Assembly: GCF_001653715.1 (NCBI RefSeq)
Contig: NZ_LWHQ01000038.1
Location: 124,001 to 188,000, forward strand
Length of the DNA: 64,000 nucleotides
DNA from: Methylobacterium platani
GTDB taxonomy: Bacteria; Pseudomonadota; Alphaproteobacteria; Rhizobiales; Beijerinckiaceae
Direction of reading: 5' to 3'
The notes beneath the pieces were generated by a model. It made no database searches. It was not told where the DNA came from and saw nothing but the letters and a program-made list of their open reading frames with translations. A program made the position numbers and the translations under genes. Below, piece by piece: positions 1 through 64,000 of the stretch; position 1 is the stretch's first letter; each line of letters opens with the position of its first letter.

Positions 1-1097
1 AGCACCAGGGCGTCCGGGTCGATGCCGTCCTCGCCGCACTCGTCGTACTCGGCGCCGGTCTGAAGCTCGATGGCAGTCCCGGCCGCGGCGGCGGGCGGCA
101 GGGATGCGACCGGCTCGCCGGCGGCGTCGAGCAGGCGCCAGCCGTTCCGCTTCGCGGTCGCCATTGCCGCGCGGATGCCGAAGGCACGATCCCCGCGCAG
201 GAGGGCGGCCCTGACCTTGGGCAGGAGGTACGCCTCGCCCGGGCTCCCGGCGGGCAACAGGGTCGCGTCCTCCGGGTCGATCTCGGGATAGGTCACGGTG
301 AGCCGGCGGAACGATTGAACGTCGAGCCCGGTCTCCGCCGCGGCCGCCTGCAGCGCCTCCAGCGTGAGCGAGACCTTCGCGGTCACGATCCCGAGGCGGC
401 GCCCTATGACCTCGAACCGGATGTCCGGGGTCGAACCAGCAACGGCGCCGCCGTCGACCCGCCGGCTGGTCCGGCGGACGTAGCCGGCGTGGGCGAGGTC
501 CCCGAGGAACGCTTCGGGCTCCATGCCCTCACGGGCGAGGTGCTCGGACACCTGCTCGTCGGTCATGGCGCGCAGCCGGGCCCGGCGGGCCATCTCCCGC
601 TCGGCCGCGCGGTCGGCCGCTTCTGCCTTCTCGGCCTTGTACCGACGGACCCAATCCTCGTGGGCCGCGATCTGCTGGGGCGTCATGCCGACGTAGAGGC
701 GCGCGAGCTCGGCGACCTTCTCGTCGGACGCGTCGCAGGGCTTGGCTTCGCTGAACTCGGCCGAGATGTCGAAGCCGCCGTAGTACCCGTTGTGCTCGTT
801 GTGGCTGGCGACGGTGAAGGTCCCGAGCGACGTGGACACGACGAGGAACTGGACCTCGTGACACCCGTCGTCGCCGTCGCCGGTCTCGGCGTCGCGAACC
901 TCCAGGCCCCTGAACGAGGCGCCGCCGAAGTGCTGCAGGGTATCGTCGCAGGACAGGTACCGCCGCTCGCAGAACAGATCCGCCGCGTCCCAGACCTTGA
1001 GGCTTGAGCCGTCGGTGAACTCGAACCGCAGTACGTCGTCCTCGACCGCTACGGACGAGATGACCCTGCCGGATGCCCGGTGGACGTCGTCGCTCAT
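1..1097 (-). CDS. Hypothetical protein with an N-terminal DUF7448-like domain, partial at window edge
   Basis: The reading frame is open from an ATG at 1097 down to base 1 with no stop, so at least 365 residues are encoded and the C-terminus lies outside the window. Residues 20-110 are acidic and aromatic, with a CERRYL motif (43-48) and a striking SHNEHNGYYGG motif (98-108); this pattern recalls a small phage/plasmid domain family (DUF7448), which I name from memory and with reserve. Residues 135-180 look like an alpha-helical, charged linker. A purine-rich AAGGGGA lies just upstream of the ATG. It is transcribed leftwards from a region carrying two palindromic sites, divergent from the 1448 gene. 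Function is unknown; third codon positions are strongly G/C, which supports coding. Confidence 0.75.
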   Translation of the reverse strand, partial: MSDDVHRASGRVISSVAVEDDVLRFEFTDGSSLKVWDAADLFCERRYLSCDDTLQHFGGASFRGLEVRDAETGDGDDGCHEVQFLVVSTSLGTFTVASHNEHNGYYGGFDISAEFSEAKPCDASDEKVAELARLYVGMTPQQIAAHEDWVRRYKAEKAEAADRAAEREMARRARLRAMTDEQVSEHLAREGMEPEAFLGDLAHAGYVRRTSRRVDGGAVAGSTPDIRFEVIGRRLGIVTAKVSLTLEALQAAAAETGLDVQSFRRLTVTYPEIDPEDATLLPAGSPGEAYLLPKVRAALLRGDRAFGIRAAMATAKRNGWRLLDAAGEPVASLPPAAAAGTAIELQTGAEYDECGEDGIDPDALV

Positions 1098-1194
1098 GCT
1101 GATCCCCTTCCCGCTAGGGAGGGTACGGGGATCCCCGGATTCGCATAGGGGACGCGCCACAGGCGTTAACGGGATCGCAGAAAGCGCTCTCAGA

Positions 1195-1266
1195 GTGTCT
1201 TCTATAGACGACACGAAATCCGAGCCCCCTCGGGACCCGAAAACGAGTGTCTTCTACAGACGACAT
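1195..1266. promoter_or_regulatory. Pair of 20-bp near-palindromic operator-like sites
   Basis: Two copies of an imperfect palindrome occur at 1195-1214 (GTGTCTTCTATAGACGACAC) and 1247-1266 (GTGTCTTCTACAGACGACAT). Their centres are 52 bp apart, close to five helical turns, so two dimers would sit on the same face of the helix. They lie between divergent genes (starts at 1097 and about 1448). Short CGTTAAC(G) boxes also recur at 1164, 1292 and 1408. A repressor or partition-type binding site is the simplest reading; the binding protein is not identified. Confidence 0.55.
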
Positions 1267-1447
1267 TTTCGGTCGTCGCGGGCCGGCCATTCGTTAACGC
1301 GGGCTCGCCGCGATGCCTGTCGTCAACTCGTAAATGAGCTACTCCGGGCCGCATGGCCCCGTCTGCAGCAGATCCGAGTTAATTGCCGCCCGCATTCGAC
1401 CGGTCCCGTTAACCACGCCGACCCCGGCCCGTGCTATCCCGGCGGCC

Positions 1448-1981
1448 ATGGAGATCGTGCTCGAATACCTGTCGCCGGAGAACTGGCCGCGCCCCAAGGG
1501 CTGGACAGTCGTCGGGCGCGTCGGAACCCTGGCCCTCGCGTTCGACCCTGCGCGGCAGCCCTTCCTGATCGGGGACGGCGAGCCGCATCCGCTCGACCCG
1601 GTCGAAGTCAACGCTGCCCTGGCGCCCGCCGTCGACGCCGCGGCGGATCGGCTCTGGCCGGGGGGATGGATGCCCTCGTTCGCGGAGGCGTTCGCCGTCG
1701 ACAAGCGCAGCCTGTCAGCGTCGCGCCTCGCCCGGCAGGGCCTGCCGCCCGCCGTCTTATTCGCGCTGGCGCACACGTCCTACAGCCACGCGCCCACGGC
1801 CCTGGGCGCCCTCCTGCTCGCCCTGGCGCGCTACACGGACCAAGTCTCCGCCGGCTCGCACTTCGACGAGCAGATTGAGGAGACGATGCACGAGGCAAGG
1901 AACGCGTCTGAGATCCTTCGATACGCGCGGCGTGGAAAACCTGTCTTCCCCGAGCGTCAGAAAGGACTCGTAAAGGAATAG
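1448..1981 (+). CDS. Hypothetical protein (177 aa)
   Basis: I do not recognise this protein. It begins LEYLSPENW in a tidy globular-looking sequence with no signal peptide or membrane segment, and ends with a basic helix. The frame extends upstream to an ATG at 1334, but the intervening codons look like intergenic DNA with GTTAAC repeats, so the ATG at 1448 is preferred; no strong ribosome binding site is visible for either. It is the first gene rightwards of the paired palindromes and is followed 65 bases later by the AAA+ ATPase gene, so the two may be co-transcribed. Confidence 0.6.
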   Translation: MEIVLEYLSPENWPRPKGWTVVGRVGTLALAFDPARQPFLIGDGEPHPLDPVEVNAALAPAVDAAADRLWPGGWMPSFAEAFAVDKRSLSASRLARQGLPPAVLFALAHTSYSHAPTALGALLLALARYTDQVSAGSHFDEQIEETMHEARNASEILRYARRGKPVFPERQKGLVKE

Positions 1982-2046
1982 GGGCTACGACCTGTCCCAA
2001 GCGCTGGCGGGATGTCCGTTGGCGCGTCAAGACGGAGTAGACCGTG

Positions 2047-3684
2047 ATGACCGAAGCCCTCGACAGGGCGGAGGCCTTGAGCGCGCTTGCGATCTTTCGC
2101 GGCACATGCTCGGCTGCCGACCGCACCCACTCCCACGCCTACATCGCGGTCATCCGCTACGTCGCGCAGCGCTGGGCAACCCCGCCGCTGCCCAGCGTTC
2201 CGTCGGCGGAGACGCACTGGAACGCCGACCTCGCGAGCATCGCCGCAGAGGCCTGGGCGCTGTGCCAGGACCTGAAGTCGGCCGCCCGGCGCCGCGACGC
2301 CGCCGCGTTCAAGGTCGCCCACGCCAAGCTCGATGACCTGCGCGCTCGCTGCGTCGAGCGCGTCGAGGAGATCGAGGGCGGCCCGTTCCTCATGGACCTC
2401 GACGACCACGTGGCGACCGCAGGCCAGGAAGCCCTGGTGGTCGACTACGTCCGGCTCGCGCAGGTCATCGACGTCTGCCTCGCCGAGGCCGGCGACCGCG
2501 AGGCCATGAAGCGCTCGGCGGAGGCCGCCGAGCGGTGCGCCGCGCTGCGGGCCGTGGGATTCCTCCGGTTCTCCGTCGGCGCCCGGGCGCTGCTGGCACG
2601 CTGGGAGGAGATGGGCACGTGTCCCCCGGGCTCGCCCCCGCTGTGCATCATGCAGCGGGCGCTGGACCTCGGCGGCGAGATCCTCGGCGACCGGAAGGTG
2701 GCGGCGCAACGCCCCCGCCCGACGCACGCCGAGATGATCGACGACGACCGCCCGGGCCCCGTCTCCTACGACGACCCGGCCCCCGAGCCGGAGCCCGAGC
2801 CGCAGGCCCCCGGCATCGTCCTGATCCCCCGCATCGGCGGCGGCGCGAAGGGCACGTCGAACCGCGAGGTCCAGAACGAGTACCGGGACGTCGTCGGCAA
2901 GGTCTTCCCGCTCTACCCGTTCCCTCAGGACCGGCGCGCCCTCGTCGAGGAAGCGGCCGCGGCGGCGCCGCATGCCCGGCGCTTCTTCCAGGACCTCGTC
3001 GCCCTGCAGGACGGCCGGGAGCATTGGGCGACCCCGCCGGTCCTCGTCATCGGCGATCCCGGGGGCGGCAAGTCGACGGCGCTCGACGCCTTGTACCGGG
3101 GCTGCCGCCTGCACGTCGAACGCTACGCGTGCGACGGTAGCTCGGACGCGTCGGCGGCGGGTACCCCCAGGAGGTACTCCTCAGGTGAAGTCGCGCTGCC
3201 GCTGCGCGCCTGCCTGACCTCGGGACACGCGAACCCGGTGGTGGTCTGGGAGGAGGTAAACCGCGCCGGGGGGCACACCCGCGGCTTCGGGGGTTCGCTT
3301 AGGGACGCGTTAACCAGCCTGCTCGAACCGGCCAACTCCTGCCGGTACCGGGACCCGTACCTGGAGGCTGACGTGGACATCAGCCACGTCATCCACGCAG
3401 CGACGGCGAACTCGACGGACGGGATCGCGCCCCAGGTTTTGGACCGGCTTCGCGTGCTGAGGTTCCCGCTCCCCGGGCCCGAGCACATGCCGGTCCTGGC
3501 CCGGCGCATGGCGCTCGACATCGTCCGTCGCCAGGGCCTGCCTGAGGACCACGGTGAGCTCGACAGGAGCGACCTTCGCTCCCTGGCCGAGCATTGGCCC
3601 GGGGGCAGCCTGCGCGCCCTGAGGCGCCTTGTCGAGGTCGCGGTCCGGATTCGCCTGACCGCGCCCTACGAGACGCGCCACTAG
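2047..3684 (+). CDS. AAA+ ATPase, Lon/MoxR-like ATPase module without a protease domain
   Basis: The protein is about 545 residues. A helical N-terminal half is followed by a proline/glutamate-rich linker (around 240-265) and a C-terminal AAA+ module. Walker A is GDPGGGKS (336-343). The Walker B-like segment is VVVWEEVN (399-406), and a sensor region carries ATANSTDGI. The C-terminal lid ends in an arginine-rich helix. The LPGPEHMPVLARRM segment resembles the ATPase domain of Lon, but no serine-lysine protease domain follows. A GTG at 2044 is an equally possible start; GGAG at 2034-2037 serves either. It heads a run of small genes (3702, 3928). Its substrate is unknown; a remodelling role for element-encoded partners is inference. 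Confidence 0.75.
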   Translation: MTEALDRAEALSALAIFRGTCSAADRTHSHAYIAVIRYVAQRWATPPLPSVPSAETHWNADLASIAAEAWALCQDLKSAARRRDAAAFKVAHAKLDDLRARCVERVEEIEGGPFLMDLDDHVATAGQEALVVDYVRLAQVIDVCLAEAGDREAMKRSAEAAERCAALRAVGFLRFSVGARALLARWEEMGTCPPGSPPLCIMQRALDLGGEILGDRKVAAQRPRPTHAEMIDDDRPGPVSYDDPAPEPEPEPQAPGIVLIPRIGGGAKGTSNREVQNEYRDVVGKVFPLYPFPQDRRALVEEAAAAAPHARRFFQDLVALQDGREHWATPPVLVIGDPGGGKSTALDALYRGCRLHVERYACDGSSDASAAGTPRRYSSGEVALPLRACLTSGHANPVVVWEEVNRAGGHTRGFGGSLRDALTSLLEPANSCRYRDPYLEADVDISHVIHAATANSTDGIAPQVLDRLRVLRFPLPGPEHMPVLARRMALDIVRRQGLPEDHGELDRSDLRSLAEHWPGGSLRALRRLVEVAVRIRLTAPYETRH

Positions 3685-3701
3685 CCCTTCCGGAGACCGC
3701 C

Positions 3702-3947
3702 ATGACGACGACACCCGGCCTGGACGCCGTCCAGGAACGCCTCCGCGCGGCCGCTCGCGACCGCAAGGCCTCCATCCTCGTGATCTCCGCCACCGGCATC
3801 GAGATCCAGCGCATGCAGGCCGACGTCCGCGCCAGCCGGGCCCGCGAGGACGACGTCATCCGCGACGCCGGCGTCCTGCTCGGCGCCGCCCTGTCCACCC
3901 CCTACCGCCCTCACCAGGAGAACCGCGATGTCCGCACCAGCCTCTAA
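3702..3947 (+). CDS. Small hypothetical protein (81 aa)
   Basis: This 81-residue, mostly helical, charged protein starts at an ATG preceded by CGGAG and lies 17 bases after the AAA+ ATPase stop. Its 3' end overlaps the next gene by 20 bases in a different frame, which implies co-translation. No motif, signal peptide or membrane segment is visible. I do not recognise a family. Its placement points to a role with the ATPase upstream or simply to membership of the same accessory operon. Confidence 0.6.
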   Translation: MTTTPGLDAVQERLRAAARDRKASILVISATGIEIQRMQADVRASRAREDDVIRDAGVLLGAALSTPYRPHQENRDVRTSL

Positions 3948-4359
3948 GCCCGCCAGGCCCGCCAAGCAGCCCATCAGCGACAGCTGGATGCTCCTCTCCG
4001 CGTCCATGCGCGCGATTGACCGGATCGGCTGCGGCAAGCGCGCAGGCAAGCACCCGCGCAAGGCGGCCAACGCCGCCATCAACCGCATCTACGACATCCC
4101 CCGCGAGGTCTGCGAAGGCGTGCTCACTCCGGGCGACGCGGCGCTCGAAATGCTCCGCATCGAGATCACACTCAAGCGTCGCGCCCCCCAGCCGGCGACG
4201 GCCCCCGCCGCCGAGACGTCGTCGGACGCCGTTCGGGAGCCTCACGAGCCCATCGTCCACTACGACCCCGATCCGCCGGTGATCGTGCCCATGGACTTCC
4301 ACGACTCGCCCGAGGATCGGGCCGCCGTCAGGAAGGCCAGGGAGGCCCGCGATGCCTGA
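3928..4359 (+). CDS. Hypothetical protein (143 aa)
   Basis: The ATG at 3928 follows an AGGAG sequence within the end of the previous gene. The N-terminal half (about residues 15-85) is helical and basic, with a single paired GCGKRAGKHPRKAANAAIN stretch; the C-terminal half is proline- and acid-rich and probably disordered. No enzyme motif is present. It is the last gene of the 2047-4359 run and is followed by a strong hairpin at 4388-4409. Confidence 0.65.
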   Translation: MSAPASKPARPAKQPISDSWMLLSASMRAIDRIGCGKRAGKHPRKAANAAINRIYDIPREVCEGVLTPGDAALEMLRIEITLKRRAPQPATAPAAETSSDAVREPHEPIVHYDPDPPVIVPMDFHDSPEDRAAVRKAREARDA

Positions 4360-4387
4360 TGCCGCCCCCGCGCGAATAGCGCGCCTA

Positions 4388-4409
4388 CCCCGGCCATCCC
4401 TGGCCGGGG
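4388..4409 (+). terminator. Perfect 9-bp GC hairpin, terminator-like
   Basis: CCCCGGCCA at 4388-4396 pairs perfectly with TGGCCGGGG at 4401-4409 across a 4-base loop. No T-run follows, so it may be a Rho-dependent end, a pause site or an mRNA stabiliser between two small operons. Confidence 0.4.
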
Positions 4410-4440
4410 CTCCCGTCCCCCTTCGTCCGGAGCGCCCGCC

Positions 4441-4815
4441 ATGACCGAGAAGCCATCCCCCGTGCACGTGCACTTCCATCGCCGTCTGAAGATGTGGTCG
4501 ATCCTCCGCAAGCGTCGCCTCATCGGACACGCGCCATCCCTGGTCCTCGCCGGGTGCGTCATGCGCACGAGCGAGGCGGCCAGGGTCCGGTGCCAGCTCG
4601 CCAATCGCCGCGAAGTGCACGCCCTCATCGAGGGCACCCTGACCGACGGCGCCCGGCCCGCCGACGCGGTGCGGATCGGCTACCGGCCGGCCGAGCCGGG
4701 CTTCCGCCGCCGCGACACGGGCGCCGTCGTCACCGCCGCCAGCCGCGTCTGGTTCGAGCCCGACGGCACCGCCTGGGCGGCCAACCCCACCCCCTCTATG
4801 GAGACCATGTCATGA
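4441..4815 (+). CDS. Hypothetical protein (124 aa)
   Basis: The gene starts at an ATG preceded by CCGGAG and opens a second four-gene run. The protein is basic, with an N-terminal HVHFHRRLKMW segment and no signal peptide or recognised domain. Its stop codon overlaps the next start as ATGA (4812-4815), so translation of the two is coupled. I do not recognise a family. Confidence 0.6.
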   Translation: MTEKPSPVHVHFHRRLKMWSILRKRRLIGHAPSLVLAGCVMRTSEAARVRCQLANRREVHALIEGTLTDGARPADAVRIGYRPAEPGFRRRDTGAVVTAASRVWFEPDGTAWAANPTPSMETMS

Positions 4816-5060
4816 TCGACCCCACCCTCACCGCGGTCGCCGACCGCCTCCAGGCCGCATGGGAGAGCGGCGAGATCTGCTCGCTCGTCGGCCGTGGCGC
4901 CCGGGCGCGCGTCCTGCGGGCGGCCCGCCTCGTCGAGGCCGGGCTGCTACCGCTGGACGAGGCCCATCGCGTCGCGGCGCGGGCTTGGTCCCTCGCCGCG
5001 GGCGTCGAGCCGCTCCCGGCGCCGCCCCTCGGCGACGACGCTTCGGAGGCGCTGTCGTGA
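4812..5060 (+). CDS. Small hypothetical protein (82 aa)
   Basis: This 82-residue alpha-helical protein overlaps the previous stop as ATGA and its own stop overlaps the following GTG start, so it sits in the middle of a translationally coupled set. The sequence is rich in Ala, Arg and Glu and resembles a compact helical bundle. No conserved motif is visible and no family is recognised. Confidence 0.6.
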   Translation: MIDPTLTAVADRLQAAWESGEICSLVGRGARARVLRAARLVEAGLLPLDEAHRVAARAWSLAAGVEPLPAPPLGDDASEALS

Positions 5061-5377
5061 TCGGCATCCGCATCCTCGCCGCCGTCCTGGCCGCCGTCGC
5101 CACCGTCCCTGCTCGGGGAGCAGAGGCCCCGTTCCCCTCGTGCGGGGACATCTGGCGCTACGGCCTGCAGGCCCCCGGAGGCCGCGGCGTCACGCGCCAC
5201 GTCGGCCAGGGCACAAGCGGCCGCGGTCGCGGCTCCGGCCTCGGCGGCACTTACCTCGTCGAGGGCGTAAGGCAGAACTTCATCATCACGCTCAAGGGTG
5301 CCGAACTCGACCTGCCCGGGCAGTTCACCGACGCGCGGTGCGCGAGCGGGATCGGCCAGCTTTCGACGGGCGACTAA
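5057..5377 (+). CDS. Small exported protein (106 aa), paralogous signal peptide with next gene
   Basis: The GTG start at 5057 overlaps the previous TGA. Residues 1-22 form a classical Sec signal peptide (basic start, RILAAVLAAVATVP, cleavage near AEA). The mature part is glycine-rich with two cysteines (in PSCGD and ARCAS) that could form a disulfide. It ends GQLSTGD, very close to the DVSSGD end of the following gene. The product is expected in the periplasm or outside the cell. Function is unknown. Confidence 0.6.
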   Translation: MIGIRILAAVLAAVATVPARGAEAPFPSCGDIWRYGLQAPGGRGVTRHVGQGTSGRGRGSGLGGTYLVEGVRQNFIITLKGAELDLPGQFTDARCASGIGQLSTGD

Positions 5378-5401
5378 GGCCCCTTCCGCGGAGACCACGC
5401 C

Positions 5402-5860
5402 ATGATCGCCACCCGCATCCTCGCCGCCGTCCTGGCCGTCCTCGCCACCGTCCCGGCCGAGGCGGCCCGCCAGGCCAAGCCCGCGCCGGAGCCGCCGCCG
5501 TTCCCCCAGCACGACGACCGGTTCGTCATGGCAGTGCGCGGGCCCGTCGTCGGCGGCCGCGCGGGGTTCGCGCGCGTCTACGCCTCGCCCGCCGGCCGGG
5601 ACGGCTGGACGACGACGGTGACCTGCGGGACCGTCGACGTCCGGACTGGGCGCGAGCGGATCGAGCTCCAAGCCCCCGGGAACGCCTACCGGGACCGGAC
5701 CTCGTTCACCGGCACATGGACGCCCCTGGGCGGCGGCGGCCGCTACGGCGAGAACCAGATGCGGACATGGAGCGTGACCCGCCAGGACGGCCTCGACGTG
5801 ACGGTCGCCATGAGCGGGCCGTGCCCCTCCGGCGCCGGCGACGTCTCGTCGGGCGACTGA
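5402..5860 (+). CDS. Small exported protein (152 aa), sister of preceding gene
   Basis: The ATG at 5402 lies 24 bases after the previous stop with GGAG upstream. Its signal peptide (RILAAVLAVLATVPAEA) is almost identical to that of the previous gene, and the C-terminus (SSGD) also matches, but the middle differs. The mature region has a beta-rich, tryptophan-containing pattern with two cysteines (TCGT and GPCPS). The pair looks like a duplicated secretion frame with exchanged cargo. No enzymatic motif is seen. Confidence 0.65.
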   Translation: MIATRILAAVLAVLATVPAEAARQAKPAPEPPPFPQHDDRFVMAVRGPVVGGRAGFARVYASPAGRDGWTTTVTCGTVDVRTGRERIELQAPGNAYRDRTSFTGTWTPLGGGGRYGENQMRTWSVTRQDGLDVTVAMSGPCPSGAGDVSSGD

Positions 5861-5934
5861 GGCCCTCGTGCGCTGGCGCTATGCCCGGGATCCGCGACCA
5901 TGCCGACGAGGGGGAGTTCCTGGTGGATGGATCG

Positions 5935-6146
5935 GACGTGCATGGCAAGATTGGTCTCAGGACGAGCTAGCGAAACGTTCAAACGTCTCGCTTTCAACCA
6001 TGCGCGATTTCGAGAAAGGACGGCGTGTCCTTATCGCCAACAACCTGCGTGCCATGCGAGCCGCGCTTAAGGCGGCCGGGGTCGAACTCACGCACGACCC
6101 CGATAGTTTGCATGGCAAGGCTGAGAAGGCGTCTGCGCCCGCGTGA
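5935..6146 (+). pseudogene. 5'-truncated XRE/HTH regulator remnant
   Basis: The frame carries a good Xre/Cro helix-turn-helix core (WSQDELAKRSNVSLSTMRDF, then EKGRR and a C-terminal helix ending in VELT), but the usual start (a Met-containing helix before RAxxxWSQ) is missing. The frame can be opened from a GTG at 5868, yet the residues before about 5935 are arginine/proline junk. The 11-mer TGCATGGCAAG occurs at 5939-5949 and again at 6109-6119, bracketing the fragment. I read it as a regulator that lost its 5' end by recombination; translation from 5868 is less likely. Confidence 0.5.
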
Positions 6147-6154
6147 TGCAAGCT

Positions 6155-7756
6155 CTAAAGAGGCTTGAAGATACTCTGCGCAGTATCTGAGTGTAAGCGA
6201 GCATAAAATTCTAGCGCATATCTATCTGTCATTCCTGCAATAAAATCGCATATAGCTCTCATCTTTGCTGTGCTATTCGGCCTAGCCTTCAAATATTGCT
6301 GCCTTAGGTCCTCAGGCATCAACAAAAATCCTTTGTCGCTGGACAGGGCATCAAAGATACCCTTAACTACTTCGTAGCCTCTAAATTCAGCAACCTTAAC
6401 CCTCGCAGAATAAATGGTTGCTTCATACGTATAATTTTTTAGAACTTCCACTTTTTTGCGAGCCTCTGGCTTAAGTCTCAATTTTGTTAAACCAATAATA
6501 TCTTCGTTTGCGACTTCTATTTCAATATCTCTAATTGCCTCATTGACTAGCTGACTAGTAAACTCGGTTCTATAATGACTTGAATTGGTTATATTATTGA
6601 ATATTTCATATATTTTGCTGAATTCATTGATCGGCGGTAATCTGTTATTGCGATCAATAGTCGCGTCAGCGCTCTCGAATATAGCATGAAAAGTATCTAT
6701 CACTTCCTTCCGAGTAAAATCTTGCTTCAATGCCTTGGCAATTTTTTTTGCGACCCTGTCTAGTAGATCCTTACTTGACGCCAGAATGTCTCCTGGAGTT
6801 ATGAAGCCAGCCTTGAAACAATCCTCAAGGTCATAGGTTGAATATGCAATATCGTCAGCAATATCCATAATCGAACATTCAATTGTTTTAAATTTATAAG
6901 CCTCATTGTCAGGGTGTCTGTCGCGCCACTTCGGATCCACTGATGTTTTAGCAAGTTCAACGATATTTGACTCAGTTGCGTAGTATCCTTTTACAAGATC
7001 TGCGTCGGCAGATCGTTCGTAATCTATTTTTCTATCGTATTTTATAACTGACGCGATAGTGCGAAGTGTTAAGTTTAGACCAACTCGTTCGTCTTCCACA
7101 TTAGAAAGCGCATCATAATCATCGTTGGACAGCTTCTTTTCGACGCGAGATATAATACGGACAGTTTGAGCATTGCCTTCAAACCCGCCAACCTTCTTCA
7201 TGCAATCATCAAGCGGCCGCTCTCCATTGTGCCCGAACGGCGGGTGGCCTAAATCGTGGAGTAGAGCCGCAACAGAACAGAGACGAGTATCAATTTTAGC
7301 CTTCTCAAAAAGCTTTTCAGTATAATTTAGTTGAAGGGCGATTCCCTCAGCAATTTGCGCAACTTCCAGTGAATGCGTGAGTCTATTTCTAAAAAAATCA
7401 GACTCATGGCCTGGGAAAACTTGAGTTTTTCCTTGTAGCCTTCGAAAGCTTGCGCTGTGAATTACGCGAGCATAATCGCGCATGACCGGAGGACGCCATG
7501 GCGTCTCCGGCTCAAAGGCTTTCCTCTGCCAAGCCGCCGCGCTGTAAAGCGCTGTGACCTCTACCCTCTCCTGGGCTTCTCGCTCACAGGGAGGGATACT
7601 TGCTCTCGGGTCTCGCTCCTCGGCTGCCTCTGGCGATCCGCCTCGCGCTTCTTCGAAACCTCCCTCAGGGTGGTCAGCTTCCGGTCCGCTTCTCTCGCCG
7701 CTTCCACGAAGGCCCTGTAGACCGTCATCGGTGGACTCCTCTTGCTCTCCCGCCAC
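6155..7756 (-). CDS. dgt: dGTP triphosphohydrolase-like HD protein, probable anti-phage dNTPase
   Basis: The HD-domain dNTP triphosphohydrolase is clear. It carries RDYARVIHSASFRRLQGKTQ, RLTHSLEVAQ (metal His 128 counted from 7756), LLHDLGHPPFGH (His167-Asp168) and DIADDIAYS (distal Asp). The family hydrolyses dGTP to deoxyguanosine and triphosphate; in bacteria such enzymes can starve phages of dNTPs. The gene is AT-rich unlike its surroundings (22 G/C in the 60 bases 6421-6480), a sign of transfer. The true start is uncertain: family homology begins near codon 70 (about 7546). The first roughly 64 codons of this frame have poor G/C at third positions, whereas the overlapping 7561-7728 frame has good codon use. 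No ATG/GTG/TTG lies between 7560 and the ATG at 7483. Confidence 0.88.
   Translation of the reverse strand: MAGEQEESTDDGLQGLRGSGERSGPEADHPEGGFEEARGGSPEAAEERDPRASIPPCEREAQERVEVTALYSAAAWQRKAFEPETPWRPPVMRDYARVIHSASFRRLQGKTQVFPGHESDFFRNRLTHSLEVAQIAEGIALQLNYTEKLFEKAKIDTRLCSVAALLHDLGHPPFGHNGERPLDDCMKKVGGFEGNAQTVRIISRVEKKLSNDDYDALSNVEDERVGLNLTLRTIASVIKYDRKIDYERSADADLVKGYYATESNIVELAKTSVDPKWRDRHPDNEAYKFKTIECSIMDIADDIAYSTYDLEDCFKAGFITPGDILASSKDLLDRVAKKIAKALKQDFTRKEVIDTFHAIFESADATIDRNNRLPPINEFSKIYEIFNNITNSSHYRTEFTSQLVNEAIRDIEIEVANEDIIGLTKLRLKPEARKKVEVLKNYTYEATIYSARVKVAEFRGYEVVKGIFDALSSDKGFLLMPEDLRQQYLKARPNSTAKMRAICDFIAGMTDRYALEFYARLHSDTAQSIFKPL
7561..7728 (-). CDS. Small charged protein (55 aa), leader or N-terminal part of the dGTPase
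   Basis: The ATG at 7728 has a strong GAGGAG ribosome binding site 7 bases upstream. The 55 codons have mostly G/C third positions, unlike the overlapping dGTPase frame, so this is the better coding frame in the stretch. The protein is a charged helix (AFVEAAREADRKLTTLREV) with a basic tail. It stops at TAG (7563-7561) right after AGGAGAGGG, and the dGTPase homology begins about 15 bases later in the -1 frame without a usual start codon. It may be a coupled leader gene, or the N-terminus of the dGTPase joined by frameshift. Confidence 0.5.
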   Translation of the reverse strand: MTVYRAFVEAAREADRKLTTLREVSKKREADRQRQPRSETREQVSLPVSEKPRRG

Positions 7757-7883
7757 GCTGACCTCTCAAGCTTGACCGAAACCCACCAAGGTGCCGCTAT
7801 CCCCGGCATCCACGGTGCCGACGATAAATCGCCGCGAGGTTGAGTGCATTCACTGTTTTTTAGCCGTTGGTAGGACTGCCAAG

Positions 7884-7912
7884 CTTATAGAACAAAACAG
7901 GAACATTTACAA
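7884..7912 (-). promoter_or_regulatory. Sigma70-type promoter for the dGTPase transcription unit
   Basis: Read on the minus strand, TTGTAA (7912-7907) and TATAAG (7889-7884) are separated by exactly 17 bases inside an AT-rich stretch. It lies about 130-155 bases upstream of the possible starts at 7756 and 7728. The hexamers are closer to consensus than anything else in this part of the window. Confidence 0.55.
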
Positions 7913-7978
7913 TCGCCGGCGTCAACGATTTTATGTGATGTCGCTGCATAACACCGCGAGGATCACACGGAGCGCTGC

Positions 7979-8191
7979 TTAGCCGGCGGTGGCGGAGGGG
8001 GGCGCCGGCAAGGGCGCGTGGTTCTCGGTTAGGTAGACAACGCGGCCGTATACGAAGCGCCGGCGACCATGCGGGTTGGTTGGCTTGGCGCCGCCGTGCC
8101 GTGCGTCGAGGGCGCGGGCCCGCAGGGCCTTGAGCTCGCCGGCTAGGACGACCTTCGGGGGCGGCTGGTCGATGACGAGGGGCCGGATCAT
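7979..8191 (-). CDS. Small hypothetical protein (70 aa)
   Basis: The ATG at 8191 overlaps the TGA of the upstream primase-like gene (ATGA), with GGAGG about 8 bases upstream, so it is translated with it. The 70-residue protein has a basic middle (KALRARALDARHGG, RRRFVYGRVVYL) and a short proline/alanine tail. It has no recognised domain. Coupling suggests an accessory role with the replication protein. Confidence 0.6.
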   Translation of the reverse strand: MIRPLVIDQPPPKVVLAGELKALRARALDARHGGAKPTNPHGRRRFVYGRVVYLTENHAPLPAPPSATAG

Positions 8192-9960
8192 GCCGACACC
8201 TCCTCGGGAACGGAAACGCCCGCCGGGCCGTGAGGCGCGCAGCGGGCGTTGTCGGGGAGGTAGGTGCCCTTCACCGTGACTTCGCTATTATAGGCCTCCC
8301 CCTTGGGCGCCACAAGCGCGACGGCTGCCTCGCCGGAAGTATTTCCGACCTTCGCGCGTGAAGTACCCCGTGACGAACCGTGTGAACGGCGCGGCTTGAT
8401 CGGCTTGTCCGGGGCGGTAACCGTGCCGATGGTCTCGATGGCCTTGGCGTCGCGCAAGGCGGTGTCGAGGTAGCGGGTGGTGACGCCGAGCCGGGCGGCG
8501 ATGGCGGGGCGGTCGAGCCCCTCCTCGCTGCGAAGGCGCAGGGCCTCGACCCCGATGGCGAGCCGAGCGCCCTGCTGATCCGCGCGGGCCTTGGCCCCCC
8601 GGGACCGGCGCAGGGTGGCTTGGCGGTCCGCGACGACGTCCCGCCTCCGCTCGGCGGTCACCAGGATGCGCAGGTCGGCGGCGCCCATCTCGGACGGCTG
8701 CACCTTGAGGAGCTCAATCAGCCGCTTCGGGCCCGGCCGGTAGCGCGGGTCGACCTCCTTCTTCAGCCACGCCTTCCGTTCGCCATTGGCAGCGTCCCGG
8801 GCCGCCTTGCGGACACCGCTCGTGCAGGACAGGGCCTCCTCCTCGTCGAGCCCCCAGGCGTGCGCCTGGTCCCGGACCCACCCGTCGAGGTCGCACGCCG
8901 GCAGAAGCCAGGCCTGGACCATCGTCGCCGCGAACGCCATGGTCGAGCGACCAGTGTCCTCGACCATCCGCTTCCCGCCGAACCGGTGGGCGCGAAGGCG
9001 CTCGATGTCGGCGGCGATGGCCCGCCAGTACGAGCGGCCGGTCAGGTGGCCGCCCACCCGCTCGCGCTTCTTGCGTGCCGGCGCGGCAGGGGCGGTGGTC
9101 GGGGCCACCTCCTCCTCCCGCCGCGCCCGGTCACGCCCGGCCTGCTTGGCGGCCCGCTTGGCGATGCCGTCGAGCTTCTCGGCGACGAACAGCTTCGCCT
9201 TGCGCCGCGAGACCGGCATGACCGCGGCGGCGAGCTCATCGAACGTCCCCCGGCGGACGTCGGCGGTGTAGTACGGCCACATCATGAAGGCCGGGGCGAG
9301 GGCATTGGGGTTGTAGCTGCCCGAGTACCGGTAGAGGTGCGTCGGCGACATCCCGGTGGCGTCGTGACCGAGGTCCTCGAACGCGCGGTTCAGGGTGCGC
9401 TGGACGGCGCGCCACCGGGGCAGGACCTCGCGGGGCGCCACCTCGTAGAGCCACACAATGAGCATGCCCCTTCCGGACGCCATGACGTAGCTCGGAGCCG
9501 GCCAGCGCTTCTCCTCGCAACGGCGAAGGACGATGTCGAGCACGTCGCTCTTGGACAGCCCCGCGAGGCCCTGGACGCCGTAGTAGTCGAGGTCGATCCA
9601 GTTGGCGCAGATCGAGGTGACGTTGGCATCCGACGCCTCTGGGACGGGCTCGCCCGGCTTCGGGTAGGGGAACGTGCAGAAGGTGTGGAAGCTGAGCTCC
9701 TTGAGGGCGCTCACGACAGAGGCGTGCCCGAGGCGGATGCGCTTCACGGAGAAACGACGCTCGCGGAAGACGTAGTGCTTCTTGTGACCCTTGCCGATGT
9801 TCACCCGGGCAGCGATGCGGATGAGGCCGTGGCTACCGACCGGATGGATGAAGCGGAGGTAGTCGAGGGCGGTGAAGTCGCGGGTTTCGGATGGCATGGC
9901 GCGGGCGGGCCATGCCTCCGGGTGCACAGCATGGCCCCGGATCTCGTTAAGGGTGGTCAC
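8188..9960 (-). CDS. Primase-polymerase-like replication protein (AEP-type)
   Basis: The protein (about 590 aa from the GTG at 9960, which has CGGAG 6 bases upstream; the frame is open to 10080) carries the pattern of archaeo-eukaryotic primase (AEP)-type replicases: WIDLDYYG (121-128) as the metal-binding DxD motif, ASGRGMLIVWL (161-171) as the second motif, and LYRYSGSYNPNA (209-220) at the position of the usual R-PGT-N motif. A long basic linker follows (around 250-310), then a helical domain and a C-terminal helix-turn-helix-like stretch (DRPAIAARLGVTTRYLDTAL). Such proteins start replication of plasmids and phage-plasmids. Assignment rests on motif spacing only. It is coupled to the 70-aa gene downstream. 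Confidence 0.65.
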   Translation of the reverse strand: MTTLNEIRGHAVHPEAWPARAMPSETRDFTALDYLRFIHPVGSHGLIRIAARVNIGKGHKKHYVFRERRFSVKRIRLGHASVVSALKELSFHTFCTFPYPKPGEPVPEASDANVTSICANWIDLDYYGVQGLAGLSKSDVLDIVLRRCEEKRWPAPSYVMASGRGMLIVWLYEVAPREVLPRWRAVQRTLNRAFEDLGHDATGMSPTHLYRYSGSYNPNALAPAFMMWPYYTADVRRGTFDELAAAVMPVSRRKAKLFVAEKLDGIAKRAAKQAGRDRARREEEVAPTTAPAAPARKKRERVGGHLTGRSYWRAIAADIERLRAHRFGGKRMVEDTGRSTMAFAATMVQAWLLPACDLDGWVRDQAHAWGLDEEEALSCTSGVRKAARDAANGERKAWLKKEVDPRYRPGPKRLIELLKVQPSEMGAADLRILVTAERRRDVVADRQATLRRSRGAKARADQQGARLAIGVEALRLRSEEGLDRPAIAARLGVTTRYLDTALRDAKAIETIGTVTAPDKPIKPRRSHGSSRGTSRAKVGNTSGEAAVALVAPKGEAYNSEVTVKGTYLPDNARCAPHGPAGVSVPEEVSA

Positions 9961-10462
9961 GGTGGTCTCCGGGTTGGGGGACGTCGTCGGGGGCACCTCT
10001 GCACCGACAAGGACCGGGTTTGGGGCATGTTCAGGAGCGACAGCCCGACTACGGGCAAGGCCAGGATTGACCTCGACCACGAGAAGGTCAACGGCCCTCG
10101 AACGTCCATGATTAACGCCAGAACCGGAACCTAATACTTGCCTGTAGGTGGATGGAAACGGGGGCTACGCGCCTCGCCGGCCAACGCCCGTGTCCTACAG
10201 GGGTGACGCGACCCCCCCGGCCAGGAGGGCTTCCCTGCGCCTTTAAGGCCCATGTCGGGTTTCGGCATCAACCCGGGGCTGATCGACCGCGACCTCCCTC
10301 TATGGCCCCTGCGGGGCCGGGGGAGGCGTTCCCCGTTACGAATCGTGAAAAAAGGGCGTTTTTCTCTCTGCGAACCGTGTGAACCGGCCGTGCCTCGGGA
10401 CAGGCCATCCGATCCTCGAACCGGTCCTGGTGGCTTGCTGGCCGGGCCGGCATCCTTCCGCC
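9961..10462. other. Gene-free stretch between divergent genes
   Basis: These 500 bases separate the primase-like gene from the coiled-coil gene. They contain an 8-bp inverted repeat CCTGTAGG (10141-10148) / CCTACAGG (10194-10201), a GGCCCC/GGGGCC hairpin near 10306-10320, and an A/T-rich GAAAAA...TTTTTC dyad around 10347-10364. The position beside a replication gene makes it a possible origin or control region, but no iteron array is visible. Confidence 0.3.
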
Positions 10463-11023
10463 ATGACCGAAGCCCTTCCCCCGACTGACCGCGAAACCAC
10501 CGCCGCCGCCCGCCGCCGCGTCGCCGCCGCTGACCGCGCCCGCCGTTGGCGCGAGGAGCACCGCGAGGCCGAGCTTGCCCGCGAGGCCGAGAACGCCGCC
10601 CTGCGGGCCGAGGTCACCGCGCTGCGGGCCGAGCGCCAGGCTGCCGCCGACCGCGAGGAAGAGGCCGCCCGGCTGCGCGCGGAGCTCTATGCCGCCCGGG
10701 ACGAGCTCGGCCGGTTAAGGACGCACTTCGACACGCTGGCCAAGGCCGACATGGTCGACGAGGACCTGTCGAGGGCGGTCGTCCGCCTCGCCGGGCTGCG
10801 CCGTTCCCTGGCGGGCCCGCTCGCCGTCGGTAACCCGACCGTCGCCGTCGCTGACATCGTCGCCGCGGCCGCGCTCATCCGGTGCGGCGGCAAGGAAGCG
10901 GGGCAGTCCGCCTACGACGTAGCCCGGACAAGAGTTCTCGACCGGCTTCGGATGTTCGTGCCGCCGCCCGACGAGGCGTTGGGAGCGTCGCTGAGGCTAA
11001 TGCCTCGGCGGTCGCCCGTATAA
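10463..11023 (+). CDS. Coiled-coil hypothetical protein (186 aa)
   Basis: The N-terminal two thirds (about residues 10-100) form a long arginine/glutamate/alanine coiled coil of heptad character (LRAEVTALRAER repeated), resembling KfrA-type or scaffold proteins of plasmids. The C-terminal part (115-165) is a more globular helical region. There is no N-terminal helix-turn-helix of the KfrA kind, so that comparison is weak. No ribosome binding site is obvious. It is transcribed away from the primase-like gene. Confidence 0.6.
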   Translation: MTEALPPTDRETTAAARRRVAAADRARRWREEHREAELAREAENAALRAEVTALRAERQAAADREEEAARLRAELYAARDELGRLRTHFDTLAKADMVDEDLSRAVVRLAGLRRSLAGPLAVGNPTVAVADIVAAAALIRCGGKEAGQSAYDVARTRVLDRLRMFVPPPDEALGASLRLMPRRSPV

Positions 11024-11429
11024 TGCGGCATCGCGGCCTTGAGGCTTCCGAGGTCTCCAAAGTCGCATGCATCGCAAGCCCGAGATGCTGGTCACAACCG
11101 AGTAGCGGCCGATGACGATCCCTCCGGTCTCGCTGCTTATCTTGGTGTCCACCTCTCGAGCAATCAAGCGGATCGCGCCCTTTTTACGCCGAGCGGCGGA
11201 TTAATCCGGCGAGGCGTGCCGTCGGACGAGAAAGGTTCGTCGCTGCCGACGGTGGGTTCCCGTTCCCAAACCGACATGAGGCGCAGGAGCGGCCTTCCTG
11301 GCTGGGTCGCCTCCACAGTTGCCGGCCGGTCGCATATGAACGTAAATCCGTCGCCCGGAACCCTTGCCACTTGACCCTGGACGTCGACTACCTTGGGTTG
11401 ACAGGAGGTCTCAGCCTACCGGATTCGTC
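11024..11429. other. Gene-free leader of the five-gene nuclease/methylase/kinase operon
   Basis: No coding frame here has natural composition. A TTGACC at about 11371 and a second TTGAC at about 11398 are possible -35 elements, and AGGAGG lies at about 11402-11407. A small dyad GGCGGATTAATCCGGCG is seen around 11194-11210. It presumably holds the promoter of the operon that begins at 11430. Confidence 0.3.
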
Positions 11430-14400
11430 GTGTACGTCCTCAACAAACGCGCCCTCGCGCAATACCTGCGCCGCGACTGCAAGCGGCGCCTCCGGCTCGA
11501 CCTTTACGCCTCGGAGGCCGCGCGAGATGCCGCCGGCGGGCCGCCCCGGGACGTAAGCCGGCCCGGCCTCGCACTCATCGTGGAACAAGGACGTGAGTTC
11601 GAGCGGCAGAAGTTCGGTGAGATGGCCGACATCTTCGGCTCCTCCGTCAGGCACGGCGAACCCAAGCGCCATGAGGCCGGTGAGGAGCAGGCGTTCGGCA
11701 CCCTGGCGCTTGAGGACCACATCGACACCGTCACGCCCCACACCTTCCTGATCGAGGCACAGTACGAGGTTCGCCGTCCATTCATCGACGCCCACGGCCT
11801 CGTCGCCTTGCATGCCGGGAGGGAGGCCGGCGTGGCGGGCGCCCTCGGCTTCTCCGACGTCAGGCCGGACATCCTGCACGTGCTTCCACCGACGGAAGGC
11901 CCCCGGGAAGCCGTCACGCCGTCCGGCCTCGTGGTGGAGGTTGAGGGCGGTGATCCCAAGCTCGGCCTCAGGGTCATCGACATCAAGCTGAGCGGAGAGC
12001 CGTCGCCCTCGCACTTCGCGGAACTCGCCTATTACGGCATGACGCTGGCCGCCTGGCTTGAGGCCACCGGCCGCTCCGACCGCTTCGTCGTGCTGAAGAA
12101 CGCTGCCGTGTGGCCGGGCAAGCACGAGGCGTCGACACTGCGCCGATTCGAGCAGTCGCAGCTCGAACGTGGGATCGAGCGGCCCGCGCTGCCAGGGCTT
12201 CTGGCGGCGTGGGAAGACGATCTTGAGACGATGCCGGCCGAGGTCGTCCTTGGGCGCGTGCGCCGATTCTTCGAGGTCGACCTCAGGCAAGCGCTGGCGG
12301 CCGGCGATTGGCGCACCCTGCCCTGGTTCGTCGACAACAAGTGCAGCGGCTGCGACTACCTAGGCTACGATTGGAGGAAGGACACCGACCCGGACGAACC
12401 GGAGACGGAGAGGGAGAGGCGGCGGCGGCACATCGACGAGAAGAAGCGGGAACGCTCCTGCTGGCCCGTCGCAGGCCGCGAGCGGCACCTCAGCATGATC
12501 ACGGGCTTGACCCGCGGGGCCTGCGGCAAGCTGCGGGAGACCTCGGTCACCAACATCATCGACCTCGCCGCGCTACCCGCGGGAAGCCCGGCCTTCGAGG
12601 GGCACCAGAAGCTCCGGGCCGGACGCAGCTTGTTCCAAGCGCGCTCGAACGTGCTGTCCTCATCGGCGGACGCCGTCATACCGAAGAAGGCCGGGACGTC
12701 GGCGGTGCTGCCGCGGAGCGTCGACGTGCGGGTGGCGCTCTCCGTCGACTACGACGTCGGCAGCGGCCTGACGTTCGCCATCGGATACCGGCTCGTCGTC
12801 GAGATGCCGCACGAGCGCGTGCCGGTGGCGGGCGGCAAGCCGTGGTTCAAGAGGCGGACCTTGCGCCGTGAGCCGCGGGTCATGCTGGTCGAGCAGAAGT
12901 CTGTCGCCGCCGAGCGCGAGGTGGTGATGGAGGCGTTGCGCTTCATGGTCGTCGACATCGAGGCCGCGGCGCGCGAAGTCCGCGAGGCCTACGTCGCGCT
13001 GGGCGAGCCGAAGCGGTTCCCCACCTTCCAGGTCTACCTCTGGGACCGGCTGAATTACGAGCACCTACGCACGGTGATGGGCCGTCACTTCCTCGCGGTG
13101 GTGGCGCCGCAGCGGGCCGAGCGGCGCACGTCGACGGCGCCGATGGCGTGGCTGTTCCCACCGGAGACCGTCATCGAGGAGCCCAGCTTCACGAGCAAGA
13201 ACTCGCCGGTCACCATCGTATCCGACGCGGTGACCGCGCTCGTCGCGGCCGACGTTCCCCACCACTACTCGCTGCTGGGCATCGCGAACGCCTACCACCC
13301 GGCCTGGATGGACAAGGACCGGGAGCCAGGCCGCAAGCCCTTCCTCGTGAGCCGGTTCTTCGTCGATCCGCTCTCTGACCAGATCCCGTCCGAGCGGGGC
13401 CACGAGATATGGAACAGGCGCTCGCCTTTCGAGAGCACCGACTTCCAGGGCTACAGGGACATCCTGCGCAAGTACGTCGCCCGGCGCCTCGACGCCGTGC
13501 TGGCGGTCGCGGAGCGGCTCGCCCACGACCTGAAGGACGAGCTCTCGTCCCGCGCCCCGAGGGTCGACCGCGTCTTCGGCCAGACGGAACCCGAGGGGTC
13601 GATGGCGGTGGACAGCGAGATCCTCTACCAGCACGCGCGCCTCATGCACGCGGCACAGTTGCTGGAGAACGAGTTGCTGATGGCGATGCCTCCGCACCAG
13701 CGCGAGGCGACGTTCGCCAGCGCGCGGATGGACGCGTTCCTAACGGGCGCCGCCCGGACCGAGGCACTCATGCTGGTGGATCGTGACGACCTGGACGAGC
13801 GCGACGACGTCCTCTTGCTGCACCTCTCCGAGCGCTCCCTTCAGACCAAGATCAAGGAGGGCGACTTCACCTGGACCCTGATGCCCGAGACGGCACTGAA
13901 GGACCAGAACAGAACGGTCGCCTCGATGAAGGAGGAGCACCCCGCGCTCAGGGCGGCCACCGCGCTCGGCCCCGTCGAGAACAGGGACAAGGGGATCACC
14001 GTCCGAAAGGCTTGCGCGGTGAAAGTCCTGGTCTTCGACCGCGTGCGCCGCATCGTCGTCGCGCAAGCCGACAGGCGGTTCCTTCCCGTGGCCGCGCGCC
14101 TGGGCATCCTGGATTTCAACCTCGACGTCGCGCATCAGGCTATCCTGGACCCGCGCGTGATCGACTTCTTCGTGACGAAGCGCCTCCTGCCGGCCTTGCA
14201 GCAGATCAAGGTGCCGCCGCTCTCGCGGTCGCGGCCCTTGTTCCGCAATCCGTCCCTCACCCGCCTGCGGCTGCCGAACCCGCATCGGTCCGCCCCGGTC
14301 CCGGCGGAGCGGTTCATATGGGACGCGGACGGGCTCGCCGGCGAGACGGCACGGTTCCAAGGGGATCTCGTGCTCGCGGCCGCGCGAGACCCCAACTCGG

Positions 14401-15854
14401 ACCGGGTGCCGACCGCGGCCCAGGCCACCGCCATCAGGCAATCCGCCGAGCGGCGCCTGTCCCTGCTCTGGGGGCCACCCGGTACCGGCAAGAGCACGAC
14501 CGCCGTCGCGCTGCTGCGCGGCCTCCTTTCCGAGGCCGCGCGCCAGGGCACCCCCATACGGATCGCCGTAACCGGCCCGACTTGGGTGGCCATCGACACC
14601 GTCACCCGGAAGGTGCCGCAGCTCCTGTGCGACCTCGGCATGCAGGCCGCCGTGGCGGTCGCCCGTTTGTCCAGCATGCAGGATTCCGACGGTGCCCCGG
14701 AACTGGCGCCGCATCATGTGCGCACGGACGGTGAGGACGACCACAAAGCCCTCGTCGAGCGGCTCGCCAGCCGCGCCGGCAGCACCGTCGTGGCCGGAAC
14801 GGCACATCAGCTCGCGAAGCTGAGCCTGGACGAAGCAGGCCCCATGAAGCCGTTCTTCGACTTCATGCTGGTCGACGAGGCGTCGCAGATGAGCGTGGCG
14901 CTCGCCGTCACGGCGTTCAGCACGCTCGCCGAGGGCGCTCAGGTGACGGTCGTCGGCGACAACCTGCAGATGCCGCCGATCCAGCCGGTGCCGCCGCCGG
15001 AAGGCGCGGAGCACCTCGTCGGCTCGATCTACGACTTCTATCGGGAGTACCGGAAGGGCGAGCCGGCCGCCGTCGGCATCGAGCCGGTCATGCTGGACCG
15101 GAGCTACCGCTCGAACAAGGAGATCGTCGAATTCGTTCGGCAAGCGGGCTATCGCAGCGAGCTGGAGGCCGCGTTCCCGGACCTGCGGATGCGCGTCGCC
15201 GGGGGCGGGCTCGCCACGCTCGGTGCCGGCGAGGCGGACGCCGCCGCATGGAACGCTTGCCTGACGGAGATCCTCGACCCGGAGAAGCCCCTCGTCGCGG
15301 TGATCCACGACGACGAGCATTCGAGCCAGCGCAACGACGGCGAAGCCGCCTTGGTCTCCGGCATCGTCCGCGCCCTGCGAGGCCGGCTCCTGCCCGAAAA
15401 GGGCGAAGAACCGCTATCCCCGGTCGCGTTCTACGGGGACGGCATCGGCATCGTCACCCCGCACCGGGCGCAGCAGGCCGCGGTGGTCGAGCGCCTCCTG
15501 CGGATCGGGAGCGGCCAGGCGGAGCACGAGGCCATGATGGCGGCCGTCGACACCGTGGAGCGCTTCCAGGGCCAGGAGAAGACGGTGATGGTCGCGAGCT
15601 ACGGGCTGGGCGACCGGGACCAGATCGCGTCCGAGGAGGAGTTCCTCTACAGCCTGAACCGGTTCAACGTGGTGGCATCGCGGGCTAAGGCGAAGCTCGT
15701 GGTGATCCTCTCGCGGTCGCTCATCGACTACCTGCCCCGCGACCCGGACACGCTCCGCCGCTCCCGTCTCCTCAAGCATTACGCCGATGGTCACTTGCAG
15801 GGGCGCATGAAACTCTCGATCCCTGTCCTGGGCGATTGCGAGTTGAGGAGCTGA
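11430..15854 (+). CDS. PD-(D/E)XK nuclease-superfamily 1 helicase fusion (1474 aa)
   Basis: The N-terminal third looks like a RecB/Cas4-type nuclease: a VIDIK catalytic-type strand near 182-187 and a cysteine motif CSGCDYLGYD near 304. The C-terminal third is a superfamily 1 DNA/RNA helicase of the AAA_11/AAA_12 (Dna2/UPF1-like) kind. It shows GPPGTGKS (1015-1022), LVDEAS (about 1147-1152), VVGDNLQMPPI, YRSN, a GIVTPHRAQQ motif, DTVERFQGQEK and SLNRFNVVASRAK. The long middle is of unknown function. The GTG at 11430 is chosen because family members start with a similar NKRALAQYL helix; TTG at 11364 is an alternative. The stop overlaps the methylase start (TGATG). Expected role is unwinding and cutting DNA. 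Confidence 0.85.
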   Translation: MYVLNKRALAQYLRRDCKRRLRLDLYASEAARDAAGGPPRDVSRPGLALIVEQGREFERQKFGEMADIFGSSVRHGEPKRHEAGEEQAFGTLALEDHIDTVTPHTFLIEAQYEVRRPFIDAHGLVALHAGREAGVAGALGFSDVRPDILHVLPPTEGPREAVTPSGLVVEVEGGDPKLGLRVIDIKLSGEPSPSHFAELAYYGMTLAAWLEATGRSDRFVVLKNAAVWPGKHEASTLRRFEQSQLERGIERPALPGLLAAWEDDLETMPAEVVLGRVRRFFEVDLRQALAAGDWRTLPWFVDNKCSGCDYLGYDWRKDTDPDEPETERERRRRHIDEKKRERSCWPVAGRERHLSMITGLTRGACGKLRETSVTNIIDLAALPAGSPAFEGHQKLRAGRSLFQARSNVLSSSADAVIPKKAGTSAVLPRSVDVRVALSVDYDVGSGLTFAIGYRLVVEMPHERVPVAGGKPWFKRRTLRREPRVMLVEQKSVAAEREVVMEALRFMVVDIEAAAREVREAYVALGEPKRFPTFQVYLWDRLNYEHLRTVMGRHFLAVVAPQRAERRTSTAPMAWLFPPETVIEEPSFTSKNSPVTIVSDAVTALVAADVPHHYSLLGIANAYHPAWMDKDREPGRKPFLVSRFFVDPLSDQIPSERGHEIWNRRSPFESTDFQGYRDILRKYVARRLDAVLAVAERLAHDLKDELSSRAPRVDRVFGQTEPEGSMAVDSEILYQHARLMHAAQLLENELLMAMPPHQREATFASARMDAFLTGAARTEALMLVDRDDLDERDDVLLLHLSERSLQTKIKEGDFTWTLMPETALKDQNRTVASMKEEHPALRAATALGPVENRDKGITVRKACAVKVLVFDRVRRIVVAQADRRFLPVAARLGILDFNLDVAHQAILDPRVIDFFVTKRLLPALQQIKVPPLSRSRPLFRNPSLTRLRLPNPHRSAPVPAERFIWDADGLAGETARFQGDLVLAAARDPNSDRVPTAAQATAIRQSAERRLSLLWGPPGTGKSTTAVALLRGLLSEAARQGTPIRIAVTGPTWVAIDTVTRKVPQLLCDLGMQAAVAVARLSSMQDSDGAPELAPHHVRTDGEDDHKALVERLASRAGSTVVAGTAHQLAKLSLDEAGPMKPFFDFMLVDEASQMSVALAVTAFSTLAEGAQVTVVGDNLQMPPIQPVPPPEGAEHLVGSIYDFYREYRKGEPAAVGIEPVMLDRSYRSNKEIVEFVRQAGYRSELEAAFPDLRMRVAGGGLATLGAGEADAAAWNACLTEILDPEKPLVAVIHDDEHSSQRNDGEAALVSGIVRALRGRLLPEKGEEPLSPVAFYGDGIGIVTPHRAQQAAVVERLLRIGSGQAEHEAMMAAVDTVERFQGQEKTVMVASYGLGDRDQIASEEEFLYSLNRFNVVASRAKAKLVVILSRSLIDYLPRDPDTLRRSRLLKHYADGHLQGRMKLSIPVLGDCELRS

Positions 15855-17989
15855 TGGCGGGAGGGGGACTACCAGGGCGCTCGCTGCTCGACGCCGGGGA
15901 CCTGCCCGTCGCGGACATCGCGGTGCTGGCGCGCCGCGAGGGCGTGCGGCCGCGCGACACCTACCAGGCCCACAAGTGGTTCGCGCGCCGCCTCGCCGCG
16001 ACCGCGCGCTCGCTCCTGGTCGCGGCCACCACGCCTGCCGGCGGCTCGTTCTGGGCCGGGTATTACCGCGACACCGACTGCACCGGCCTGCGGGTGCTCG
16101 ACCCGTTCATGGGCGGCGGCGTAATGCTGCTGGAGGCGTCGCGGCTCGGCGCGGACGTGCACGGCACCGACGTGGAGCCCGTGGCGGCTGCGGTCTCCGA
16201 CTTCCAGGGACGCCTGGCAGACGTCCCCGACCTGGGTCCCGCGCTCGACCGCCTGTTCGACGTCGTGGGGCGTGAGGTCGAGCCCTACTACGCCGCGGAC
16301 CACGACGGCGCCCCCGGCCGACTGCTCCACGCCTTCTGGGTCCAGGTCGTGGACTGCCCCGCCTGCGGGCACGTCTTCGAAGCCCATCCCTCCTACCGGC
16401 TGGCCTGGGACGAGGCGGCGGGAACCCAGCACGGCATCTGCCGCTCCTGCGGGACGGTCGAGGCGGTCGACATCAAGCGCAAGACGCTGCGTTGCGGGTG
16501 CGGGACCCGAACGGACCTGCGGAAGGGCGCCGTCGCGCACGGCAAGGCGTGCTGCCCCTCCTGCGGCCATCGGCAACGCCTGATCGACGTGGCCCCCAGG
16601 ACCGGCCGCCCGCCGGAGTTCCGCCTTTTCGCCGTCGAGACTTTGCCCGGCTGTCCGGAACGGTCCTACCCCGTGCGCGAGCGACGCCTTCGCCGGGCCG
16701 AGGACGGCGACCGCGCCACGTACGAGCTGGCGCGGTCGCGCTTGGCCGCCGAGGCAACGGCCGACCCCGGCTTCCTGGTGGCGGGCGAGATCCCCCGTAC
16801 GGGACGGTTCGACGACCGCCTCCTGCGTTACGGCTACTCGGCCTACCGGGAACTCTTCAACGCGCGCCAGTCCCTCCATCTCGGCCTGTTGGCACGGGCG
16901 CTGGACGGCTTGGACGGCATCGAGGGGGAGGCGCTACGCATCGCCTTCTCGGACCACGTCGTCACCAACAACCTCATGTGCGGCTACGCGGGCGGTTGGC
17001 GGCGCTTGTCGCCCCTGTTCGCGATCCGGGCCTATAGGCACATCAACCGACCGGTCGAGCTCAACCCATGGCTGTCGCGGAACGGGCGCGGCACCTTCCC
17101 CAACGCGGTCCGCTCGGTGGTGCGCGCGGCCCGGTCGCTGAAGGCCGGCACCGAGCCGCAGCGCGAAGGCTCGGTCGTGCCCGTCCCCGAGCGCCCCCGG
17201 GGCGGTTGGGACATCCGCTGCGGGGACGCACGCGACCTCGCGCACATCCCGACGGGTACCGTGGACCTCGTCCTGACCGACCCGCCCTATTTCGACTACA
17301 TCGCCTATTCCGAGCTCGGCCACTTCTTCGTGCCCTGGATGGCGCGCCTCGGCCTCCTCGACCCGGCGCATCTCGACGGTTTCCCGGCGGGCCAACTGGC
17401 CACCTCGCTCGGGCACGACGACGCGGAGCGCATCTTCGCAGATGCCCTGACCGAGCGCCTGAACGAGGTCGCGCGCGTGTGCCGCCCGGAGGCCCGCGTC
17501 GTGTTCACCTACCAGAGCCTCGACGGCCGGGGCTGGCACGCCCTCGCCAAGGCTCTCGGCGCGGCCGGCATGCGACCGGTCAAGGCTTGGCCCATGTTCG
17601 GCGACGGCGGCGCGGGACCGCACAAGCACGAAAACTCCATTTCCTGGGACTGCGTCGTCCACTGCGAGGTCCACAGGCGGCGCGGGGTCCCCGATTATGG
17701 CGAGCGGTCCTCGGCGGCGGGGCAGGCGTTCGCCGAGACCTGGAAGGCCTGCCTGGAGGCGTCGGGCTTCCGCCTGACGAACGGCGACATCACGAATATT
17801 GCGCATGCCGGCGCCCTCGTGGCAGCCCTGGCCGACCCACCCCTGCAGGTGGACGGCTCCGACATCGCGGTTGAGGCCGCATCGCCTTTGCCGGGCGACG
17901 GAGGGGTCCCGGCCGACGCCGGACCGCAGTCGGCACAGATCGCGCGGCGGAGGATGTCGCGCCCGAGCGTCGTACGGGCCGAGCGGTAG
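15854..17989 (+). CDS. DUF1156-type adenine-specific DNA methylase with zinc ribbons (711 aa)
   Basis: The N-terminus YQAHKWFARRLAATARSL matches the DUF1156 signature of COG1743-type DNA methylases. The S-adenosylmethionine motif VLDPFMGGG lies at 81-89 and the catalytic DPPYFDY at 476-482, which predicts N6-adenine methylation. Between them are several CxxC pairs (CPACGH near 168, ICRSCG, CGCG, CPSCGH) forming zinc ribbons that could recognise DNA. The order (SAM motif, long insert, DPPY) is like alpha-class amino-methylases. The ATG overlaps the helicase stop, so the two are coupled. In a defence setting it would mark self DNA. Confidence 0.85.
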   Translation: MAGGGLPGRSLLDAGDLPVADIAVLARREGVRPRDTYQAHKWFARRLAATARSLLVAATTPAGGSFWAGYYRDTDCTGLRVLDPFMGGGVMLLEASRLGADVHGTDVEPVAAAVSDFQGRLADVPDLGPALDRLFDVVGREVEPYYAADHDGAPGRLLHAFWVQVVDCPACGHVFEAHPSYRLAWDEAAGTQHGICRSCGTVEAVDIKRKTLRCGCGTRTDLRKGAVAHGKACCPSCGHRQRLIDVAPRTGRPPEFRLFAVETLPGCPERSYPVRERRLRRAEDGDRATYELARSRLAAEATADPGFLVAGEIPRTGRFDDRLLRYGYSAYRELFNARQSLHLGLLARALDGLDGIEGEALRIAFSDHVVTNNLMCGYAGGWRRLSPLFAIRAYRHINRPVELNPWLSRNGRGTFPNAVRSVVRAARSLKAGTEPQREGSVVPVPERPRGGWDIRCGDARDLAHIPTGTVDLVLTDPPYFDYIAYSELGHFFVPWMARLGLLDPAHLDGFPAGQLATSLGHDDAERIFADALTERLNEVARVCRPEARVVFTYQSLDGRGWHALAKALGAAGMRPVKAWPMFGDGGAGPHKHENSISWDCVVHCEVHRRRGVPDYGERSSAAGQAFAETWKACLEASGFRLTNGDITNIAHAGALVAALADPPLQVDGSDIAVEAASPLPGDGGVPADAGPQSAQIARRRMSRPSVVRAER

Positions 17990-18042
17990 CGTCGCGACGG
18001 CCCCGGAACCCATCCTTGCAACCGAACACCGAAGGCATTGCG

Positions 18043-18726
18043 ATGAGCGAGATGAGCTACGACCAACGACCGTTCGGGAACGCCGAATTCGCCGAGAACC
18101 CCGAGAACCGCTGCCCGGTCGTCCTGCTGCTCGACAACTCGGCCTCGATGAGGGGCCGGCCCATGAACGAGCTGAATACGGGCCTGCAGGTCTTCCGGGA
18201 CGAGCTCTTCGCCGACACGTTGGCGGCCAAGCGCGTGGACGTGGCCGTGGTGACCTTCGGGCCGGTCAAGGTCGAGATCGATTTCGTCGGGGCCCAGCAC
18301 TTCCACGCCCCGACGCTCTCGACCGCCGCCGATACCCCCATGGGCGCGGCCGTCGAGCAGGCGTTGTCGCTGCTGCGCGCCCGCAAGGACGCCTACAAGA
18401 GCAACGGCATCGGCTATTATCGCCCCTGGGTGTTCCTGATCACCGATGGCGGCCCCACGGACTCGATCTCGCGCGCGGCCCAGCTCGTCCGCGAGGGCGA
18501 GGAGGCCAAGGCGTTCATGTTCTTCGCGGTCGGTGTTGAAGGCGCCAACTTCGACACCCTGCGCCAACTCAGCGTGCGCGAGCCGCTCAAGCTCGACGGG
18601 CTGCGCTTCCGCGACCTATTCAAGTGGCTGTCCGCGTCGCTCTCGACCGTCTCGAAGTCGCGCATCGACGAGGCGCCCGCGCTCGCCAACCCGACGGGCC
18701 CGAGCGGCTGGGCGGTGGCCGGATGA
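18043..18726 (+). CDS. vWA-domain protein, TerY-like (227 aa)
   Basis: A single von Willebrand A domain covers nearly the whole protein. The metal-ion-dependent adhesion site is complete: DNSAS (Asp31, Ser33, Ser35), DTPMG (Thr98) and ITDGG (Asp135). No signal peptide or membrane segment is present, so it acts in the cytoplasm as a metal-dependent protein-binding module. GAAGG precedes the ATG at 18043. Its stop overlaps the phosphatase start (ATGA). The vWA-PP2C-kinase order is that of the TerY-phosphorylation triad described in comparative analyses of Ter-type stress systems. Confidence 0.85.
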   Translation: MSEMSYDQRPFGNAEFAENPENRCPVVLLLDNSASMRGRPMNELNTGLQVFRDELFADTLAAKRVDVAVVTFGPVKVEIDFVGAQHFHAPTLSTAADTPMGAAVEQALSLLRARKDAYKSNGIGYYRPWVFLITDGGPTDSISRAAQLVREGEEAKAFMFFAVGVEGANFDTLRQLSVREPLKLDGLRFRDLFKWLSASLSTVSKSRIDEAPALANPTGPSGWAVAG

Positions 18727-19541
18727 GCTCTCGCCGGCCGGAATGGAGTTGGGTCGGGGCCCGCGCCACCGGGACCTCGCACGCTCGGGAGGAGAAGGAG
18801 TGCGACGACGCCGGCGCCTGCCGGGAGGTCTGGACGCCCTCCGGGCCGGCGCTCGTGGCCGTGGCGTCGGACGGGGCCGGCAGCGCGCCCCTGTCCCGCT
18901 TCGGGTCCGCTATCGTGGCTCGCTCGTTCTGCAGGTCCGCGTCGGCGTACCTGCGCGCCGGCTCCCGGGTCGACGACATCGACGAGGCCGTCGCACGCGA
19001 CTGGCTCGACGAGATGAGGGACCGCATCGCCCGCCGGGCCCAGCTGGGGGGCCAGCCTGCACGCGCCTTTGCCTCGACGATGGTCGGCGTCGTCGTCGGG
19101 CTGGAAGCCGCCGTGGTCGTCCATGTCGGCGACGGCGCCTGCGCCCTACGGCTCGCCGGCGAGACGGTCTGGCGGGTGCCGAGCTGGCCGGCGCAGGGGG
19201 AGTACGCCGCCACCACCTACTTCGTCACCGATGACCCCGAGCCGCGTCTCTCGGTTGTGCCCGTGCGGGGATGCGTGGAGGAGGTGGCGGTGTTCACGGA
19301 TGGCATGGAGCGCCTGGCCCTCGACTTCGCGGCCGGCGCGGCCTTCGACCGCTTCTTCGAGAGCGTCTTCCCGGCCCTGCGCCGGGAGCCTCCGGGACGC
19401 CGGCGCCGCCTTTCGCGCGACCTGCACGACTTCCTCGACAGCGCGCCGGTCACGGACAGGACGGACGACGACAAGACCCTGCTGATGGCGCGCCGCGTTC
19501 CCGTCCCGGAGCGCGGCATTTTCAATCCCGTGACGGCATGA
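18723..19541 (+). CDS. PP2C-family serine/threonine phosphatase (272 aa)
   Basis: PP2C metal-binding features are visible: CDDAG near 27-31, ASDGAG (Asp50-Gly51), VHVGDGAC (Asp137), VAVFTDGMERL, and a C-terminal TDDDKT in place of the usual DNxT. The domain fills the chain and there is no membrane segment. Both ends overlap neighbours as ATGA, tying its dose to the vWA protein and the kinase. It is expected to reverse phosphorylation by the kinase encoded next, perhaps on the vWA protein or on the nuclease-helicase. Confidence 0.85.
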   Translation: MSSRRPEWSWVGARATGTSHAREEKECDDAGACREVWTPSGPALVAVASDGAGSAPLSRFGSAIVARSFCRSASAYLRAGSRVDDIDEAVARDWLDEMRDRIARRAQLGGQPARAFASTMVGVVVGLEAAVVVHVGDGACALRLAGETVWRVPSWPAQGEYAATTYFVTDDPEPRLSVVPVRGCVEEVAVFTDGMERLALDFAAGAAFDRFFESVFPALRREPPGRRRRLSRDLHDFLDSAPVTDRTDDDKTLLMARRVPVPERGIFNPVTA

Positions 19542-21484
19542 GCGCGACCCAGTACCGAACGACGGCCGGCGCGACAGTGAGGCTCGGCGCACGCCTCGGC
19601 GAGGGCGGCGAGGGCGTCGTCCACGTCGTCGATGGCTCGGGAGACCTCGCGGCCAAGATCTACCTGCCGGGGCTGGCCGCCGAGCGGGAGGGCAAGGTGC
19701 TCGCGATGGCCGGGGCCCGCCTGCACGCGAACAAGTTCGTCGCCTACCCGGTCGACGCGCTGTTCGACCTCCGCTCCGGCGCGTTCGCCGGCTTCACCAT
19801 GAGGAAGGCGGCAAACCGGCGACCGGTCCACGAGCTGTATTCGCCAAGCAGCCGGAAGACGGCCTTCCCGTCCGCGACCTACCCGCTCCTCGTGCGCGCC
19901 ATGTCGAACGTGGCCCGTGCCATGGCGAGCGTGCACGCCTCTGGGTGCGTGATCGGCGACGTCAACCACTCCGGGGTGATGGTCGCCCCGGACGCGACCG
20001 TCACGCTGATCGACAGCGATTCCTTCCAGTACGTCGTCGGCGGCAGGAACTTCCCTTGCAAGGTCGGCACGCCCGACTTCACGCCGCCCGAGCTCCAGAG
20101 CAAGCCCTTCGCCGGCGTGGTGCGCACCCCCAACCACGACGCCTTCGGCTTGGCGACACTGGTCTTCATGACCCTGTTCATGGGCCGCTTCCCGTTCGTC
20201 GGACGCTTCAAGGGCGCCGGCGAGATGCCGCCCATCGACCGCTTGATCGCAGAGTTTCGGTTCGCCTACTCGAACCGCAGCGCGACGACCCTTATGGAGC
20301 CGCCGCCGAACATGCCGACTTTGGCGGACCTTCCGTTGCCGCTTGCCGACGCGTTCGAGCGTGCTTTCGGGCCACTCGGTGCGAATTCCGGCAGGCCCGG
20401 CGCCCCCGAATGGGTCGGCCTTCTCGAACGGGCGGAAGCTGACCTTGTCCGATGCAACCGGAAGGACAACCACCATCACTTCCGGCAGGCACCGAATTGT
20501 CCGTGGTGCCGGATGGAGCAGGTCTTCCCCGGTTTCGTCGCCTTCGTACCGACTTCACCGGTTTTCCAGGGTGGCGCGGCGGTCGACCTCGCGCAACTCA
20601 TCGCGTCTGTCCGTGGTGTGCCTGACCCAGGGCCGGCACCGGACCTTGCCGCGCTGATGCCTGCATCGCCTGCCCCGAAGCCGAGCACGGCGGTCAAGGA
20701 AGCTCGCAGCGCCCGGACCGGACGCAGGGGCGCGGCATTGGTACTGGGCCCGGTGGGGCTGGTCCTGATGGGGTTAGGGGGTGGAGGAGTCGCGCTAGGC
20801 TTGATCGCCATGGTGGCCGCGCTCATCACCTTCTTCGCCACGCCTGAAGTCATCGAGGCCGCCGGTAGACAAGCGCGCGCAGCGAAGACGGAATGGGAAA
20901 CGGCAAGGAAGACCTTCGAGCAAGCTGCGGGGAACGCGACGTTCCTGAAGACGAGGCAGGATGCCGAGACGCTCATCCAGCAGATGCAGAACCTTCCTGC
21001 CGAAGAGGCGCGGCGGCTGGCGGCTCTTGAGGCCGGTCGACGGGAAGCGCAGATGCGCAGGCACCTGGAGCGCTTCAAGGTCGCCCAGGCCAAGGTCTCC
21101 GGGATCGGAGGGGCCCGGAAGCTGACGCTGCGCTCGTACGGCATCGAGACGGCAGCCGACATCGAGTACAACCGGATCACGGCCATCAAAAACTTCGGTC
21201 CATCCACTGCGAGCAGCCTGGTCAAGTGGAGGCGAGCCGCCGAGGCGAAGTTCAATTTCGACCCGCACCAGGGCGTCGACCCGCAAGACGTCGCGTCGGT
21301 CAAGGCGGACATAGCGAAGGCACGGTCCGATGTCATCGGCAGGCTGAGCCACACGGTCGGAACGCTGCAGAGGTTGTCGGCTGAGGCGAAGGCATTCCGA
21401 ACAAACCTCGACCCCCGGTACGCCGTTGCGTGGTCGGCCTATCGACAAGCGGAGATCGACCTCAAGGCGCTCGACCTTGACTGA
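19538..21484 (+). CDS. Membrane-anchored Ser/Thr kinase-like protein with helix-hairpin-helix domains (648 aa)
   Basis: The N-terminal kinase domain has a glycine loop GEGGEGVV (21-28) and a lysine at 40. The catalytic-loop equivalent is GDVNHSGVMV (Asp141) and the metal loop is LIDSDSFQ (158-164), followed by PPEL. These DSFQ-type loops differ from standard HRD/DFG but are typical of the kinases in TerY-phosphorylation triads. A His/Cys-rich knuckle (HFRQAPNCPWC) follows, then a hydrophobic transmembrane segment (about 399-432) and a coiled region. Two helix-hairpin-helix-like motifs (SGIGGARKLTLRSYGI near 520, IKNFGPSTASSL near 549) suggest DNA binding. It is the last gene of the operon. 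Confidence 0.85.
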   Translation: MSATQYRTTAGATVRLGARLGEGGEGVVHVVDGSGDLAAKIYLPGLAAEREGKVLAMAGARLHANKFVAYPVDALFDLRSGAFAGFTMRKAANRRPVHELYSPSSRKTAFPSATYPLLVRAMSNVARAMASVHASGCVIGDVNHSGVMVAPDATVTLIDSDSFQYVVGGRNFPCKVGTPDFTPPELQSKPFAGVVRTPNHDAFGLATLVFMTLFMGRFPFVGRFKGAGEMPPIDRLIAEFRFAYSNRSATTLMEPPPNMPTLADLPLPLADAFERAFGPLGANSGRPGAPEWVGLLERAEADLVRCNRKDNHHHFRQAPNCPWCRMEQVFPGFVAFVPTSPVFQGGAAVDLAQLIASVRGVPDPGPAPDLAALMPASPAPKPSTAVKEARSARTGRRGAALVLGPVGLVLMGLGGGGVALGLIAMVAALITFFATPEVIEAAGRQARAAKTEWETARKTFEQAAGNATFLKTRQDAETLIQQMQNLPAEEARRLAALEAGRREAQMRRHLERFKVAQAKVSGIGGARKLTLRSYGIETAADIEYNRITAIKNFGPSTASSLVKWRRAAEAKFNFDPHQGVDPQDVASVKADIAKARSDVIGRLSHTVGTLQRLSAEAKAFRTNLDPRYAVAWSAYRQAEIDLKALDLD

Positions 21485-21529
21485 AACCTGTTTCTCGGCG
21501 GGCAGCCATCGGCCGCGTGCGGATGGTAG

Positions 21530-21706
21530 GGCAACGGCGCGAACATCGGCACCGTTGTCTACGGTGCCGGGAAGACGGTGGCCACGTTCACGACGACGAA
21601 CGGGCAGCCCTACCTCGTCAACGCCGGCGACGTACTCACGCTGACGGTCCCTGCCACGCAGGACGCCGCCCTGGCGGACCTCGTCGACTACGTCGCCGTG
21701 CAGTGA
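21530..21706 (+). pseudogene. 3' remnant of a phage structural (tail/decoration) protein gene
   Basis: From 21530 a frame with no start codon reads GANIGTVVYGAGKTVATF, then ends in a VLTLTVPATQDAALADL segment before the TGA at 21704. The alternating GT-hydrophobic beta pattern and the xGDVLTLTxPATxDxxLAD ending are typical of C-termini of phage fibre and virion proteins. A TAG lies directly before it. It is followed by a perfect terminator hairpin that probably belonged to the original gene. It marks prophage ancestry for the element. Confidence 0.55.
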
Positions 21707-21719
21707 CGGCCGCCCCCGG

Positions 21720-21752
21720 AAACCGCCCATGAAATCGACCCATGGGCGGTTT
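21720..21752 (+). terminator. Rho-independent terminator
   Basis: AAACCGCCCATG (21720-21731) pairs perfectly with CATGGGCGGTTT (21741-21752) around a 9-base loop; further T residues follow. It ends transcription of the kinase operon and the phage remnant. Confidence 0.75.
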
Positions 21753-21994
21753 GATCTTTCGTTACAGTCTCATGATGCGGCGTTATCCGGCGAGGAGGTA
21801 ACGGGGCGCCAAGACAGGCATACGAACGCCATCCTTCAACGGGGCTGTATTCGAGGGCGTACGAACGGTACGGGCAAAAGCGGCTGTCCACAGGGGGCCA
21901 GGGTCTCGGTAACCACGACCCAACGTGGGCTCTGGACAGGGGACTCGGGATCCCGATCTCCTTGACGTACGCCCTGCCCGAGGAGACCGCCCTG

Positions 21995-22270
21995 ATGCCA
22001 ACCGCCCGCGACGTCGCCGAGACCTTCGACAGCACCATGACGTTCGGCGCCCTGGCGCTGGGGTCGATCCTCATCGAGCAGCGGGCGATCCAGTCCGCCG
22101 CCTACCGCGAGGCCGCCAGCATCCGGCAGGCTACGGCCCGCATGGCCTACCGCCGTGTCCTGGCCGAGCACGCCGTCGCCGAAGCCGAGCGCCGCGCCCT
22201 CGCGGAGGACGACCGGCGCCGGGTCGCCATCCAGCTGCGGGCGCTCGCCGCTAAGCGCGCACGGGGCTGA
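21995..22270 (+). CDS. Small hypothetical protein (91 aa)
   Basis: The ATG at 21995 has GAGGAG about 9 bases upstream; a TTG at 21962 in frame is less likely. Residues 12-35 are moderately hydrophobic and could be a membrane-associated helix; the rest is a strongly charged Ala/Arg/Glu helix. It converges on the 22442-22990 gene. No family is recognised. Confidence 0.55.
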   Translation: MPTARDVAETFDSTMTFGALALGSILIEQRAIQSAAYREAASIRQATARMAYRRVLAEHAVAEAERRALAEDDRRRVAIQLRALAAKRARG

Positions 22271-22385
22271 GACGGGCGCACGGCGTGCCATCGTGTGCGC
22301 ACCGCGTGTCACGATGTGCGCACGCAGCAAGAAGCAAGGCCTACGAGCAAGCCGAACGCACTTTTTTCGAGATTTCTTCGGGCAT

Positions 22386-22419
22386 GAAAAAGCCCGCCCC
22401 GGGCGACCAGGGCGGGCTT
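22386..22419 (-). terminator. Rho-independent terminator for the 22442-22990 gene
   Basis: AAGCCCGCCC (22390-22399) pairs with GGGCGGGCTT (22410-22419). On the minus strand the stem is followed by TTTTT, a typical intrinsic terminator, 23 bases after the stop codon of the leftward gene. Confidence 0.8.
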
Positions 22420-22441
22420 CGTCTTGTCGGCGATGGCGCGA

Positions 22442-22990
22442 TCAGGCGGCGCGCGACGGCTCGGCGATCAGGTCGTCGAGGACGGCCATGATATACTTGT
22501 GCATCGCGTCGTCTCCCCGCAGCGCCTCCTGCGCCTCAGCGGCCGCTGCGGCGGTTCGGGCCGCCTCGATGGCGCGGAACTCCGCCGGTGTCGGGGGCCG
22601 CGGCAGGGAGGGCAGCAGCCGCTCGCCGAGGAGATGCCGGCCGACGGCGGCGTTGTCGTGCCGCGACAAGGCGACCTGCTGATCGACGGAGAGGCCGTCG
22701 AGATAGGCCGTTGCCGCCTCGTCCAGGACCGCCTCGTACTCCTCGCCCATGAGATGAGCCAGCGCCGCGCGGCCCCAGGCCTCCTCCGCGGACAGCGGCG
22801 CCGGCGCCGGGGCGGGCTCGGCGGCCTCCGCCTCGAACGCCGCCTCGGCCTCGCCGATAGGATCGGCCGGCGTCAAGGCCGAGCGGACGGTGCGCCAGAC
22901 GAGGCGGCCGGCCTCGATGACGGGTACGAGCGTCACGCGCCCGGCGGCGGCGAGCGCCCTGGCGACGATGGCGGCGAGAGCCTTGAGCAT
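22442..22990 (-). CDS. Hypothetical protein (182 aa)
   Basis: The ATG at 22990 has GGAGGGG upstream. The N-terminal 35 residues are an amphipathic or weakly hydrophobic helix (ALAAIVARALAAAGRVTLV), then an acidic alanine/proline linker, then a helical C-terminal domain (about 65-175). There is no clear enzymatic motif. It ends at a strong intrinsic terminator, so it forms a single-gene or two-gene unit with the 23067-23600 gene. Function is unknown. Confidence 0.65.
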   Translation of the reverse strand: MLKALAAIVARALAAAGRVTLVPVIEAGRLVWRTVRSALTPADPIGEAEAAFEAEAAEPAPAPAPLSAEEAWGRAALAHLMGEEYEAVLDEAATAYLDGLSVDQQVALSRHDNAAVGRHLLGERLLPSLPRPPTPAEFRAIEAARTAAAAAEAQEALRGDDAMHKYIMAVLDDLIAEPSRAA

Positions 22991-23066
22991 GTGAAATCCC
23001 CTCCGTGGATTGACGCTCTCATCGTGCCGCGGGTCGATGCATACGACACGCGCCATCCTCGGTACG

Positions 23067-23600
23067 TCACGCCACGCCGAGGCTGACGGCCTCCTCGTAC
23101 GTCACGGCGCGGAGCCAGACGCATCGGGCGGTCGCCCGCACGCAGGCGGCCACGTACTCCTCCCCGGCCCAGTCGTAGACCGTGTCCGCCTCGTAGCCGT
23201 GGCCGAGGGCGGCCGAGAACCGGAAGGGGCGCTCGCCCAGCCCTACGCGGGAGCAGCGCCGTCGCCATGCGCGCCGGGCCGTGCCCGCGGGATCGATTCG
23301 GTCCTCAGCCGCCGTGACGCTGATCTCCTCGACCGTGCCGTCCGCCCTGGCGACGTAGGCCCGCTGGGGCGCCTGGGACCGCGCCCCTGCGACCGCGACG
23401 ACCGCCCCGGGGGCGAGCTCGTAGCGGACCCGGTCTTCGCCGGCGGCCTTCCCCACAGGACAAAAGCGCGCACCCAGCGCGAGGCAATCCTTGGCCAGGA
23501 CGGCCTCGCAGGCCTGCTCCCAGGCGGGGAGAGCAAGGACTGCGGCCTCTTTCTTTGAAGGATCGCGCTTTCCGTCCTTCGATCGCCAGCAAGCATTCAT
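23067..23600 (-). CDS. Hypothetical protein (177 aa)
   Basis: The ATG at 23600 is preceded by GAAGGA; a TTG 15 bases upstream is possible. The protein has several cysteines (ACWRS, DCLAL, FCPVG, RCSR, ACV, RCVW) and a basic middle; the C-terminal YEADTVYDWAGEEYVAACV could bind a metal or form disulfides. No family is recognised. It is transcribed divergently from the Cro-like gene at 23756 across a 47-bp dyad, and is probably under its control. Confidence 0.6.
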   Translation of the reverse strand: MNACWRSKDGKRDPSKKEAAVLALPAWEQACEAVLAKDCLALGARFCPVGKAAGEDRVRYELAPGAVVAVAGARSQAPQRAYVARADGTVEEISVTAAEDRIDPAGTARRAWRRRCSRVGLGERPFRFSAALGHGYEADTVYDWAGEEYVAACVRATARCVWLRAVTYEEAVSLGVA

Positions 23601-23634
23601 CGCGTAATCCTTCAATTATGCAAGCATCTGACCC

Positions 23635-23681
23635 GGGAACGATTTGCACACAAAGCGGAATCGTGGGTGCAGATCGTTCCT
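23635..23681. promoter_or_regulatory. Long inverted repeat between divergent genes
   Basis: GGGAACGATTTGCAC (23635-23649) and GTGCAGATCGTTCCT (23667-23681) form a dyad with 13 of 15 positions matching, separated by 17 bases. It sits between the leftward gene (start 23600) and the rightward HTH gene (start 23756). A TTGACG at about 23697 lies between it and the HTH gene. The arrangement fits an operator for the HTH protein. Confidence 0.55.
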
Positions 23682-23755
23682 GATGCCGAATTGGCCTTGA
23701 CGGCGCAAATTGAAGCGCGCACGCTTTACAGCGTCAATAGCCAACGGAGGCGCCG

Positions 23756-23974
23756 GTGACGGCCGAGGACGTGAGAGCGCTGCTGCGGCAGCGCGTGGAG
23801 ACTGCGGGGAGCGCGAACGCGTGGGCGCGCCTCAACGGCGTTAGCCACGCTTACGTGCTGGACACGATGGCGAGGCGCCGGGCGCCGGGTCCGGCGATCC
23901 TCCACGCCCTGGGGCTGGAGAAGGACGACGCCTCCTACCGCGTGAAGGAAAGCGCCTGCGGGAGGCCGGCGTGA
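23756..23974 (+). CDS. Cro-like small HTH protein (72 aa)
   Basis: The GTG at 23756 follows GGAGG. The pattern AGSANAWARLNGVSHAYVLD followed by MARRRAPGPAILHALGLE is a helix-turn-helix of the phage Cro / YdaS kind. The stop overlaps the next start (GTGA). Next to a dyad and a divergent gene, it is the natural candidate for the local repressor. Confidence 0.65.
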   Translation: MTAEDVRALLRQRVETAGSANAWARLNGVSHAYVLDTMARRRAPGPAILHALGLEKDDASYRVKESACGRPA

Positions 23975-24420
23975 GCAAGGGCAAGCCCGGCGACTCGCCC
24001 CTCTCGGTCTACCAGGTGCCCGATCCCGTCGTCGCGGCCCGGCTCGCCCAGAGCCATGGGATGGACGCCGCGGTCGGGAGGTATTTTTGGCTGTCCCGCG
24101 CGGCGGTCGAGAAGATCGTCCAGCACGGACGCGAGATGCTTCGCGGACAGACGGGCGAGACCAGCCCGGTGGCCCGCGCACACCGGAAGACGACGCGCGA
24201 GCAGGAGGACGCCGCCGTCGCCGCCGCCATCCGCCTCGGCTCCGTCCATCGGGCGTCCCGCGAGACCGGCTACCAGCACACGTTCCTGCTCACGCTCTTC
24301 CGGGAGCGAGGCCTCCCGATCCCCCGCCTAAGCCGCGAGGAGCGCGTCAAGGCCGTCCTGGCCGGGCAGGCGCGCGCCGCAGCCGCTTCCGAAACCCCCA
24401 CCGAGAGGACTGCAGCATGA
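23971..24420 (+). CDS. Hypothetical protein with HTH-like C-terminal half (149 aa)
   Basis: The GTG start overlaps the previous TGA and the stop overlaps the next ATG (ATGA). Residues 85-115 (AAIRLGSVHRASRETGYQHT followed by FLLTLFRERGL) could be a helix-turn-helix; the region 35-60 also has helical DNA-binding character. It may be a partner regulator for the Cro-like protein. No family is recognised with confidence. Confidence 0.55.
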   Translation: MSKGKPGDSPLSVYQVPDPVVAARLAQSHGMDAAVGRYFWLSRAAVEKIVQHGREMLRGQTGETSPVARAHRKTTREQEDAAVAAAIRLGSVHRASRETGYQHTFLLTLFRERGLPIPRLSREERVKAVLAGQARAAAASETPTERTAA

Positions 24421-24953
24421 TCGACATCGCTCAGAAGGCCGTAGCCGCCCTTGCGGGGGAAGTCGCCGCTTCCGGCGGGCGCCCGGCCATGCAGGTCGCC
24501 CGCGGCATGCTGGCCCGCCTCGACCGGGACGGCATCGCCGTCGTCGACGCCAGCCAGGCGCGCGCCGTGCAGGCCCTGATCGCGCTCGACGCCCTCCTCC
24601 ACCTCCGGGGCGCCGCCGGCGACGAGGACCTCGTGCGGGAATGGGCGCAGCAACTCGGCATGGACGACCCGTCCACCCTGACGGCCGCGCTCGTCGCGGT
24701 CCGCGACGTCCTCGACGGGCCGCAGGCGCCGATCTTCGACGCGGCCGCGCTCCGGGACGCGTACCGGCACGGCTACGACCGCGGCCGCTACAGCGCCGGC
24801 GGCGACCTGGCCGCGTACGATCACGAGGGCGCCGAGTTCGGCTTCTGCATGGCCGCAGACCTGGCCCCGTATCTCGGCGAGACGGCGGCTTCCGAGGCCT
24901 ACGACCGGCTCCACGCCGGCCAGAGCACGCCGGCGCCTGCCGCCGCGGCCTGA
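24417..24953 (+). CDS. Hypothetical helical protein (178 aa)
   Basis: Coupled by ATGA to the previous gene. The sequence is mostly alpha-helical, with a run of hydrophobic and acidic residues and a conserved-looking DAYRHGYDRGRYSAGGDL segment near 120-140. There is no signal peptide, membrane segment or enzyme motif. It is the last of three coupled genes from 23756. Unknown function. Confidence 0.6.
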   Translation: MIDIAQKAVAALAGEVAASGGRPAMQVARGMLARLDRDGIAVVDASQARAVQALIALDALLHLRGAAGDEDLVREWAQQLGMDDPSTLTAALVAVRDVLDGPQAPIFDAAALRDAYRHGYDRGRYSAGGDLAAYDHEGAEFGFCMAADLAPYLGETAASEAYDRLHAGQSTPAPAAAA

Positions 24954-24959
24954 CGGCTT

Positions 24960-24985
24960 CGTCGCGCGCCAAGCGGCAGTGGCGC
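24960..24985 (+). repeat. Leader repeat, copy 1
   Basis: The 26 bases starting CGTCGCGCGCCA recur at 26095-26120 with a single A/G change. Each copy lies directly after a stop codon and 48 or 46 bases before a GTG start whose products share their N-termini. Confidence 0.6.
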
Positions 24986-25032
24986 CCCACCACCATCCCC
25001 CAGCAACCCCGGTTTCCCCAAGGAGCGCCACC

Positions 25033-26085
25033 GTGCGCCAGCACCCCCAGACAATCCCGGCTGTCACGATTGCCCTCGACCGGGACGCTGAACTGCATTC
25101 GGACAAGCCACCCGTTGAGCGCGCTGTCGAGGTCATCGAATGCCTCGCAGGACGCGGCTTCGAGATCGTTCCGAAGACGAAGCCCGTCGATTGCCCGGCA
25201 GCCTTCGACCAGGTTCGTCTCGCCCTCGCTGCATCCCACCATCGTGGGGTCAACGGCCTGCCCTACAACTTCGATACGGACGCCCGCGCCCTGATGGGCG
25301 ATCTCGCTGTGGCCGGGATCGGCGTGTTCCCCATCGAGTTCTACGCGCCGCCCGGTCGCAAGGGCCGCGCCGAGGATCGGGTCGAGTTCGCCCGCCGCAC
25401 CGGCAACTGGTCCGCCGTCTCGGACCGGGACTATATGGATTGGGTGCGGTCGCTCGTGCCGGCCGGCTTCGTCTTCCGGACCGTCGCGGAGCTGACGACC
25501 GAGAACGAGAAGGCCTTCCTTGCCGCCGTCGAGGCCCTCGACCGCGATAAGGGCGTTCCGACCGGCCGCGTGCTCGAAGTGGTCTACGCCAAGCCTGACG
25601 GCACCACCGAGACCATCCGGCATGCCGAGGTCGTGCGGACAGACGCGGTCTCCTACGACCCCCCGCCGGTTTTCGGCGAGACGGTCGCCAAGTCGACGGT
25701 GCTGCGCGCAACGGAGACCGTGGCGCTGCAGCCGGGCAACGTGTTCGAGATCCCGCCCGGCACGGAGATCCGGTCCGCCGACACCGCGGCGCCGGAGCCC
25801 GAGCGGGACGACTGGGGCCTGCGCTGCCAGGCCGCCAACGAACTCGCGGCTCGCCGCGGTTGCTGCGTCGACATCTCCCATCTCGACGACGCGCGCCATC
25901 CGCTGTCGGACGGGGACATCGGCGATCCGCAGTACGTCGTCGTGACGGAGCGGGCGACCGGGCGCCTCGTCGGCTTAGTGGAGGCCTGGCAGGATGAGGA
26001 CGGCGATCCTCTCGTGCCGCGCACTTGGCTCGAAATCGTCCTGTCCGCCTGGGACGCAGCGCGCGATCCGCAGCGGGCCGCCTGA
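25033..26085 (+). CDS. Hypothetical protein (350 aa), paralogous N-terminus with next gene
   Basis: The GTG at 25033 follows AAGGAG. The first 50 residues (VRQHPQTIPAV, ALDRD, VERAVEVIE, GFEIVPK) match those of the 26166 gene, after which the proteins diverge. The middle has a tryptophan/tyrosine-containing mixed fold; the C-terminal 90 residues include YVVVTERATGRLVGLVEAW, like a small beta domain. No catalytic motif is evident. The leader repeat before both genes points to a local duplication with replaced C-terminal cargo. Confidence 0.65.
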   Translation: MRQHPQTIPAVTIALDRDAELHSDKPPVERAVEVIECLAGRGFEIVPKTKPVDCPAAFDQVRLALAASHHRGVNGLPYNFDTDARALMGDLAVAGIGVFPIEFYAPPGRKGRAEDRVEFARRTGNWSAVSDRDYMDWVRSLVPAGFVFRTVAELTTENEKAFLAAVEALDRDKGVPTGRVLEVVYAKPDGTTETIRHAEVVRTDAVSYDPPPVFGETVAKSTVLRATETVALQPGNVFEIPPGTEIRSADTAAPEPERDDWGLRCQAANELAARRGCCVDISHLDDARHPLSDGDIGDPQYVVVTERATGRLVGLVEAWQDEDGDPLVPRTWLEIVLSAWDAARDPQRAA

Positions 26086-26094
26086 GCCCCGCTC

Positions 26095-26120
26095 CGTCGC
26101 GCGCCAGGCGGCAGTGGCGC
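26095..26120 (+). repeat. Leader repeat, copy 2
   Basis: Second copy of the repeat at 24960-24985 (one mismatch in 26), placed between the 25033 and 26166 genes. Confidence 0.6.
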
Positions 26121-26165
26121 ACTCCCGATTCCTCCCCCTCCACCCCGGTTTCTCAGGAGCGCTGC

Positions 26166-26912
26166 GTGCGCCAGCAACACCACCAGGCCATTCCCGCCGT
26201 TATCGACGCCCTCGACCGCGACGAAATCCGCCTCAGGCAGGGCGGTAAGGTCGACCGTGCAATCGGCGTCATTGAAGCCCTTGGCGAGGCCGGCTTCGAG
26301 ATCGTGCGGAAGCCGCAGCCCGCCCCGGCCGTCATCATGATGCAAGTCAGGCACGCGGACGGTAGCGTCAGCGGGCAGTTTTCCGTGCCCATGGAGACCG
26401 AGACGGAGAAGGCCGCCCGATGGGCCTCGGTGCTGATCGCGCAGGTCCTGGAGGACGGTACCGCCCGCCAGGCCGAGGCCGGCGTCGACGTGGCCGCGAC
26501 GGAGGCCCTGCTGCGGCTCCGGCGCGGCCGCGACCGGGTGGCGTTCGAGGACGTCGACCGGAACCCGCCCTTGGGAGCATGCCATGCGTCCGACCTGTTC
26601 GCAGGCTGGGCCAAGTCGCTCGGCGATAAGGTCGAGTGGTGCGAGGCGCGGTTACTTCCAAGGCGGCTGGTGCTGACGGCCGTCCTCCATCGCGAGCCTA
26701 GCCAGGAGCAACGCGCGGACCTCGACTGGCGGCTGAAGTTCCTCGGGCAGATGGGTGGTGTCGTCGGCACCAGCGTCAATGCCAGCGTGAACCTCGGGAC
26801 CGGGGCCGCGCAGGTGGAGGTCGAGGTTCGCTTCGCCCACTACATCACGACCGTCGGCTGCGAGTACACGCCGGGGGACCTGCCGGCGCGTCCCGCCAGG
26901 AAGGCCGCCTGA
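26166..26912 (+). CDS. Hypothetical protein (248 aa), paralogous N-terminus with previous gene
   Basis: The GTG at 26166 follows CAGGAG. Residues 1-50 (VRQQHHQAIPAVIDALDRDE, VDRAIGVIEALGEAGFEIVRK) are a clear relative of the previous gene's N-terminus. The C-terminal part has a beta-rich VGTSVNASVNLGTGAAQVEVEVRF stretch (written here in full as a short motif only to show its alternating pattern, residues about 197-220). The stop overlaps the next ATG (TGATG). Function unknown. Confidence 0.65.
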   Translation: MRQQHHQAIPAVIDALDRDEIRLRQGGKVDRAIGVIEALGEAGFEIVRKPQPAPAVIMMQVRHADGSVSGQFSVPMETETEKAARWASVLIAQVLEDGTARQAEAGVDVAATEALLRLRRGRDRVAFEDVDRNPPLGACHASDLFAGWAKSLGDKVEWCEARLLPRRLVLTAVLHREPSQEQRADLDWRLKFLGQMGGVVGTSVNASVNLGTGAAQVEVEVRFAHYITTVGCEYTPGDLPARPARKAA

Positions 26913-27155
26913 TGCGCGCCGCTCTCGCCCTCATCGCAGGAGGCCCCGAGCGGGTCTCCATCAGCGCGGCCGCCATCGTCGCCATCGTCTTCGTCCTGGC
27001 CGGGCACGGCTAGGACCTCGCCGGCGTGGCATGCCAGCCTGTTCGCCTCCGGATTCGTCTTCGTCTGGGCCGTCCTCGCCATCGTAGGGAATGCCGCCGG
27101 CGTCGCCGACGGCGAGGCGAACGCCCCCGCGCCGAAGGAGGCCGATCATGGGTAG
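26912..27155 (+). CDS. Two-helix small membrane protein split by an apparent +1 frameshift
   Basis: The ATG at 26912 overlaps the previous stop and opens 33 codons with one membrane helix (SISAAAIVAIVFVLAG), ending at TAG 27011-27013. Directly after, the +1 frame from 27012 to 27155 is open, has no start codon of its own, keeps very high G/C at third positions, and encodes a second membrane helix (LFASGFVFVWAVLAIVG) with a charged tail. Joined, they give an 80-residue holin-like hairpin. Either the stop is bypassed by +1 shifting at GGC-TAG-G, or the gene carries a recent single-base deletion or insertion. Confidence 0.5.
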
Positions 27156-27429
27156 CCTTTGGGGCGACGACCACGATCCGGGCGAGGCCCCAGACGTCCG
27201 CACGCTCTACGCCGGGACCCAGGTCGCCCGTCACGCGCACACCTGCGACGGCTGCCCCATGAACCGGAGCATCCCGGCGGGTGCGCGCTACGGAAAGAGC
27301 GTGTGCCTCGTCGATGGCGAGGTCAACGTGCAGCGGATGTGCCTCGGCGGAACGTGCTGGGACGAGCACGAAGCCGAGGCATCCCGCCCTCCGGCGCCGA
27401 CCTGGGGTCCCAACGAAATCCCCTTCTGA
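27148..27429 (+). CDS. Hypothetical cysteine-containing protein (93 aa)
   Basis: The ATG at 27148 has a strong GGAGG upstream. The protein has HTCDGCPMN and MCLGGTCWDEH, i.e. two Cys pairs that could form a zinc-binding site, and a GARYGKSVCLVDGEVNVQRM beta region. This pattern (CxxC, then RYxKxVxxxDG) is common among small phage proteins of unknown role. It overlaps the end of the preceding membrane frame by 8 bases. Confidence 0.65.
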   Translation: MGSLWGDDHDPGEAPDVRTLYAGTQVARHAHTCDGCPMNRSIPAGARYGKSVCLVDGEVNVQRMCLGGTCWDEHEAEASRPPAPTWGPNEIPF

Positions 27430-27577
27430 TAATCCGTTACATAGTATTGATCGCGCGTTACACTCGATGAATGCGCGATTTCTACTGAAGAATGCTTGCA
27501 CTGCGCCATGACCGATGGCATATTCCGGTCATGGGCAGGCAAAGCCTCCCATCACACCGACCGCAGGAGCATCCTCG

Positions 27578-27991
27578 ATGAGCGACTACACCCAGATCAG
27601 CCCCGCAGCCGTCACCGCCGCCTTCGAGTGCGCCAAGGGAAGCTACCAGCGCGCCGTTCTCAACGGCTACGAGGCCTGGTCCGGCTCGACGCTGACCGGC
27701 CGCGCCGCCCGCTACGGCGGTAAGTACAGGACGAGCCGCGAGGAGCTCCTCGCTCGCCTCGAAGCCCATCCCGAGCTCGCCGTCGAGGAGCGCCACGCCC
27801 GCCGCCGGACCGTGGCCATCGTCACCCGCCAGGAGGCCGCGGCCGCCGGCGGCGCCTACGCCTTCATCGAGGCCGAGGCGGAGCGCCAGCGCATCGAGCA
27901 GGAGCGCGCCGATGACGAGGCCCAGCGGCTCGCCTTCCTCCAGCGTCTGGAGGATCACCGCCGCGACATGCTCGCCCTCGCCGAGATTTGA
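27578..27991 (+). CDS. Hypothetical protein (137 aa)
   Basis: The ATG follows CAGGAG in a 13-base leader (27563-27575) that is repeated before the 28115 gene. Residues 1-60 are mixed, with YRTSREELLARLEAHPEL; residues 75-135 are a long charged helix likely to form a coiled coil. No membrane segment or catalytic motif. It is followed by a GC hairpin (28002-28021). Unknown function. Confidence 0.65.
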   Translation: MSDYTQISPAAVTAAFECAKGSYQRAVLNGYEAWSGSTLTGRAARYGGKYRTSREELLARLEAHPELAVEERHARRRTVAIVTRQEAAAAGGAYAFIEAEAERQRIEQERADDEAQRLAFLQRLEDHRRDMLALAEI

Positions 27992-28001
27992 CACCAACAC
28001 C

Positions 28002-28021
28002 GCCGGGGCATCAGCCCCGGC
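28002..28021 (+). terminator. 8-bp GC hairpin after the 27578 gene
   Basis: GCCGGGGC (28002-28009) pairs with GCCCCGGC (28014-28021) around ATCA, 10 bases after the stop codon. No T-run follows, so termination strength is uncertain. Confidence 0.45.
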
Positions 28022-28114
28022 CTCTCGCGGGTCGCCTCACGGGGGCGCCCCGCCAGGGGCCGGATTCCCACCCCTCGGGTCGGCAGAGCCGCCCGCCACC
28101 AGCAGGAGCATCCT

Positions 28115-28525
28115 ATGTCCACGAAAGTCCACGTCCTGAAGCGGGCCCTGGCCCGCCGTGAGCGCGACGAGCTCTTCGCCGCCTTCTCCCTCTCCATCGC
28201 CGGCGAGAACGCCATCGCCTACCACGCCGAGGTCGTCGACCTAGACTGGAAGCCGATCCCCGGGGCCGGCCTGGACCTCGTCATCCGCGCCGCAACTTCC
28301 GACGGCGCCTACGACGCCTGGACGCGCCACGCCGAGGACGCCGACGCGGTCGGCACGCACCGCGTGAAGCTCACTTACATCCAGCCTGCCACGGACGAGA
28401 GCCCCGCCGTCGAGATGGAGTGCCTGCGGACAATCGACCTCGACATGATCGCGCTGCTGGACGAGCTCGGCGACTTGTACGACGAGGACCTCGCCCTCGG
28501 CCTCGCAATCCCGAACGCGTTCTGA
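28115..28525 (+). CDS. Hypothetical acidic protein (136 aa)
   Basis: The ATG follows the repeated GCAGGAGCATCCT leader. The protein is acidic, with a beta-rich middle (YHAEVVDLDWKPIPGAGLDL) and a C-terminal DELGDLYDEDLALGL stretch. It could be a DNA-mimic-like or binding protein by charge, but that is speculation. It is followed 11 bases later by the next gene. Confidence 0.6.
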   Translation: MSTKVHVLKRALARRERDELFAAFSLSIAGENAIAYHAEVVDLDWKPIPGAGLDLVIRAATSDGAYDAWTRHAEDADAVGTHRVKLTYIQPATDESPAVEMECLRTIDLDMIALLDELGDLYDEDLALGLAIPNAF

Positions 28526-28536
28526 GGAGCCCCGCC

Positions 28537-28836
28537 ATGATCGTCCGCGAGATCCCCGCCCGCTACCGCACCCCGGTCGTCGAGGCCGTCCAGCACGCCC
28601 TGCGCGACGCCGTCACCGTCGAGGACGCCCGTGCCCGCGTCGCGCAGTTCGACCTGTCCACGGGCAAGAAGCGCCCGGCGTGGTACCGCGAGGAGCGCCC
28701 CGACGACTCCCACGGCGCGACGCTCGTCTCCGGCGCCGTCCTGGCCTGGGGCCGATTCGCGAGCTTCGAACCCTGGGAGCTTTTCCTGTGGCTCGACGCC
28801 GACCGGGGAACCGTTGTCTGGAGGGAGCAGCTATGA
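28537..28836 (+). CDS. Small hypothetical protein (99 aa)
   Basis: The ATG follows GAGGAG. The C-terminal half is aromatic-rich (WGRFASFEPWELFLWLDADR), suggesting a small beta fold. The stop overlaps the next start as ATGA. No family is recognised. Confidence 0.6.
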   Translation: MIVREIPARYRTPVVEAVQHALRDAVTVEDARARVAQFDLSTGKKRPAWYREERPDDSHGATLVSGAVLAWGRFASFEPWELFLWLDADRGTVVWREQL

Positions 28837-29156
28837 CGCCGCGCGATCTTGTGGCCCTCGCGGGCCGGGCACTGACGGGGACGGACGACTGGGCCAAGGC
28901 GCTGGCCCGCGAGCTCGGGCGCCACCACCCCGACGGTCCCCGGGAGACCATCGACCCCAGGTCGGTGTCCCGGTGGCGCACGGGCGCGATGGAGGTTCTG
29001 CCTTGGGCCATGGCAGCATTGCCCACGATCCTCCGCGACCACGCGACCGAGCTTGATGACGAGGCGGACCGCCTCCGAGCGCGGGCCGGCCGTCTCCTCG
29101 ATGCCGCTGCCGAGATCGAGGCCGAGCTCCCGGAGCCGCCCGGGCCGCGCCGATAG
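28833..29156 (+). CDS. HTH-like small protein (107 aa)
   Basis: Coupled to the previous gene by ATGA. Residues 10-55 (GRALTGTDDWAKALARELGR, then VSRWRTGAMEVL) resemble a Cro/transcriptional-regulator helix-turn-helix in which VSRWRTG is the recognition turn; a charged coiled tail follows. The IS element is inserted just downstream of its stop. Confidence 0.6.
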   Translation: MTPRDLVALAGRALTGTDDWAKALARELGRHHPDGPRETIDPRSVSRWRTGAMEVLPWAMAALPTILRDHATELDDEADRLRARAGRLLDAAAEIEAELPEPPGPRR

Positions 29157-29177
29157 CCAGATAGCCGAAGGGCCCCC

Positions 29178-29381
29178 GGGATTGTCTGTTGGTTCGGTTG
29201 TAAGGTGATCCTGTTACGCCTCGGCGGGATGCCCGGTCCGGATGGCCATCCGGACCGGGCGCGGATCGGCGAGCGTCCCGGGATGGGGCTCGCGCCCGTC
29301 GTCATCTGGCTCGCCGGTTCGCGTTCCTCGCCACGCTTGATGAGTTGCCAGGGCCTCTCCTCGACGCCCGCAGACAATCCC
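29178..29381 (+). ncRNA. Candidate bridge/seek RNA region of the IS110-family element
   Basis: The gene-free left part is closed by a perfect 11-bp inverted repeat, GGGATTGTCTG (29178-29188) with CAGACAATCCC (29371-29381). Inside it is a 30-base perfect palindrome (29231-29260, arm GCCCGGTCCGGATGG). IS110 transposases work with a structured non-coding RNA from the element's non-coding end that pairs with donor and target; this is the only place in the element with room for it. RNA boundaries and guide loops are not resolved by eye. Confidence 0.5.
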
Positions 29382-29404
29382 AAGCGGCTTCAGGATAGAC
29401 CCGG

Positions 29405-30385
29405 ATGACCCAACCCGCCACTGCACCCACCCGCTTCCTCGGCGCCGACGTCGGCAAAGCCGAGATCGTCGTCCATGACACGCGCGGCAACGCCCGCCAC
29501 ACCATCCCCAACAAACCCAAGGATCTCGCCGCCTTCGCCGCCAAGGCCGACCTCGACGCCACCTGCCTCGTCGTCTGCGAGGCCACCGGCGGCTACGAGG
29601 ATGCCCTCCTGGCCGCCCTCCTGGCCGCCGAGTGCCCCGCCCACCGCGCCGACGCCCGCAAGGTCAAGGCGTTCATCCGCTCCTACGGCACCCTGGCCAA
29701 GACCGACGCCCTCGACGCCAAGGCCCTGGCGGCCTACGGCCAGGAGCGCCACGCTTCCCTGGCGCGCTGGCAAGCCCCTGATCCGGCACGGGAAAAGCTC
29801 CAGACCCTGGTGCTCACCCGCGCCGACTTCGTGGCCACACGCACCGCCTACCGCAATCGTCTGGCCGCCCCGGGATCCACCCTCGTCCACGCCCAACTGG
29901 AAACCCTCATCACCGCCCTCTCCGAGCAGATCGAGGCTCTCGACGAGGCGATGGCCAAGACGCTGAGCGAGGCCGCCGCGCTCAAGAGGGCCCAAAAGGC
30001 GCTGACCTCGATCAAGGGCATCGGCGACACCACCGCCATCATCCTGCTCGCCCTGCTGCCCGAACTCGGACGCCTCGACCGGCGCCAGATCACCTCGCTG
30101 GCAGGCCTCGCTCCGCATCCCAACCAGAGCGGCACCACCGAGCGCTACCGCCGCACCAAGGGCGGACGGCCCGAGGTCAAACAGGCCCTCTTCCTCCCGG
30201 CCCAGACCGCCGCCCGCTTCAATCCCGTCCTCAAGGAGGCCTACCAGCGCCTCCTCAAGGCCGGGAAAAAGCCCATCGTGGCCATCGTCGCCATCATGCG
30301 ACGCCTCCTCGTTATCGCCAACGCTCGCCTGCGCGACGCCTACGCCGAAGAGGCAAAAATGGCTCTCGCCGCTGTCGCGAACTGA
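29405..30385 (+). CDS. IS110-family DEDD transposase/recombinase (326 aa)
   Basis: The N-terminal RuvC-like DEDD domain has GADVGK (Asp15), VVCEATGGY (Glu59) and TDALDAKALA (Asp101, Asp104). The C-terminal transposase_20 part has SIKGIGDTTA and the serine-containing ITSLAGLAPHPNQSG, followed by RTKGGRPEVKQALF. Length and both domains are intact, so the element could be active. The ATG lies 24 bases after the inner inverted repeat. It acts with a guide RNA to recombine donor and target DNA. Confidence 0.93.
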   Translation: MTQPATAPTRFLGADVGKAEIVVHDTRGNARHTIPNKPKDLAAFAAKADLDATCLVVCEATGGYEDALLAALLAAECPAHRADARKVKAFIRSYGTLAKTDALDAKALAAYGQERHASLARWQAPDPAREKLQTLVLTRADFVATRTAYRNRLAAPGSTLVHAQLETLITALSEQIEALDEAMAKTLSEAAALKRAQKALTSIKGIGDTTAIILLALLPELGRLDRRQITSLAGLAPHPNQSGTTERYRRTKGGRPEVKQALFLPAQTAARFNPVLKEAYQRLLKAGKKPIVAIVAIMRRLLVIANARLRDAYAEEAKMALAAVAN

Positions 30386-30408
30386 GTTGACCGGGGGCCC
30401 TTCTCGTT

Positions 30409-31011
30409 TCAGGCTTCGTCAGCCTCGCGGGCGTTGGCCCGCCAGCGCTCCTCGGGCTGATCGGGCGTCGCCTCCATGCGGGCGATGACGTCCTCGATCC
30501 TGGCCGGGGCGTAGCCCCAGACGTCGACGCCGACGTCGCACGACTGCGACGTCCCGGGGAGCGTCCCGTGCGTGTGGCCGTGGACGTGCAGGACGCCCCG
30601 GAAAGCGCCCGGCCAGGCGCGTAGCGGATAGTGGTCGCAGACGAGTCGGCGGCCCGCGGCGTGAACCGTCAACCGCTCCTGCACGGTCAGCCAGGGGAGC
30701 GACGTCACCCTGGGACGGTCGTGATTTCCGACTACGAGATGCTTTTGGCCAGGGAGCGCCGCGAAGATCTCGGCGACCCGTTCGGCGCCGTGCCCCCACT
30801 CGAAGTCGCCGAGATGGACGACGGTGTCGGTGGGGCGGACGCGCGAGACCCAGGCCTCGATGAGCAAGTTGTCCATCTCGGCGACGTCGCGGAACGGGCG
30901 CGCCGACTGGGCAATGCTCCCGGCGTGGCCGAAATGGGTGTCACCCACTAGCCAGACCAGCCCCTTCGAGGGCGTGAGGTTGCGGTGGTGCGTGAGGGGT
31001 TGGGACTTCAT
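30409..31011 (-). CDS. Calcineurin-like metallophosphoesterase (200 aa)
   Basis: All five signature motifs are present: GDTHFGH near the N-terminus, LGDFEWG, GNHD, a middle histidine in CDHYPLR and the final GHTHG. The family binds two divalent metals and hydrolyses phosphoesters; short phage/plasmid versions like this are usually of unknown substrate (nucleotide or nucleic-acid ends are common). No signal peptide, so cytoplasmic. It starts at 31011 with AGGAGG-like purines upstream. The IS element ends just beyond its stop codon. Confidence 0.85.
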   Translation of the reverse strand: MKSQPLTHHRNLTPSKGLVWLVGDTHFGHAGSIAQSARPFRDVAEMDNLLIEAWVSRVRPTDTVVHLGDFEWGHGAERVAEIFAALPGQKHLVVGNHDRPRVTSLPWLTVQERLTVHAAGRRLVCDHYPLRAWPGAFRGVLHVHGHTHGTLPGTSQSCDVGVDVWGYAPARIEDVIARMEATPDQPEERWRANAREADEA

Positions 31012-31314
31012 GAAGGGTGCCTCCTGTCAAAGGGGCTGCGCGCGCGGCGTCACGCCCCCGGGGGATGGGTCTCGGTCGGTGCGGGGCGGCGTATGCGTTT
31101 CACGGGGGACCTCGGCGGTTCGTGGGACCAGGGATCGCAGCTCACGATTCCATCGGTGAAGCGGCGTCGCGCGACATGGTTAACGGAAAGCCTGGGCGCG
31201 GGCGGCGCGTAAAGTTGCCATCCGCTGCCCGGCGGTGGATGACAACTTTACGCCCCGGGGCACGTCGCGGTCCGGAGAACGCCGGGACCCCAGGTCGGCG
31301 AACCGCGCCCGGCA
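31012..31314. promoter_or_regulatory. Gene-free stretch with a 45-bp palindromic hairpin
   Basis: This 300-base gap holds no convincing gene. Its main feature is the dyad at 31208-31252: CGTAAAGTTGCCATCC (31208-31223) pairs with GGATGACAACTTTACG (31237-31252) with one mismatch, around a 13-base loop. It lies between the 3' end of the 31315 gene and the promoter side of the phosphoesterase gene, so it may act as an operator or as a terminator for the former. Confidence 0.5.
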
Positions 31315-31557
31315 TCAGGGCGTGTACTGGTTCGGTCCCCGGCGGCCCCATGCCTTCGGCCACCGGCACGACACCAGCGCCAGCAGGACCTCCTCAAGCG
31401 TCGCCCGAGGACCGAGCCGCGTGATCAGGCGCTCGGTGTCGTAGGAGCCATGGCGCCGGGGGCACCAGGGGCACGTCAGGACGACCTTGCGGTAGGGGAA
31501 CTCGCCCAGCGTCCGCGCCACCTGCATCCCGTCCCCCGCCGTTGACCCGATCCGCAT
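31315..31557 (-). CDS. Small Cys-pair protein, conserved hypothetical type (80 aa)
   Basis: The protein has TCPWCPRRHGSYDTERLITR, in which a CxxC pair leads a basic turn, and a later VSCRWPKAWGR. This CxxC-x-GxY-xxxxLIxRxG pattern is a common small rhizobial/phage protein of unknown function, possibly a zinc knuckle. Start is the ATG at 31557; an inner ATG (Met11) is possible. It is divergent from the 31591 gene, only 33 bases apart, with TGTTCTC repeated at 31557-31563 and 31568-31574. Confidence 0.65.
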   Translation of the reverse strand: MRIGSTAGDGMQVARTLGEFPYRKVVLTCPWCPRRHGSYDTERLITRLGPRATLEEVLLALVSCRWPKAWGRRGPNQYTP

Positions 31558-31590
31558 GTTCTCTATCTGTTCTCAGGACGGAGAGGGTCA

Positions 31591-31791
31591 ATGCCAAGCT
31601 GGGACGACATCGCGGCCGCGGCCGCCGGAGACGAGCGCGACGCCCTGCGGAGGGCGATGGCCGACGACCTGGAGGCCCTCCGATCCGGCAGAGGAGGGCC
31701 TGGATTCGTGCGGGCCGAGCGCCCGGCCGATCTGGCGAGGGCCCTCGGCCGGGACCGGCGCGAACGCCGGGCGCGGCGGCTGGCCGGTTAG
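31591..31791 (+). CDS. Small hypothetical protein (66 aa)
   Basis: The ATG follows GGAGAGGG. The 66-residue helical, charged protein (DDIAAAAAGDERDALRRAMA then a basic C-terminus) overlaps the integrase 3' end by 4 bases on the opposite strand. It resembles small antitoxin- or excisionase-sized proteins in length only. No family is recognised; adjacency to the integrase makes an accessory role conceivable. Confidence 0.5.
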   Translation: MPSWDDIAAAAAGDERDALRRAMADDLEALRSGRGGPGFVRAERPADLARALGRDRRERRARRLAG

Positions 31792-33395
31792 GCCGCGACC
31801 TTCCGGGGACGGCCCGGTTTGCGCTTGGCGGGCTTCCGCTTCGGGCGCGGCCGCGGCGCCGGCAACGGCTGCAGGGCGAGCAACGCCCGCTCCCGCTCGA
31901 CCTCGGCCAGCAGGGCGTCGCACCAGAGCGCCATGGCCTCGGCCTTGAGCGCGATCCGCTGCGCCGTGTCGTAGTGCAGCCTCGTCACCGCCGCCGTCTG
32001 CTCCCGCAGGTCCTTCGCGCCGGCGATCTCGTGGTCGAGGATGGCCGAGGCCGCGCCGCCCAGCCTGCGGTCGACGAGGAACTCGGTGATGCTCCTTCTG
32101 ACGTCATGGAGCGTCCACTTGCGGATGCCGTGCTTCGTCAGGAGGTCCGGGATGGGCTCCTCCGGGGAGACCCGCTTCGGATCGGGCTGCTTATGGCGCT
32201 TGCCGGCGAGGCGGAAGAGGACCTGGTTCATCGACCCGGCGCTCGCGTGGCCCGCGCCCCGCTTCGGCGGGAACAGCCACCTATTCGACTTGGCGCGGGC
32301 GGGCGCGAGCAGGCCTTCAAGCTCCCGCCAGGCGGCAGGGGGCAGCGGCAGGACGTGCTGGCGCCGCGACTTCATCTGGGGGCCCTGCCACGTCACCGCG
32401 ACCCAATCGTCCCCCGGGACGCCGGCGTCCTGCGAGATGTGGCCGACCTGGTCCAACTCGGTCTTGGCGACCTGGCCCGTCCGCTGGCCCGTCAGCACCG
32501 TGAACCAAAGCAGCCCGAGCGTGCCGGCCGACGTCCCGTGCTCCGTCTGCCCGAGGGAGCGGTGGCGTTCGGCCAGGGCGAGCGTGCGGGCGAGCTCGGT
32601 GAGCGTGGGCGTGTGCGAGCGCTTGCCGGACTGGTACTCGACGTTCCACTGCTCGCGCCACAGCGGCCACTTCTCCTCGGCTCTGGCCAAGCCGCTCTTG
32701 CCGCTGTGCGTCCGCCAGGCCCAGTCGAAGGCCTCCTTGGCCTGGTTCACGCACCGCGCGGCAGTCGACAGGGAAAAGGTCGCGATGATGTCGTCCCGGA
32801 CCTGCTGCAGCCGCTCAGGTGTGACGCTATAGAGCGGCATCCCATGAAGGCATTCATAGCCGGGGTGGCGGAGGTACTTGGCGTACTTGGGGAGGTAGCT
32901 CGCCTCGACCTTCGTCGCCTTGTAGTCGAGGAACTCCTCGATCAGGTCCTCCCACAACCACGGCCCGTTCCGGCGCCGGATCATGCTCGGCACCGGCGGC
33001 GGCTCCGAGCGGTCCGGGAAGGCGACGTCGCCGACGGCTTCGAGGTCGCCGCCGGTCCGCTGTAGGACGTTGTGGAAGATCGCCATCTCGACCTTCATGT
33101 TCTCGCCCTGCCGCAGTCCGACCTTCGCCTTCTCGGCGGCGAACCTGGCCTGGGTGACGTCGAGCGTGTGGTAGGCGCCCAGCTTTACCGTGTCGGTTCG
33201 CGTGCGCAGGTACCATGTCAGGGCCTGGGGCGTGAGGCGCAGCGTCAGCCCGCGCTCCTCCGTGTCGCCCCACTCCATGCCGCGGCCAGGGACCCTTCCG
33301 TCCAGCAGCAGCCGCTCGGCCCTGGTCACGTGGGCCTTCGTGAGCTTCACGGTCTCGCGCACGTAGCCCTTTTTCGTCGCCGCCCCAGCCGCCAT
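31788..33395 (-). CDS. int: Tyrosine-type site-specific recombinase (integrase), 535 aa
   Basis: Catalytic residues of the phage-integrase family are visible: TGQRTGQ (Arg305), TLHDVRRS (His430, Arg433), LDHEIAG (His455) and RLHYDTAQ (Tyr475). The N-terminal 130 residues form a DUF4102-like arm-binding domain, followed by a core-binding domain with an atypical helical insert. The C-terminus is a lysine/proline/arginine tail with a KPGRPRK AT-hook-like motif. It sits next to a truncated tRNA-Gly copy, as expected for an integrase that uses the tRNA 3' end as its attachment site. Confidence 0.92.
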   Translation of the reverse strand: MAAGAATKKGYVRETVKLTKAHVTRAERLLLDGRVPGRGMEWGDTEERGLTLRLTPQALTWYLRTRTDTVKLGAYHTLDVTQARFAAEKAKVGLRQGENMKVEMAIFHNVLQRTGGDLEAVGDVAFPDRSEPPPVPSMIRRRNGPWLWEDLIEEFLDYKATKVEASYLPKYAKYLRHPGYECLHGMPLYSVTPERLQQVRDDIIATFSLSTAARCVNQAKEAFDWAWRTHSGKSGLARAEEKWPLWREQWNVEYQSGKRSHTPTLTELARTLALAERHRSLGQTEHGTSAGTLGLLWFTVLTGQRTGQVAKTELDQVGHISQDAGVPGDDWVAVTWQGPQMKSRRQHVLPLPPAAWRELEGLLAPARAKSNRWLFPPKRGAGHASAGSMNQVLFRLAGKRHKQPDPKRVSPEEPIPDLLTKHGIRKWTLHDVRRSITEFLVDRRLGGAASAILDHEIAGAKDLREQTAAVTRLHYDTAQRIALKAEAMALWCDALLAEVERERALLALQPLPAPRPRPKRKPAKRKPGRPRKVAA

Positions 33396-33408
33396 CCCCG
33401 TCCCCCGC

Positions 33409-33500
33409 GATACAACACCGATACAACGCGGGTCCCGAGAGCCCCCGCAAGCCCGGGGTAGACCGGAAAGCGGGAAAACCTCAATGGATTCAATGGGTGG
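33409..33500. repeat. Short direct repeats between int and the attachment site
   Basis: GATACAAC occurs at 33409-33416 and 33420-33427 (11-bp spacing), and TCAATGGAT/TCAATGGGT at 33481-33489 and 33490-33498. Their place between the integrase start and the attachment core suits arm-type integrase sites or control of int transcription. Confidence 0.4.
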
Positions 33501-33546
33501 TTAACGACCGATGGCCGGCTCCCGGCGGCGGCATTAGGTGGTCAAC

Positions 33547-33594
33547 AAGCCTTCCAAGCTGAATACGAGGGTTCGATTCCCTTCACCCGCTCCA
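33547..33594 (+). other. attR: Attachment site: truncated 3' part of tRNA-Gly(TCC)
   Basis: The bases contain an anticodon loop CTTCCAA with TCC, a T-arm GAGGG-TTCGATT-CCCTT, the acceptor strand CACCCGC, discriminator T and an encoded CCA. The matching 5' acceptor GCGGGTG and D-arm are absent upstream (the preceding bases are unrelated), so this is not a working tRNA but the duplicated 3' end left by integration. The intact gene should lie at the other end of the element, outside the window. Calling it attR rather than attL is a convention. Confidence 0.7.
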
Positions 33595-34343
33595 GCCTTT
33601 CGAGGACGGTATCGCTCCGTTTGCGCGATACGAGCCCGATTTCCGCAGCATGACGTGACGACACCGCGGCCCGGGACGGGTCAGGTCGGCTGAACTCGCG
33701 TAACACGCGCCGTGCGGCACGCGATGGATCCGGCCACCGGCTGCCGCATCGATGGCGGGGCCGGTCGAAGGACGTGGTCGGTCGCCTCTCGCCCGCGTGC
33801 CGTATCTGCCACGCCCCGGGGCAGTCGCCGGCATGTCCCCGGCCGAGCCGGGCCCGATCGGCAGGCCGGCGCGGAGGGCAGCCCAATCTGAACCAGCGTG
33901 ACCGGCCCGGCGCGGACGGGATCCGCGTGCTCACGGAGCCGGGCGACATCCTGGCGGGCGGGCCGAACGCGATCGGTGGGTGCGACGCCACGGCGGACGA
34001 AGGAACGCCGACGGTCGTGCCGGCCGCCTGGAGCGGGATGATCCCGGACCAGAACCCCTTCCGCGCGGACCGCAGGCAGGAGGTCGCGGCCGGGGCCGCC
34101 GTAGCGACGGCACGCCGCCGGACTGCGCAGCCCGTAGAGCCTTCGCATCGATGTTGCGATGCGAAAAGGCCTCCGGCGCAGGGACGGGACACGCTTCCGA
34201 CCGGGAGCAGCGCCCGATCTCGCCGGAATCGGGCGCTGCTCCACGCCATCGGCCTTGCGGCATTGCCTTCGACGAGCCGGTATCCGCCTCGTCGGAAAAC
34301 GCTCCGGCCGGCGCCGTCGCGTTCGCTCGAAGGTGCGAGGGTC
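33595..34343. other. Gene-free chromosomal stretch with terminator hairpins
   Basis: No natural coding frame is seen in these 750 bases. A small hairpin GTATCGC (33609-33615) / GCGATAC (33625-33631) follows the tRNA fragment. A perfect 14-bp stem GAGCAGCGCCCGAT (34205-34218) / ATCGGGCGCTGCTC (34228-34241) lies downstream of the leftward glycosyltransferase and is its probable terminator, though without a strong T-run. Confidence 0.45.
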
Positions 34344-36590
34344 CTACTCGGCGGCCATCCGTTGCGGCTCGTCGCCGGTCAGCGAGGCGAAGACCCTGTC
34401 GAGAAGCGGAGCGTCGAAGGTCTGGGCCCAGGAGCGATCGGGCAGGACCAGGCGCTGGCGGGCCCGGGTCTCGTGATCGTCCGCCAGGGTGACGGCCGTC
34501 CGGAGGGCCGCCTCGACCCCCGCGAGGCTGGGGCGGCACGGCGTGATGTTGCGGCAGATCGCCTGCAGGTCGCGCTTCGAGCGGTTCTCGTAGGTGTTGG
34601 TGACCACGACCGCACCGGTGGCTGCGAACTCGAACGGCACGACGCTCGGATGGGGGGCGAGCATCAGGCTGACCCCGATGTCGATGCTGCTCATGAACTG
34701 CTCGTAGGCGTCGAGCGGCATCTTCTGCACCATCTCCAGGTGGTGCCGGGGGCCGAGCGGCAGGACGTGGTCCGGTCGCAGGGAGCCGAGACCGACGAAG
34801 CGCCAGCTGTCGTCGAACACGCCCTCGGCGCAGAGCCGGCGCAAGGCGAGATAGGCGAGTTCGAACAGATTGCGCGCGGCATGCATCTCCGGCCGCGCGT
34901 AGAGGGCGAGCGTGCGCGTCCCGCGCTCCTGGACGGGCTTCGACGCCAGGCGCGTCGGCACGTGATCGAACACGAAGTAGTCGCGGCCATCCCGCGCCGC
35001 GCCGCTCCGGCGCTCCGGCGCGCTATCGTCGAACGGTCCGATCCCGTGCGACCGGAAGTACTTGGCCAGCATCGCGCTGTTGTAGAGCGGGACGTGATCG
35101 AAACAGTAGGCTTCTTCGGTCAGCACCCGCGATGAGCTGCACTCGTAGAAGATCGGCTCGTATTCCTGCGCCAGGAGCAGGAACCGTTTCGCCCGCGTCC
35201 GCCGCAGCAGCGGCTGGACCACGTAGGCGTCCCAGACCGAGTAGACCACGAACACGTCGTCCGGGGTCACGCCGATGGACGAACCGGCGACGCGGTTGAC
35301 GTAGGCCGCGTCGACGACCGCCGCGACGAGTTCGCGGTCACGCTCGCGATAGGCGAAGTAGTCGGTTCCGACGGTCGCGTCGTCGGTGACGAAGATCCCG
35401 ATCTTGCGGCCGGTCCGGGCCGTCGCCTTGATCAGCTCGAACACGGCCTTGTAGCCGCCGAAGCTGATGTCGGGATTGAGGGTCGGCAGGCAGAACCACA
35501 CCCGGGGCTCGCCCCGCTCCGCGCGGTGAGGCATCGGCTCGATGCGGCGGGCGATGGACTCGGCGCGGTGGAGCAGGTGCGGCTCGGTGACGCCCGGCAT
35601 CCGGGTCTCGAGGGCATAGGTCAGGTCGTGCTTGGGCCGGCGCTGCTCGGCCCGCCCGCTCATCAGGTAGTGGTGATAGCCGGAGAGGATCGTGCCCGCT
35701 TTGAACGCGGCGTTCACGTCGGCGTAGAAGGTCCGGTACCAGGCCTCGTCGAAGTCGCTGTTGGGGTTGTTGCCGTTGCGGGCGCCGATATCGACGTAGT
35801 GCTGCAGCGCGTCGACCGGCCTCGTCCCGGCCGTCAGGTAGGTCGCGCCGTAATAGGCGGCGTCGAACGTGTTCCGCAGCATCGTGGCGAACCGGTCTTC
35901 CTCGTCGCGCCGAGGTGCCGCCAGGGCCCGGTCGGACGGCTCCCCGCGCTCCGGAGCCTGTGACGCCGGCACCTGGCCGAGCCGCTGCCCGTAGACCCGA
36001 TAATAGGTATAGGGGTCGATGACCGGGAAGCTCGCGAGGAAGCGGCGCACGGCGGGGAACGCCGCCAGGTAGGCGTCGGCGTCGAAATCCGCCTCGGCCG
36101 CCAGCAGCTCCGGTCGGGCCTCGCCGAGGCCGGCCGCCAGGCTCGGATTCGGAGCACGACCCTCGTGCAGCCCGAAGGCGACGAAGTGGACGAATCCGGA
36201 ATGCAGGTCCCCCGCCTCGATGGCGGCCCGCACGTCCGGATTGTCCTCGACGTACCAGACCTCGTCCAGGAGCAGGTTCGGGCTCGGTCGGCGGCCGGTT
36301 GGTGCGGCGAAATAGGCGTCGAGCACGTCGGTCCCCTTGGGCAGGTCCCTGAACCGGCGGGTCGCCACGTCGCTGTCGAAGCAGGCCTCGATGTCGCGGC
36401 AGATCTGCTCGCCGTGAGCCAGGAAGCGCTGCCGGCCCCGCGCCGCGTCGGGCGACGCGACGTCGCCCGGGGAGGACGGGGCCGAGCGCGACGGCACGGG
36501 CACGGCCGACATGGCGGCCGAGATCGTGACATCCTCGATCGAGGCGTCGGAGAAGAACTCGGTCGTGACGTCCATGCGCTCAAGCTGCAT
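34344..36590 (-). CDS. WsaF-like GT-B glycosyltransferase with N-terminal repeat domain (748 aa)
   Basis: The N-terminal half contains two or three repeats of the type WYVEDNPDVRAAIEAG...HFVAFGLHEGR (near 110-150 and 270-320), seen in large surface-glycan transferases. The C-terminal half is a GT-B fold: FCLPTLNPDISFGGYKAVFE, IGVTPDDVFVVYSVWDA, LLLAQEYEPIF, ALYARPEMHAARNLFELA, SLMLAPHPSVVPFEFAATGA, VVTNTYENR. This resembles the rhamnosyltransferase WsaF family. It should add sugars to a surface polysaccharide from the cytoplasmic side. It is divergent from the methyltransferase/acylation genes. Confidence 0.8.
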   Translation of the reverse strand: MQLERMDVTTEFFSDASIEDVTISAAMSAVPVPSRSAPSSPGDVASPDAARGRQRFLAHGEQICRDIEACFDSDVATRRFRDLPKGTDVLDAYFAAPTGRRPSPNLLLDEVWYVEDNPDVRAAIEAGDLHSGFVHFVAFGLHEGRAPNPSLAAGLGEARPELLAAEADFDADAYLAAFPAVRRFLASFPVIDPYTYYRVYGQRLGQVPASQAPERGEPSDRALAAPRRDEEDRFATMLRNTFDAAYYGATYLTAGTRPVDALQHYVDIGARNGNNPNSDFDEAWYRTFYADVNAAFKAGTILSGYHHYLMSGRAEQRRPKHDLTYALETRMPGVTEPHLLHRAESIARRIEPMPHRAERGEPRVWFCLPTLNPDISFGGYKAVFELIKATARTGRKIGIFVTDDATVGTDYFAYRERDRELVAAVVDAAYVNRVAGSSIGVTPDDVFVVYSVWDAYVVQPLLRRTRAKRFLLLAQEYEPIFYECSSSRVLTEEAYCFDHVPLYNSAMLAKYFRSHGIGPFDDSAPERRSGAARDGRDYFVFDHVPTRLASKPVQERGTRTLALYARPEMHAARNLFELAYLALRRLCAEGVFDDSWRFVGLGSLRPDHVLPLGPRHHLEMVQKMPLDAYEQFMSSIDIGVSLMLAPHPSVVPFEFAATGAVVVTNTYENRSKRDLQAICRNITPCRPSLAGVEAALRTAVTLADDHETRARQRLVLPDRSWAQTFDAPLLDRVFASLTGDEPQRMAAE

Positions 36591-36830
36591 CGCGAATCTC
36601 CCGTTTGTACAATCTTAGGATGCGATAAATCTCATATGCAACCGAATTGGCGCGCCGTGCGAGGCTCCGGGGCCGAGCCGGAGCCGACAATCAATAGTTG
36701 TGTTTTTGGGGCCACATCGGACCGCTCACGGTCGACGAATCAGGTGTAGAGCCATCGACAATCGATTTTAGGTTGCGGTAATCAGGGAAGGCAACTAACA
36801 AGCGAAAACGCAACCACCGATGGAAGGCCC
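36591..36830. promoter_or_regulatory. AT-rich divergent promoter region
   Basis: The 240 bases between divergent genes are less GC-rich than their neighbours, with AATCAATAGTTGTGTTTTTG and a GGCTCCG/CGGAGCC hairpin near 36663-36687. It should hold promoters for both the glycosyltransferase and the methyltransferase-acyl ligase genes. No exact promoter can be fixed by eye. Confidence 0.35.
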
Positions 36831-38261
36831 ATGACTGGATCCTCCGCCGCCCTGGCGCGCGTCGTCTCTCCCCGAGGTCCCGGTGCCCGAAGCCCCGGTG
36901 ATCCGGATCCCGTCGCGCTCACCGTCGTGCCGCCGGGCCGCGTCTGCGGCCGGTTCGCCCCGGGCGCCGACCATCCCGATCGTGTCCGCCTGCGTTGCAA
37001 CGGACGGGGCTGGGCGACGGTCCCGGTCGTGTCCGAACCGGCCGGCGTCACCTTCGCGGCCGACCTTCCCCTCGAGCCGGGACCGGTCGTGGTCGAGGTC
37101 CTGGACGGGGACGTGCTGCTCGGCCGCGCGACCGTCGAGCCGTCCCCGCGACGCAACGCCTACGGGCTCGATGCCGAACAGGTCCAGGCGGTCTACGGCC
37201 GGCCGTTGTTCTCGGCGCCCTGGATGCAGTTCGACGGCGCCCGCCTGACCGTGTCGGGCTACCACCTGCCGCCGGACGGCGATCCGGGCCGCCTGTCGGT
37301 GCGACTCGACGAGGGTGTCGCCTATACTTTCGACTATCCGGTGCGGACACCGGAATTCGGGCACCATTTCTGGTATTGGCCGAATGCAGAGCTCTCGAGC
37401 TTCATCTTGACGATCGACTTGCCGGCATGCCGCGCCGGCAGCGACCCGTTCTGGTTCGAGTTCGTCTATCCCGGCATGGATGCGGGGCTCGAGGCATTGC
37501 CCGAGGCGGTGCGCCGGGCGCGGCGGCGGATCTCCGTCCCGTCGCGGCTCGACGCGGCGGTCTGCTTTCCCCGCGACACCACCCAGCTGACCCGGGTCCA
37601 GACCTGGTCGACGGACCAGAGCGTGACGGTGACCGGCTACGGGACATACAGGACCCTCGAGGCGCTCTTCGCCCAGTACGGCGTGGGTCGGCGCGCCGGG
37701 ATCGAGATCCTCGACTGGGGCTGCGGCCACGGCCGGATCGCCCGGCACTTCGTCCAGAACTGGCCCGAGGCCCGGATCACGGGCGCGGATATCGACGCCG
37801 AGAATGCCGGCTGGTGCGCCCGCCACCTCGACGGACGCTTCGTGACCGTCCCGCTCCTGCCGCCGACCGGCCTGCCGGCCGCGAGCTTCGACGGCATCTT
37901 CGGCGTCTCGGTCATGACCCACCTCACCGCCGAGGCCCAGGACGCCTGGCTCGCCGAGATCGCCCGGTTGCTGAAGCCCGGCGGCGTCGCGCTCATCACC
38001 TTCTCGGGTCCGGCGGCGACCGCATATACGTCCGTCTTCCGCAGCCCGGACTGGTGGCAGGCCTGGTGCGACAGCGGATTCGACGACAGCCAGCACGATC
38101 CCGCCCTCGACGGCAAGATCGGCGACGACTCGTACTATCGCAATACTCTGCATAGTCCCGACTACACGCTCAAGGTCTGGTCGCGCCATCTCGAGGTCGT
38201 CGACATCGTCCCGAGCGCGATCGGGTACCAGGACGTGGCCGTTCTGCGTCGCCGCACCTGA
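36831..38261 (+). CDS. Class I SAM-dependent methyltransferase with N-terminal accessory domain (476 aa)
   Basis: Residues 1-250 form a beta-rich region of unknown role, possibly substrate binding. Residues 270-430 are a Rossmann methyltransferase: ILDWGCGHGR (293-302) binds S-adenosylmethionine, followed by ITGADIDAENAGWC, the acidic FDGIFGVSVMTHL loop and LLKPGGVALITFSG. It begins a same-strand series with the acyl ligase (33 bases later), acyl carrier protein and SGNH protein. A methyl group added to a glycan or to its lipid/acyl part is the likely product; the substrate is not identified. Confidence 0.8.
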   Translation: MTGSSAALARVVSPRGPGARSPGDPDPVALTVVPPGRVCGRFAPGADHPDRVRLRCNGRGWATVPVVSEPAGVTFAADLPLEPGPVVVEVLDGDVLLGRATVEPSPRRNAYGLDAEQVQAVYGRPLFSAPWMQFDGARLTVSGYHLPPDGDPGRLSVRLDEGVAYTFDYPVRTPEFGHHFWYWPNAELSSFILTIDLPACRAGSDPFWFEFVYPGMDAGLEALPEAVRRARRRISVPSRLDAAVCFPRDTTQLTRVQTWSTDQSVTVTGYGTYRTLEALFAQYGVGRRAGIEILDWGCGHGRIARHFVQNWPEARITGADIDAENAGWCARHLDGRFVTVPLLPPTGLPAASFDGIFGVSVMTHLTAEAQDAWLAEIARLLKPGGVALITFSGPAATAYTSVFRSPDWWQAWCDSGFDDSQHDPALDGKIGDDSYYRNTLHSPDYTLKVWSRHLEVVDIVPSAIGYQDVAVLRRRT

Positions 38262-38294
38262 GCCGGCCCCCATCCATCGGAGAGTCCCCCCGCG

Positions 38295-40139
38295 ATGACC
38301 GACGACACGTTCGCGCCCGACCGAGACGGGGCCGAGGGCTGGAGCGCGCGAGCCTCGGACAGCCTTCCGGCCGAGTTTCGCCCCGAGCCGCGGCCCGCCG
38401 CCACGCTCCTCGACCATCTCGCCCGGCACGCCCGTCGCACGCCCGACAAGCCGTTCCTCGTCCATCACCAGGACGACCGCTACGCCGTCCTGACCTTCTC
38501 GGACGTCGAGACCCTGTCCGGATGCATCGCCGGCGGCCTGTCGCGGGCCGTGGCGGCGGACGAGGCCGGTCAGACCTCCCGGGTGGTGCTCCTGTTCCTC
38601 AAGCACCATCCGGCGCAGCTGCCGGCCTATCTCGGGACCATGATGGCCGGGCTGATCCCGTCCTTCATGGCGTTCCCGACGCCGAAGCAGGACCCGGTCC
38701 TGTACTGGAAGTCGCACGCCGCCCTCGTCCGGCGCATCCGCCCCGCGGCCATCGTCACCTATCCGGAGATCGCCGGCGACCTCGAGGCCCTCTGCGCCGG
38801 CCTCGGGACGCGGGTCCTGCTCATCGACGACCTGGCCGGAGCCGGGCCGGCCGACCGGCCGGGCTTCCCGCCCGGGTCGGCGGACACGGCGCTCCTGCAG
38901 CATTCGTCGGGCACGACCGGCCTGAAGAAGGGGGTGGAGCTCACCTTCGGGCAAATCGACGCGCAGGCGACGGCCTATGCCCGGACGATCGGCCTGACGC
39001 CGGACAGCACCGTGGTCAGCTGGCTGCCCTACTACCACGACATGGGATTGTTCACGGCCTTCCTGATCCCGCTCACAGTCGGAGCGGCGGTGGTGTCGAT
39101 GGACGCCTTCGCCTGGGTGGCGCGGCCGGCGAGCCTGTTCGAGGTGATCGAGCGCTTCCGCGGCACCCATTGCTGGCTGCCGAACTTCGCCTTCCGCCAC
39201 CTCGTCAACACCGTGCCGCGGCAGGAGGCCGGGGGGCGGCACTTCCGGCTCGATACCGTCGAGGCGTTCGTGAGCTGCTCGGAGCCGGTGAAGAGCGCGT
39301 CCCTGCGCGACTTCGCGGCGGCCTTCGCGGAGTTCGGGATCCGGCCCGAGCAGCTGACCGCCTGCTACGCGATGGCGGAGACCGGCTTCGCGGTCTCGCA
39401 ATCGGACCCGGCCCGGCACGAGGCCGTGCGCTCCTACGCCGCCGGGCCGCTCGGCCGGAACGCCCGCGCGGTCGCGGTGGCGCCGGACCATCCGGACGCG
39501 CGTGCCCTGGTGTCGAACGGGCCGTCCCTCGCCGGCGTCGAGGTCCGGATCCTTCCCCTCGGTGACGGTCCGGCCCCGGGTCCGGGCGCGCCGGTCGGCG
39601 AGATCGCGGTCCGCGGCAGCATCGTGTTCTCCGGCTACTACGCCGATCCCGACGCCACGGCGGCGGTCCTGACGGACGGCTGGTACCGCACCGGCGACAT
39701 CGGGTTCCTGGACGGCGGCGAGCTCTTCGTCAGCGGGCGGATCAAGGACGTGATCATCGTCCACGGCCGCAACTACTACGCCCACGACGTCGAGGAGGTC
39801 GTCTCGGCCGCGACCGGAATCGTGCCAGGCCGGGCGGTCGCCGTCGGCGTGGCGAACGAGGCGGTCGGCAGCGAGGACGTCGTCGTCCTGGCGGAGACCC
39901 GGATCGTCGACGAGGCGGAGCTGCGGGGCCTCAAGCGGGCGGTCAAGCGCGCGATCTTCGACCAGCTCGAGCTGACCGTCCACAGCGTCCATCTCGTCCG
40001 CCCCGGCTGGCTCACCAAGACCAGCAGCGGGAAGATCAGCCGCTCGGAGAACCTCGCCCGCTACAAGGCCGAGAACCTGGCGAGGGTCGGATCCGAGATC
40101 GCCGGATCCGCCGCCGCCAAGGCCGAGAGCCGGGCGTGA
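38295..40139 (+). CDS. Acyl-AMP ligase of the ANL superfamily (fatty acyl-AMP/CoA ligase type), 614 aa
   Basis: The adenylation signature LQHSSGTTGLKKGVEL lies at 201-216; later motifs are YHDMGL, CYAMAET, WYRTGDIGFL, GRIKDVIIVHG and a C-terminal KTSSGKISR lysine loop. The pattern (HSSGTTG, YHDMGL, GRNYYAHDVE) matches fatty acyl-AMP ligases that load carrier proteins. The next gene is an acyl carrier protein, 47 bases downstream, which supports acyl-ACP formation rather than acyl-CoA. Cytoplasmic. Confidence 0.85.
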   Translation: MTDDTFAPDRDGAEGWSARASDSLPAEFRPEPRPAATLLDHLARHARRTPDKPFLVHHQDDRYAVLTFSDVETLSGCIAGGLSRAVAADEAGQTSRVVLLFLKHHPAQLPAYLGTMMAGLIPSFMAFPTPKQDPVLYWKSHAALVRRIRPAAIVTYPEIAGDLEALCAGLGTRVLLIDDLAGAGPADRPGFPPGSADTALLQHSSGTTGLKKGVELTFGQIDAQATAYARTIGLTPDSTVVSWLPYYHDMGLFTAFLIPLTVGAAVVSMDAFAWVARPASLFEVIERFRGTHCWLPNFAFRHLVNTVPRQEAGGRHFRLDTVEAFVSCSEPVKSASLRDFAAAFAEFGIRPEQLTACYAMAETGFAVSQSDPARHEAVRSYAAGPLGRNARAVAVAPDHPDARALVSNGPSLAGVEVRILPLGDGPAPGPGAPVGEIAVRGSIVFSGYYADPDATAAVLTDGWYRTGDIGFLDGGELFVSGRIKDVIIVHGRNYYAHDVEEVVSAATGIVPGRAVAVGVANEAVGSEDVVVLAETRIVDEAELRGLKRAVKRAIFDQLELTVHSVHLVRPGWLTKTSSGKISRSENLARYKAENLARVGSEIAGSAAAKAESRA

Positions 40140-40186
40140 GGCCGGCCCTCTGCGCGACAACGGACATCCAACGCGAGGAACCTTCC

Positions 40187-40441
40187 ATGCCGAGAGACCT
40201 GAATCAGGCCGTGCGGGCGATCATCGCCGAGACCTTCGACGTCCCGGCCGGATCCATCACCGACGACGCGGTGGCGGACGACATCGACGGCTGGGATTCC
40301 CTGTCCCACACCGTGCTGATGATCCGGCTGCAGAACGCCTTCGGCATCCGCATCCCCGAAACCGTCGCGGCCGAGGCGGCCACGGTGGGCGAGCTGACCG
40401 CCGCGGTGGCGGCGATCGCCGCCGCGGGCGCCCGGGCCTGA
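40187..40441 (+). CDS. acpP-like: Acyl carrier protein (84 aa)
   Basis: The small acidic four-helix protein has the phosphopantetheine attachment site DGWDSLSH with Ser38, and a typical length. It is placed directly after the acyl-AMP ligase, which probably charges it. It is a dedicated carrier, separate from the housekeeping ACP, expected to hand an acyl group to the SGNH protein or another transferase in the cluster. GAGGA precedes the ATG. Confidence 0.88.
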   Translation: MPRDLNQAVRAIIAETFDVPAGSITDDAVADDIDGWDSLSHTVLMIRLQNAFGIRIPETVAAEAATVGELTAAVAAIAAAGARA

Positions 40442-40526
40442 CGAGAGCCGGAGCGGGGGCGCTCGCCCCTCTCCCCGAACAGCGAGAGACAACCGCCCCT
40501 CGCGGGCGTACCGGCGGAGGATACCC

Positions 40527-41921
40527 GTGCTGGCTGGATCGAACCTGTCGGTCGTCGAAGGGCGGGAGGGGTGGCTGTTCCTCGAGCGCTCCGACGGCGC
40601 CGAGCCGCTGAAGGCGGGCGCCGATCTCACGGAATGGTCGCGCACCACGCTGCCGCTGCTGCGCGCGACCTTCCGGGCCCGCCAGGCCCGGCTCGCCGCC
40701 CGCGGCATCGCCCTCGTGGTGGTGGTGGCGCCCGAGAAGGCCAGCGTCTACGACGAGTTCCTGCCGGCGGGGTTCGCGCAGGATCGCCCGAGCGCCGCCG
40801 AGCGCCTGACGGACGTCCTGCGCCAGGACGGCGTCAAGGCGGTCGACGCGACGGGCCTGCTGCGGCAGGCGAAGGGCGTGGTCCCGCTCTACTACGACGT
40901 CGACTCGCATTGGACGAGCTTCGCGGCCTACCGCATCTACCGCGCCCTCGTGGCCGCCGCCCCCGCCCGGCTCGGCCTGACGCCGATCCCGGCCGAGACG
41001 ATCTTCTTCCGCGACAAGCCCTCCTTCGGCGATCTCGGCGTCCATCTCAGCCCGGAGCGAAAGGGATTGCTGCAGCAGCCCGAGGTCCCGGGGGGCGATG
41101 TCGAGATCGCGGTCGATACGTTCGACGACCGGGAGTTCAATTTCCAGCAGCACCGCTATCCCGGCGGGCGCGGCCGCGCCCTCGTGGTGCGCGATTCGTT
41201 CTCGTCGTTCCTGTCGCCGTTCCTGAGCCGGACCTTCGCCGAGACGACCTACATCTCGCCCTCGAACAGCCTGCCGGACGACCTCGTCGAGGAGCTGTCG
41301 CCCGATCTCGTCATCGTCCAGGTGGCGGAGCGGGCGATGTTCTACGCGCACCAGCCTCTCGCCGACTGGAACCTGCGCAGCTGGCGTCAGACGTTCCTGG
41401 AGACCCAGGCCGACCATCCGGCGCGGCGCCACACCCGCCGGGCCCGGCAGGCCCTGAGGACGGGGAGCTGGGCCGAGGCGCTCGAGGCGGCGCGGAAGGC
41501 CACCGCGGTCGACGAGGACGACCGCCTCGTTCACAACCTCGTCGCGGCTTTGCTGCATTCCGGCGACGCGGCCGGCGCGCTCGCCTGCTGCGATGCGACG
41601 AAGCAGCCGGCGAATCGCTACAGGCTCGCCCTCGAGGCCTACGCGCTCTGGGCCCTCGAGCGGCGGGAGGAGGCGATCGCGCGCATCCGGCGGGCTCTCG
41701 CCCATCAGCCCGCCAACGCCCACCTGCAGCACCAGGCCGGCGAGTGGATCCTGGCCCAGGGCCGCAGCGCCGAGGCTCTCCCCTATCTCGAGGCCGCGGT
41801 GGCCGGCGCCCCGGCTCACGCCCCGTCGTGGTACCATCTCGGCATGGCCCGCCATGCGCTCGGCGACCTGGTGGGGACCGCGGCCGCCTTCCAGGCCGGG
41901 GGGTTTCACCCCGTGGAGTGA
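40527..41921 (+). CDS. AlgX/AlgJ-like SGNH protein with C-terminal TPRs (464 aa)
   Basis: The N-terminal domain resembles AlgX/AlgJ: GREGWLFL, VVVVAPEKASVYDEFLP, YYDVDSHWTSFAAY (Asp126, His128) and VVRDSFSSFL near 220 provide the SGNH-type triad. Residues about 285-460 form TPR-like helical pairs (RRARQALRTGSWAEALEAAR, ALAHQPANAHLQHQAGEWIL). AlgX/AlgJ proteins attach acetyl groups to polysaccharide in the periplasm, but no signal peptide is visible here. That absence, and the cytoplasmic ligase/ACP next door, suggest transfer from acyl-ACP in the cytoplasm; this is inference. Confidence 0.75.
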   Translation: MLAGSNLSVVEGREGWLFLERSDGAEPLKAGADLTEWSRTTLPLLRATFRARQARLAARGIALVVVVAPEKASVYDEFLPAGFAQDRPSAAERLTDVLRQDGVKAVDATGLLRQAKGVVPLYYDVDSHWTSFAAYRIYRALVAAAPARLGLTPIPAETIFFRDKPSFGDLGVHLSPERKGLLQQPEVPGGDVEIAVDTFDDREFNFQQHRYPGGRGRALVVRDSFSSFLSPFLSRTFAETTYISPSNSLPDDLVEELSPDLVIVQVAERAMFYAHQPLADWNLRSWRQTFLETQADHPARRHTRRARQALRTGSWAEALEAARKATAVDEDDRLVHNLVAALLHSGDAAGALACCDATKQPANRYRLALEAYALWALERREEAIARIRRALAHQPANAHLQHQAGEWILAQGRSAEALPYLEAAVAGAPAHAPSWYHLGMARHALGDLVGTAAAFQAGGFHPVE

Positions 41922-42072
41922 TCGGGCCCCGATCGGCGCCGCCGATCCGGGTCCGGTCGGCGGCGATGCGGCACGATCCCGCTTGCTTCGCGCGATCCCG
42001 GCTCGGTGTCGCGCGACGCTCCTTATCGTCCCGGCGGCGTGAGCGGGGCCCGCGTCGGGCCGGGACCTGTCC

Positions 42073-43107
42073 TCACTCCTTCGCCAGCGCGTCCGCGAAA
42101 GCCGCGATGCGGTTGCGGGCGTAGGTCGGCAGGCCGGCGCTGATCGAGGTGCCGGTGTTGAACGAGGAATTGCCCATCAGCACCTGGGCCGGCAGCAGGT
42201 TGCGCAAGACCGGCACGCGCTCGTACTCCTTCTTGCGGTCGAGCACGTCGGCCTTGATGCCCAGCGTCATGAAGGCGGTCACCACCGTCTTGTCCGGATC
42301 GTTCGCTACCGGCTGCATCACCGCGAGGAACTTGCCGAAGCGCAGGATCTGGTTGACCCAGAAGATGTTCTGCTCCATCGCGCCGGAGACCGGCGCCTCG
42401 ATCTTCGTCAGTTGCACAAGCTTGGCCGCCTCGTCGGGCGGCAGCACCCGCAGCTCGCTCTGGAACGAGACGAACTCGGCGATCTTCTTGCCCCCGTCCT
42501 CGAGCTTGTTGGCGAGCTTCACCCCGAGCGGCAGCTTGCCCTCGAGGTCGTAGCGCGACTCGATGCAGGTGGTGTCGGGCGCCTCGCACCACGGCCGGTC
42601 CGGCCGGCGGGCGAAGGCGGCGGCCGGGTCCTTGGTCGGGGTGGCGTCGGCCGGGCTCAGGGCCTTGTGCTTGATCGCCGGGTCCATCCGCGACAGGAAC
42701 GGGATCGTGGCGAAGCGCTTCAGGTCGATGCGGTCGGCGCTCCGCGGCACGATGAACCGCGCCTCGGCGACGTAGACCTTCAGCGCCTCGTGCCGGGGCT
42801 TGGCCACGCCGTTGACGGTCTGGACGTAATCCGGCTCGGCATAGGCCGGGTAGGGGGCGAGCAGCGCCTTCTGGGCCGGGCTGCGCTTGCCCCATTCGGT
42901 GAACGGCACCAGCCCGCTCTCCGGGCTCGCCGGATTGTCGCGGTGATCGGTGAACGCGATGGTGTTCGGCGCGATGCTCCCTGCATCGAGCCCGGTCACC
43001 GCCGGCACGTCCTTGGTGCGGTACTCGGCCAGAGCCGGGGAGGCCGCGAGCGTCGCGGCGAGCACGAGCGAGGGGAGGCGCGGGCGCGCCGTCAGGCTGT
43101 CACGCAC
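42073..43107 (-). CDS. Exported protein of unknown function (344 aa)
   Basis: A Sec signal peptide covers residues 1-27 (LPSLVLAATLAASPALA). The mature protein has no recognised catalytic motif; it contains DHRDNPASPESGLVPFTEWG and two cysteines in WCEAPDTTCIES that could pair. I do not recognise the family. It lies 33 bases downstream of the penicillin-binding protein gene on the same strand and may share its transcript, so a cell-envelope role is plausible. It converges on the SGNH gene. Confidence 0.7.
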   Translation of the reverse strand: MRDSLTARPRLPSLVLAATLAASPALAEYRTKDVPAVTGLDAGSIAPNTIAFTDHRDNPASPESGLVPFTEWGKRSPAQKALLAPYPAYAEPDYVQTVNGVAKPRHEALKVYVAEARFIVPRSADRIDLKRFATIPFLSRMDPAIKHKALSPADATPTKDPAAAFARRPDRPWCEAPDTTCIESRYDLEGKLPLGVKLANKLEDGGKKIAEFVSFQSELRVLPPDEAAKLVQLTKIEAPVSGAMEQNIFWVNQILRFGKFLAVMQPVANDPDKTVVTAFMTLGIKADVLDRKKEYERVPVLRNLLPAQVLMGNSSFNTGTSISAGLPTYARNRIAAFADALAKE

Positions 43108-43140
43108 GGGATGGGTCCTGTCCAGAGGTCGGTCTTGCGG

Positions 43141-46152
<3,012 letters not shown>

Positions 46153-46261
46153 CGATGACCAATGGGCCGGGGGGCGCCGGCCGCGGGAGGCCCGGCGAAG
46201 AAGGCGCCCGGCGGCAAGGTGCGCCTAGCGGGATGAACCGAGCCTGGACAACGCGGCTGTT

Positions 46262-47065
46262 TTAAGGACGCGGCGGAGAGGCGGGCGAGGAGGACGGGGG
46301 CTCCACGGCGTCGCCGCGCAGGCGCCGCAGCGCGAAGGCCGTGAACACGCCGACGAGGCAGAGCGCGAGGCCGAACCACGTGAAGGCGTATTGCAAGTGG
46401 TTGTTGGGCAGGTCGACCCGGAGCTGCCCGCCCTTCGGCCAGCCGCCCGGATTGGGCGTCGCGTCGGCCTCGATCAGGTAGGGGGCGACGCCGGCCAGGC
46501 CCTTGGCGGCGGCGATGCCGGCGACGTCGCGGTTGAACCACTCGCCGGTCTGCGGGTTCGGCGCCGGCACGAACATCGCGCGGGCCTCGCTCTGGCGCAG
46601 CATGCCGGTGATCGTGGTCTCGCCCTCGACCTGGCCGGCGGACCGGCGGCCGATATCCTTGAGCTCGGTCGGCACGAAGCCGCGATTGACCAGCACGGTG
46701 CGGCCGTCGTCGAGTGCCAACGGCGTGACGACGTAGTAGCCCTGGAGCGCCCGGCCCGGCACGTCGCCGGGGGCCAGGCCGTGGACCAGCGTCTCCTTGT
46801 CGTTGAGCAGCCGGCCGGCGGCGCGCACCCGCTCGAACTCGTCGCGGGCGGGATCGAAGGCATCGAAGGCAGGGAGCGGCGCCGGGGGATCGATCCGCGA
46901 GCGGGCGACGATCCTGTCGATCAGCGCCTCCTTCCAGGCCTTGCGCTCGAGCTGCCAGACGCCGAGCCCGACCAGGATCGCGAGGCAGACCAGGGTGGCG
47001 AGCGCCGGGGCGACGAGGTCGCGAATGGCCGCGCGCCGCTCGCTCGCCGTGAGGGGCGCGCTCAC
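46262..47065 (-). CDS. surf1: SURF1-family cytochrome oxidase assembly protein (267 aa)
   Basis: Typical SURF1 architecture: an N-terminal membrane helix (ALATLVCLAILVGLGVWQLE), a periplasmic domain with ALDDGRTVLVNRGFVP, and a second membrane helix near the end (NHLQYAFTWFGLALCLVGVF). It helps place haem a in subunit I. The GTG start at 47065 overlaps the TGA of the DUF983 gene (GTGA), so the two are coupled. Last gene of the oxidase locus. Confidence 0.9.
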   Translation of the reverse strand: MSAPLTASERRAAIRDLVAPALATLVCLAILVGLGVWQLERKAWKEALIDRIVARSRIDPPAPLPAFDAFDPARDEFERVRAAGRLLNDKETLVHGLAPGDVPGRALQGYYVVTPLALDDGRTVLVNRGFVPTELKDIGRRSAGQVEGETTITGMLRQSEARAMFVPAPNPQTGEWFNRDVAGIAAAKGLAGVAPYLIEADATPNPGGWPKGGQLRVDLPNNHLQYAFTWFGLALCLVGVFTAFALRRLRGDAVEPPSSSPASPPRP

Positions 47066-47430
47066 CGGAAGCGCCCCTCCGAGGCCTTGTTGGCGTATTG
47101 CAGCGCCGCCATCATGCCCTTGAGCGGGCGCACCAGGATCAGGCTCAGGACGATCGAGAGCGGCACCCACAGCAGGGCGTGGACCCACATCGGCGGCTCG
47201 TAGGCGAACTCGACCCACATCGCGAGCGCCACCACCACGATGCCGACGATCGACATCACGAAGAAGGCCGGCCCGTCGGCCGAATCGATGAAGCGGAAAT
47301 CGAGCCCGCAGACCTCGCAGGAGGGGCGGAAGCTGAGGAAGCCCTTGAACAGGTGCCCCTCGCCGCAACGCGGGCAGCGGCCGCGCAGGCCCACGGTCGC
47401 CGGGGAATCGACGGTGCGGTTGTTGTCCAC
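47062..47430 (-). CDS. DUF983 membrane protein (122 aa)
   Basis: A zinc-ribbon-like N-terminus (RCPRCGEGHLFKGFL, CEVCGLDF) is followed by two membrane helices (FFVMSIVGIVVVALAMWV; ALLWVPLSIVLSLILV). This is the DUF983 family, nearly always found between coxC and surf1 in alphaproteobacteria and assumed to help oxidase assembly. It is separated from coxC by an intrinsic terminator (47492-47511). Confidence 0.88.
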   Translation of the reverse strand: MDNNRTVDSPATVGLRGRCPRCGEGHLFKGFLSFRPSCEVCGLDFRFIDSADGPAFFVMSIVGIVVVALAMWVEFAYEPPMWVHALLWVPLSIVLSLILVRPLKGMMAALQYANKASEGRFR

Positions 47431-47491
47431 GGGGCTACTCCTGAACGCGAAGGGGGTCAGCGCGATCTGGGGGGCTTTTCGTCATAAGAAA

Positions 47492-47511
47492 AGGGCGGCT
47501 TTCGCCGCCCT
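47492..47511 (-). terminator. Intrinsic terminator downstream of coxC
   Basis: AGGGCGGC (47492-47499) and GCCGCCCT (47504-47511) form an 8-bp stem with a 4-base loop; on the minus strand TTTTC follows. It lies 32 bases after the coxC stop, so DUF983-surf1 may depend on read-through or on their own promoter. Confidence 0.75.
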
Positions 47512-47542
47512 CTCATGCTCCCGACGCTGCCGGGGCGGAGTG

Positions 47543-48403
47543 TCAGTGCGCGGCGGCGTGGCCGACGCCCGAGCCCCAGACGTAGATGGCGGCGAACAGG
47601 AACAGCCACACCACGTCGACGAAGTGCCAGTACCAGGCCGCGAACTCGAAGCCGAGATGCTGGCGCGGGGTGAACTGGCCGAGATAGGCCCGGTACAGGC
47701 AGACCGCGAGGAAGATCGTGCCGATGATGACGTGGGCGCCGTGGAAGCCGGTCGCCATGAAGAAGGTCGCCGAGTAGATGCTGCCCGAGAAGCCGAAATG
47801 GGCGTGGCCGTACTCGTAGGCCTGGACGAAGGAGAACAGCACGCCGAGCGCGATGGTCAGCCAGAGGCCGTACTTCATGCCCTTGCGGTCGTTGCCCAGC
47901 AGCGCGTGGTGCGCCCAGGTGATCGTGGTGCCCGAGGTGAGCAGGATCAGGGTGTTGAGCAGCGGCAGGTGCCAGGGGTCGAACGCCTCGACGCCCTTCG
48001 GCGGCCACAGGCCCCCGGTGAACTCGACCCGCGAGGCCTGGATCGGGTCCGAGGTGTAGAGCGCCGCCTCGAAATAGGCCCAGAACCAGGCGACGAAGAA
48101 CATCACCTCGGAGGCGATGAACATGATCATGCCGTAGCGGTGCGAGAGCTGCACCACCCGGGTGTGGTCGCCGGTATTCGCCTCGTGCACGACGTCCCGC
48201 CACCAGCTCAGCATGGTGTACAGGATGCCGATCAGGCCGGCGAAGAAGACGTAGGGCCCGAGCGCCATGTTGGCGACGGTCAGGCTCTTCATCCACAGGA
48301 CGGCGCCCGACGTCATCACGAAGCCGCTCATGGAGCCGACGAGCGGCCAGGGGCTCGGATTGACGAGGTGGTAGTCGTGGTGCTTCCCGTGCGCCTCGGC
48401 CAT
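47543..48403 (-). CDS. coxC: Cytochrome c oxidase subunit III (286 aa)
   Basis: Seven membrane helices and conserved segments (HDYHLVNPSPWPLVGSMSGF, EVMFFVAWFWAYFEAALYTS, SGTTITWAHHALLGNDRKGM, GFHGAHVIIGTIFL, YWHFVDVVWLFLFAAIYVWG) identify subunit III of aa3 oxidase. It stabilises the catalytic core and the entry to the D proton path. Length is normal. Confidence 0.96.
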   Translation of the reverse strand: MAEAHGKHHDYHLVNPSPWPLVGSMSGFVMTSGAVLWMKSLTVANMALGPYVFFAGLIGILYTMLSWWRDVVHEANTGDHTRVVQLSHRYGMIMFIASEVMFFVAWFWAYFEAALYTSDPIQASRVEFTGGLWPPKGVEAFDPWHLPLLNTLILLTSGTTITWAHHALLGNDRKGMKYGLWLTIALGVLFSFVQAYEYGHAHFGFSGSIYSATFFMATGFHGAHVIIGTIFLAVCLYRAYLGQFTPRQHLGFEFAAWYWHFVDVVWLFLFAAIYVWGSGVGHAAAH

Positions 48404-48581
48404 CGTATCGGGTCTCCTGCCTGGTCTCGAGACCGGTCGCGCCCCGCGCCGGCCGTGAATCTTGGTGTGCGCGGGACGGCTCGCTTCCCGGTGCGCCCCG
48501 GCGCCATCCGCCCCGGGGTCTCACGGTCACGCTTTAATGCCGGCTCGGCGGGGTTGTCACCTCGTCAATTGGCCCATCCCG

Positions 48582-49175
48582 TCAATTGGCCCTGGTCCCC
48601 GCCGGCGTCGCGAGGGCGGCCTGCGGCTGGCCGTTCTTCGACGCGAAGTAGGTGTAGGACAGGGTCATCTCGGTGAGGTCGCGGGTGTTCGAGTCGGTCT
48701 TGATGCCGGGCTCGAGGTAGAACACCACCGGGAAGTCCATGGTTTCGCCGGGCTGCAGCGTCTGCTCGTTGAAGCAGAAGCACTGCACCTTGACGAAGTA
48801 GCCGCCGGTCAGCCCCGGCTGGAGGTTGAAGGTGGCGATGCCGGTGCTCGGCACCGTGCCGGTGTTGGTGACGCGGAAGAACACCGTCTTGGTCGCGCCG
48901 AGCTGCGCCTCGACCTGCGGGGTCTCCGCCACGAAGCGCCAGGGCAGCCCGGGCGCGACGTTGGTGTCGAAGTGGACCACCATCGTGTCCTGGCTGATAG
49001 CCCCGGAGGCGGCCGCGCCCCGCAGCGGCGTGCCGTCGTAGCCGGTCGCCTTGCAGAACAGGTCGTAGAGCGGGACGAAGGCGAAGGCGAGCGCCGTCAT
49101 CCCGACCACGAGGCCGAGGCAGGCGAGCGCCGTGGTGCGGGCCTTCTTCTGCGTCTCGTTACGGGAAACGGTCAT
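48582..49175 (-). CDS. ctaG: Cox11/CtaG copper-delivery assembly protein (197 aa)
   Basis: A single N-terminal membrane anchor (ALACLGLVVGMTALAFAFVPLYDLFCKATG) is followed by a periplasmic immunoglobulin-like domain with the CFCFNEQ copper-binding motif. Cox11/CtaG inserts CuB into subunit I. It lies between the small CoxF gene and coxC in the usual order. Confidence 0.94.
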   Translation of the reverse strand: MTVSRNETQKKARTTALACLGLVVGMTALAFAFVPLYDLFCKATGYDGTPLRGAAASGAISQDTMVVHFDTNVAPGLPWRFVAETPQVEAQLGATKTVFFRVTNTGTVPSTGIATFNLQPGLTGGYFVKVQCFCFNEQTLQPGETMDFPVVFYLEPGIKTDSNTRDLTEMTLSYTYFASKNGQPQAALATPAGTRAN

Positions 49176-49197
49176 GACGGGTTCGCCTCGCGGATCG

Positions 49198-49353
49198 TCA
49201 CAGCGGCCGGTTGAGGACCTGGGGGCCGAGCTTGGCGATCGTCAGCACGTAGAAGATCAGGACCAGGGCGGCGAGCACCATCGCGATGGCGACGGAGCGC
49301 TTGCGCCGGCGCTGGATCTCTTCGGGGGTCAGTTGCTGGGGCACCGCACTCAT
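49198..49353 (-). CDS. coxF: Small single-span CoxF-type protein (51 aa)
   Basis: This 51-residue protein has a basic segment (EEIQRRRKRS) and one membrane helix (VAIAMVLAALVLIFYVLTIA). Tiny proteins of exactly this kind, called CoxF, sit between ctaB and ctaG in rhizobia and relatives. Its function is unproven; a role in assembly is assumed from position. Confidence 0.8.
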   Translation of the reverse strand: MSAVPQQLTPEEIQRRRKRSVAIAMVLAALVLIFYVLTIAKLGPQVLNRPL

Positions 49354-49382
49354 CGCTGCATCGACGGAAAAGGGGAGGGGCT

Positions 49383-50351
49383 CTAGCCGAGGACCGGCCG
49401 GAACAGCCCGAGACCCTGCTCCGCCAGCAGGGCGGAGAAGAGCAGGAACAGGTAGAGGATCGAGAAGCCGAACAGGCTCATCGCCGCCTTGTTGGCAGCC
49501 TCGCCCTCGCGCCGGCGCAGCACCTGGAGGCTCAGGGCCACCATGGCGAGACCGCCGAACAGGCCGACGACGCCGTAGATCATCCCGCCGAAGCCGAGGA
49601 AGACCGGGGCGAGGCCGAGCGGCGCCAGCAGCACCGAGTAGGCGACGATCTGGCGGCGGGTCGAATCCGGACCGGCGGTGTTCGGCATCATCGGGATGCC
49701 GGCCCGCGCGTACTCGCCGGCCTTGACCAGGGCGAGCGCCCAGAAATGCGGCGGCGTCCAGATGAAGATGATCAGGAACAGGACCGTACCCTCGATCCCG
49801 ATCGAGCCGGTGACCACCGCCTGGCCGATCATCGGCGGCAGCGCGCCGGCGGCCCCGCCGATCACGATGTTCTGCGCCGTCGAGCGCTTCAGCCACATCG
49901 AGTAGATCACGGCGTAGAACACGATGGTGAAGGCGAGGAGCCCCGCCGACAGCCAGTTCGCCGCCAGGCCCAGCACCAGCACCGAGCCGACCGACAGGGT
50001 GAGGCCGAAGGACAGGGCCTCGTTCGGCCGGATCCGCCCGGCCGGGATCGGCCGCGTCCGGGTGCGGGTCATCACCGCGTCGACGTCGGCGTCCCACCAC
50101 ATGTTGAGGCAGCCCGAGGCGCCGGCCCCGACCGCGATCATCAGGAGCGAGATCGCCCCGATCACCGGGTTCACGTGCGACGGCGTGACCGTCATGCCGA
50201 CGAGGGCGGTGAAGATCACCAGCGCCATCACCCGGGGCTTCAGGAGCGCGAAGTAATCCGCCACCTCGCCGCCGGAGCTGCTCGCCTCGACGAAGGGGCG
50301 GTCGGAGATCGCGCTGTTCGACAGGGTGGTCATGCTGGGTGTCGCGGCCAT
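49383..50351 (-). CDS. ctaB: Haem O synthase / protoheme IX farnesyltransferase (322 aa)
   Basis: The UbiA-type prenyltransferase is marked by [18 protein letters not shown], the Asp-rich [39 protein letters not shown] and [13 protein letters not shown]. About eight to nine membrane helices are present. It adds a farnesyl group to haem b to give haem O, the precursor of haem a. An inner ATG (Met7) is an alternative start. Confidence 0.95.
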
Positions 50352-50432
50352 GATGCTTGCGGGATGATGCGTGCGGGCTTCGGGTGTCGCGCTCCTCGCC
50401 GGAGCGCCGCGCGGGCGCTCGGGGGAAGAGCC

Positions 50433-50457
50433 GAGGACCGCCCGCCGGGCGGTCCTC
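50433..50457 (-). terminator. Strong GC hairpin between coxA and ctaB
   Basis: GAGGACCGCCC (50433-50443) pairs perfectly with GGGCGGTCCTC (50447-50457) around a 3-base loop, 87 bases after the coxA stop. There is no T-run, so it may lower but not abolish expression of downstream assembly genes. Confidence 0.5.
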
Positions 50458-50543
50458 CGTGAGACCTGCGCCGGATGTCCGGGCCTGTCTCCTCGCTATG
50501 TTGGTCCGCCGCGGTTTTTCGCGGCGAACCGGGCTCGACCGGC

Positions 50544-52172
50544 TCAGTGGGCGTGGGACGGCTCGTCCACGATCACCGGCAGGGTCTCGTACTGGTGGAA
50601 GGGCGGGGGCGAGGACAGGGTCCACTCGAGGGTGGTGGCACCCTCGCCCCACGGGTTGTCCGCGGCCCGCTCCTTGGAGCGGAAGGCCAGCACCACGCCG
50701 ATGACGAACACCACCATGCCCAGGGCGAAGATGTGACCGCCCATGGTGGCGACCCAGTGCCAGCCCGCGAAGGCCTCCGGATAGTCGGCATAGCGACGCG
50801 GCATGCCGGCGAGGCCGAGGAAGTGCATCGGGAAGAACAGCACGTTGGCGCCGATGAAGGCGAGCCAGAAGTGCAGCTTGCCGGCCCACTCGGGGATGAT
50901 GCGGCCGGTCATCTTCGGGAACCAGTAGTAGATACCGGCAAAGATGATGAACACCGCGCCGAGCGACAGCACGTAGTGGAAGTGCGCCACGACGTAGTAG
51001 GTGTCGTGCAGGTAGCGGTCGACAGCGGCGTTGGCCAGGATCACGCCGGTGACGCCGCCGACGGTGAACAGGAACACGAAGCCGACGGCCCAGTGCATCG
51101 CGGCGGTGAAGCGGATCGAGCCGCCCCACATCGTGGCGATCCAGGAGAAGATCTTCACGCCGGTGGGGACCGCGATCACCATGGTGGCGAACACGAAGTA
51201 GGACTGGGTCTGGAGCGTGAGGCCCACGGTGTACATGTGGTGGGCCCACACCACGAAGCCGACGACGCCGATCGCCACCATCGCGTAGGCCATCGCGAGA
51301 TAGCCGAAGACCGGCTTGCGCGAGAAGGTCGAGATGATGTGCGAGACGATGCCGAAGGCCGGCAGGATCATGATGTAGACTTCGGGGTGGCCGAAGAACC
51401 AGAACAGGTGCTGGTACAGGATCGGGTCGCCGCCGCCGGCCGGATCGAAGAAGGTCGTGCCGAAGTTGCGGTCGGTCAGCAGCATGGTGATCGCGCCGGC
51501 GAGAACGGGCAGCGACAGCAGCAGCAGGAACGCGGTCACCAGCATCGACCAGGCGAACAGCGGCATCTTGTGCAGGGTCATGCCCGGCGCGCGCATGTTC
51601 AGGATGGTGGTGATGAAGTTGATCGCGCCGAGGATCGAGCCCGCGCCCGACAGGTGCAGGGCGAAGATCGCGAAGTCGACGGCCGGGCCGGGATGGCCGG
51701 CGGTGGAGAGCGGCGGGTAGACGGTCCAGCCGGTGCCGGCGCCGACCGCGCCCGGGGCGCCCTCGACGAACAGCGAGCAGACGAGGCTCATGAAGCCCGC
51801 GACCGTCAGCCAGAACGAGATGTTGTTCATGCGCGGGAACGCCATGTCCGGCGCGCCGATCATCAGCGGCACGAACCAGTTGCCGAACCCGCCGATAAGG
51901 GCCGGCATCACCATGAAGAACACCATGATGAGGCCGTGCCCGGTCACGAACACGTTGTAGGTCTGCGGGTTGGAGAAGTACTGCAGGCCAGGGGCCTCCA
52001 TCTCCATCCGGATGCCGAAGGACAGGAACGCGCCGACGATGCCCGCCGAGAAGGCGAACAGCAGGTAGAGCGTGCCGATGTCCTTGTGGTTGGTCGAGTT
52101 GAACCAGCGCTGGAAGAACGGTGGCGTATGGTCGTGGGCGTGGTCGTGCCCTGCCGTGACGGCTTGAGCCAT
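50544..52172 (-). CDS. coxA: Cytochrome c oxidase subunit I (542 aa)
   Basis: Twelve membrane helices with the haem-copper oxidase hallmarks: [17 protein letters not shown] holds the CuB His and the cross-linked Tyr, [26 protein letters not shown] and the [20 protein letters not shown] segment. This is an aa3-type proton-pumping terminal oxidase subunit (A1 type by the YIMI and helix VI pattern). A His-rich N-terminus ([11 protein letters not shown]) is typical of this group. Confidence 0.97.
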
Positions 52173-52278
52173 GGGGTCAGCCTCTTCGAGGAATGTCTCG
52201 GTCGGTCTGTCGAAAGGGGCGGGGCGCGCCGGCGGCGGCGCCCCGCGTCATGAAATCAGTCGGCGTCCGCCGGGCGCC

Positions 52279-53151
52279 TTACTTGGCTTCGGCGAACTTA
52301 GGCCCGCCGTCGGTGCGGGCGAACTTGGTCTTGGCCTCGGCGGTCCAGGCCTGGAAGGCCTGCTCGCTCACCACCTTCACGGTGATCGGCATGTAGGCGT
52401 GGCGCTGGCCGCACAGCTCGGAGCACTGGCCGTGATAGACGCCCTCGCGCTCGGCCTTGAACCAGAACTGGTTGAGGCGGCCCGGGATCGCGTCGATCTT
52501 GAAGCCGAAGGACGGCATCGCCCAGGAATGCATCACGTCGGCGGCGGTGACCTGGATCTTCACGATCTTGTTCACCGGCACCACCACCTCGTTGTCGGTG
52601 GCGAGCAGCTTGGGCTGGCCGGACTTCACCTGGTCCTCGCCCTCGAGCAGGTTGGCGTCGAACTTGAAGCCGCCGACCGCCTCCGGGTACTCGTAGGACC
52701 AGTACCAGGCATGGCCGATGACCTTGACCATCAGGTCGGCCTTCGGGTCCGAGAGCTGGGTGCGCAGCACGCGGAACGACGGGATCGCGATCGCCACCAG
52801 GATCAGCACTGGGACGATCGTCCAGGCGACCTCCAGCATCGTGTTGTGCGTGGTGCGCGACGGGGTCGGGTTCTTCGTCTCGTTGAACTTGACCACCACC
52901 GCGATCAGCAGGGCCAGCACGAACAGGACGACGACGAGCATGATCCAGTTCAGCAGGTGGTGGAAATTGTAGATTTCCGTAGCCACCGCCGTCACCGGGA
53001 CCTGCAGGTCCATCTGCCACGGCACCGGCTGGCCCACGCCCGCCGCCGTCGCGGCCGTCACGCTGCCGAGGAGCCCGGTCGCCGCCAGCGCCGCGGCGCG
53101 TCCCCAGAAGCCCCGGCCCGTCGACCGGTCTTGCGCCCTCGCCATCCCCAT
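52279..53151 (-). CDS. coxB: Cytochrome c oxidase subunit II (290 aa)
   Basis: Signal peptide, two membrane helices (EIYNFHHLLNWIMLVVVLFV; MLEVAWTIVPVLILVAIAIP) and a periplasmic cupredoxin domain. CuA ligands are seen in HSWAMPSFGFK and CSELCGQRHAYM. WYWSYEYPE is the aromatic patch that takes electrons from cytochrome c. The frame is open further upstream, but the ATG at 53151 (or the one at 53145) directly precedes the signal peptide. First gene of the locus. Confidence 0.95.
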   Translation of the reverse strand: MGMARAQDRSTGRGFWGRAAALAATGLLGSVTAATAAGVGQPVPWQMDLQVPVTAVATEIYNFHHLLNWIMLVVVLFVLALLIAVVVKFNETKNPTPSRTTHNTMLEVAWTIVPVLILVAIAIPSFRVLRTQLSDPKADLMVKVIGHAWYWSYEYPEAVGGFKFDANLLEGEDQVKSGQPKLLATDNEVVVPVNKIVKIQVTAADVMHSWAMPSFGFKIDAIPGRLNQFWFKAEREGVYHGQCSELCGQRHAYMPITVKVVSEQAFQAWTAEAKTKFARTDGGPKFAEAK

Positions 53152-53462
53152 GGTGCCCTCGATGCTCCCCAACAGGCTGTCTGCCGGCAACGGGCGCCCG
53201 CGCGGCGGGAGCGCCGTCCTGTCTCGCCCGCGCGATGCCGGCCCGCCGCCCTGCGGCCGGAAACCGGCCGAGACCCGGTCGGCGTCTCTCACCACAATGA
53301 CGACGCAAGCGCAACGGCGTTGGCGTCGCATCGGCGTGCGGAATTCGCCTGTGGGCACTGGACATTCGTCCTGAGGCTCGAATGATTCCGCACAAGCCTG
53401 CGCGATTCAGAAGCGCCTTCCTGGACGGCCCGACGTGCCGGTAGCTCCCCGATGACCCTTCG

Positions 53463-54371
53463 ATGATCGAGCGCCTCGAATTCATCCTGGCGCTCGCCCG
53501 CGAGCAGCATTTCGGCCGCGCCGCCCAGGCCTGCGGGGTCTCGCAGCAGACTCTCTCGGCGGGGGTGAAGCAGCTCGAGGAACGGCTGGGTGTGCTTCTC
53601 GTGCAACGCGGCTCGCGCTTCCAGGGCTTCACCCCGGAGGGCGAGCGGGTGCTCGACTGGGCGCGGCGCATCGTCGGCGACGCCCGCGCCATGCGCCAGG
53701 AGGTGGCGGCCCTGCGCCGCGGCCTGTCGGGCACCCTCCGGATGGCGGCGATCCCGACCGCGACCCCGATGGTCGCCGCGCTCACCACGCCGTTCCGGGC
53801 CCGCCACCCGGCGGTGCGCTTCTCGGTGCAGTCGGCGACCTCGCACGAGATCGTCCGGCAGATCGCCAATCTCGAACTCGATGCCGGCCTGACCTACATC
53901 GAGGACGAGCCGCTCGGCCGCGTCACCGCCCTGCCGCTCTACCGCGAGCATTACCGTCTGCTCACCGCCGCCGACGGGATCTACGGCGGGCGGGCGAGCG
54001 TGACCTGGGCCGAGGTCGGGCGGATTCCGCTCTGCCTGCTCACCCCGGCGATGCAGAACCGGCGCATCATCGACCGCCACCTGCGCGCCGCCGGGGCCGA
54101 GCCGGCGCCGCTGCTCGAATCGAACTCGATGATCGTGCTCGTCACCCACGTGCGCACCGCCAAGTGGGCGAGCATCATGCCGGCGGCCCTCGCCGAGACC
54201 TTCCGCCTCACCGAGCGGGTGCGGGCGGTGCCGATCACCGATCCCGACGTCAGCCACATGATCGGCCTCGTCGTGCCCGAGCGCGACCCGATGACCCCGC
54301 TGGTCGCCGCCTTCCTGTCCGAGGCGCGGGCGATCGCGCCCGATCTCGCCGCCGAGGTGGCGGCGCTCTGA
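53463..54371 (+). CDS. LysR-family transcriptional regulator (302 aa)
   Basis: The N-terminal winged HTH (FILALAREQHFGRAAQACGV, SQQTLSAGVKQLEERLGVLL) and a periplasmic-binding-type effector domain are typical. It lies 197 bases upstream of fdsG on the same strand, as the FdsR-type regulators do, and 311 bases from the divergent coxB. The position suggests control of the formate dehydrogenase operon; the effector is not known. Confidence 0.9.
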   Translation: MIERLEFILALAREQHFGRAAQACGVSQQTLSAGVKQLEERLGVLLVQRGSRFQGFTPEGERVLDWARRIVGDARAMRQEVAALRRGLSGTLRMAAIPTATPMVAALTTPFRARHPAVRFSVQSATSHEIVRQIANLELDAGLTYIEDEPLGRVTALPLYREHYRLLTAADGIYGGRASVTWAEVGRIPLCLLTPAMQNRRIIDRHLRAAGAEPAPLLESNSMIVLVTHVRTAKWASIMPAALAETFRLTERVRAVPITDPDVSHMIGLVVPERDPMTPLVAAFLSEARAIAPDLAAEVAAL

Positions 54372-54568
54372 CGCGCAACGCGGCTTCACACCTCGGCGAC
54401 GGCGGCTCGAACTTTCGTCGCAGGCCCCGCGCTTGTTCGACCTTTTCCCCGCGAGCGTGCTCCGTTCAACAAAAATTCCTTGTCGTGCCACCGAACCGCG
54501 CGATTGATCCGACGGCCCGGACCGACCAGTTTGCGGCCTTAGAACGATAACGATCTGGGCTGGAAAAC

Positions 54569-55066
54569 ATGCCGAGCCACGAACTTGGTCGAGGCGCGGG
54601 CCGGGAGCCCTGGGATGCCGGGCGGGCGGCGGGGATCATCGCCGAGCATGCCCGCCGCGAGGGCGCCACGCTGCCGATCCTGCACGCGCTCCAGGAGACC
54701 TTCGGCTACGTCGACGGCGAGGCGGTGCCGCTAATCGCCGACGCGCTGAACCTGTCGCGGGCGGAAGTTCACGGCTGCATCACCTTCTACCACGATTTCC
54801 GCAGCGAGCCGGCGGGGCGGCACACCGTGAAGCTGTGCCGGGCCGAGGCCTGCCAGGCCGTCGGCGCCGACGCGCTGCACGAGGACGTGCTGCGCCGCTA
54901 CGACGTCGCCTGGCACGGCACGACCCGCGACGGGCGGGTGACGGTGGAGCCGGTCTTCTGCCTCGGCCTGTGCGCCTGCGGCCCGGCGGCCCTCGTCGAC
55001 GGCGAGCCGGTCGGCCGCCTCGACCTCGACACCCTGGCGGATGCCCTGACGGAGCGCGCCGCGTGA
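54569..55066 (+). CDS. fdsG: NAD-dependent formate dehydrogenase gamma subunit (165 aa)
   Basis: NuoE/24-kDa-like thioredoxin-fold protein holding one [2Fe-2S] cluster: ligands lie in KLCRAEACQA and VFCLGLCACGP. Conserved LPILHALQETFGYVD and VHGCITFYHDF segments confirm the family. It passes electrons between the beta subunit and the rest of the soluble complex. The stop overlaps the fdsB start (GTGA). In Methylobacterium nomenclature this would be the gamma subunit of the Mo-type Fdh2 complex. Confidence 0.93.
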   Translation: MPSHELGRGAGREPWDAGRAAGIIAEHARREGATLPILHALQETFGYVDGEAVPLIADALNLSRAEVHGCITFYHDFRSEPAGRHTVKLCRAEACQAVGADALHEDVLRRYDVAWHGTTRDGRVTVEPVFCLGLCACGPAALVDGEPVGRLDLDTLADALTERAA

Positions 55067-56625
55067 GCATCACCCTCTACCTGCCGAAGGACGCAGCCAG
55101 CCTCGCGCTCGGCGCCGACCGGGTCGCCAGGGCGCTGACCCGCGCGGCGCAAGCCCGCGGTCTCGATATCACCCTGGTGCGCACCGGCTCGCGCGGCATG
55201 CTGTGGCTGGAGCCGCTGCTCGAAGTGGCGACGCCCGAGGGGCGCATCGCCTACGGGCCGGTGCGGCCGGGCGACGTCGAATCGCTGCTCGATGCCGGGC
55301 TGGTCGAGGGCGGGGCGCATGCCCTGCGCATCGGCCGCCCCGAGGAACACCCCTACCTGGCGCGCCAGCAGCGCCTGACCTTCGGCCGCTGCGGGATCGT
55401 CGATCCGGCCTCGGTCGAGGATTACCGCGCCCATGGCGGCTATCGCGGCCTCGAGGCCGCGCTGGCCGCCGGGCCCGCCGGCACCGTCGAGGCGGTGAAG
55501 GCCTCGGGGTTGCGCGGCCGCGGCGGCGCCGGCTTCCCGACCGGCATCAAGTGGAACACGGTGATGCTGGCCGAGAGCCCGCAGAAGTACGTGGTCTGCA
55601 ACGCCGACGAGGGCGATTCCGGCACCTTCGCGGACCGGATGCTGATGGAGGGCGATCCCCTCACGCTGATCGAGGGCATGACCATCGCGGCCGTCGCGGT
55701 GGGTGCGACCCGCGGCTACATCTATTGCCGCTCCGAGTATCCGCACGCCTTCGCGGCGCTCGAGACCGCCATCGCGGCGGCCGAGCGGGCCGGCTTCCTC
55801 GGCGCGAACGTGCTGGGGTCGGGCCGAGCCTTCCACCTCGAAGTGCGTCTCGGGGCCGGCGCCTATATCTGCGGCGAGGAAACGTCCCTCCTCGAGAGCC
55901 TCGAGGGCAAGCGCGGCCTCGTGCGGGCCAAGCCCCCGATCCCTGCGCTGAAGGGTCTGTTCGGCCAGCCGACGCTCGTCAACAACGTGCTGTCCTTCGC
56001 GGCCGTGCCGTGGATCCTGGAACATGGCGGTCCGGCCTACGCCGCCTACGGCATGGGCCGCTCGCTCGGCACCCTGCCGATCCAGCTCGCCGGCAACGTC
56101 GCGCGCGGCGGGCTGATCGAGACCGCCTTCGGGCTGAGCTTGCGCGAGGTGATCGAGGATTTCGGCGGCGGCACCGCCTCGGGGAGGCCGCTGCGCGCCG
56201 TGCAGGTCGGCGGGCCGCTCGGGGCCTACTTCCCCGACACGCTCCTCGACACGCCGCTCGACTACGAGGCCTTCGCGGCGAAGAAGGGCCTCCTCGGCCA
56301 TGGCGGCGTCGTGGTGTTCGACGACACCGTCGACCTCGCGCGCCAGGCCCGATTCGCCTTCGAGTTCTGCGCCGCCGAGTCGTGCGGCAAGTGCACGCCC
56401 TGCCGCATCGGTGCGGTGCGGGGCATGGAGACGATCGACAAGGTGCTCGCCGGCGAGTCGCCGCGTGAAAACCTCGCCCTCGTCACCGACCTCTGCGAGG
56501 TCATGACCGACGGCTCGCTCTGCGCCATGGGCGGGCTGACGCCCGTGCCGGTGATGAGCGCGCTCACCCATTTCCCGGAAGATTTTTCCGGCCGCGGCGC
56601 CAAGCTGCCGCTGGCGGCCGAGTGA
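55063..56625 (+). CDS. fdsB: NAD-dependent formate dehydrogenase beta subunit (520 aa)
   Basis: NuoF-like flavoprotein: an N-terminal 100-residue thioredoxin-like domain without cluster cysteines, then the NADH/FMN site (GLRGRGGAGFPTGIKW, CNADEGDSGTFADR), an SLBB domain and the C-terminal [4Fe-4S] motif ESCGKCTPCRIG with a later Cys near LVTDLC. It reduces NAD+ with electrons from formate. The GTG start is coupled to fdsG; the stop overlaps a GTG just before fdsA. Confidence 0.94.
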   Translation: MSITLYLPKDAASLALGADRVARALTRAAQARGLDITLVRTGSRGMLWLEPLLEVATPEGRIAYGPVRPGDVESLLDAGLVEGGAHALRIGRPEEHPYLARQQRLTFGRCGIVDPASVEDYRAHGGYRGLEAALAAGPAGTVEAVKASGLRGRGGAGFPTGIKWNTVMLAESPQKYVVCNADEGDSGTFADRMLMEGDPLTLIEGMTIAAVAVGATRGYIYCRSEYPHAFAALETAIAAAERAGFLGANVLGSGRAFHLEVRLGAGAYICGEETSLLESLEGKRGLVRAKPPIPALKGLFGQPTLVNNVLSFAAVPWILEHGGPAYAAYGMGRSLGTLPIQLAGNVARGGLIETAFGLSLREVIEDFGGGTASGRPLRAVQVGGPLGAYFPDTLLDTPLDYEAFAAKKGLLGHGGVVVFDDTVDLARQARFAFEFCAAESCGKCTPCRIGAVRGMETIDKVLAGESPRENLALVTDLCEVMTDGSLCAMGGLTPVPVMSALTHFPEDFSGRGAKLPLAAE

Positions 56626-56636
56626 GGACGCACCCG

Positions 56637-59498
56637 ATGGCCCTCATCAAGGAAATCGACTACGGCACCCCGATCCGCGTCTCCGACCAGAGCGTGACGC
56701 TGACGATCGATGGCCAGTCCGTGACCGTACCCGCCGGCACCTCGGTGATGGCGGCGGCGATGCATGCCGGCACGCAGATCCCGAAGCTCTGCGCCACCGA
56801 CTCGCTCGAGCCCTTCGGCTCCTGCCGCCTTTGCCTCGTCGAGATCGACGGGCGGCGCGGTACACCAGCCTCCTGCACGACGCCGGCCGAGAACGGCATG
56901 GTGGTGCACACCCAGTCGGACAAGCTCGCGCGACTGCGCAAGGGCGTGATGGAGCTCTACATCTCCGACCACCCGCTCGACTGCCTGACCTGCTCGGCCA
57001 ACGGCGATTGCGAGTTGCAGACCCAGGCCGGCACGGTGGGCCTGCGCGAGGTCCGCTACGGCTACGACGGCGCCAACCACGTCTCGAAGAACTCCGAGCT
57101 CTACCTGCCGAAGGACGAGTCGAACCCGTACTTCGCTTACGACCCGTCGAAGTGCATCGTCTGCAACCGCTGCGTCCGGGCCTGCGAGGAGGTGCAGGGC
57201 ACCTTCGCGCTGACCATCGCCGGTCGCGGCTTCGATTCCCGGGTGGCGGCGGGGCCGACCGACTTCTTCAACTCCGAATGCGTGTCGTGCGGCGCCTGCG
57301 TGCAGGCCTGCCCGACGGCGACGCTGCAGGAGAAGTCCGTCATCGCGATGGGCCAGCCGGAGCATTCCAAGGTCACGACCTGCGCCTATTGCGGCGTCGG
57401 CTGCGCCTTCAAGGCCGAGATGCAGGGCGACCGGATCGTCCGCATGGTGCCCTACAAGGACGGCAAGGCCAACGAGGGCCATTCCTGCGTCAAGGGCCGC
57501 TTCGCCTACGGCTACGCCACCCACCAGGACCGCATCACCAAGCCGATGGTGCGCGAGAAGATCACCGATCCCTGGCGCGAAGTGTCCTGGGAGGAGGCGA
57601 TCCAGCACGCGGCCTCCGCGTTCAAGCGCATCCAGGCCCAGTACGGGCGCGACTCGATCGGCGGCATCACCTCGTCGCGCTGCACCAACGAGGAAGCCTA
57701 CCTCGTCCAGAAGCTGGTCCGCGCCGGTTTCGGCAACAACAACGTCGATACCTGCGCCCGGGTCTGCCACTCGCCGACCGGCTACGGCCTGATGTCGACG
57801 CTCGGCACCTCGGCCGGCACCCAGGACTTCAAGTCGGTCGAGGATTCCGACGTGATCCTGGTGATCGGCGCCAACCCGACCGACGGCCACCCGGTCTTCG
57901 GCTCGCGGATGAAGAAGCGCCTGCGCCAGGGCGCCAAGCTGATCGTGATCGATCCGCGCCGGATCGACCTCGTCAAGTCGCCCCACATCCGGGCGGCGCA
58001 CCATCTTCCGGTCAAGCCCGGCGCCAACGTGGCGATGGTCAACGCGCTCGCCCACGTCGTGGTGACGGACGGTCTCGTCGACGAGGCCTATGTCCGCGAG
58101 CGCTGCGACCTGAAGGACTTCGAGATCTGGGCCCGCTTCATCGCCGACGAGCGCCACGCGCCGGAAGCGGTGCAGGAGCTGACCGGCTGCGACCCGGCCG
58201 AGGTGCGGGCGGCCGCCCGCCTCTACGCCAAGGGCGGAGCCGCGGCGATCTATTACGGCCTCGGCGTCACCGAGCACAGCCAGGGCTCGACCATGGTGAT
58301 GGGCATGGCGAACCTCGCCATGGCCACCGGCAACATCGGCAAGCCGGGCGCCGGCGTGAACCCGCTGCGGGGCCAGAACAACGTCCAGGGCTCCTGCGAC
58401 ATGGGCTCGTTTCCGCACGAGCTGACCGGCTACCGCCACGTCTCGGACGACGCGACCCGCGAGACCTTCGAGGCCCTGTGGGGCGCGCAGCTCTCGCCCG
58501 ATCCGGGCCTGCGCATCACCAACATGCTCGACGAGGCGGTCGCCGGCACCTTCAAGGGCCTGTACATCCAGGGCGAGGACATCGCCCAGTCCGACCCCGA
58601 CACGCACCACGTCACGGCCGGCCTGAAGGCGATGGAGTGCATCGTCATCCAGGACCTGTTCCTGAACGAGACTGCGAAATACGCCCACGTCTTCCTGCCG
58701 GGTGCCTCGTTCCTGGAGAAGGACGGCACCTTCACCAATGCCGAGCGGCGGATCAGCCGGGTGCGCCAGGTGATGGCGCCGATGGGCGGCTACGGCGACT
58801 GGGAGGGCACGATGCTGCTCTCCAATGCGCTCGGCTACCCGATGCACTACGGGCACCCGTCCGAGATCATGGACGAGATCGCGTCCCTGACCCCGAGCTT
58901 CGCCGGCGTGTCCTACGCCAAGCTCGAGGAACTCGGCTCGATCCAATGGCCGTGCAACGACAAGGCACCGCTCGGTACGCCGATGATGCATGTCGACCGC
59001 TTCGTGCGGGGCCTCGGCCGGTTCATGCTCACCGAGTTCGTCGCATCCGACGAGCGCACCACGCGCAAGTTCCCGCTGATCCTCACCACCGGCCGGATCC
59101 TGTCGCAGTACAATGTCGGGGCGCAGACCCGGCGCACCGCCAACTCGCTGTGGCATCCCGAGGACGTGCTGGAGATCCATCCCTTCGACGCCGAGAGCCG
59201 CGGCATCGTCGAGGGCGACCTCATCAGCCTGGAGAGCCGGTCGGGCGACATCGCGCTGAAGGCGCGGGTCACCGAGCGGATGCAGCCGGGGGTGGTCTAC
59301 ACCACCTTCCACCACGCGAAGACCGGCGCCAACGTCATCACCACCGACTACTCGGACTGGGCGACCAACTGCCCCGAGTACAAGGTGACGGCGGTGCAGG
59401 TTCGGCGTACCAACCGGCCGTCCGATTGGCAGGCCCGGTTCTATGAGGAAGACATCTCCCTCACCCGCATCGCTCACACCCTCGATGCCGCCGAGTAG
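56637..59498 (+). CDS. fdsA: NAD-dependent formate dehydrogenase alpha (catalytic) subunit (953 aa)
   Basis: N-terminal [2Fe-2S] ferredoxin domain (SCRLCLVEID), His-Cys cluster segment (DHPLDCLTCSANGDC), two ferredoxin 4Fe-4S motifs (CIVCNRCVRAC, CVSCGACVQACP) and a molybdopterin domain whose own cluster is CAYCGVGC...CVKGR. The metal ligand is the Cys in VDTCARVCHSPT (a Cys, not selenocysteine, enzyme), next to the catalytic His. It oxidises formate to CO2 at a bis-molybdopterin-guanine-dinucleotide Mo (or W) centre in the cytoplasm. A GTG at 56622 is an alternative, coupled start. Confidence 0.95.
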   Translation: MALIKEIDYGTPIRVSDQSVTLTIDGQSVTVPAGTSVMAAAMHAGTQIPKLCATDSLEPFGSCRLCLVEIDGRRGTPASCTTPAENGMVVHTQSDKLARLRKGVMELYISDHPLDCLTCSANGDCELQTQAGTVGLREVRYGYDGANHVSKNSELYLPKDESNPYFAYDPSKCIVCNRCVRACEEVQGTFALTIAGRGFDSRVAAGPTDFFNSECVSCGACVQACPTATLQEKSVIAMGQPEHSKVTTCAYCGVGCAFKAEMQGDRIVRMVPYKDGKANEGHSCVKGRFAYGYATHQDRITKPMVREKITDPWREVSWEEAIQHAASAFKRIQAQYGRDSIGGITSSRCTNEEAYLVQKLVRAGFGNNNVDTCARVCHSPTGYGLMSTLGTSAGTQDFKSVEDSDVILVIGANPTDGHPVFGSRMKKRLRQGAKLIVIDPRRIDLVKSPHIRAAHHLPVKPGANVAMVNALAHVVVTDGLVDEAYVRERCDLKDFEIWARFIADERHAPEAVQELTGCDPAEVRAAARLYAKGGAAAIYYGLGVTEHSQGSTMVMGMANLAMATGNIGKPGAGVNPLRGQNNVQGSCDMGSFPHELTGYRHVSDDATRETFEALWGAQLSPDPGLRITNMLDEAVAGTFKGLYIQGEDIAQSDPDTHHVTAGLKAMECIVIQDLFLNETAKYAHVFLPGASFLEKDGTFTNAERRISRVRQVMAPMGGYGDWEGTMLLSNALGYPMHYGHPSEIMDEIASLTPSFAGVSYAKLEELGSIQWPCNDKAPLGTPMMHVDRFVRGLGRFMLTEFVASDERTTRKFPLILTTGRILSQYNVGAQTRRTANSLWHPEDVLEIHPFDAESRGIVEGDLISLESRSGDIALKARVTERMQPGVVYTTFHHAKTGANVITTDYSDWATNCPEYKVTAVQVRRTNRPSDWQARFYEEDISLTRIAHTLDAAE

Positions 59499-60306
59499 CG
59501 GCGTCGCGACGAGTCAGTCCGTCCCGACCCGCGTCGTCGCCTACGGGCGCGGCGCGGAGCGGGAGGGGATGCGTCCGCTCGCCGTCGAGATGCCGGTGAA
59601 CGTCGTCTACGGCGACGTTCCCTACGCCGTGATGATGACGACCCCGGCGGATCTCGAGGATTTCGCCTACGGCTTCAGCCTGACCGAAGGCATCGTGGCC
59701 GGCGCCGAGGAGATCCGCGGCGCCGCGGTCGAGGCCGGGGAGGGGGGCTTGCGCCTCGTCGTCGACCTCGCGCCCGGGCGCCTGCGCGAGCATCTCGCCC
59801 GCAAGCGGGTGTTGTCGGGCCGCACCGGCTGCGGGGTCTGCGGCATCGACGACCTGAAGGACATCCCGAAAGCGGACCGGCACGCCGCGGAAGGCGTCAC
59901 GGTCTCCCTCGGCGCCGTCGAACGGGCGCTCCAGGCCCTCGACGACCTCCAGGTGCTCGGACGCGAGACCCGGGCGGTCCATGCCGCCGCCTGGGCCGAC
60001 CGCGACGGCACCATCCTGGCGGTCCGCGAGGATGTCGGGCGTCACAACGCCCTCGACAAGCTGATCGGCGCGCTCCTGCGCGCCGGCACGAGACCCGAGG
60101 ACGGCTTCCTCGTCATCACCAGCCGCTGCTCGTTCGAGATGGTCGAGAAGGCCGCGAGCTTCGGCGCGGCGATCCTGGTGGCGATCTCGGCCCCGACCTC
60201 GCTCGCCGTCGAGCGCGCCGCCCGGCACGGCCTGACCCTCGCGGCGATCGCCCGCCACGACACCGTCACCCTGTTCACCGCGCCCGAGCGCCTGACCGTT
60301 CCGTGA
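59485..60306 (+). CDS. fdhD: Formate dehydrogenase accessory sulfurtransferase FdhD (273 aa)
   Basis: The CGVCG motif (Cys116, Cys119) and the EDVGRHNALDKLIG and VITSRCSFEMVEK segments identify FdhD, which transfers sulfur to the Mo/W cofactor before its insertion into FdsA. The start is uncertain: ATG at 59485 gives a 14-base overlap with fdsA; ATG at 59443 would overlap by 56 bases. The stop overlaps the fdsD start (GTGA). Confidence 0.93.
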   Translation: MPPSSGVATSQSVPTRVVAYGRGAEREGMRPLAVEMPVNVVYGDVPYAVMMTTPADLEDFAYGFSLTEGIVAGAEEIRGAAVEAGEGGLRLVVDLAPGRLREHLARKRVLSGRTGCGVCGIDDLKDIPKADRHAAEGVTVSLGAVERALQALDDLQVLGRETRAVHAAAWADRDGTILAVREDVGRHNALDKLIGALLRAGTRPEDGFLVITSRCSFEMVEKAASFGAAILVAISAPTSLAVERAARHGLTLAAIARHDTVTLFTAPERLTVP

Positions 60307-60608
60307 GTGTTTCTCAAATGAGCGCCACCGATCCCCACGAGAAGCTCGTCCGCATGGCGAACCAGATCGCCGCGTTCTTCCGCTCCTATCCGCAGGACGA
60401 GGCGGTGGCGGGCATCCACAAGCACATCGTGGCGTTCTGGACCCCGCGCATGCGCGATCAGCTCGTCGCCTATTGCGCGGACGCCGATCACGGCCTCGAC
60501 CCGCTGGCGCTCACCGCCCTGCACATCGCCCCGAAGGCGCGCAGCCCGATCCGCGACGCAGTGACGGACCCGCACGAGCAGGGAATGGGGGCGAGCGACG
60601 CGGGCTGA
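60303..60608 (+). CDS. fdsD: Formate dehydrogenase delta subunit (101 aa)
   Basis: The segment VRMANQIAAFFRSYPQDEAV...GIHKHIVAFWTPRMRDQLVAY is the conserved core of FdsD, a small protein required to mature the formate dehydrogenase, thought to act with FdhD on cofactor insertion. The GTG start is coupled to fdhD; an ATG at 60318 is an alternative. Last gene of the operon. Confidence 0.92.
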   Translation: MSVSQMSATDPHEKLVRMANQIAAFFRSYPQDEAVAGIHKHIVAFWTPRMRDQLVAYCADADHGLDPLALTALHIAPKARSPIRDAVTDPHEQGMGASDAG

Positions 60609-60764
60609 CGCGGTCGGCCCGTTCGCCTTGCGGGCGGGACTGACCTATGGTCATCTGGCGACGTGATCGAGCGGAAAGCGCCAGGGCACCACAGCCTCGC
60701 GCCCGGTAAGCGGCCGGGTGTCTTCGGGCGAAAGCATCGCCGAACACGAACCCAGGAGGCGACG

Positions 60765-60860
60765 ATGGGGTGGTTTCGACCACGCTTTCGCGTTTCGGTG
60801 TTCTACAAGCGAGTGCGGAGGACCAGTGTGGTCCTGATCCTCCGCGTCAAGCTCGGCTAG
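60765..60860 (+). CDS. Tiny arginine-rich ORF (31 aa)
   Basis: A 31-codon frame (MGWFRPRFRVSVFYKRV...) starts at an ATG with a strong AGGAGG 6 bases upstream and ends 17 bases before a clear hairpin terminator. The peptide is basic and aromatic with a short hydrophobic end (SVVLILRVKL). The combination of a good ribosome binding site and a terminator supports expression, but no homology can be judged by eye. Confidence 0.4.
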   Translation: MGWFRPRFRVSVFYKRVRRTSVVLILRVKLG

Positions 60861-60877
60861 CGTAGCCCCACCGAAAA

Positions 60878-60905
60878 GGGGCGAGGAGCGGAAGCTCTTC
60901 GCCCC
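60878..60905 (+). terminator. Hairpin terminator after the fds operon / small ORF
   Basis: GGGGCGAGGAGC (60878-60889) pairs with GCTCTTCGCCCC (60894-60905) around GGAA with a single G-U pair. It lies between the rightward formate dehydrogenase genes and the leftward sensor kinase. Confidence 0.6.
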
Positions 60906-60961
60906 ACTCCTGGGTCAGATTGTATGATCCAATGACGAACAGTCAACGCTGACCGATCGGC

Positions 60962-62704
60962 TCATGCCGCCTCGCCGTCGCCGTCCGGCAGCCGGATCGC
61001 GAAGGTCGAGCCGGGTCCGTGCTCATGCGTCTGCGCGGTGACGCGCCCGCCATGCAGCTCGGCAATGCGCTTGACGATCGAAAGGCCGAGGCCGGTCGAG
61101 CCCTCGCCGGCAGTGGGCTTGGCCGAGAGGCGCTGGAAGCGGCCGTAGAGGCGGCCGACATCCTCGGGCGACAGGCCCGGGCCGTGGTCGCGCACGGCGT
61201 AGACCGTCTCGGCCCCCTCCCGCGCCACCGTGACCAGGATCTCGGCCCCGGCCGGCGAGTACTTGATGGCGTTCGAGATCAGGTTGTCCATCGCCTCGCG
61301 CAGCCGCTCGGCATCGCCGTGCAGCGTCAGGCTGTCGGGGATCGCCGAGCGCAGGGTCTGCCCCTTGGTCTCGGCGAGCGGCGCGTTGGCGAGCGACACC
61401 TCGCGGGCGAGGCCGGCGACGTCGACCGGCTCGCGCCGGAGCGCGATGTCGAGGGCGTCGTTCATCGCGTCGGCGATCAGGGTCTCGATCATGCCGGTGA
61501 GGCGGCGCGCCGTCTCGCGGATATGGCCGATCTGGGCGTGCATCGCCTCGGTCGGCTGCGGGTTCGCCTCGATCATGTCGCCCAGCATCTCGGCCCGGCC
61601 GAGGATCACGGCGAGCGGGTTCTTCAGGTCGTGGGCGACCGTGCCGAGGATCTCGGTCTTGAGCTGGTTGGCGCGGCGCAGGTCGGACCGTTGCATCGCG
61701 AGCCGGCGGTTCGCGCGCATCAGTTCGGCGGTCCGCTCCACCACCCGCTGCTCGAGGCCGATATTGGCCTGCTGCAGGCGCTCGTAGAGGATGACGTTGT
61801 CGAAGGCGACCGACAGGCGCGAGGTGAACAGGGCGATGAGCGCGCGGTCGGTCTCGGAGAGCGAGCGGTCGGCCTTCAGCAGGGCGACGATCTCGCTGCC
61901 GCTGGCGGTGTGGACGTAGAGCGTCGACCACTGCTCGCCGAAGGTGTGGCGTCGCTCGGCGAAGGCCTGGGCGACGATCTCCTGGACGGCGTCGTCGAGG
62001 GGGCCGGTCCCGTCCCCGCCGACGAGGTGCTGGTAGCAGCCGGATCCGGCGAGCACGCTGACCGCGTCCTGCGGGCCGGTATGGTCGCGCAGCACCAGGA
62101 TGCCCTCGCAGGCGACGTTGAGCAGCGAGCCGACCTGGGTCAGCACGCCTTCGGCCAGCCGCTGCATCGACTTGTAGTCGAGCAGCATCGGGGCGGCGTC
62201 GATGATGATCTCGAGCCCTCGCCGCGTCTCTTCCAGGCGCTTGAGCTGCTGGTAGGCGCGCAGCGCGGCGGTGAGGCTGGTGAACAGCTTGTCGGCGGTG
62301 AGCTCGGTCTTCGCCTTGTAGTCGTTGATGTCGTAGTCGACGATGACCCGGCGCTCCGGTGCCTGGCCGGGCTGGCCGGTGCGCAGGATGATGCGAACGG
62401 TCTCGTCCTTCAGCTCGCGCCGGACGAAATCGACGAGCCGCAGGCCGGCATCGTCGGTCTCCATCACCACGTCGAGCAGGATCACGGCGACGCCGCGTCG
62501 GGCGAGCACCGTCCGGGCCTCGGCGGCCGAATAGGCCGAGACGAGCTCCAGCCCGGCCCCTTCGAGGCTGTAGCCCGATAGGGCGAAGCGGGTGCCCTCG
62601 TGCACCGCGGGATCGTCGTCGACGACGAGGACCGGCCAGGAGGCGGCGGCGGTCTCGCCGGGCTCGTCGTCCGGCAGCAGGAAGAGGATGTCGTCGTCGC
62701 TCAT
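60962..62704 (-). CDS. Hybrid sensor histidine kinase with N-terminal receiver and DUF3369 sensor (580 aa)
   Basis: Order of domains: receiver (VLVVDDDP, phospho-acceptor Asp78 in ILLDVVM), a DUF3369/GAF-like sensor (about 155-320), a coiled linker, HisKA (TVAHDLKNPLAV, His358) and HATPase (DNLISNAIKY, DHGPGLS, STGLGLSIVKR). It has no membrane segment, so it senses a cytoplasmic signal or acts as a relay. The ATG at 62704 is chosen because the receiver starts directly after it. It is divergent from a small gene and an OmpR-type regulator, its likely partner. Confidence 0.92.
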   Translation of the reverse strand: MSDDDILFLLPDDEPGETAAASWPVLVVDDDPAVHEGTRFALSGYSLEGAGLELVSAYSAAEARTVLARRGVAVILLDVVMETDDAGLRLVDFVRRELKDETVRIILRTGQPGQAPERRVIVDYDINDYKAKTELTADKLFTSLTAALRAYQQLKRLEETRRGLEIIIDAAPMLLDYKSMQRLAEGVLTQVGSLLNVACEGILVLRDHTGPQDAVSVLAGSGCYQHLVGGDGTGPLDDAVQEIVAQAFAERRHTFGEQWSTLYVHTASGSEIVALLKADRSLSETDRALIALFTSRLSVAFDNVILYERLQQANIGLEQRVVERTAELMRANRRLAMQRSDLRRANQLKTEILGTVAHDLKNPLAVILGRAEMLGDMIEANPQPTEAMHAQIGHIRETARRLTGMIETLIADAMNDALDIALRREPVDVAGLAREVSLANAPLAETKGQTLRSAIPDSLTLHGDAERLREAMDNLISNAIKYSPAGAEILVTVAREGAETVYAVRDHGPGLSPEDVGRLYGRFQRLSAKPTAGEGSTGLGLSIVKRIAELHGGRVTAQTHEHGPGSTFAIRLPDGDGEAA

Positions 62705-63065
62705 CGACCGTCCGTGGGGCTCCCCAACCGCTCCGCCGGGACCGCCGGCAGGCGATGCGGCACGACGTCGGGCAAGGCGTCGCTGGGCAAGGCGTCGCGG
62801 GGCTAGGCATCGCGCGGTCATCCTGGCCGGGAGCGGAACTGCCGACAAGGTCGCGTCGGAGGAAGTACCCCGCTTCCTTCGATCCCGCGGCCCTCGAACG
62901 GGCGACGCGAAAGACGGTCCCGGCGGTCGTCGCGCCGTCGATTGGTGCGGGGGGCGTCGGGTCTTGTGCGCGGGAGCACATCCAGTACCGCCCGGTTCGG
63001 GGTGCAATGCTCCCGCAGCAGAACCCGCCTGCAGGCGCCGCGCCTGCAAGGAACGGAGGCACGCC
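62705..63065. other. Divergent intergenic region
   Basis: These 360 bases separate the sensor kinase from the 63066 gene. Apart from the 15-bp tandem repeats at 62770-62814 no gene or clear promoter is visible. Confidence 0.3.
62770..62814. repeat. Three 15-bp tandem repeats
   Basis: GGGCAAGGCGTCGCT (62770-62784), GGGCAAGGCGTCGCG (62785-62799) and GGGCTAGGCATCGCG (62800-62814) follow each other without gaps, 66 bases upstream of the sensor-kinase start. They may bind a regulator or be a slipped-strand expansion. Confidence 0.7.
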
Positions 63066-63293
63066 ATGCTTCACGTGGTCCCGAGACAAGTCGGCGCGAA
63101 CGCCGCGCCCCTGGCGGAGGACGCGCCGTGGCGGCGCGACCTCGATGACCTGAATGCCCTGCTGCAGGATTCACGCTCACGTGGCCCGAGCCTCGCCGAG
63201 GTCGCCGCCCTGATCGAGGCCGAGGCGCCGGGCGCGCTGCCGGCCGCCTCGCGCCTGCGGATCGCCGCGCGCCTCGCCCGCATCCTCGGCTGA
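63066..63293 (+). CDS. Small hypothetical protein (75 aa)
   Basis: The ATG has GGAGG upstream. The sequence is acidic then helical (LDDLNALLQDSRSRG, LAEVAALIEAEA, LRIAARLARIL). No motif is recognised. It is followed by a strong hairpin (63382-63421) and lies between the sensor kinase and the response regulator. Confidence 0.55.
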   Translation: MLHVVPRQVGANAAPLAEDAPWRRDLDDLNALLQDSRSRGPSLAEVAALIEAEAPGALPAASRLRIAARLARILG

Positions 63294-63381
63294 GGCCCCG
63301 GCCGCCGAGGTCGCGCGCCGACAGCGGAGCCCGACCGGGGCCGGCAGGGACGTGGACGGACGGCCTGCGGCACGGCATTGT

Positions 63382-63421
63382 CGTGCCGGAGCGCCTCGCG
63401 ATCTCGGGGCGCTCCGGCACG
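63382..63421 (+). terminator. 14-bp perfect hairpin, probable terminator
   Basis: CGTGCCGGAGCGCC (63382-63395) pairs perfectly with GGCGCTCCGGCACG (63408-63421) around a 12-base loop, downstream of the 75-aa gene. A run of G rather than T follows. Confidence 0.5.
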
Positions 63422-63463
63422 GGGGCGCGGCATGACGGCGAGGCGCGGATCGCGGCGGGCGGA

Positions 63464-64000
63464 ATGGTGACCGGGCCGGCGCCGCATGTCGTCGTGGTCG
63501 ACGACGAGGCCGATGCCCGCGCCATGGTGGGCGATTACCTGAGGATGCACGGTTTCGAGGTCAGCCTGTGCGACGGTGGGCGCGCCCTGCGCCGACGTCT
63601 CGCCGAGGTCGCCCCGGACCTGATCGTCCTCGACCTCAACATGCCGGAGGAGGACGGGCTGTCGATCGTGCGCGACCTCAAAGGCCGGTCGAGCGTGCCG
63701 ATCATCATGCTCACCGCCACGGCGAGCCCGATCGACCGGGTGGTCGGCCTCGAGCTCGGGGCCGACGACTACCTGCCCAAGCCGTGCGAGCTGCGCGAGC
63801 TGGTCGCCCGCATCCGCTCGGTGCTGCGTCGGGCCGCGCAGGGGCGCGGGCCGGCCGAGCCGTCCCCGCCCGAGGGCGGCGTCCGCTTCGGCCGGATGAT
63901 CGTCGACACCGAGACCCTGCGCCTGCGCGACGAGGCCGGCACCGAGCAGATCCTGACCCGCTCCGAATACGCCCTGCTCAAGGCCTTCCTTGACAACCCC
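63464..64000 (+). CDS. OmpR-family response regulator, partial at window edge
   Basis: The frame is open from the ATG at 63464 to the last base. The receiver domain has VVVVDDEAD, Asp57 in IVLDLNMP, and the Thr/Lys pair in IIMLTA and YLPKP. After a short linker the start of a winged-helix domain is seen (GGVRFGRMIVDTETLRL, LTRSEYALLKAF), which defines the OmpR/PhoB class. At least 179 residues are encoded here. It is the probable output partner of the sensor kinase encoded divergently. Confidence 0.9.
   Translation, partial: MVTGPAPHVVVVDDEADARAMVGDYLRMHGFEVSLCDGGRALRRRLAEVAPDLIVLDLNMPEEDGLSIVRDLKGRSSVPIIMLTATASPIDRVVGLELGADDYLPKPCELRELVARIRSVLRRAAQGRGPAEPSPPEGGVRFGRMIVDTETLRLRDEAGTEQILTRSEYALLKAFLDNP

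Follow-up and report, generated by a model that had tools for sequence, protein, structure and literature searches.

The window, that is, the whole 64,000-nucleotide stretch of Methylobacterium platani DNA analysed here, carries five consecutive genes on the forward strand. The first, g1 (11430-15854; 1474 aa, GTG start), encodes a nuclease-helicase and the second, g2 (15854-17989; 711 aa), a DNA methylase. They are followed by g3 (18043-18726), a vWA protein homologous to YegL, g4 (18723-19541), a PP2C phosphatase homologous to PphC/YegK, and g5 (19538-21484), a kinase homologous to YegI. Re-reading the sequence confirmed the arrangement described in the sequence-only reading: g1 and g2 overlap as TGATG (15852-15856), g3 and g4 as ATGA (18723-18726), g4 and g5 as ATGA (19538-19541), and 53 bases (17990-18042) separate g2 from g3. 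A consensus scan of positions 17800-18200 found no promoter- or terminator-like site, and co-transcription of all five genes across this gap is possible. The GC content at third codon positions is 0.84-0.93 for each gene. A crude GC-based gene finder picked g1 to g4 but missed g5, the call of which thus rests on homology.

The C-terminal half of g1 is, from its Pfam matches, a superfamily 1 (SF1) helicase (AAA_12, 2.6e-20; AAA_11, 1.2e-15). AAA_11/AAA_12 were matched in all 8 members of the g1 family, with additional matches to DEAD in 5 members (best E 0.0023) and to ResIII in one (E 0.088), while SNF2 was absent from the 18 families listed. The nuclease part has no match in Pfam, and searching PDB sequences with the N-terminal part of g1 returned nothing at E 0.1. 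In the alignment of the 8 members, residues C17, D147, K186, E198, Y202, C305, C308 and C344 are invariant, together with the Walker A (1015-1022) and DEAS (1149-1152) motifs of the helicase; the nuclease and cysteine residues are also kept in 12/12 sequences of a wider alignment. The predicted structure of residues 1-449 (pLDDT 81.5) has Dna2 as its best, although weak, fold match (E 0.017). The invariant motifs, the fold match and TIGR03491, the TM0106 model, which is matched by 3/8 family members (the window's g1 is not among the matches listed), point to a RecB/Dna2/TM0106-like nuclease, in which the four cysteines probably form an Fe-S site. The fusion of a PD-(D/E)XK-like nuclease to an SF1 helicase is thus upheld, the nuclease by its motifs and the helicase by Pfam. 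The D, D/E-x-K and E..Y motifs and four cysteines are common to the TM0106, Dna2 and AddB families, which g1 resembles in these features and in its SF1 helicase; it departs from TM0106 in that TIGR03491 covers so few of its relatives. Pairing with a methylase is not known to be typical of these nucleases.

The g2 protein shows motif I (DPFxGGG), then eight invariant cysteines, then motif IV (TDPPY) in all 8 aligned sequences, and the cysteines can be read as two zinc-ribbon-like groups. Pfam gives only sub-threshold methylase matches (UPF0020, 1.6e-4; N6_N4_Mtase, 0.0012), the score against NCBIfam DUF1156_antiphage (4e-16) is far under the cut-off of the model, and Pfam DUF1156 is matched in 3/8 family members below its cut-off (best E 0.018). 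The resemblance to HmaB, DUF1156 and N6_N4 profiles is therefore weak. Most of the domains claimed for the five genes were recovered with intact catalytic residues, including the methylase motifs and zinc-ribbon-like cysteines of g2, but its assignment to the DUF1156 type is weak. The predicted structure of g2 is of low confidence (pLDDT 63.9) and was left out of all conclusions.

A pattern-based scan, which detects close relatives only, yielded 7 full-length g2 relatives with 43-59% identity (six from genomes and one from the viral scan), in alphaproteobacteria, Chloroflexi MAGs and one viral-collection contig. A full-length g1 (35-47% identity) adjoins g2 in all 7, and the two reading frames overlap by 1-28 bases in each case, with starts chosen by alignment; the gene order is swapped in the two Chloroflexi loci. 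Further full-length g1 loci have a methylase alongside in 6/7 cases. In linking a nuclease gene to that of a DNA methylase, the pair resembles a restriction-modification system in the broad sense, and this conserved coupling backs the restriction-modification-like reading. Among distant full-length g1 homologues (27-33% identity), those at L004, L005, L041, L042 and L043 carry shorter methylases of one type, 40-68% alike, with motif I followed by SPPY, whereas that at L044 carries a shorter methylase of another type, with SPPY followed by motif I. All six methylases resemble g2 over short motif stretches only. That the methylase type is exchanged yet some methylase is kept fits the restriction-modification logic of the pair. 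The coupling is not absolute. The seventh of the further g1 loci, on the M. extorquens AM1 megaplasmid, bears a g1 homologue (43-46%) that is split between two reading frames, and a look through the 14 kb to its left and right found no similar methylase; moreover, one congener retains only a g2 fragment of about 95 residues without g1. More distant g2 relatives (26-30%) were rejected as members of the pair: none of 11 loci (L006-L008, being 3 of 88 plasmid records, L035-L038 and L046-L049; L039 was excluded for its short match) contains g1, so that they belong to other systems. At L007 the methylase is annotated beside DUF262 and a HEPN-like nuclease, and at L038 beside GmrSD_N.

The motifs shared with Dna2 and AddB and the weak Dna2 fold match could also suit a role of the pair in DNA repair or replication, with a Dna2-like nuclease-helicase and a methylase giving replication-state marks. 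We regard this as quite improbable, given the sporadic distribution of the genes: g2 was found in 2/99 relatives (its own genome and one fragment) and g1 in 1/385 genomes of the class (its own, at E 1e-30). Their occurrence on plasmids and viral-collection contigs and the interchangeable methylase type argue against it as well.

The pair is covered whole by no model in Pfam, NCBIfam or PADLOC, and, judged by title or abstract start, none of the papers listed from the open-access library searched describes it. Models of the DpdJ, MkoA, ProA and PLuB helicases (PADLOC, NCBIfam) resemble the SF1 segment of g1, their best stretches falling within residues 990-1450 or so and leaving the nuclease half uncovered; assignment of the pair to Dpd, Mokosh, ProA or PLuB was rejected, the helicase segment alone being matched. 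From the consulted part of PMC12839542, the Type-1 BREX-related system, to which we infer that PADLOC HMA corresponds, has, like the pair, an N6-adenine methylase and a helicase-nuclease; the DUF1156/HmaB similarity on the g2 side is distant. It differs in its DUF499 ATPase, absent from the g1-g2 locus, and in its enzyme, an SF2 Swi2/Snf2 helicase with a C-terminal nuclease, whereas g1 is an SF1 helicase with an N-terminal one. Of the 7 genomes searched (the window's own and 6 others), two have DUF499, encoded by open frames 1141 and 832 aa long, but these lie outside L011 and L016, and the window's own genome has none; DUF499 was thus discarded as a partner of the pair. If the pair restricts, the central ATPase would prove dispensable for BREX-related logic, and one nuclease-helicase family would prove able to swap its methylase partner.

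The three remaining genes were confirmed as a complete-MIDAS vWA protein (Pfam VWA, 7e-9), a PP2C phosphatase (PP2C_2, 8e-41) and a kinase, although the Pkinase match of g5 (6e-5) is under its cut-off. Invariant in 11/11 sequences are the MIDAS residues D31, S33, S35, T98 and D135 of g3, residues D29, D50, D137, D193, D249 and D250 of g4, and K40, D141, D159, D161, C306, H312, C321 and C324 of g5; the g3 and g5 alignments include two near-identical congeners. The Cys/His site of g5 (C306, H312, C321, C324) probably binds zinc. A hydropathy peak (mean 2.28 over residues 416-434) probably marks a membrane segment, and the C-terminus contains helix-hairpin-helix-like motifs, as had been proposed; Pfam shows no OB fold in this protein. 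Judged by identity, g3-g5 are homologous to E. coli YegL-PphC(YegK)-YegI: g3 is 58% identical to YegL over residues 7-193, g4 31% to PphC and g5 34% to YegI. All three E. coli genes were found by tblastn with g3-g5 on record CP088875, in the same overlapping order; no methylase or helicase is annotated beside them there. According to the consulted part of PMC13232886, membrane-bound YegI autophosphorylates and is dephosphorylated by PphC; that part names neither an expression condition nor a target of YegI and mentions no phage role. The membrane anchor of YegI has its counterpart in g5 by hydropathy alone.

Kinase/phosphatase modules have been tied to defence, as the parts consulted report for TerY-P triads (PMC7699616, PMC11090510) and KKP (PMC11341870). 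The TerY-P triad (Anantharaman 2012 and Gao 2020, as cited in PMC7699616 and PMC11090510) likewise consists of a vWA protein, a PP2C phosphatase and a Ser/Thr kinase, and it is reported to act against T7-like phages (PMC7699616). The Cys/His site after the g5 kinase domain resembles a zinc ribbon that triads linked to CoCoNuT are reported to have. For the stand-alone anti-phage modules an OB fold is reported at the end of the kinase, where the g5 sequence shows a hydrophobic segment and helix-hairpin-helix-like motifs. The genes g3-g5 could be a stand-alone anti-phage system of TerY-P type, lying beside the pair because both gather in defence-rich islands. Their order, their intact active sites and their surroundings are in keeping with this: in the vicinity are a dGTPase (6155-7756) that comes close to the anti-phage dGTPase model, a transposase of IS110 type and a protein carrying an integrase-type arm domain. 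Yet the PADLOC TerY model gives no match to g3 at E up to 5 and only E 0.0097 for E. coli YegL, and the Yeg account is, as far as consulted, silent on phages; we consider this possibility somewhat unlikely.

The sequence-only reading had gone further, joining the five genes into one phospho-switched restriction system, with the nuclease-helicase, the methylase or both under reversible control by the kinase and phosphatase. The common strand and the short gap without recognisable promoter or terminator make it tempting, but the set was found together at none of the other loci compared. No triad gene occurs at the 7 close pair loci, and a kinase query, the only one used beyond the locus, found nothing in the 6 pair genomes (3 of them MAGs of unstated completeness) and one viral-collection record, while matching elsewhere. 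Conversely, the pair is absent from all 23 kinase loci outside the window (10 of 78 matching plasmid records, hand-picked for diversity, and 13 genome loci), of which 21 contain the whole triad; some are cut by contig ends, as at L020, where less than 0.7 kb precedes the vWA gene. The congeners G045 and G058, with mutually near-identical loci, carry the triad alone at 69-85% protein identity. DNA similarity to them starts at 18032, 11 bases before the g3 start codon, and neither genome has a g2 match at E 1e-10. The proposed switch was to be abandoned if homologues never co-occurred, and they did not at any locus compared. We therefore set the five-gene system aside as very unlikely and unsupported. 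A search for methylation-associated defence systems with a kinase found none.

The conserved g1-g2 coupling and the separate occurrence of pair and triad lead us to conclude, with good confidence, that two separable and testable modules lie head to tail, the restriction-modification-like g1-g2 and the YegL-PphC-YegI-homologous g3-g5. In the first, g2 would mark self DNA, and g1 would translocate on DNA and cut it where the mark is missing. In the second, a putative phospho-signalling triad for which the window offers another setting, g5 would be a kinase, probably attached to the membrane and perhaps able to bind DNA through its helix-hairpin-helix tail, g4 would reset it, and g3 may act as a scaffold or sense metal. 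Regulation of the first module by the second is possible only as a strain-specific arrangement and has no comparative support.

A broader and rather unlikely view is that the pair represents an undescribed restriction-modification-like class. It would combine a Dna2-like, probably Fe-S, nuclease-SF1 helicase with any coupled methylase of at least three types (TDPPY with zinc ribbons, SPPY, permuted SPPY), perhaps modifying different bases, and with exchangeable accessory modules such as the triad, which, once captured, may gate the pair in this strain. Flank comparison revealed no third gene common to all pair loci. A dGTPase and a small protein of about 263 aa with GGMVRD and DIDLVV motifs, for which a PDB sequence search gave nothing convincing, recur beside the pair in 4/7 relatives and would be another such module. 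On a Phaeobacter plasmid, a related two-gene unit exists apart from the pair.

The layout of the five genes on the plus strand was borne out by direct reading of the sequence. The nuclease-helicase gene g1 (11430-15854) and the DNA methylase gene g2 (15854-17989) overlap as TGATG, the vWA gene g3 (18043-18726), the PP2C phosphatase gene g4 (18723-19541) and the kinase gene g5 (19538-21484) overlap as ATGA, and a 53-base gap separates the g1-g2 pair from the g3-g5 triad. For g1, a start at the GTG at 11430 is consistent with where its homologues begin in an alignment of 8 rows. Third-position GC is 0.84-0.93 across g1-g5. A crude GC-based gene finder called g1-g4 and missed g5, a predicted gene that is backed by homology.

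The sequence-only reading had taken the five genes for one candidate phospho-regulated modification and defence system. A pattern-based scan for g2 in a genome collection of 84,980 species, which reaches close relatives only, gave 6 loci, and a scan of the viral collection added 1 contig; the same contig was recovered by further searches. Full-length g1 adjoins g2 with overlapping frames in all 7 relatives, which span Mesorhizobium to Chloroflexi metagenome-assembled genomes (MAGs), the order of the pair being swapped in Chloroflexi. None of g3, g4 and g5 is present in these 7 loci as fetched, two of which are short (L015, 7.1 kb; L013, 12.4 kb). A genome-wide search with the kinase as sole query gave zero matches in the 6 pair genomes, 3 of them MAGs, and in the viral-collection record. 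From the kinase side, we assembled 23 loci besides the window: 10 of 78 matching plasmid records, chosen by hand so as to be diverse, plus 13 loci found by searching genomes. The vWA, PP2C and kinase genes stand together in 21 of them, the kinase being alone in L025 and L031. The pair was found in 0 of the 23, L031 showing a generic helicase-segment match at 24%. With the triad in 0/7 pair loci and the pair in 0/23 kinase loci, a single phospho-switched five-gene system is unsupported.

The triad without the pair occurs at two congener loci, which are nearly the same as one another and match the window's triad at 69-85% identity; a genome-wide search of both genomes with g2 gave no match at E 1e-10. 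Because DNA similarity to these triad-only loci begins at 18032, 11 bases 5' of the g3 ATG, the predicted seam between pair and triad falls inside the 53-base gap. A consensus scan of this gap found zero promoter- or terminator-like sites, so that transcriptional read-through from the pair into the triad is possible.

Pfam identifies an SF1-type helicase in g1, whose helicase half retains Walker A and DEAS in the 8-row alignment. Residues C17, D147, K186, E198, Y202, C305, C308 and C344 are invariant and position 184 is D or E (8 rows; 12 rows for the N-terminus), a pattern that matches the one known from RecB-family nucleases with an Fe-S cluster, among them Dna2, AddB and Cas4. When a structure model of the N-terminus (449 aa, pLDDT 81.5) was compared with PDB folds, Dna2 ranked first (E 0.017) and AddB fifth (E 1.3), with weak E-values and nothing at E 0.001 or better. 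For g2, Pfam gave weak methylase matches only. All 8 aligned sequences keep its DPFxGGG and TDPPY motifs, along with two zinc-ribbon-like groups that together hold eight cysteines; motif I comes first, then the target region and then motif IV, as in alpha-class adenine methylases. A g2 remnant of ~95 residues at 64% identity lies in another congener (L021, 7922-8206), without g1. Distant g2-type methylases on a small Tabrizicola plasmid (L007, 1543-6936) and a viral-collection contig (L038, 4069-9487) have similar gene orders: an unknown protein of ~280 aa, the methylase, a DUF262/GmrSD_N protein and one more gene, which in L007 carries the annotation of a HEPN-like nuclease.

All other full-length g1 homologues recovered were examined, in 3 of 54 plasmid records and in L041-L045, the alignment of L045 being that of L041, which makes 7 distinct loci. 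A methylase directly adjoins g1 in 6 of these. In L004, L005, L041, L042 and L043 this methylase is of a single short type: the proteins have 369-385 aa, are 40-68% alike and match PF01555 above its cut-off. It is convergent with g1 in four loci and downstream in L043; motif I precedes SPPY where the pattern found both, L042 being without the motif I pattern. The methylase of L044 is of another type, upstream and 359 aa long, with SPPY preceding a motif I-like stretch. Both types resemble g2 over short motif stretches only. Since SPPY often marks N4-cytosine methylases, the modified base itself may differ among g1-coupled methylases. On the Methylorubrum extorquens AM1 megaplasmid, the g1 homologue is split across two reading frames (L003, 14001-18396) and the 32 kb locus holds no methylase similar to g2 or the other types; this copy is probably decayed. 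With the g1-g2 coupling kept in the 7 close relatives as well, the pair looks like restriction-modification: that the g1 nuclease swaps its methylase, yet rarely goes without one, suggests that methylation would be the antidote to it. The restriction-modification part of the original proposal stays plausible as a two-gene reading, shorn of the five-gene phospho-switch.

Among the open-access papers listed by literature searches, none described the g1-g2 pair itself in its title or the opening of its abstract. The nearest published account found was that of DUF499-centred BREX-related systems (in the part of PMC12839542 consulted). Unlike these, the window's genome lacks DUF499; the g1 helicase is SF1 whereas theirs is SF2 Swi2/Snf2, and the DUF1156 similarity of g2 is sub-threshold.

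In the triad, Pfam recognizes vWA in g3, PP2C_2 in g4 and, below threshold, a kinase in g5. The MIDAS of g3, the PP2C aspartates of g4 and the kinase residues of g5 are kept in 11/11 aligned triads. Because E. coli yegL, pphC and yegI were each recovered with the g3-g5 queries, the predicted products belong to the YegL-PphC-YegI family, in which YegI is reported to be a membrane kinase and PphC its phosphatase (PMC13232886, in part). TerY-P triads are generally described as anti-phage or as type IV restriction add-ons (sections of PMC7699616 and PMC11090510), but g3 gives no match to the TerY model of PADLOC. The gene upstream of the triad is hxsA in S. meliloti (29-base gap) and encodes an ATP-binding protein in Sphingobium (155-base gap); the other 7 annotated triads have zero annotated same-strand genes within 200 bases upstream in the PLSDB gene table, which is incomplete. 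In the Sinorhizobium meliloti locus (L009, 4326-10815), hxsB-hxsC-hxsA (radical SAM peptide maturation) precedes the vWA-PP2C-kinase genes, and in Rhizobium sp. CCGE531 (L033) hxsABC lies on the triad's other side, on the opposite strand.

A dGTP triphosphohydrolase and a small neighbour flank the pair in 4/7 relatives (L014, 3196-5432; L022, 3210-5431; L011, 13806-16414; L013, 8251-10487), both on the strand of g1 and just upstream of it in L014 and L022. The neighbour (~263-265 aa; 378 aa in L011, with an earlier start) carries GGMVRD/DIDLVV motifs, has no NCBIfam match and, judged by eye, is presumably nucleotidyltransferase-like. The two genes possibly form a unit: a related, more distant version occurs on a Phaeobacter plasmid (L056, 6460-8690), with the neighbour 36% alike and the pair not annotated in the 16.6 kb shown. 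In L004, a dGTPase adjoins the methylase. Judging from these loci, the neighbours of the core pair appear to vary and to be separable from it, the triad being one of them. The window has an HD-domain dGTPase of its own (6155-7756, minus strand; 394.7 bits against an anti-phage dGTPase model with a cut-off of 400), of a class different from that of the relatives; it lies in a low-GC stretch (6001-8000, 47.6% GC), the region having ~70% elsewhere.

The genome containing the window comprises 7.02 Mb in 149 contigs. Downstream of the five genes lie an IS110-type transposase (29405-30385) and, at 31788-33395, a protein that contains the DNA-binding arm domain of integrases, which suggests a mobile island. 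Further on, ~42073-46492 matches a 90%-identical stretch on a Methylobacterium aquaticum plasmid.
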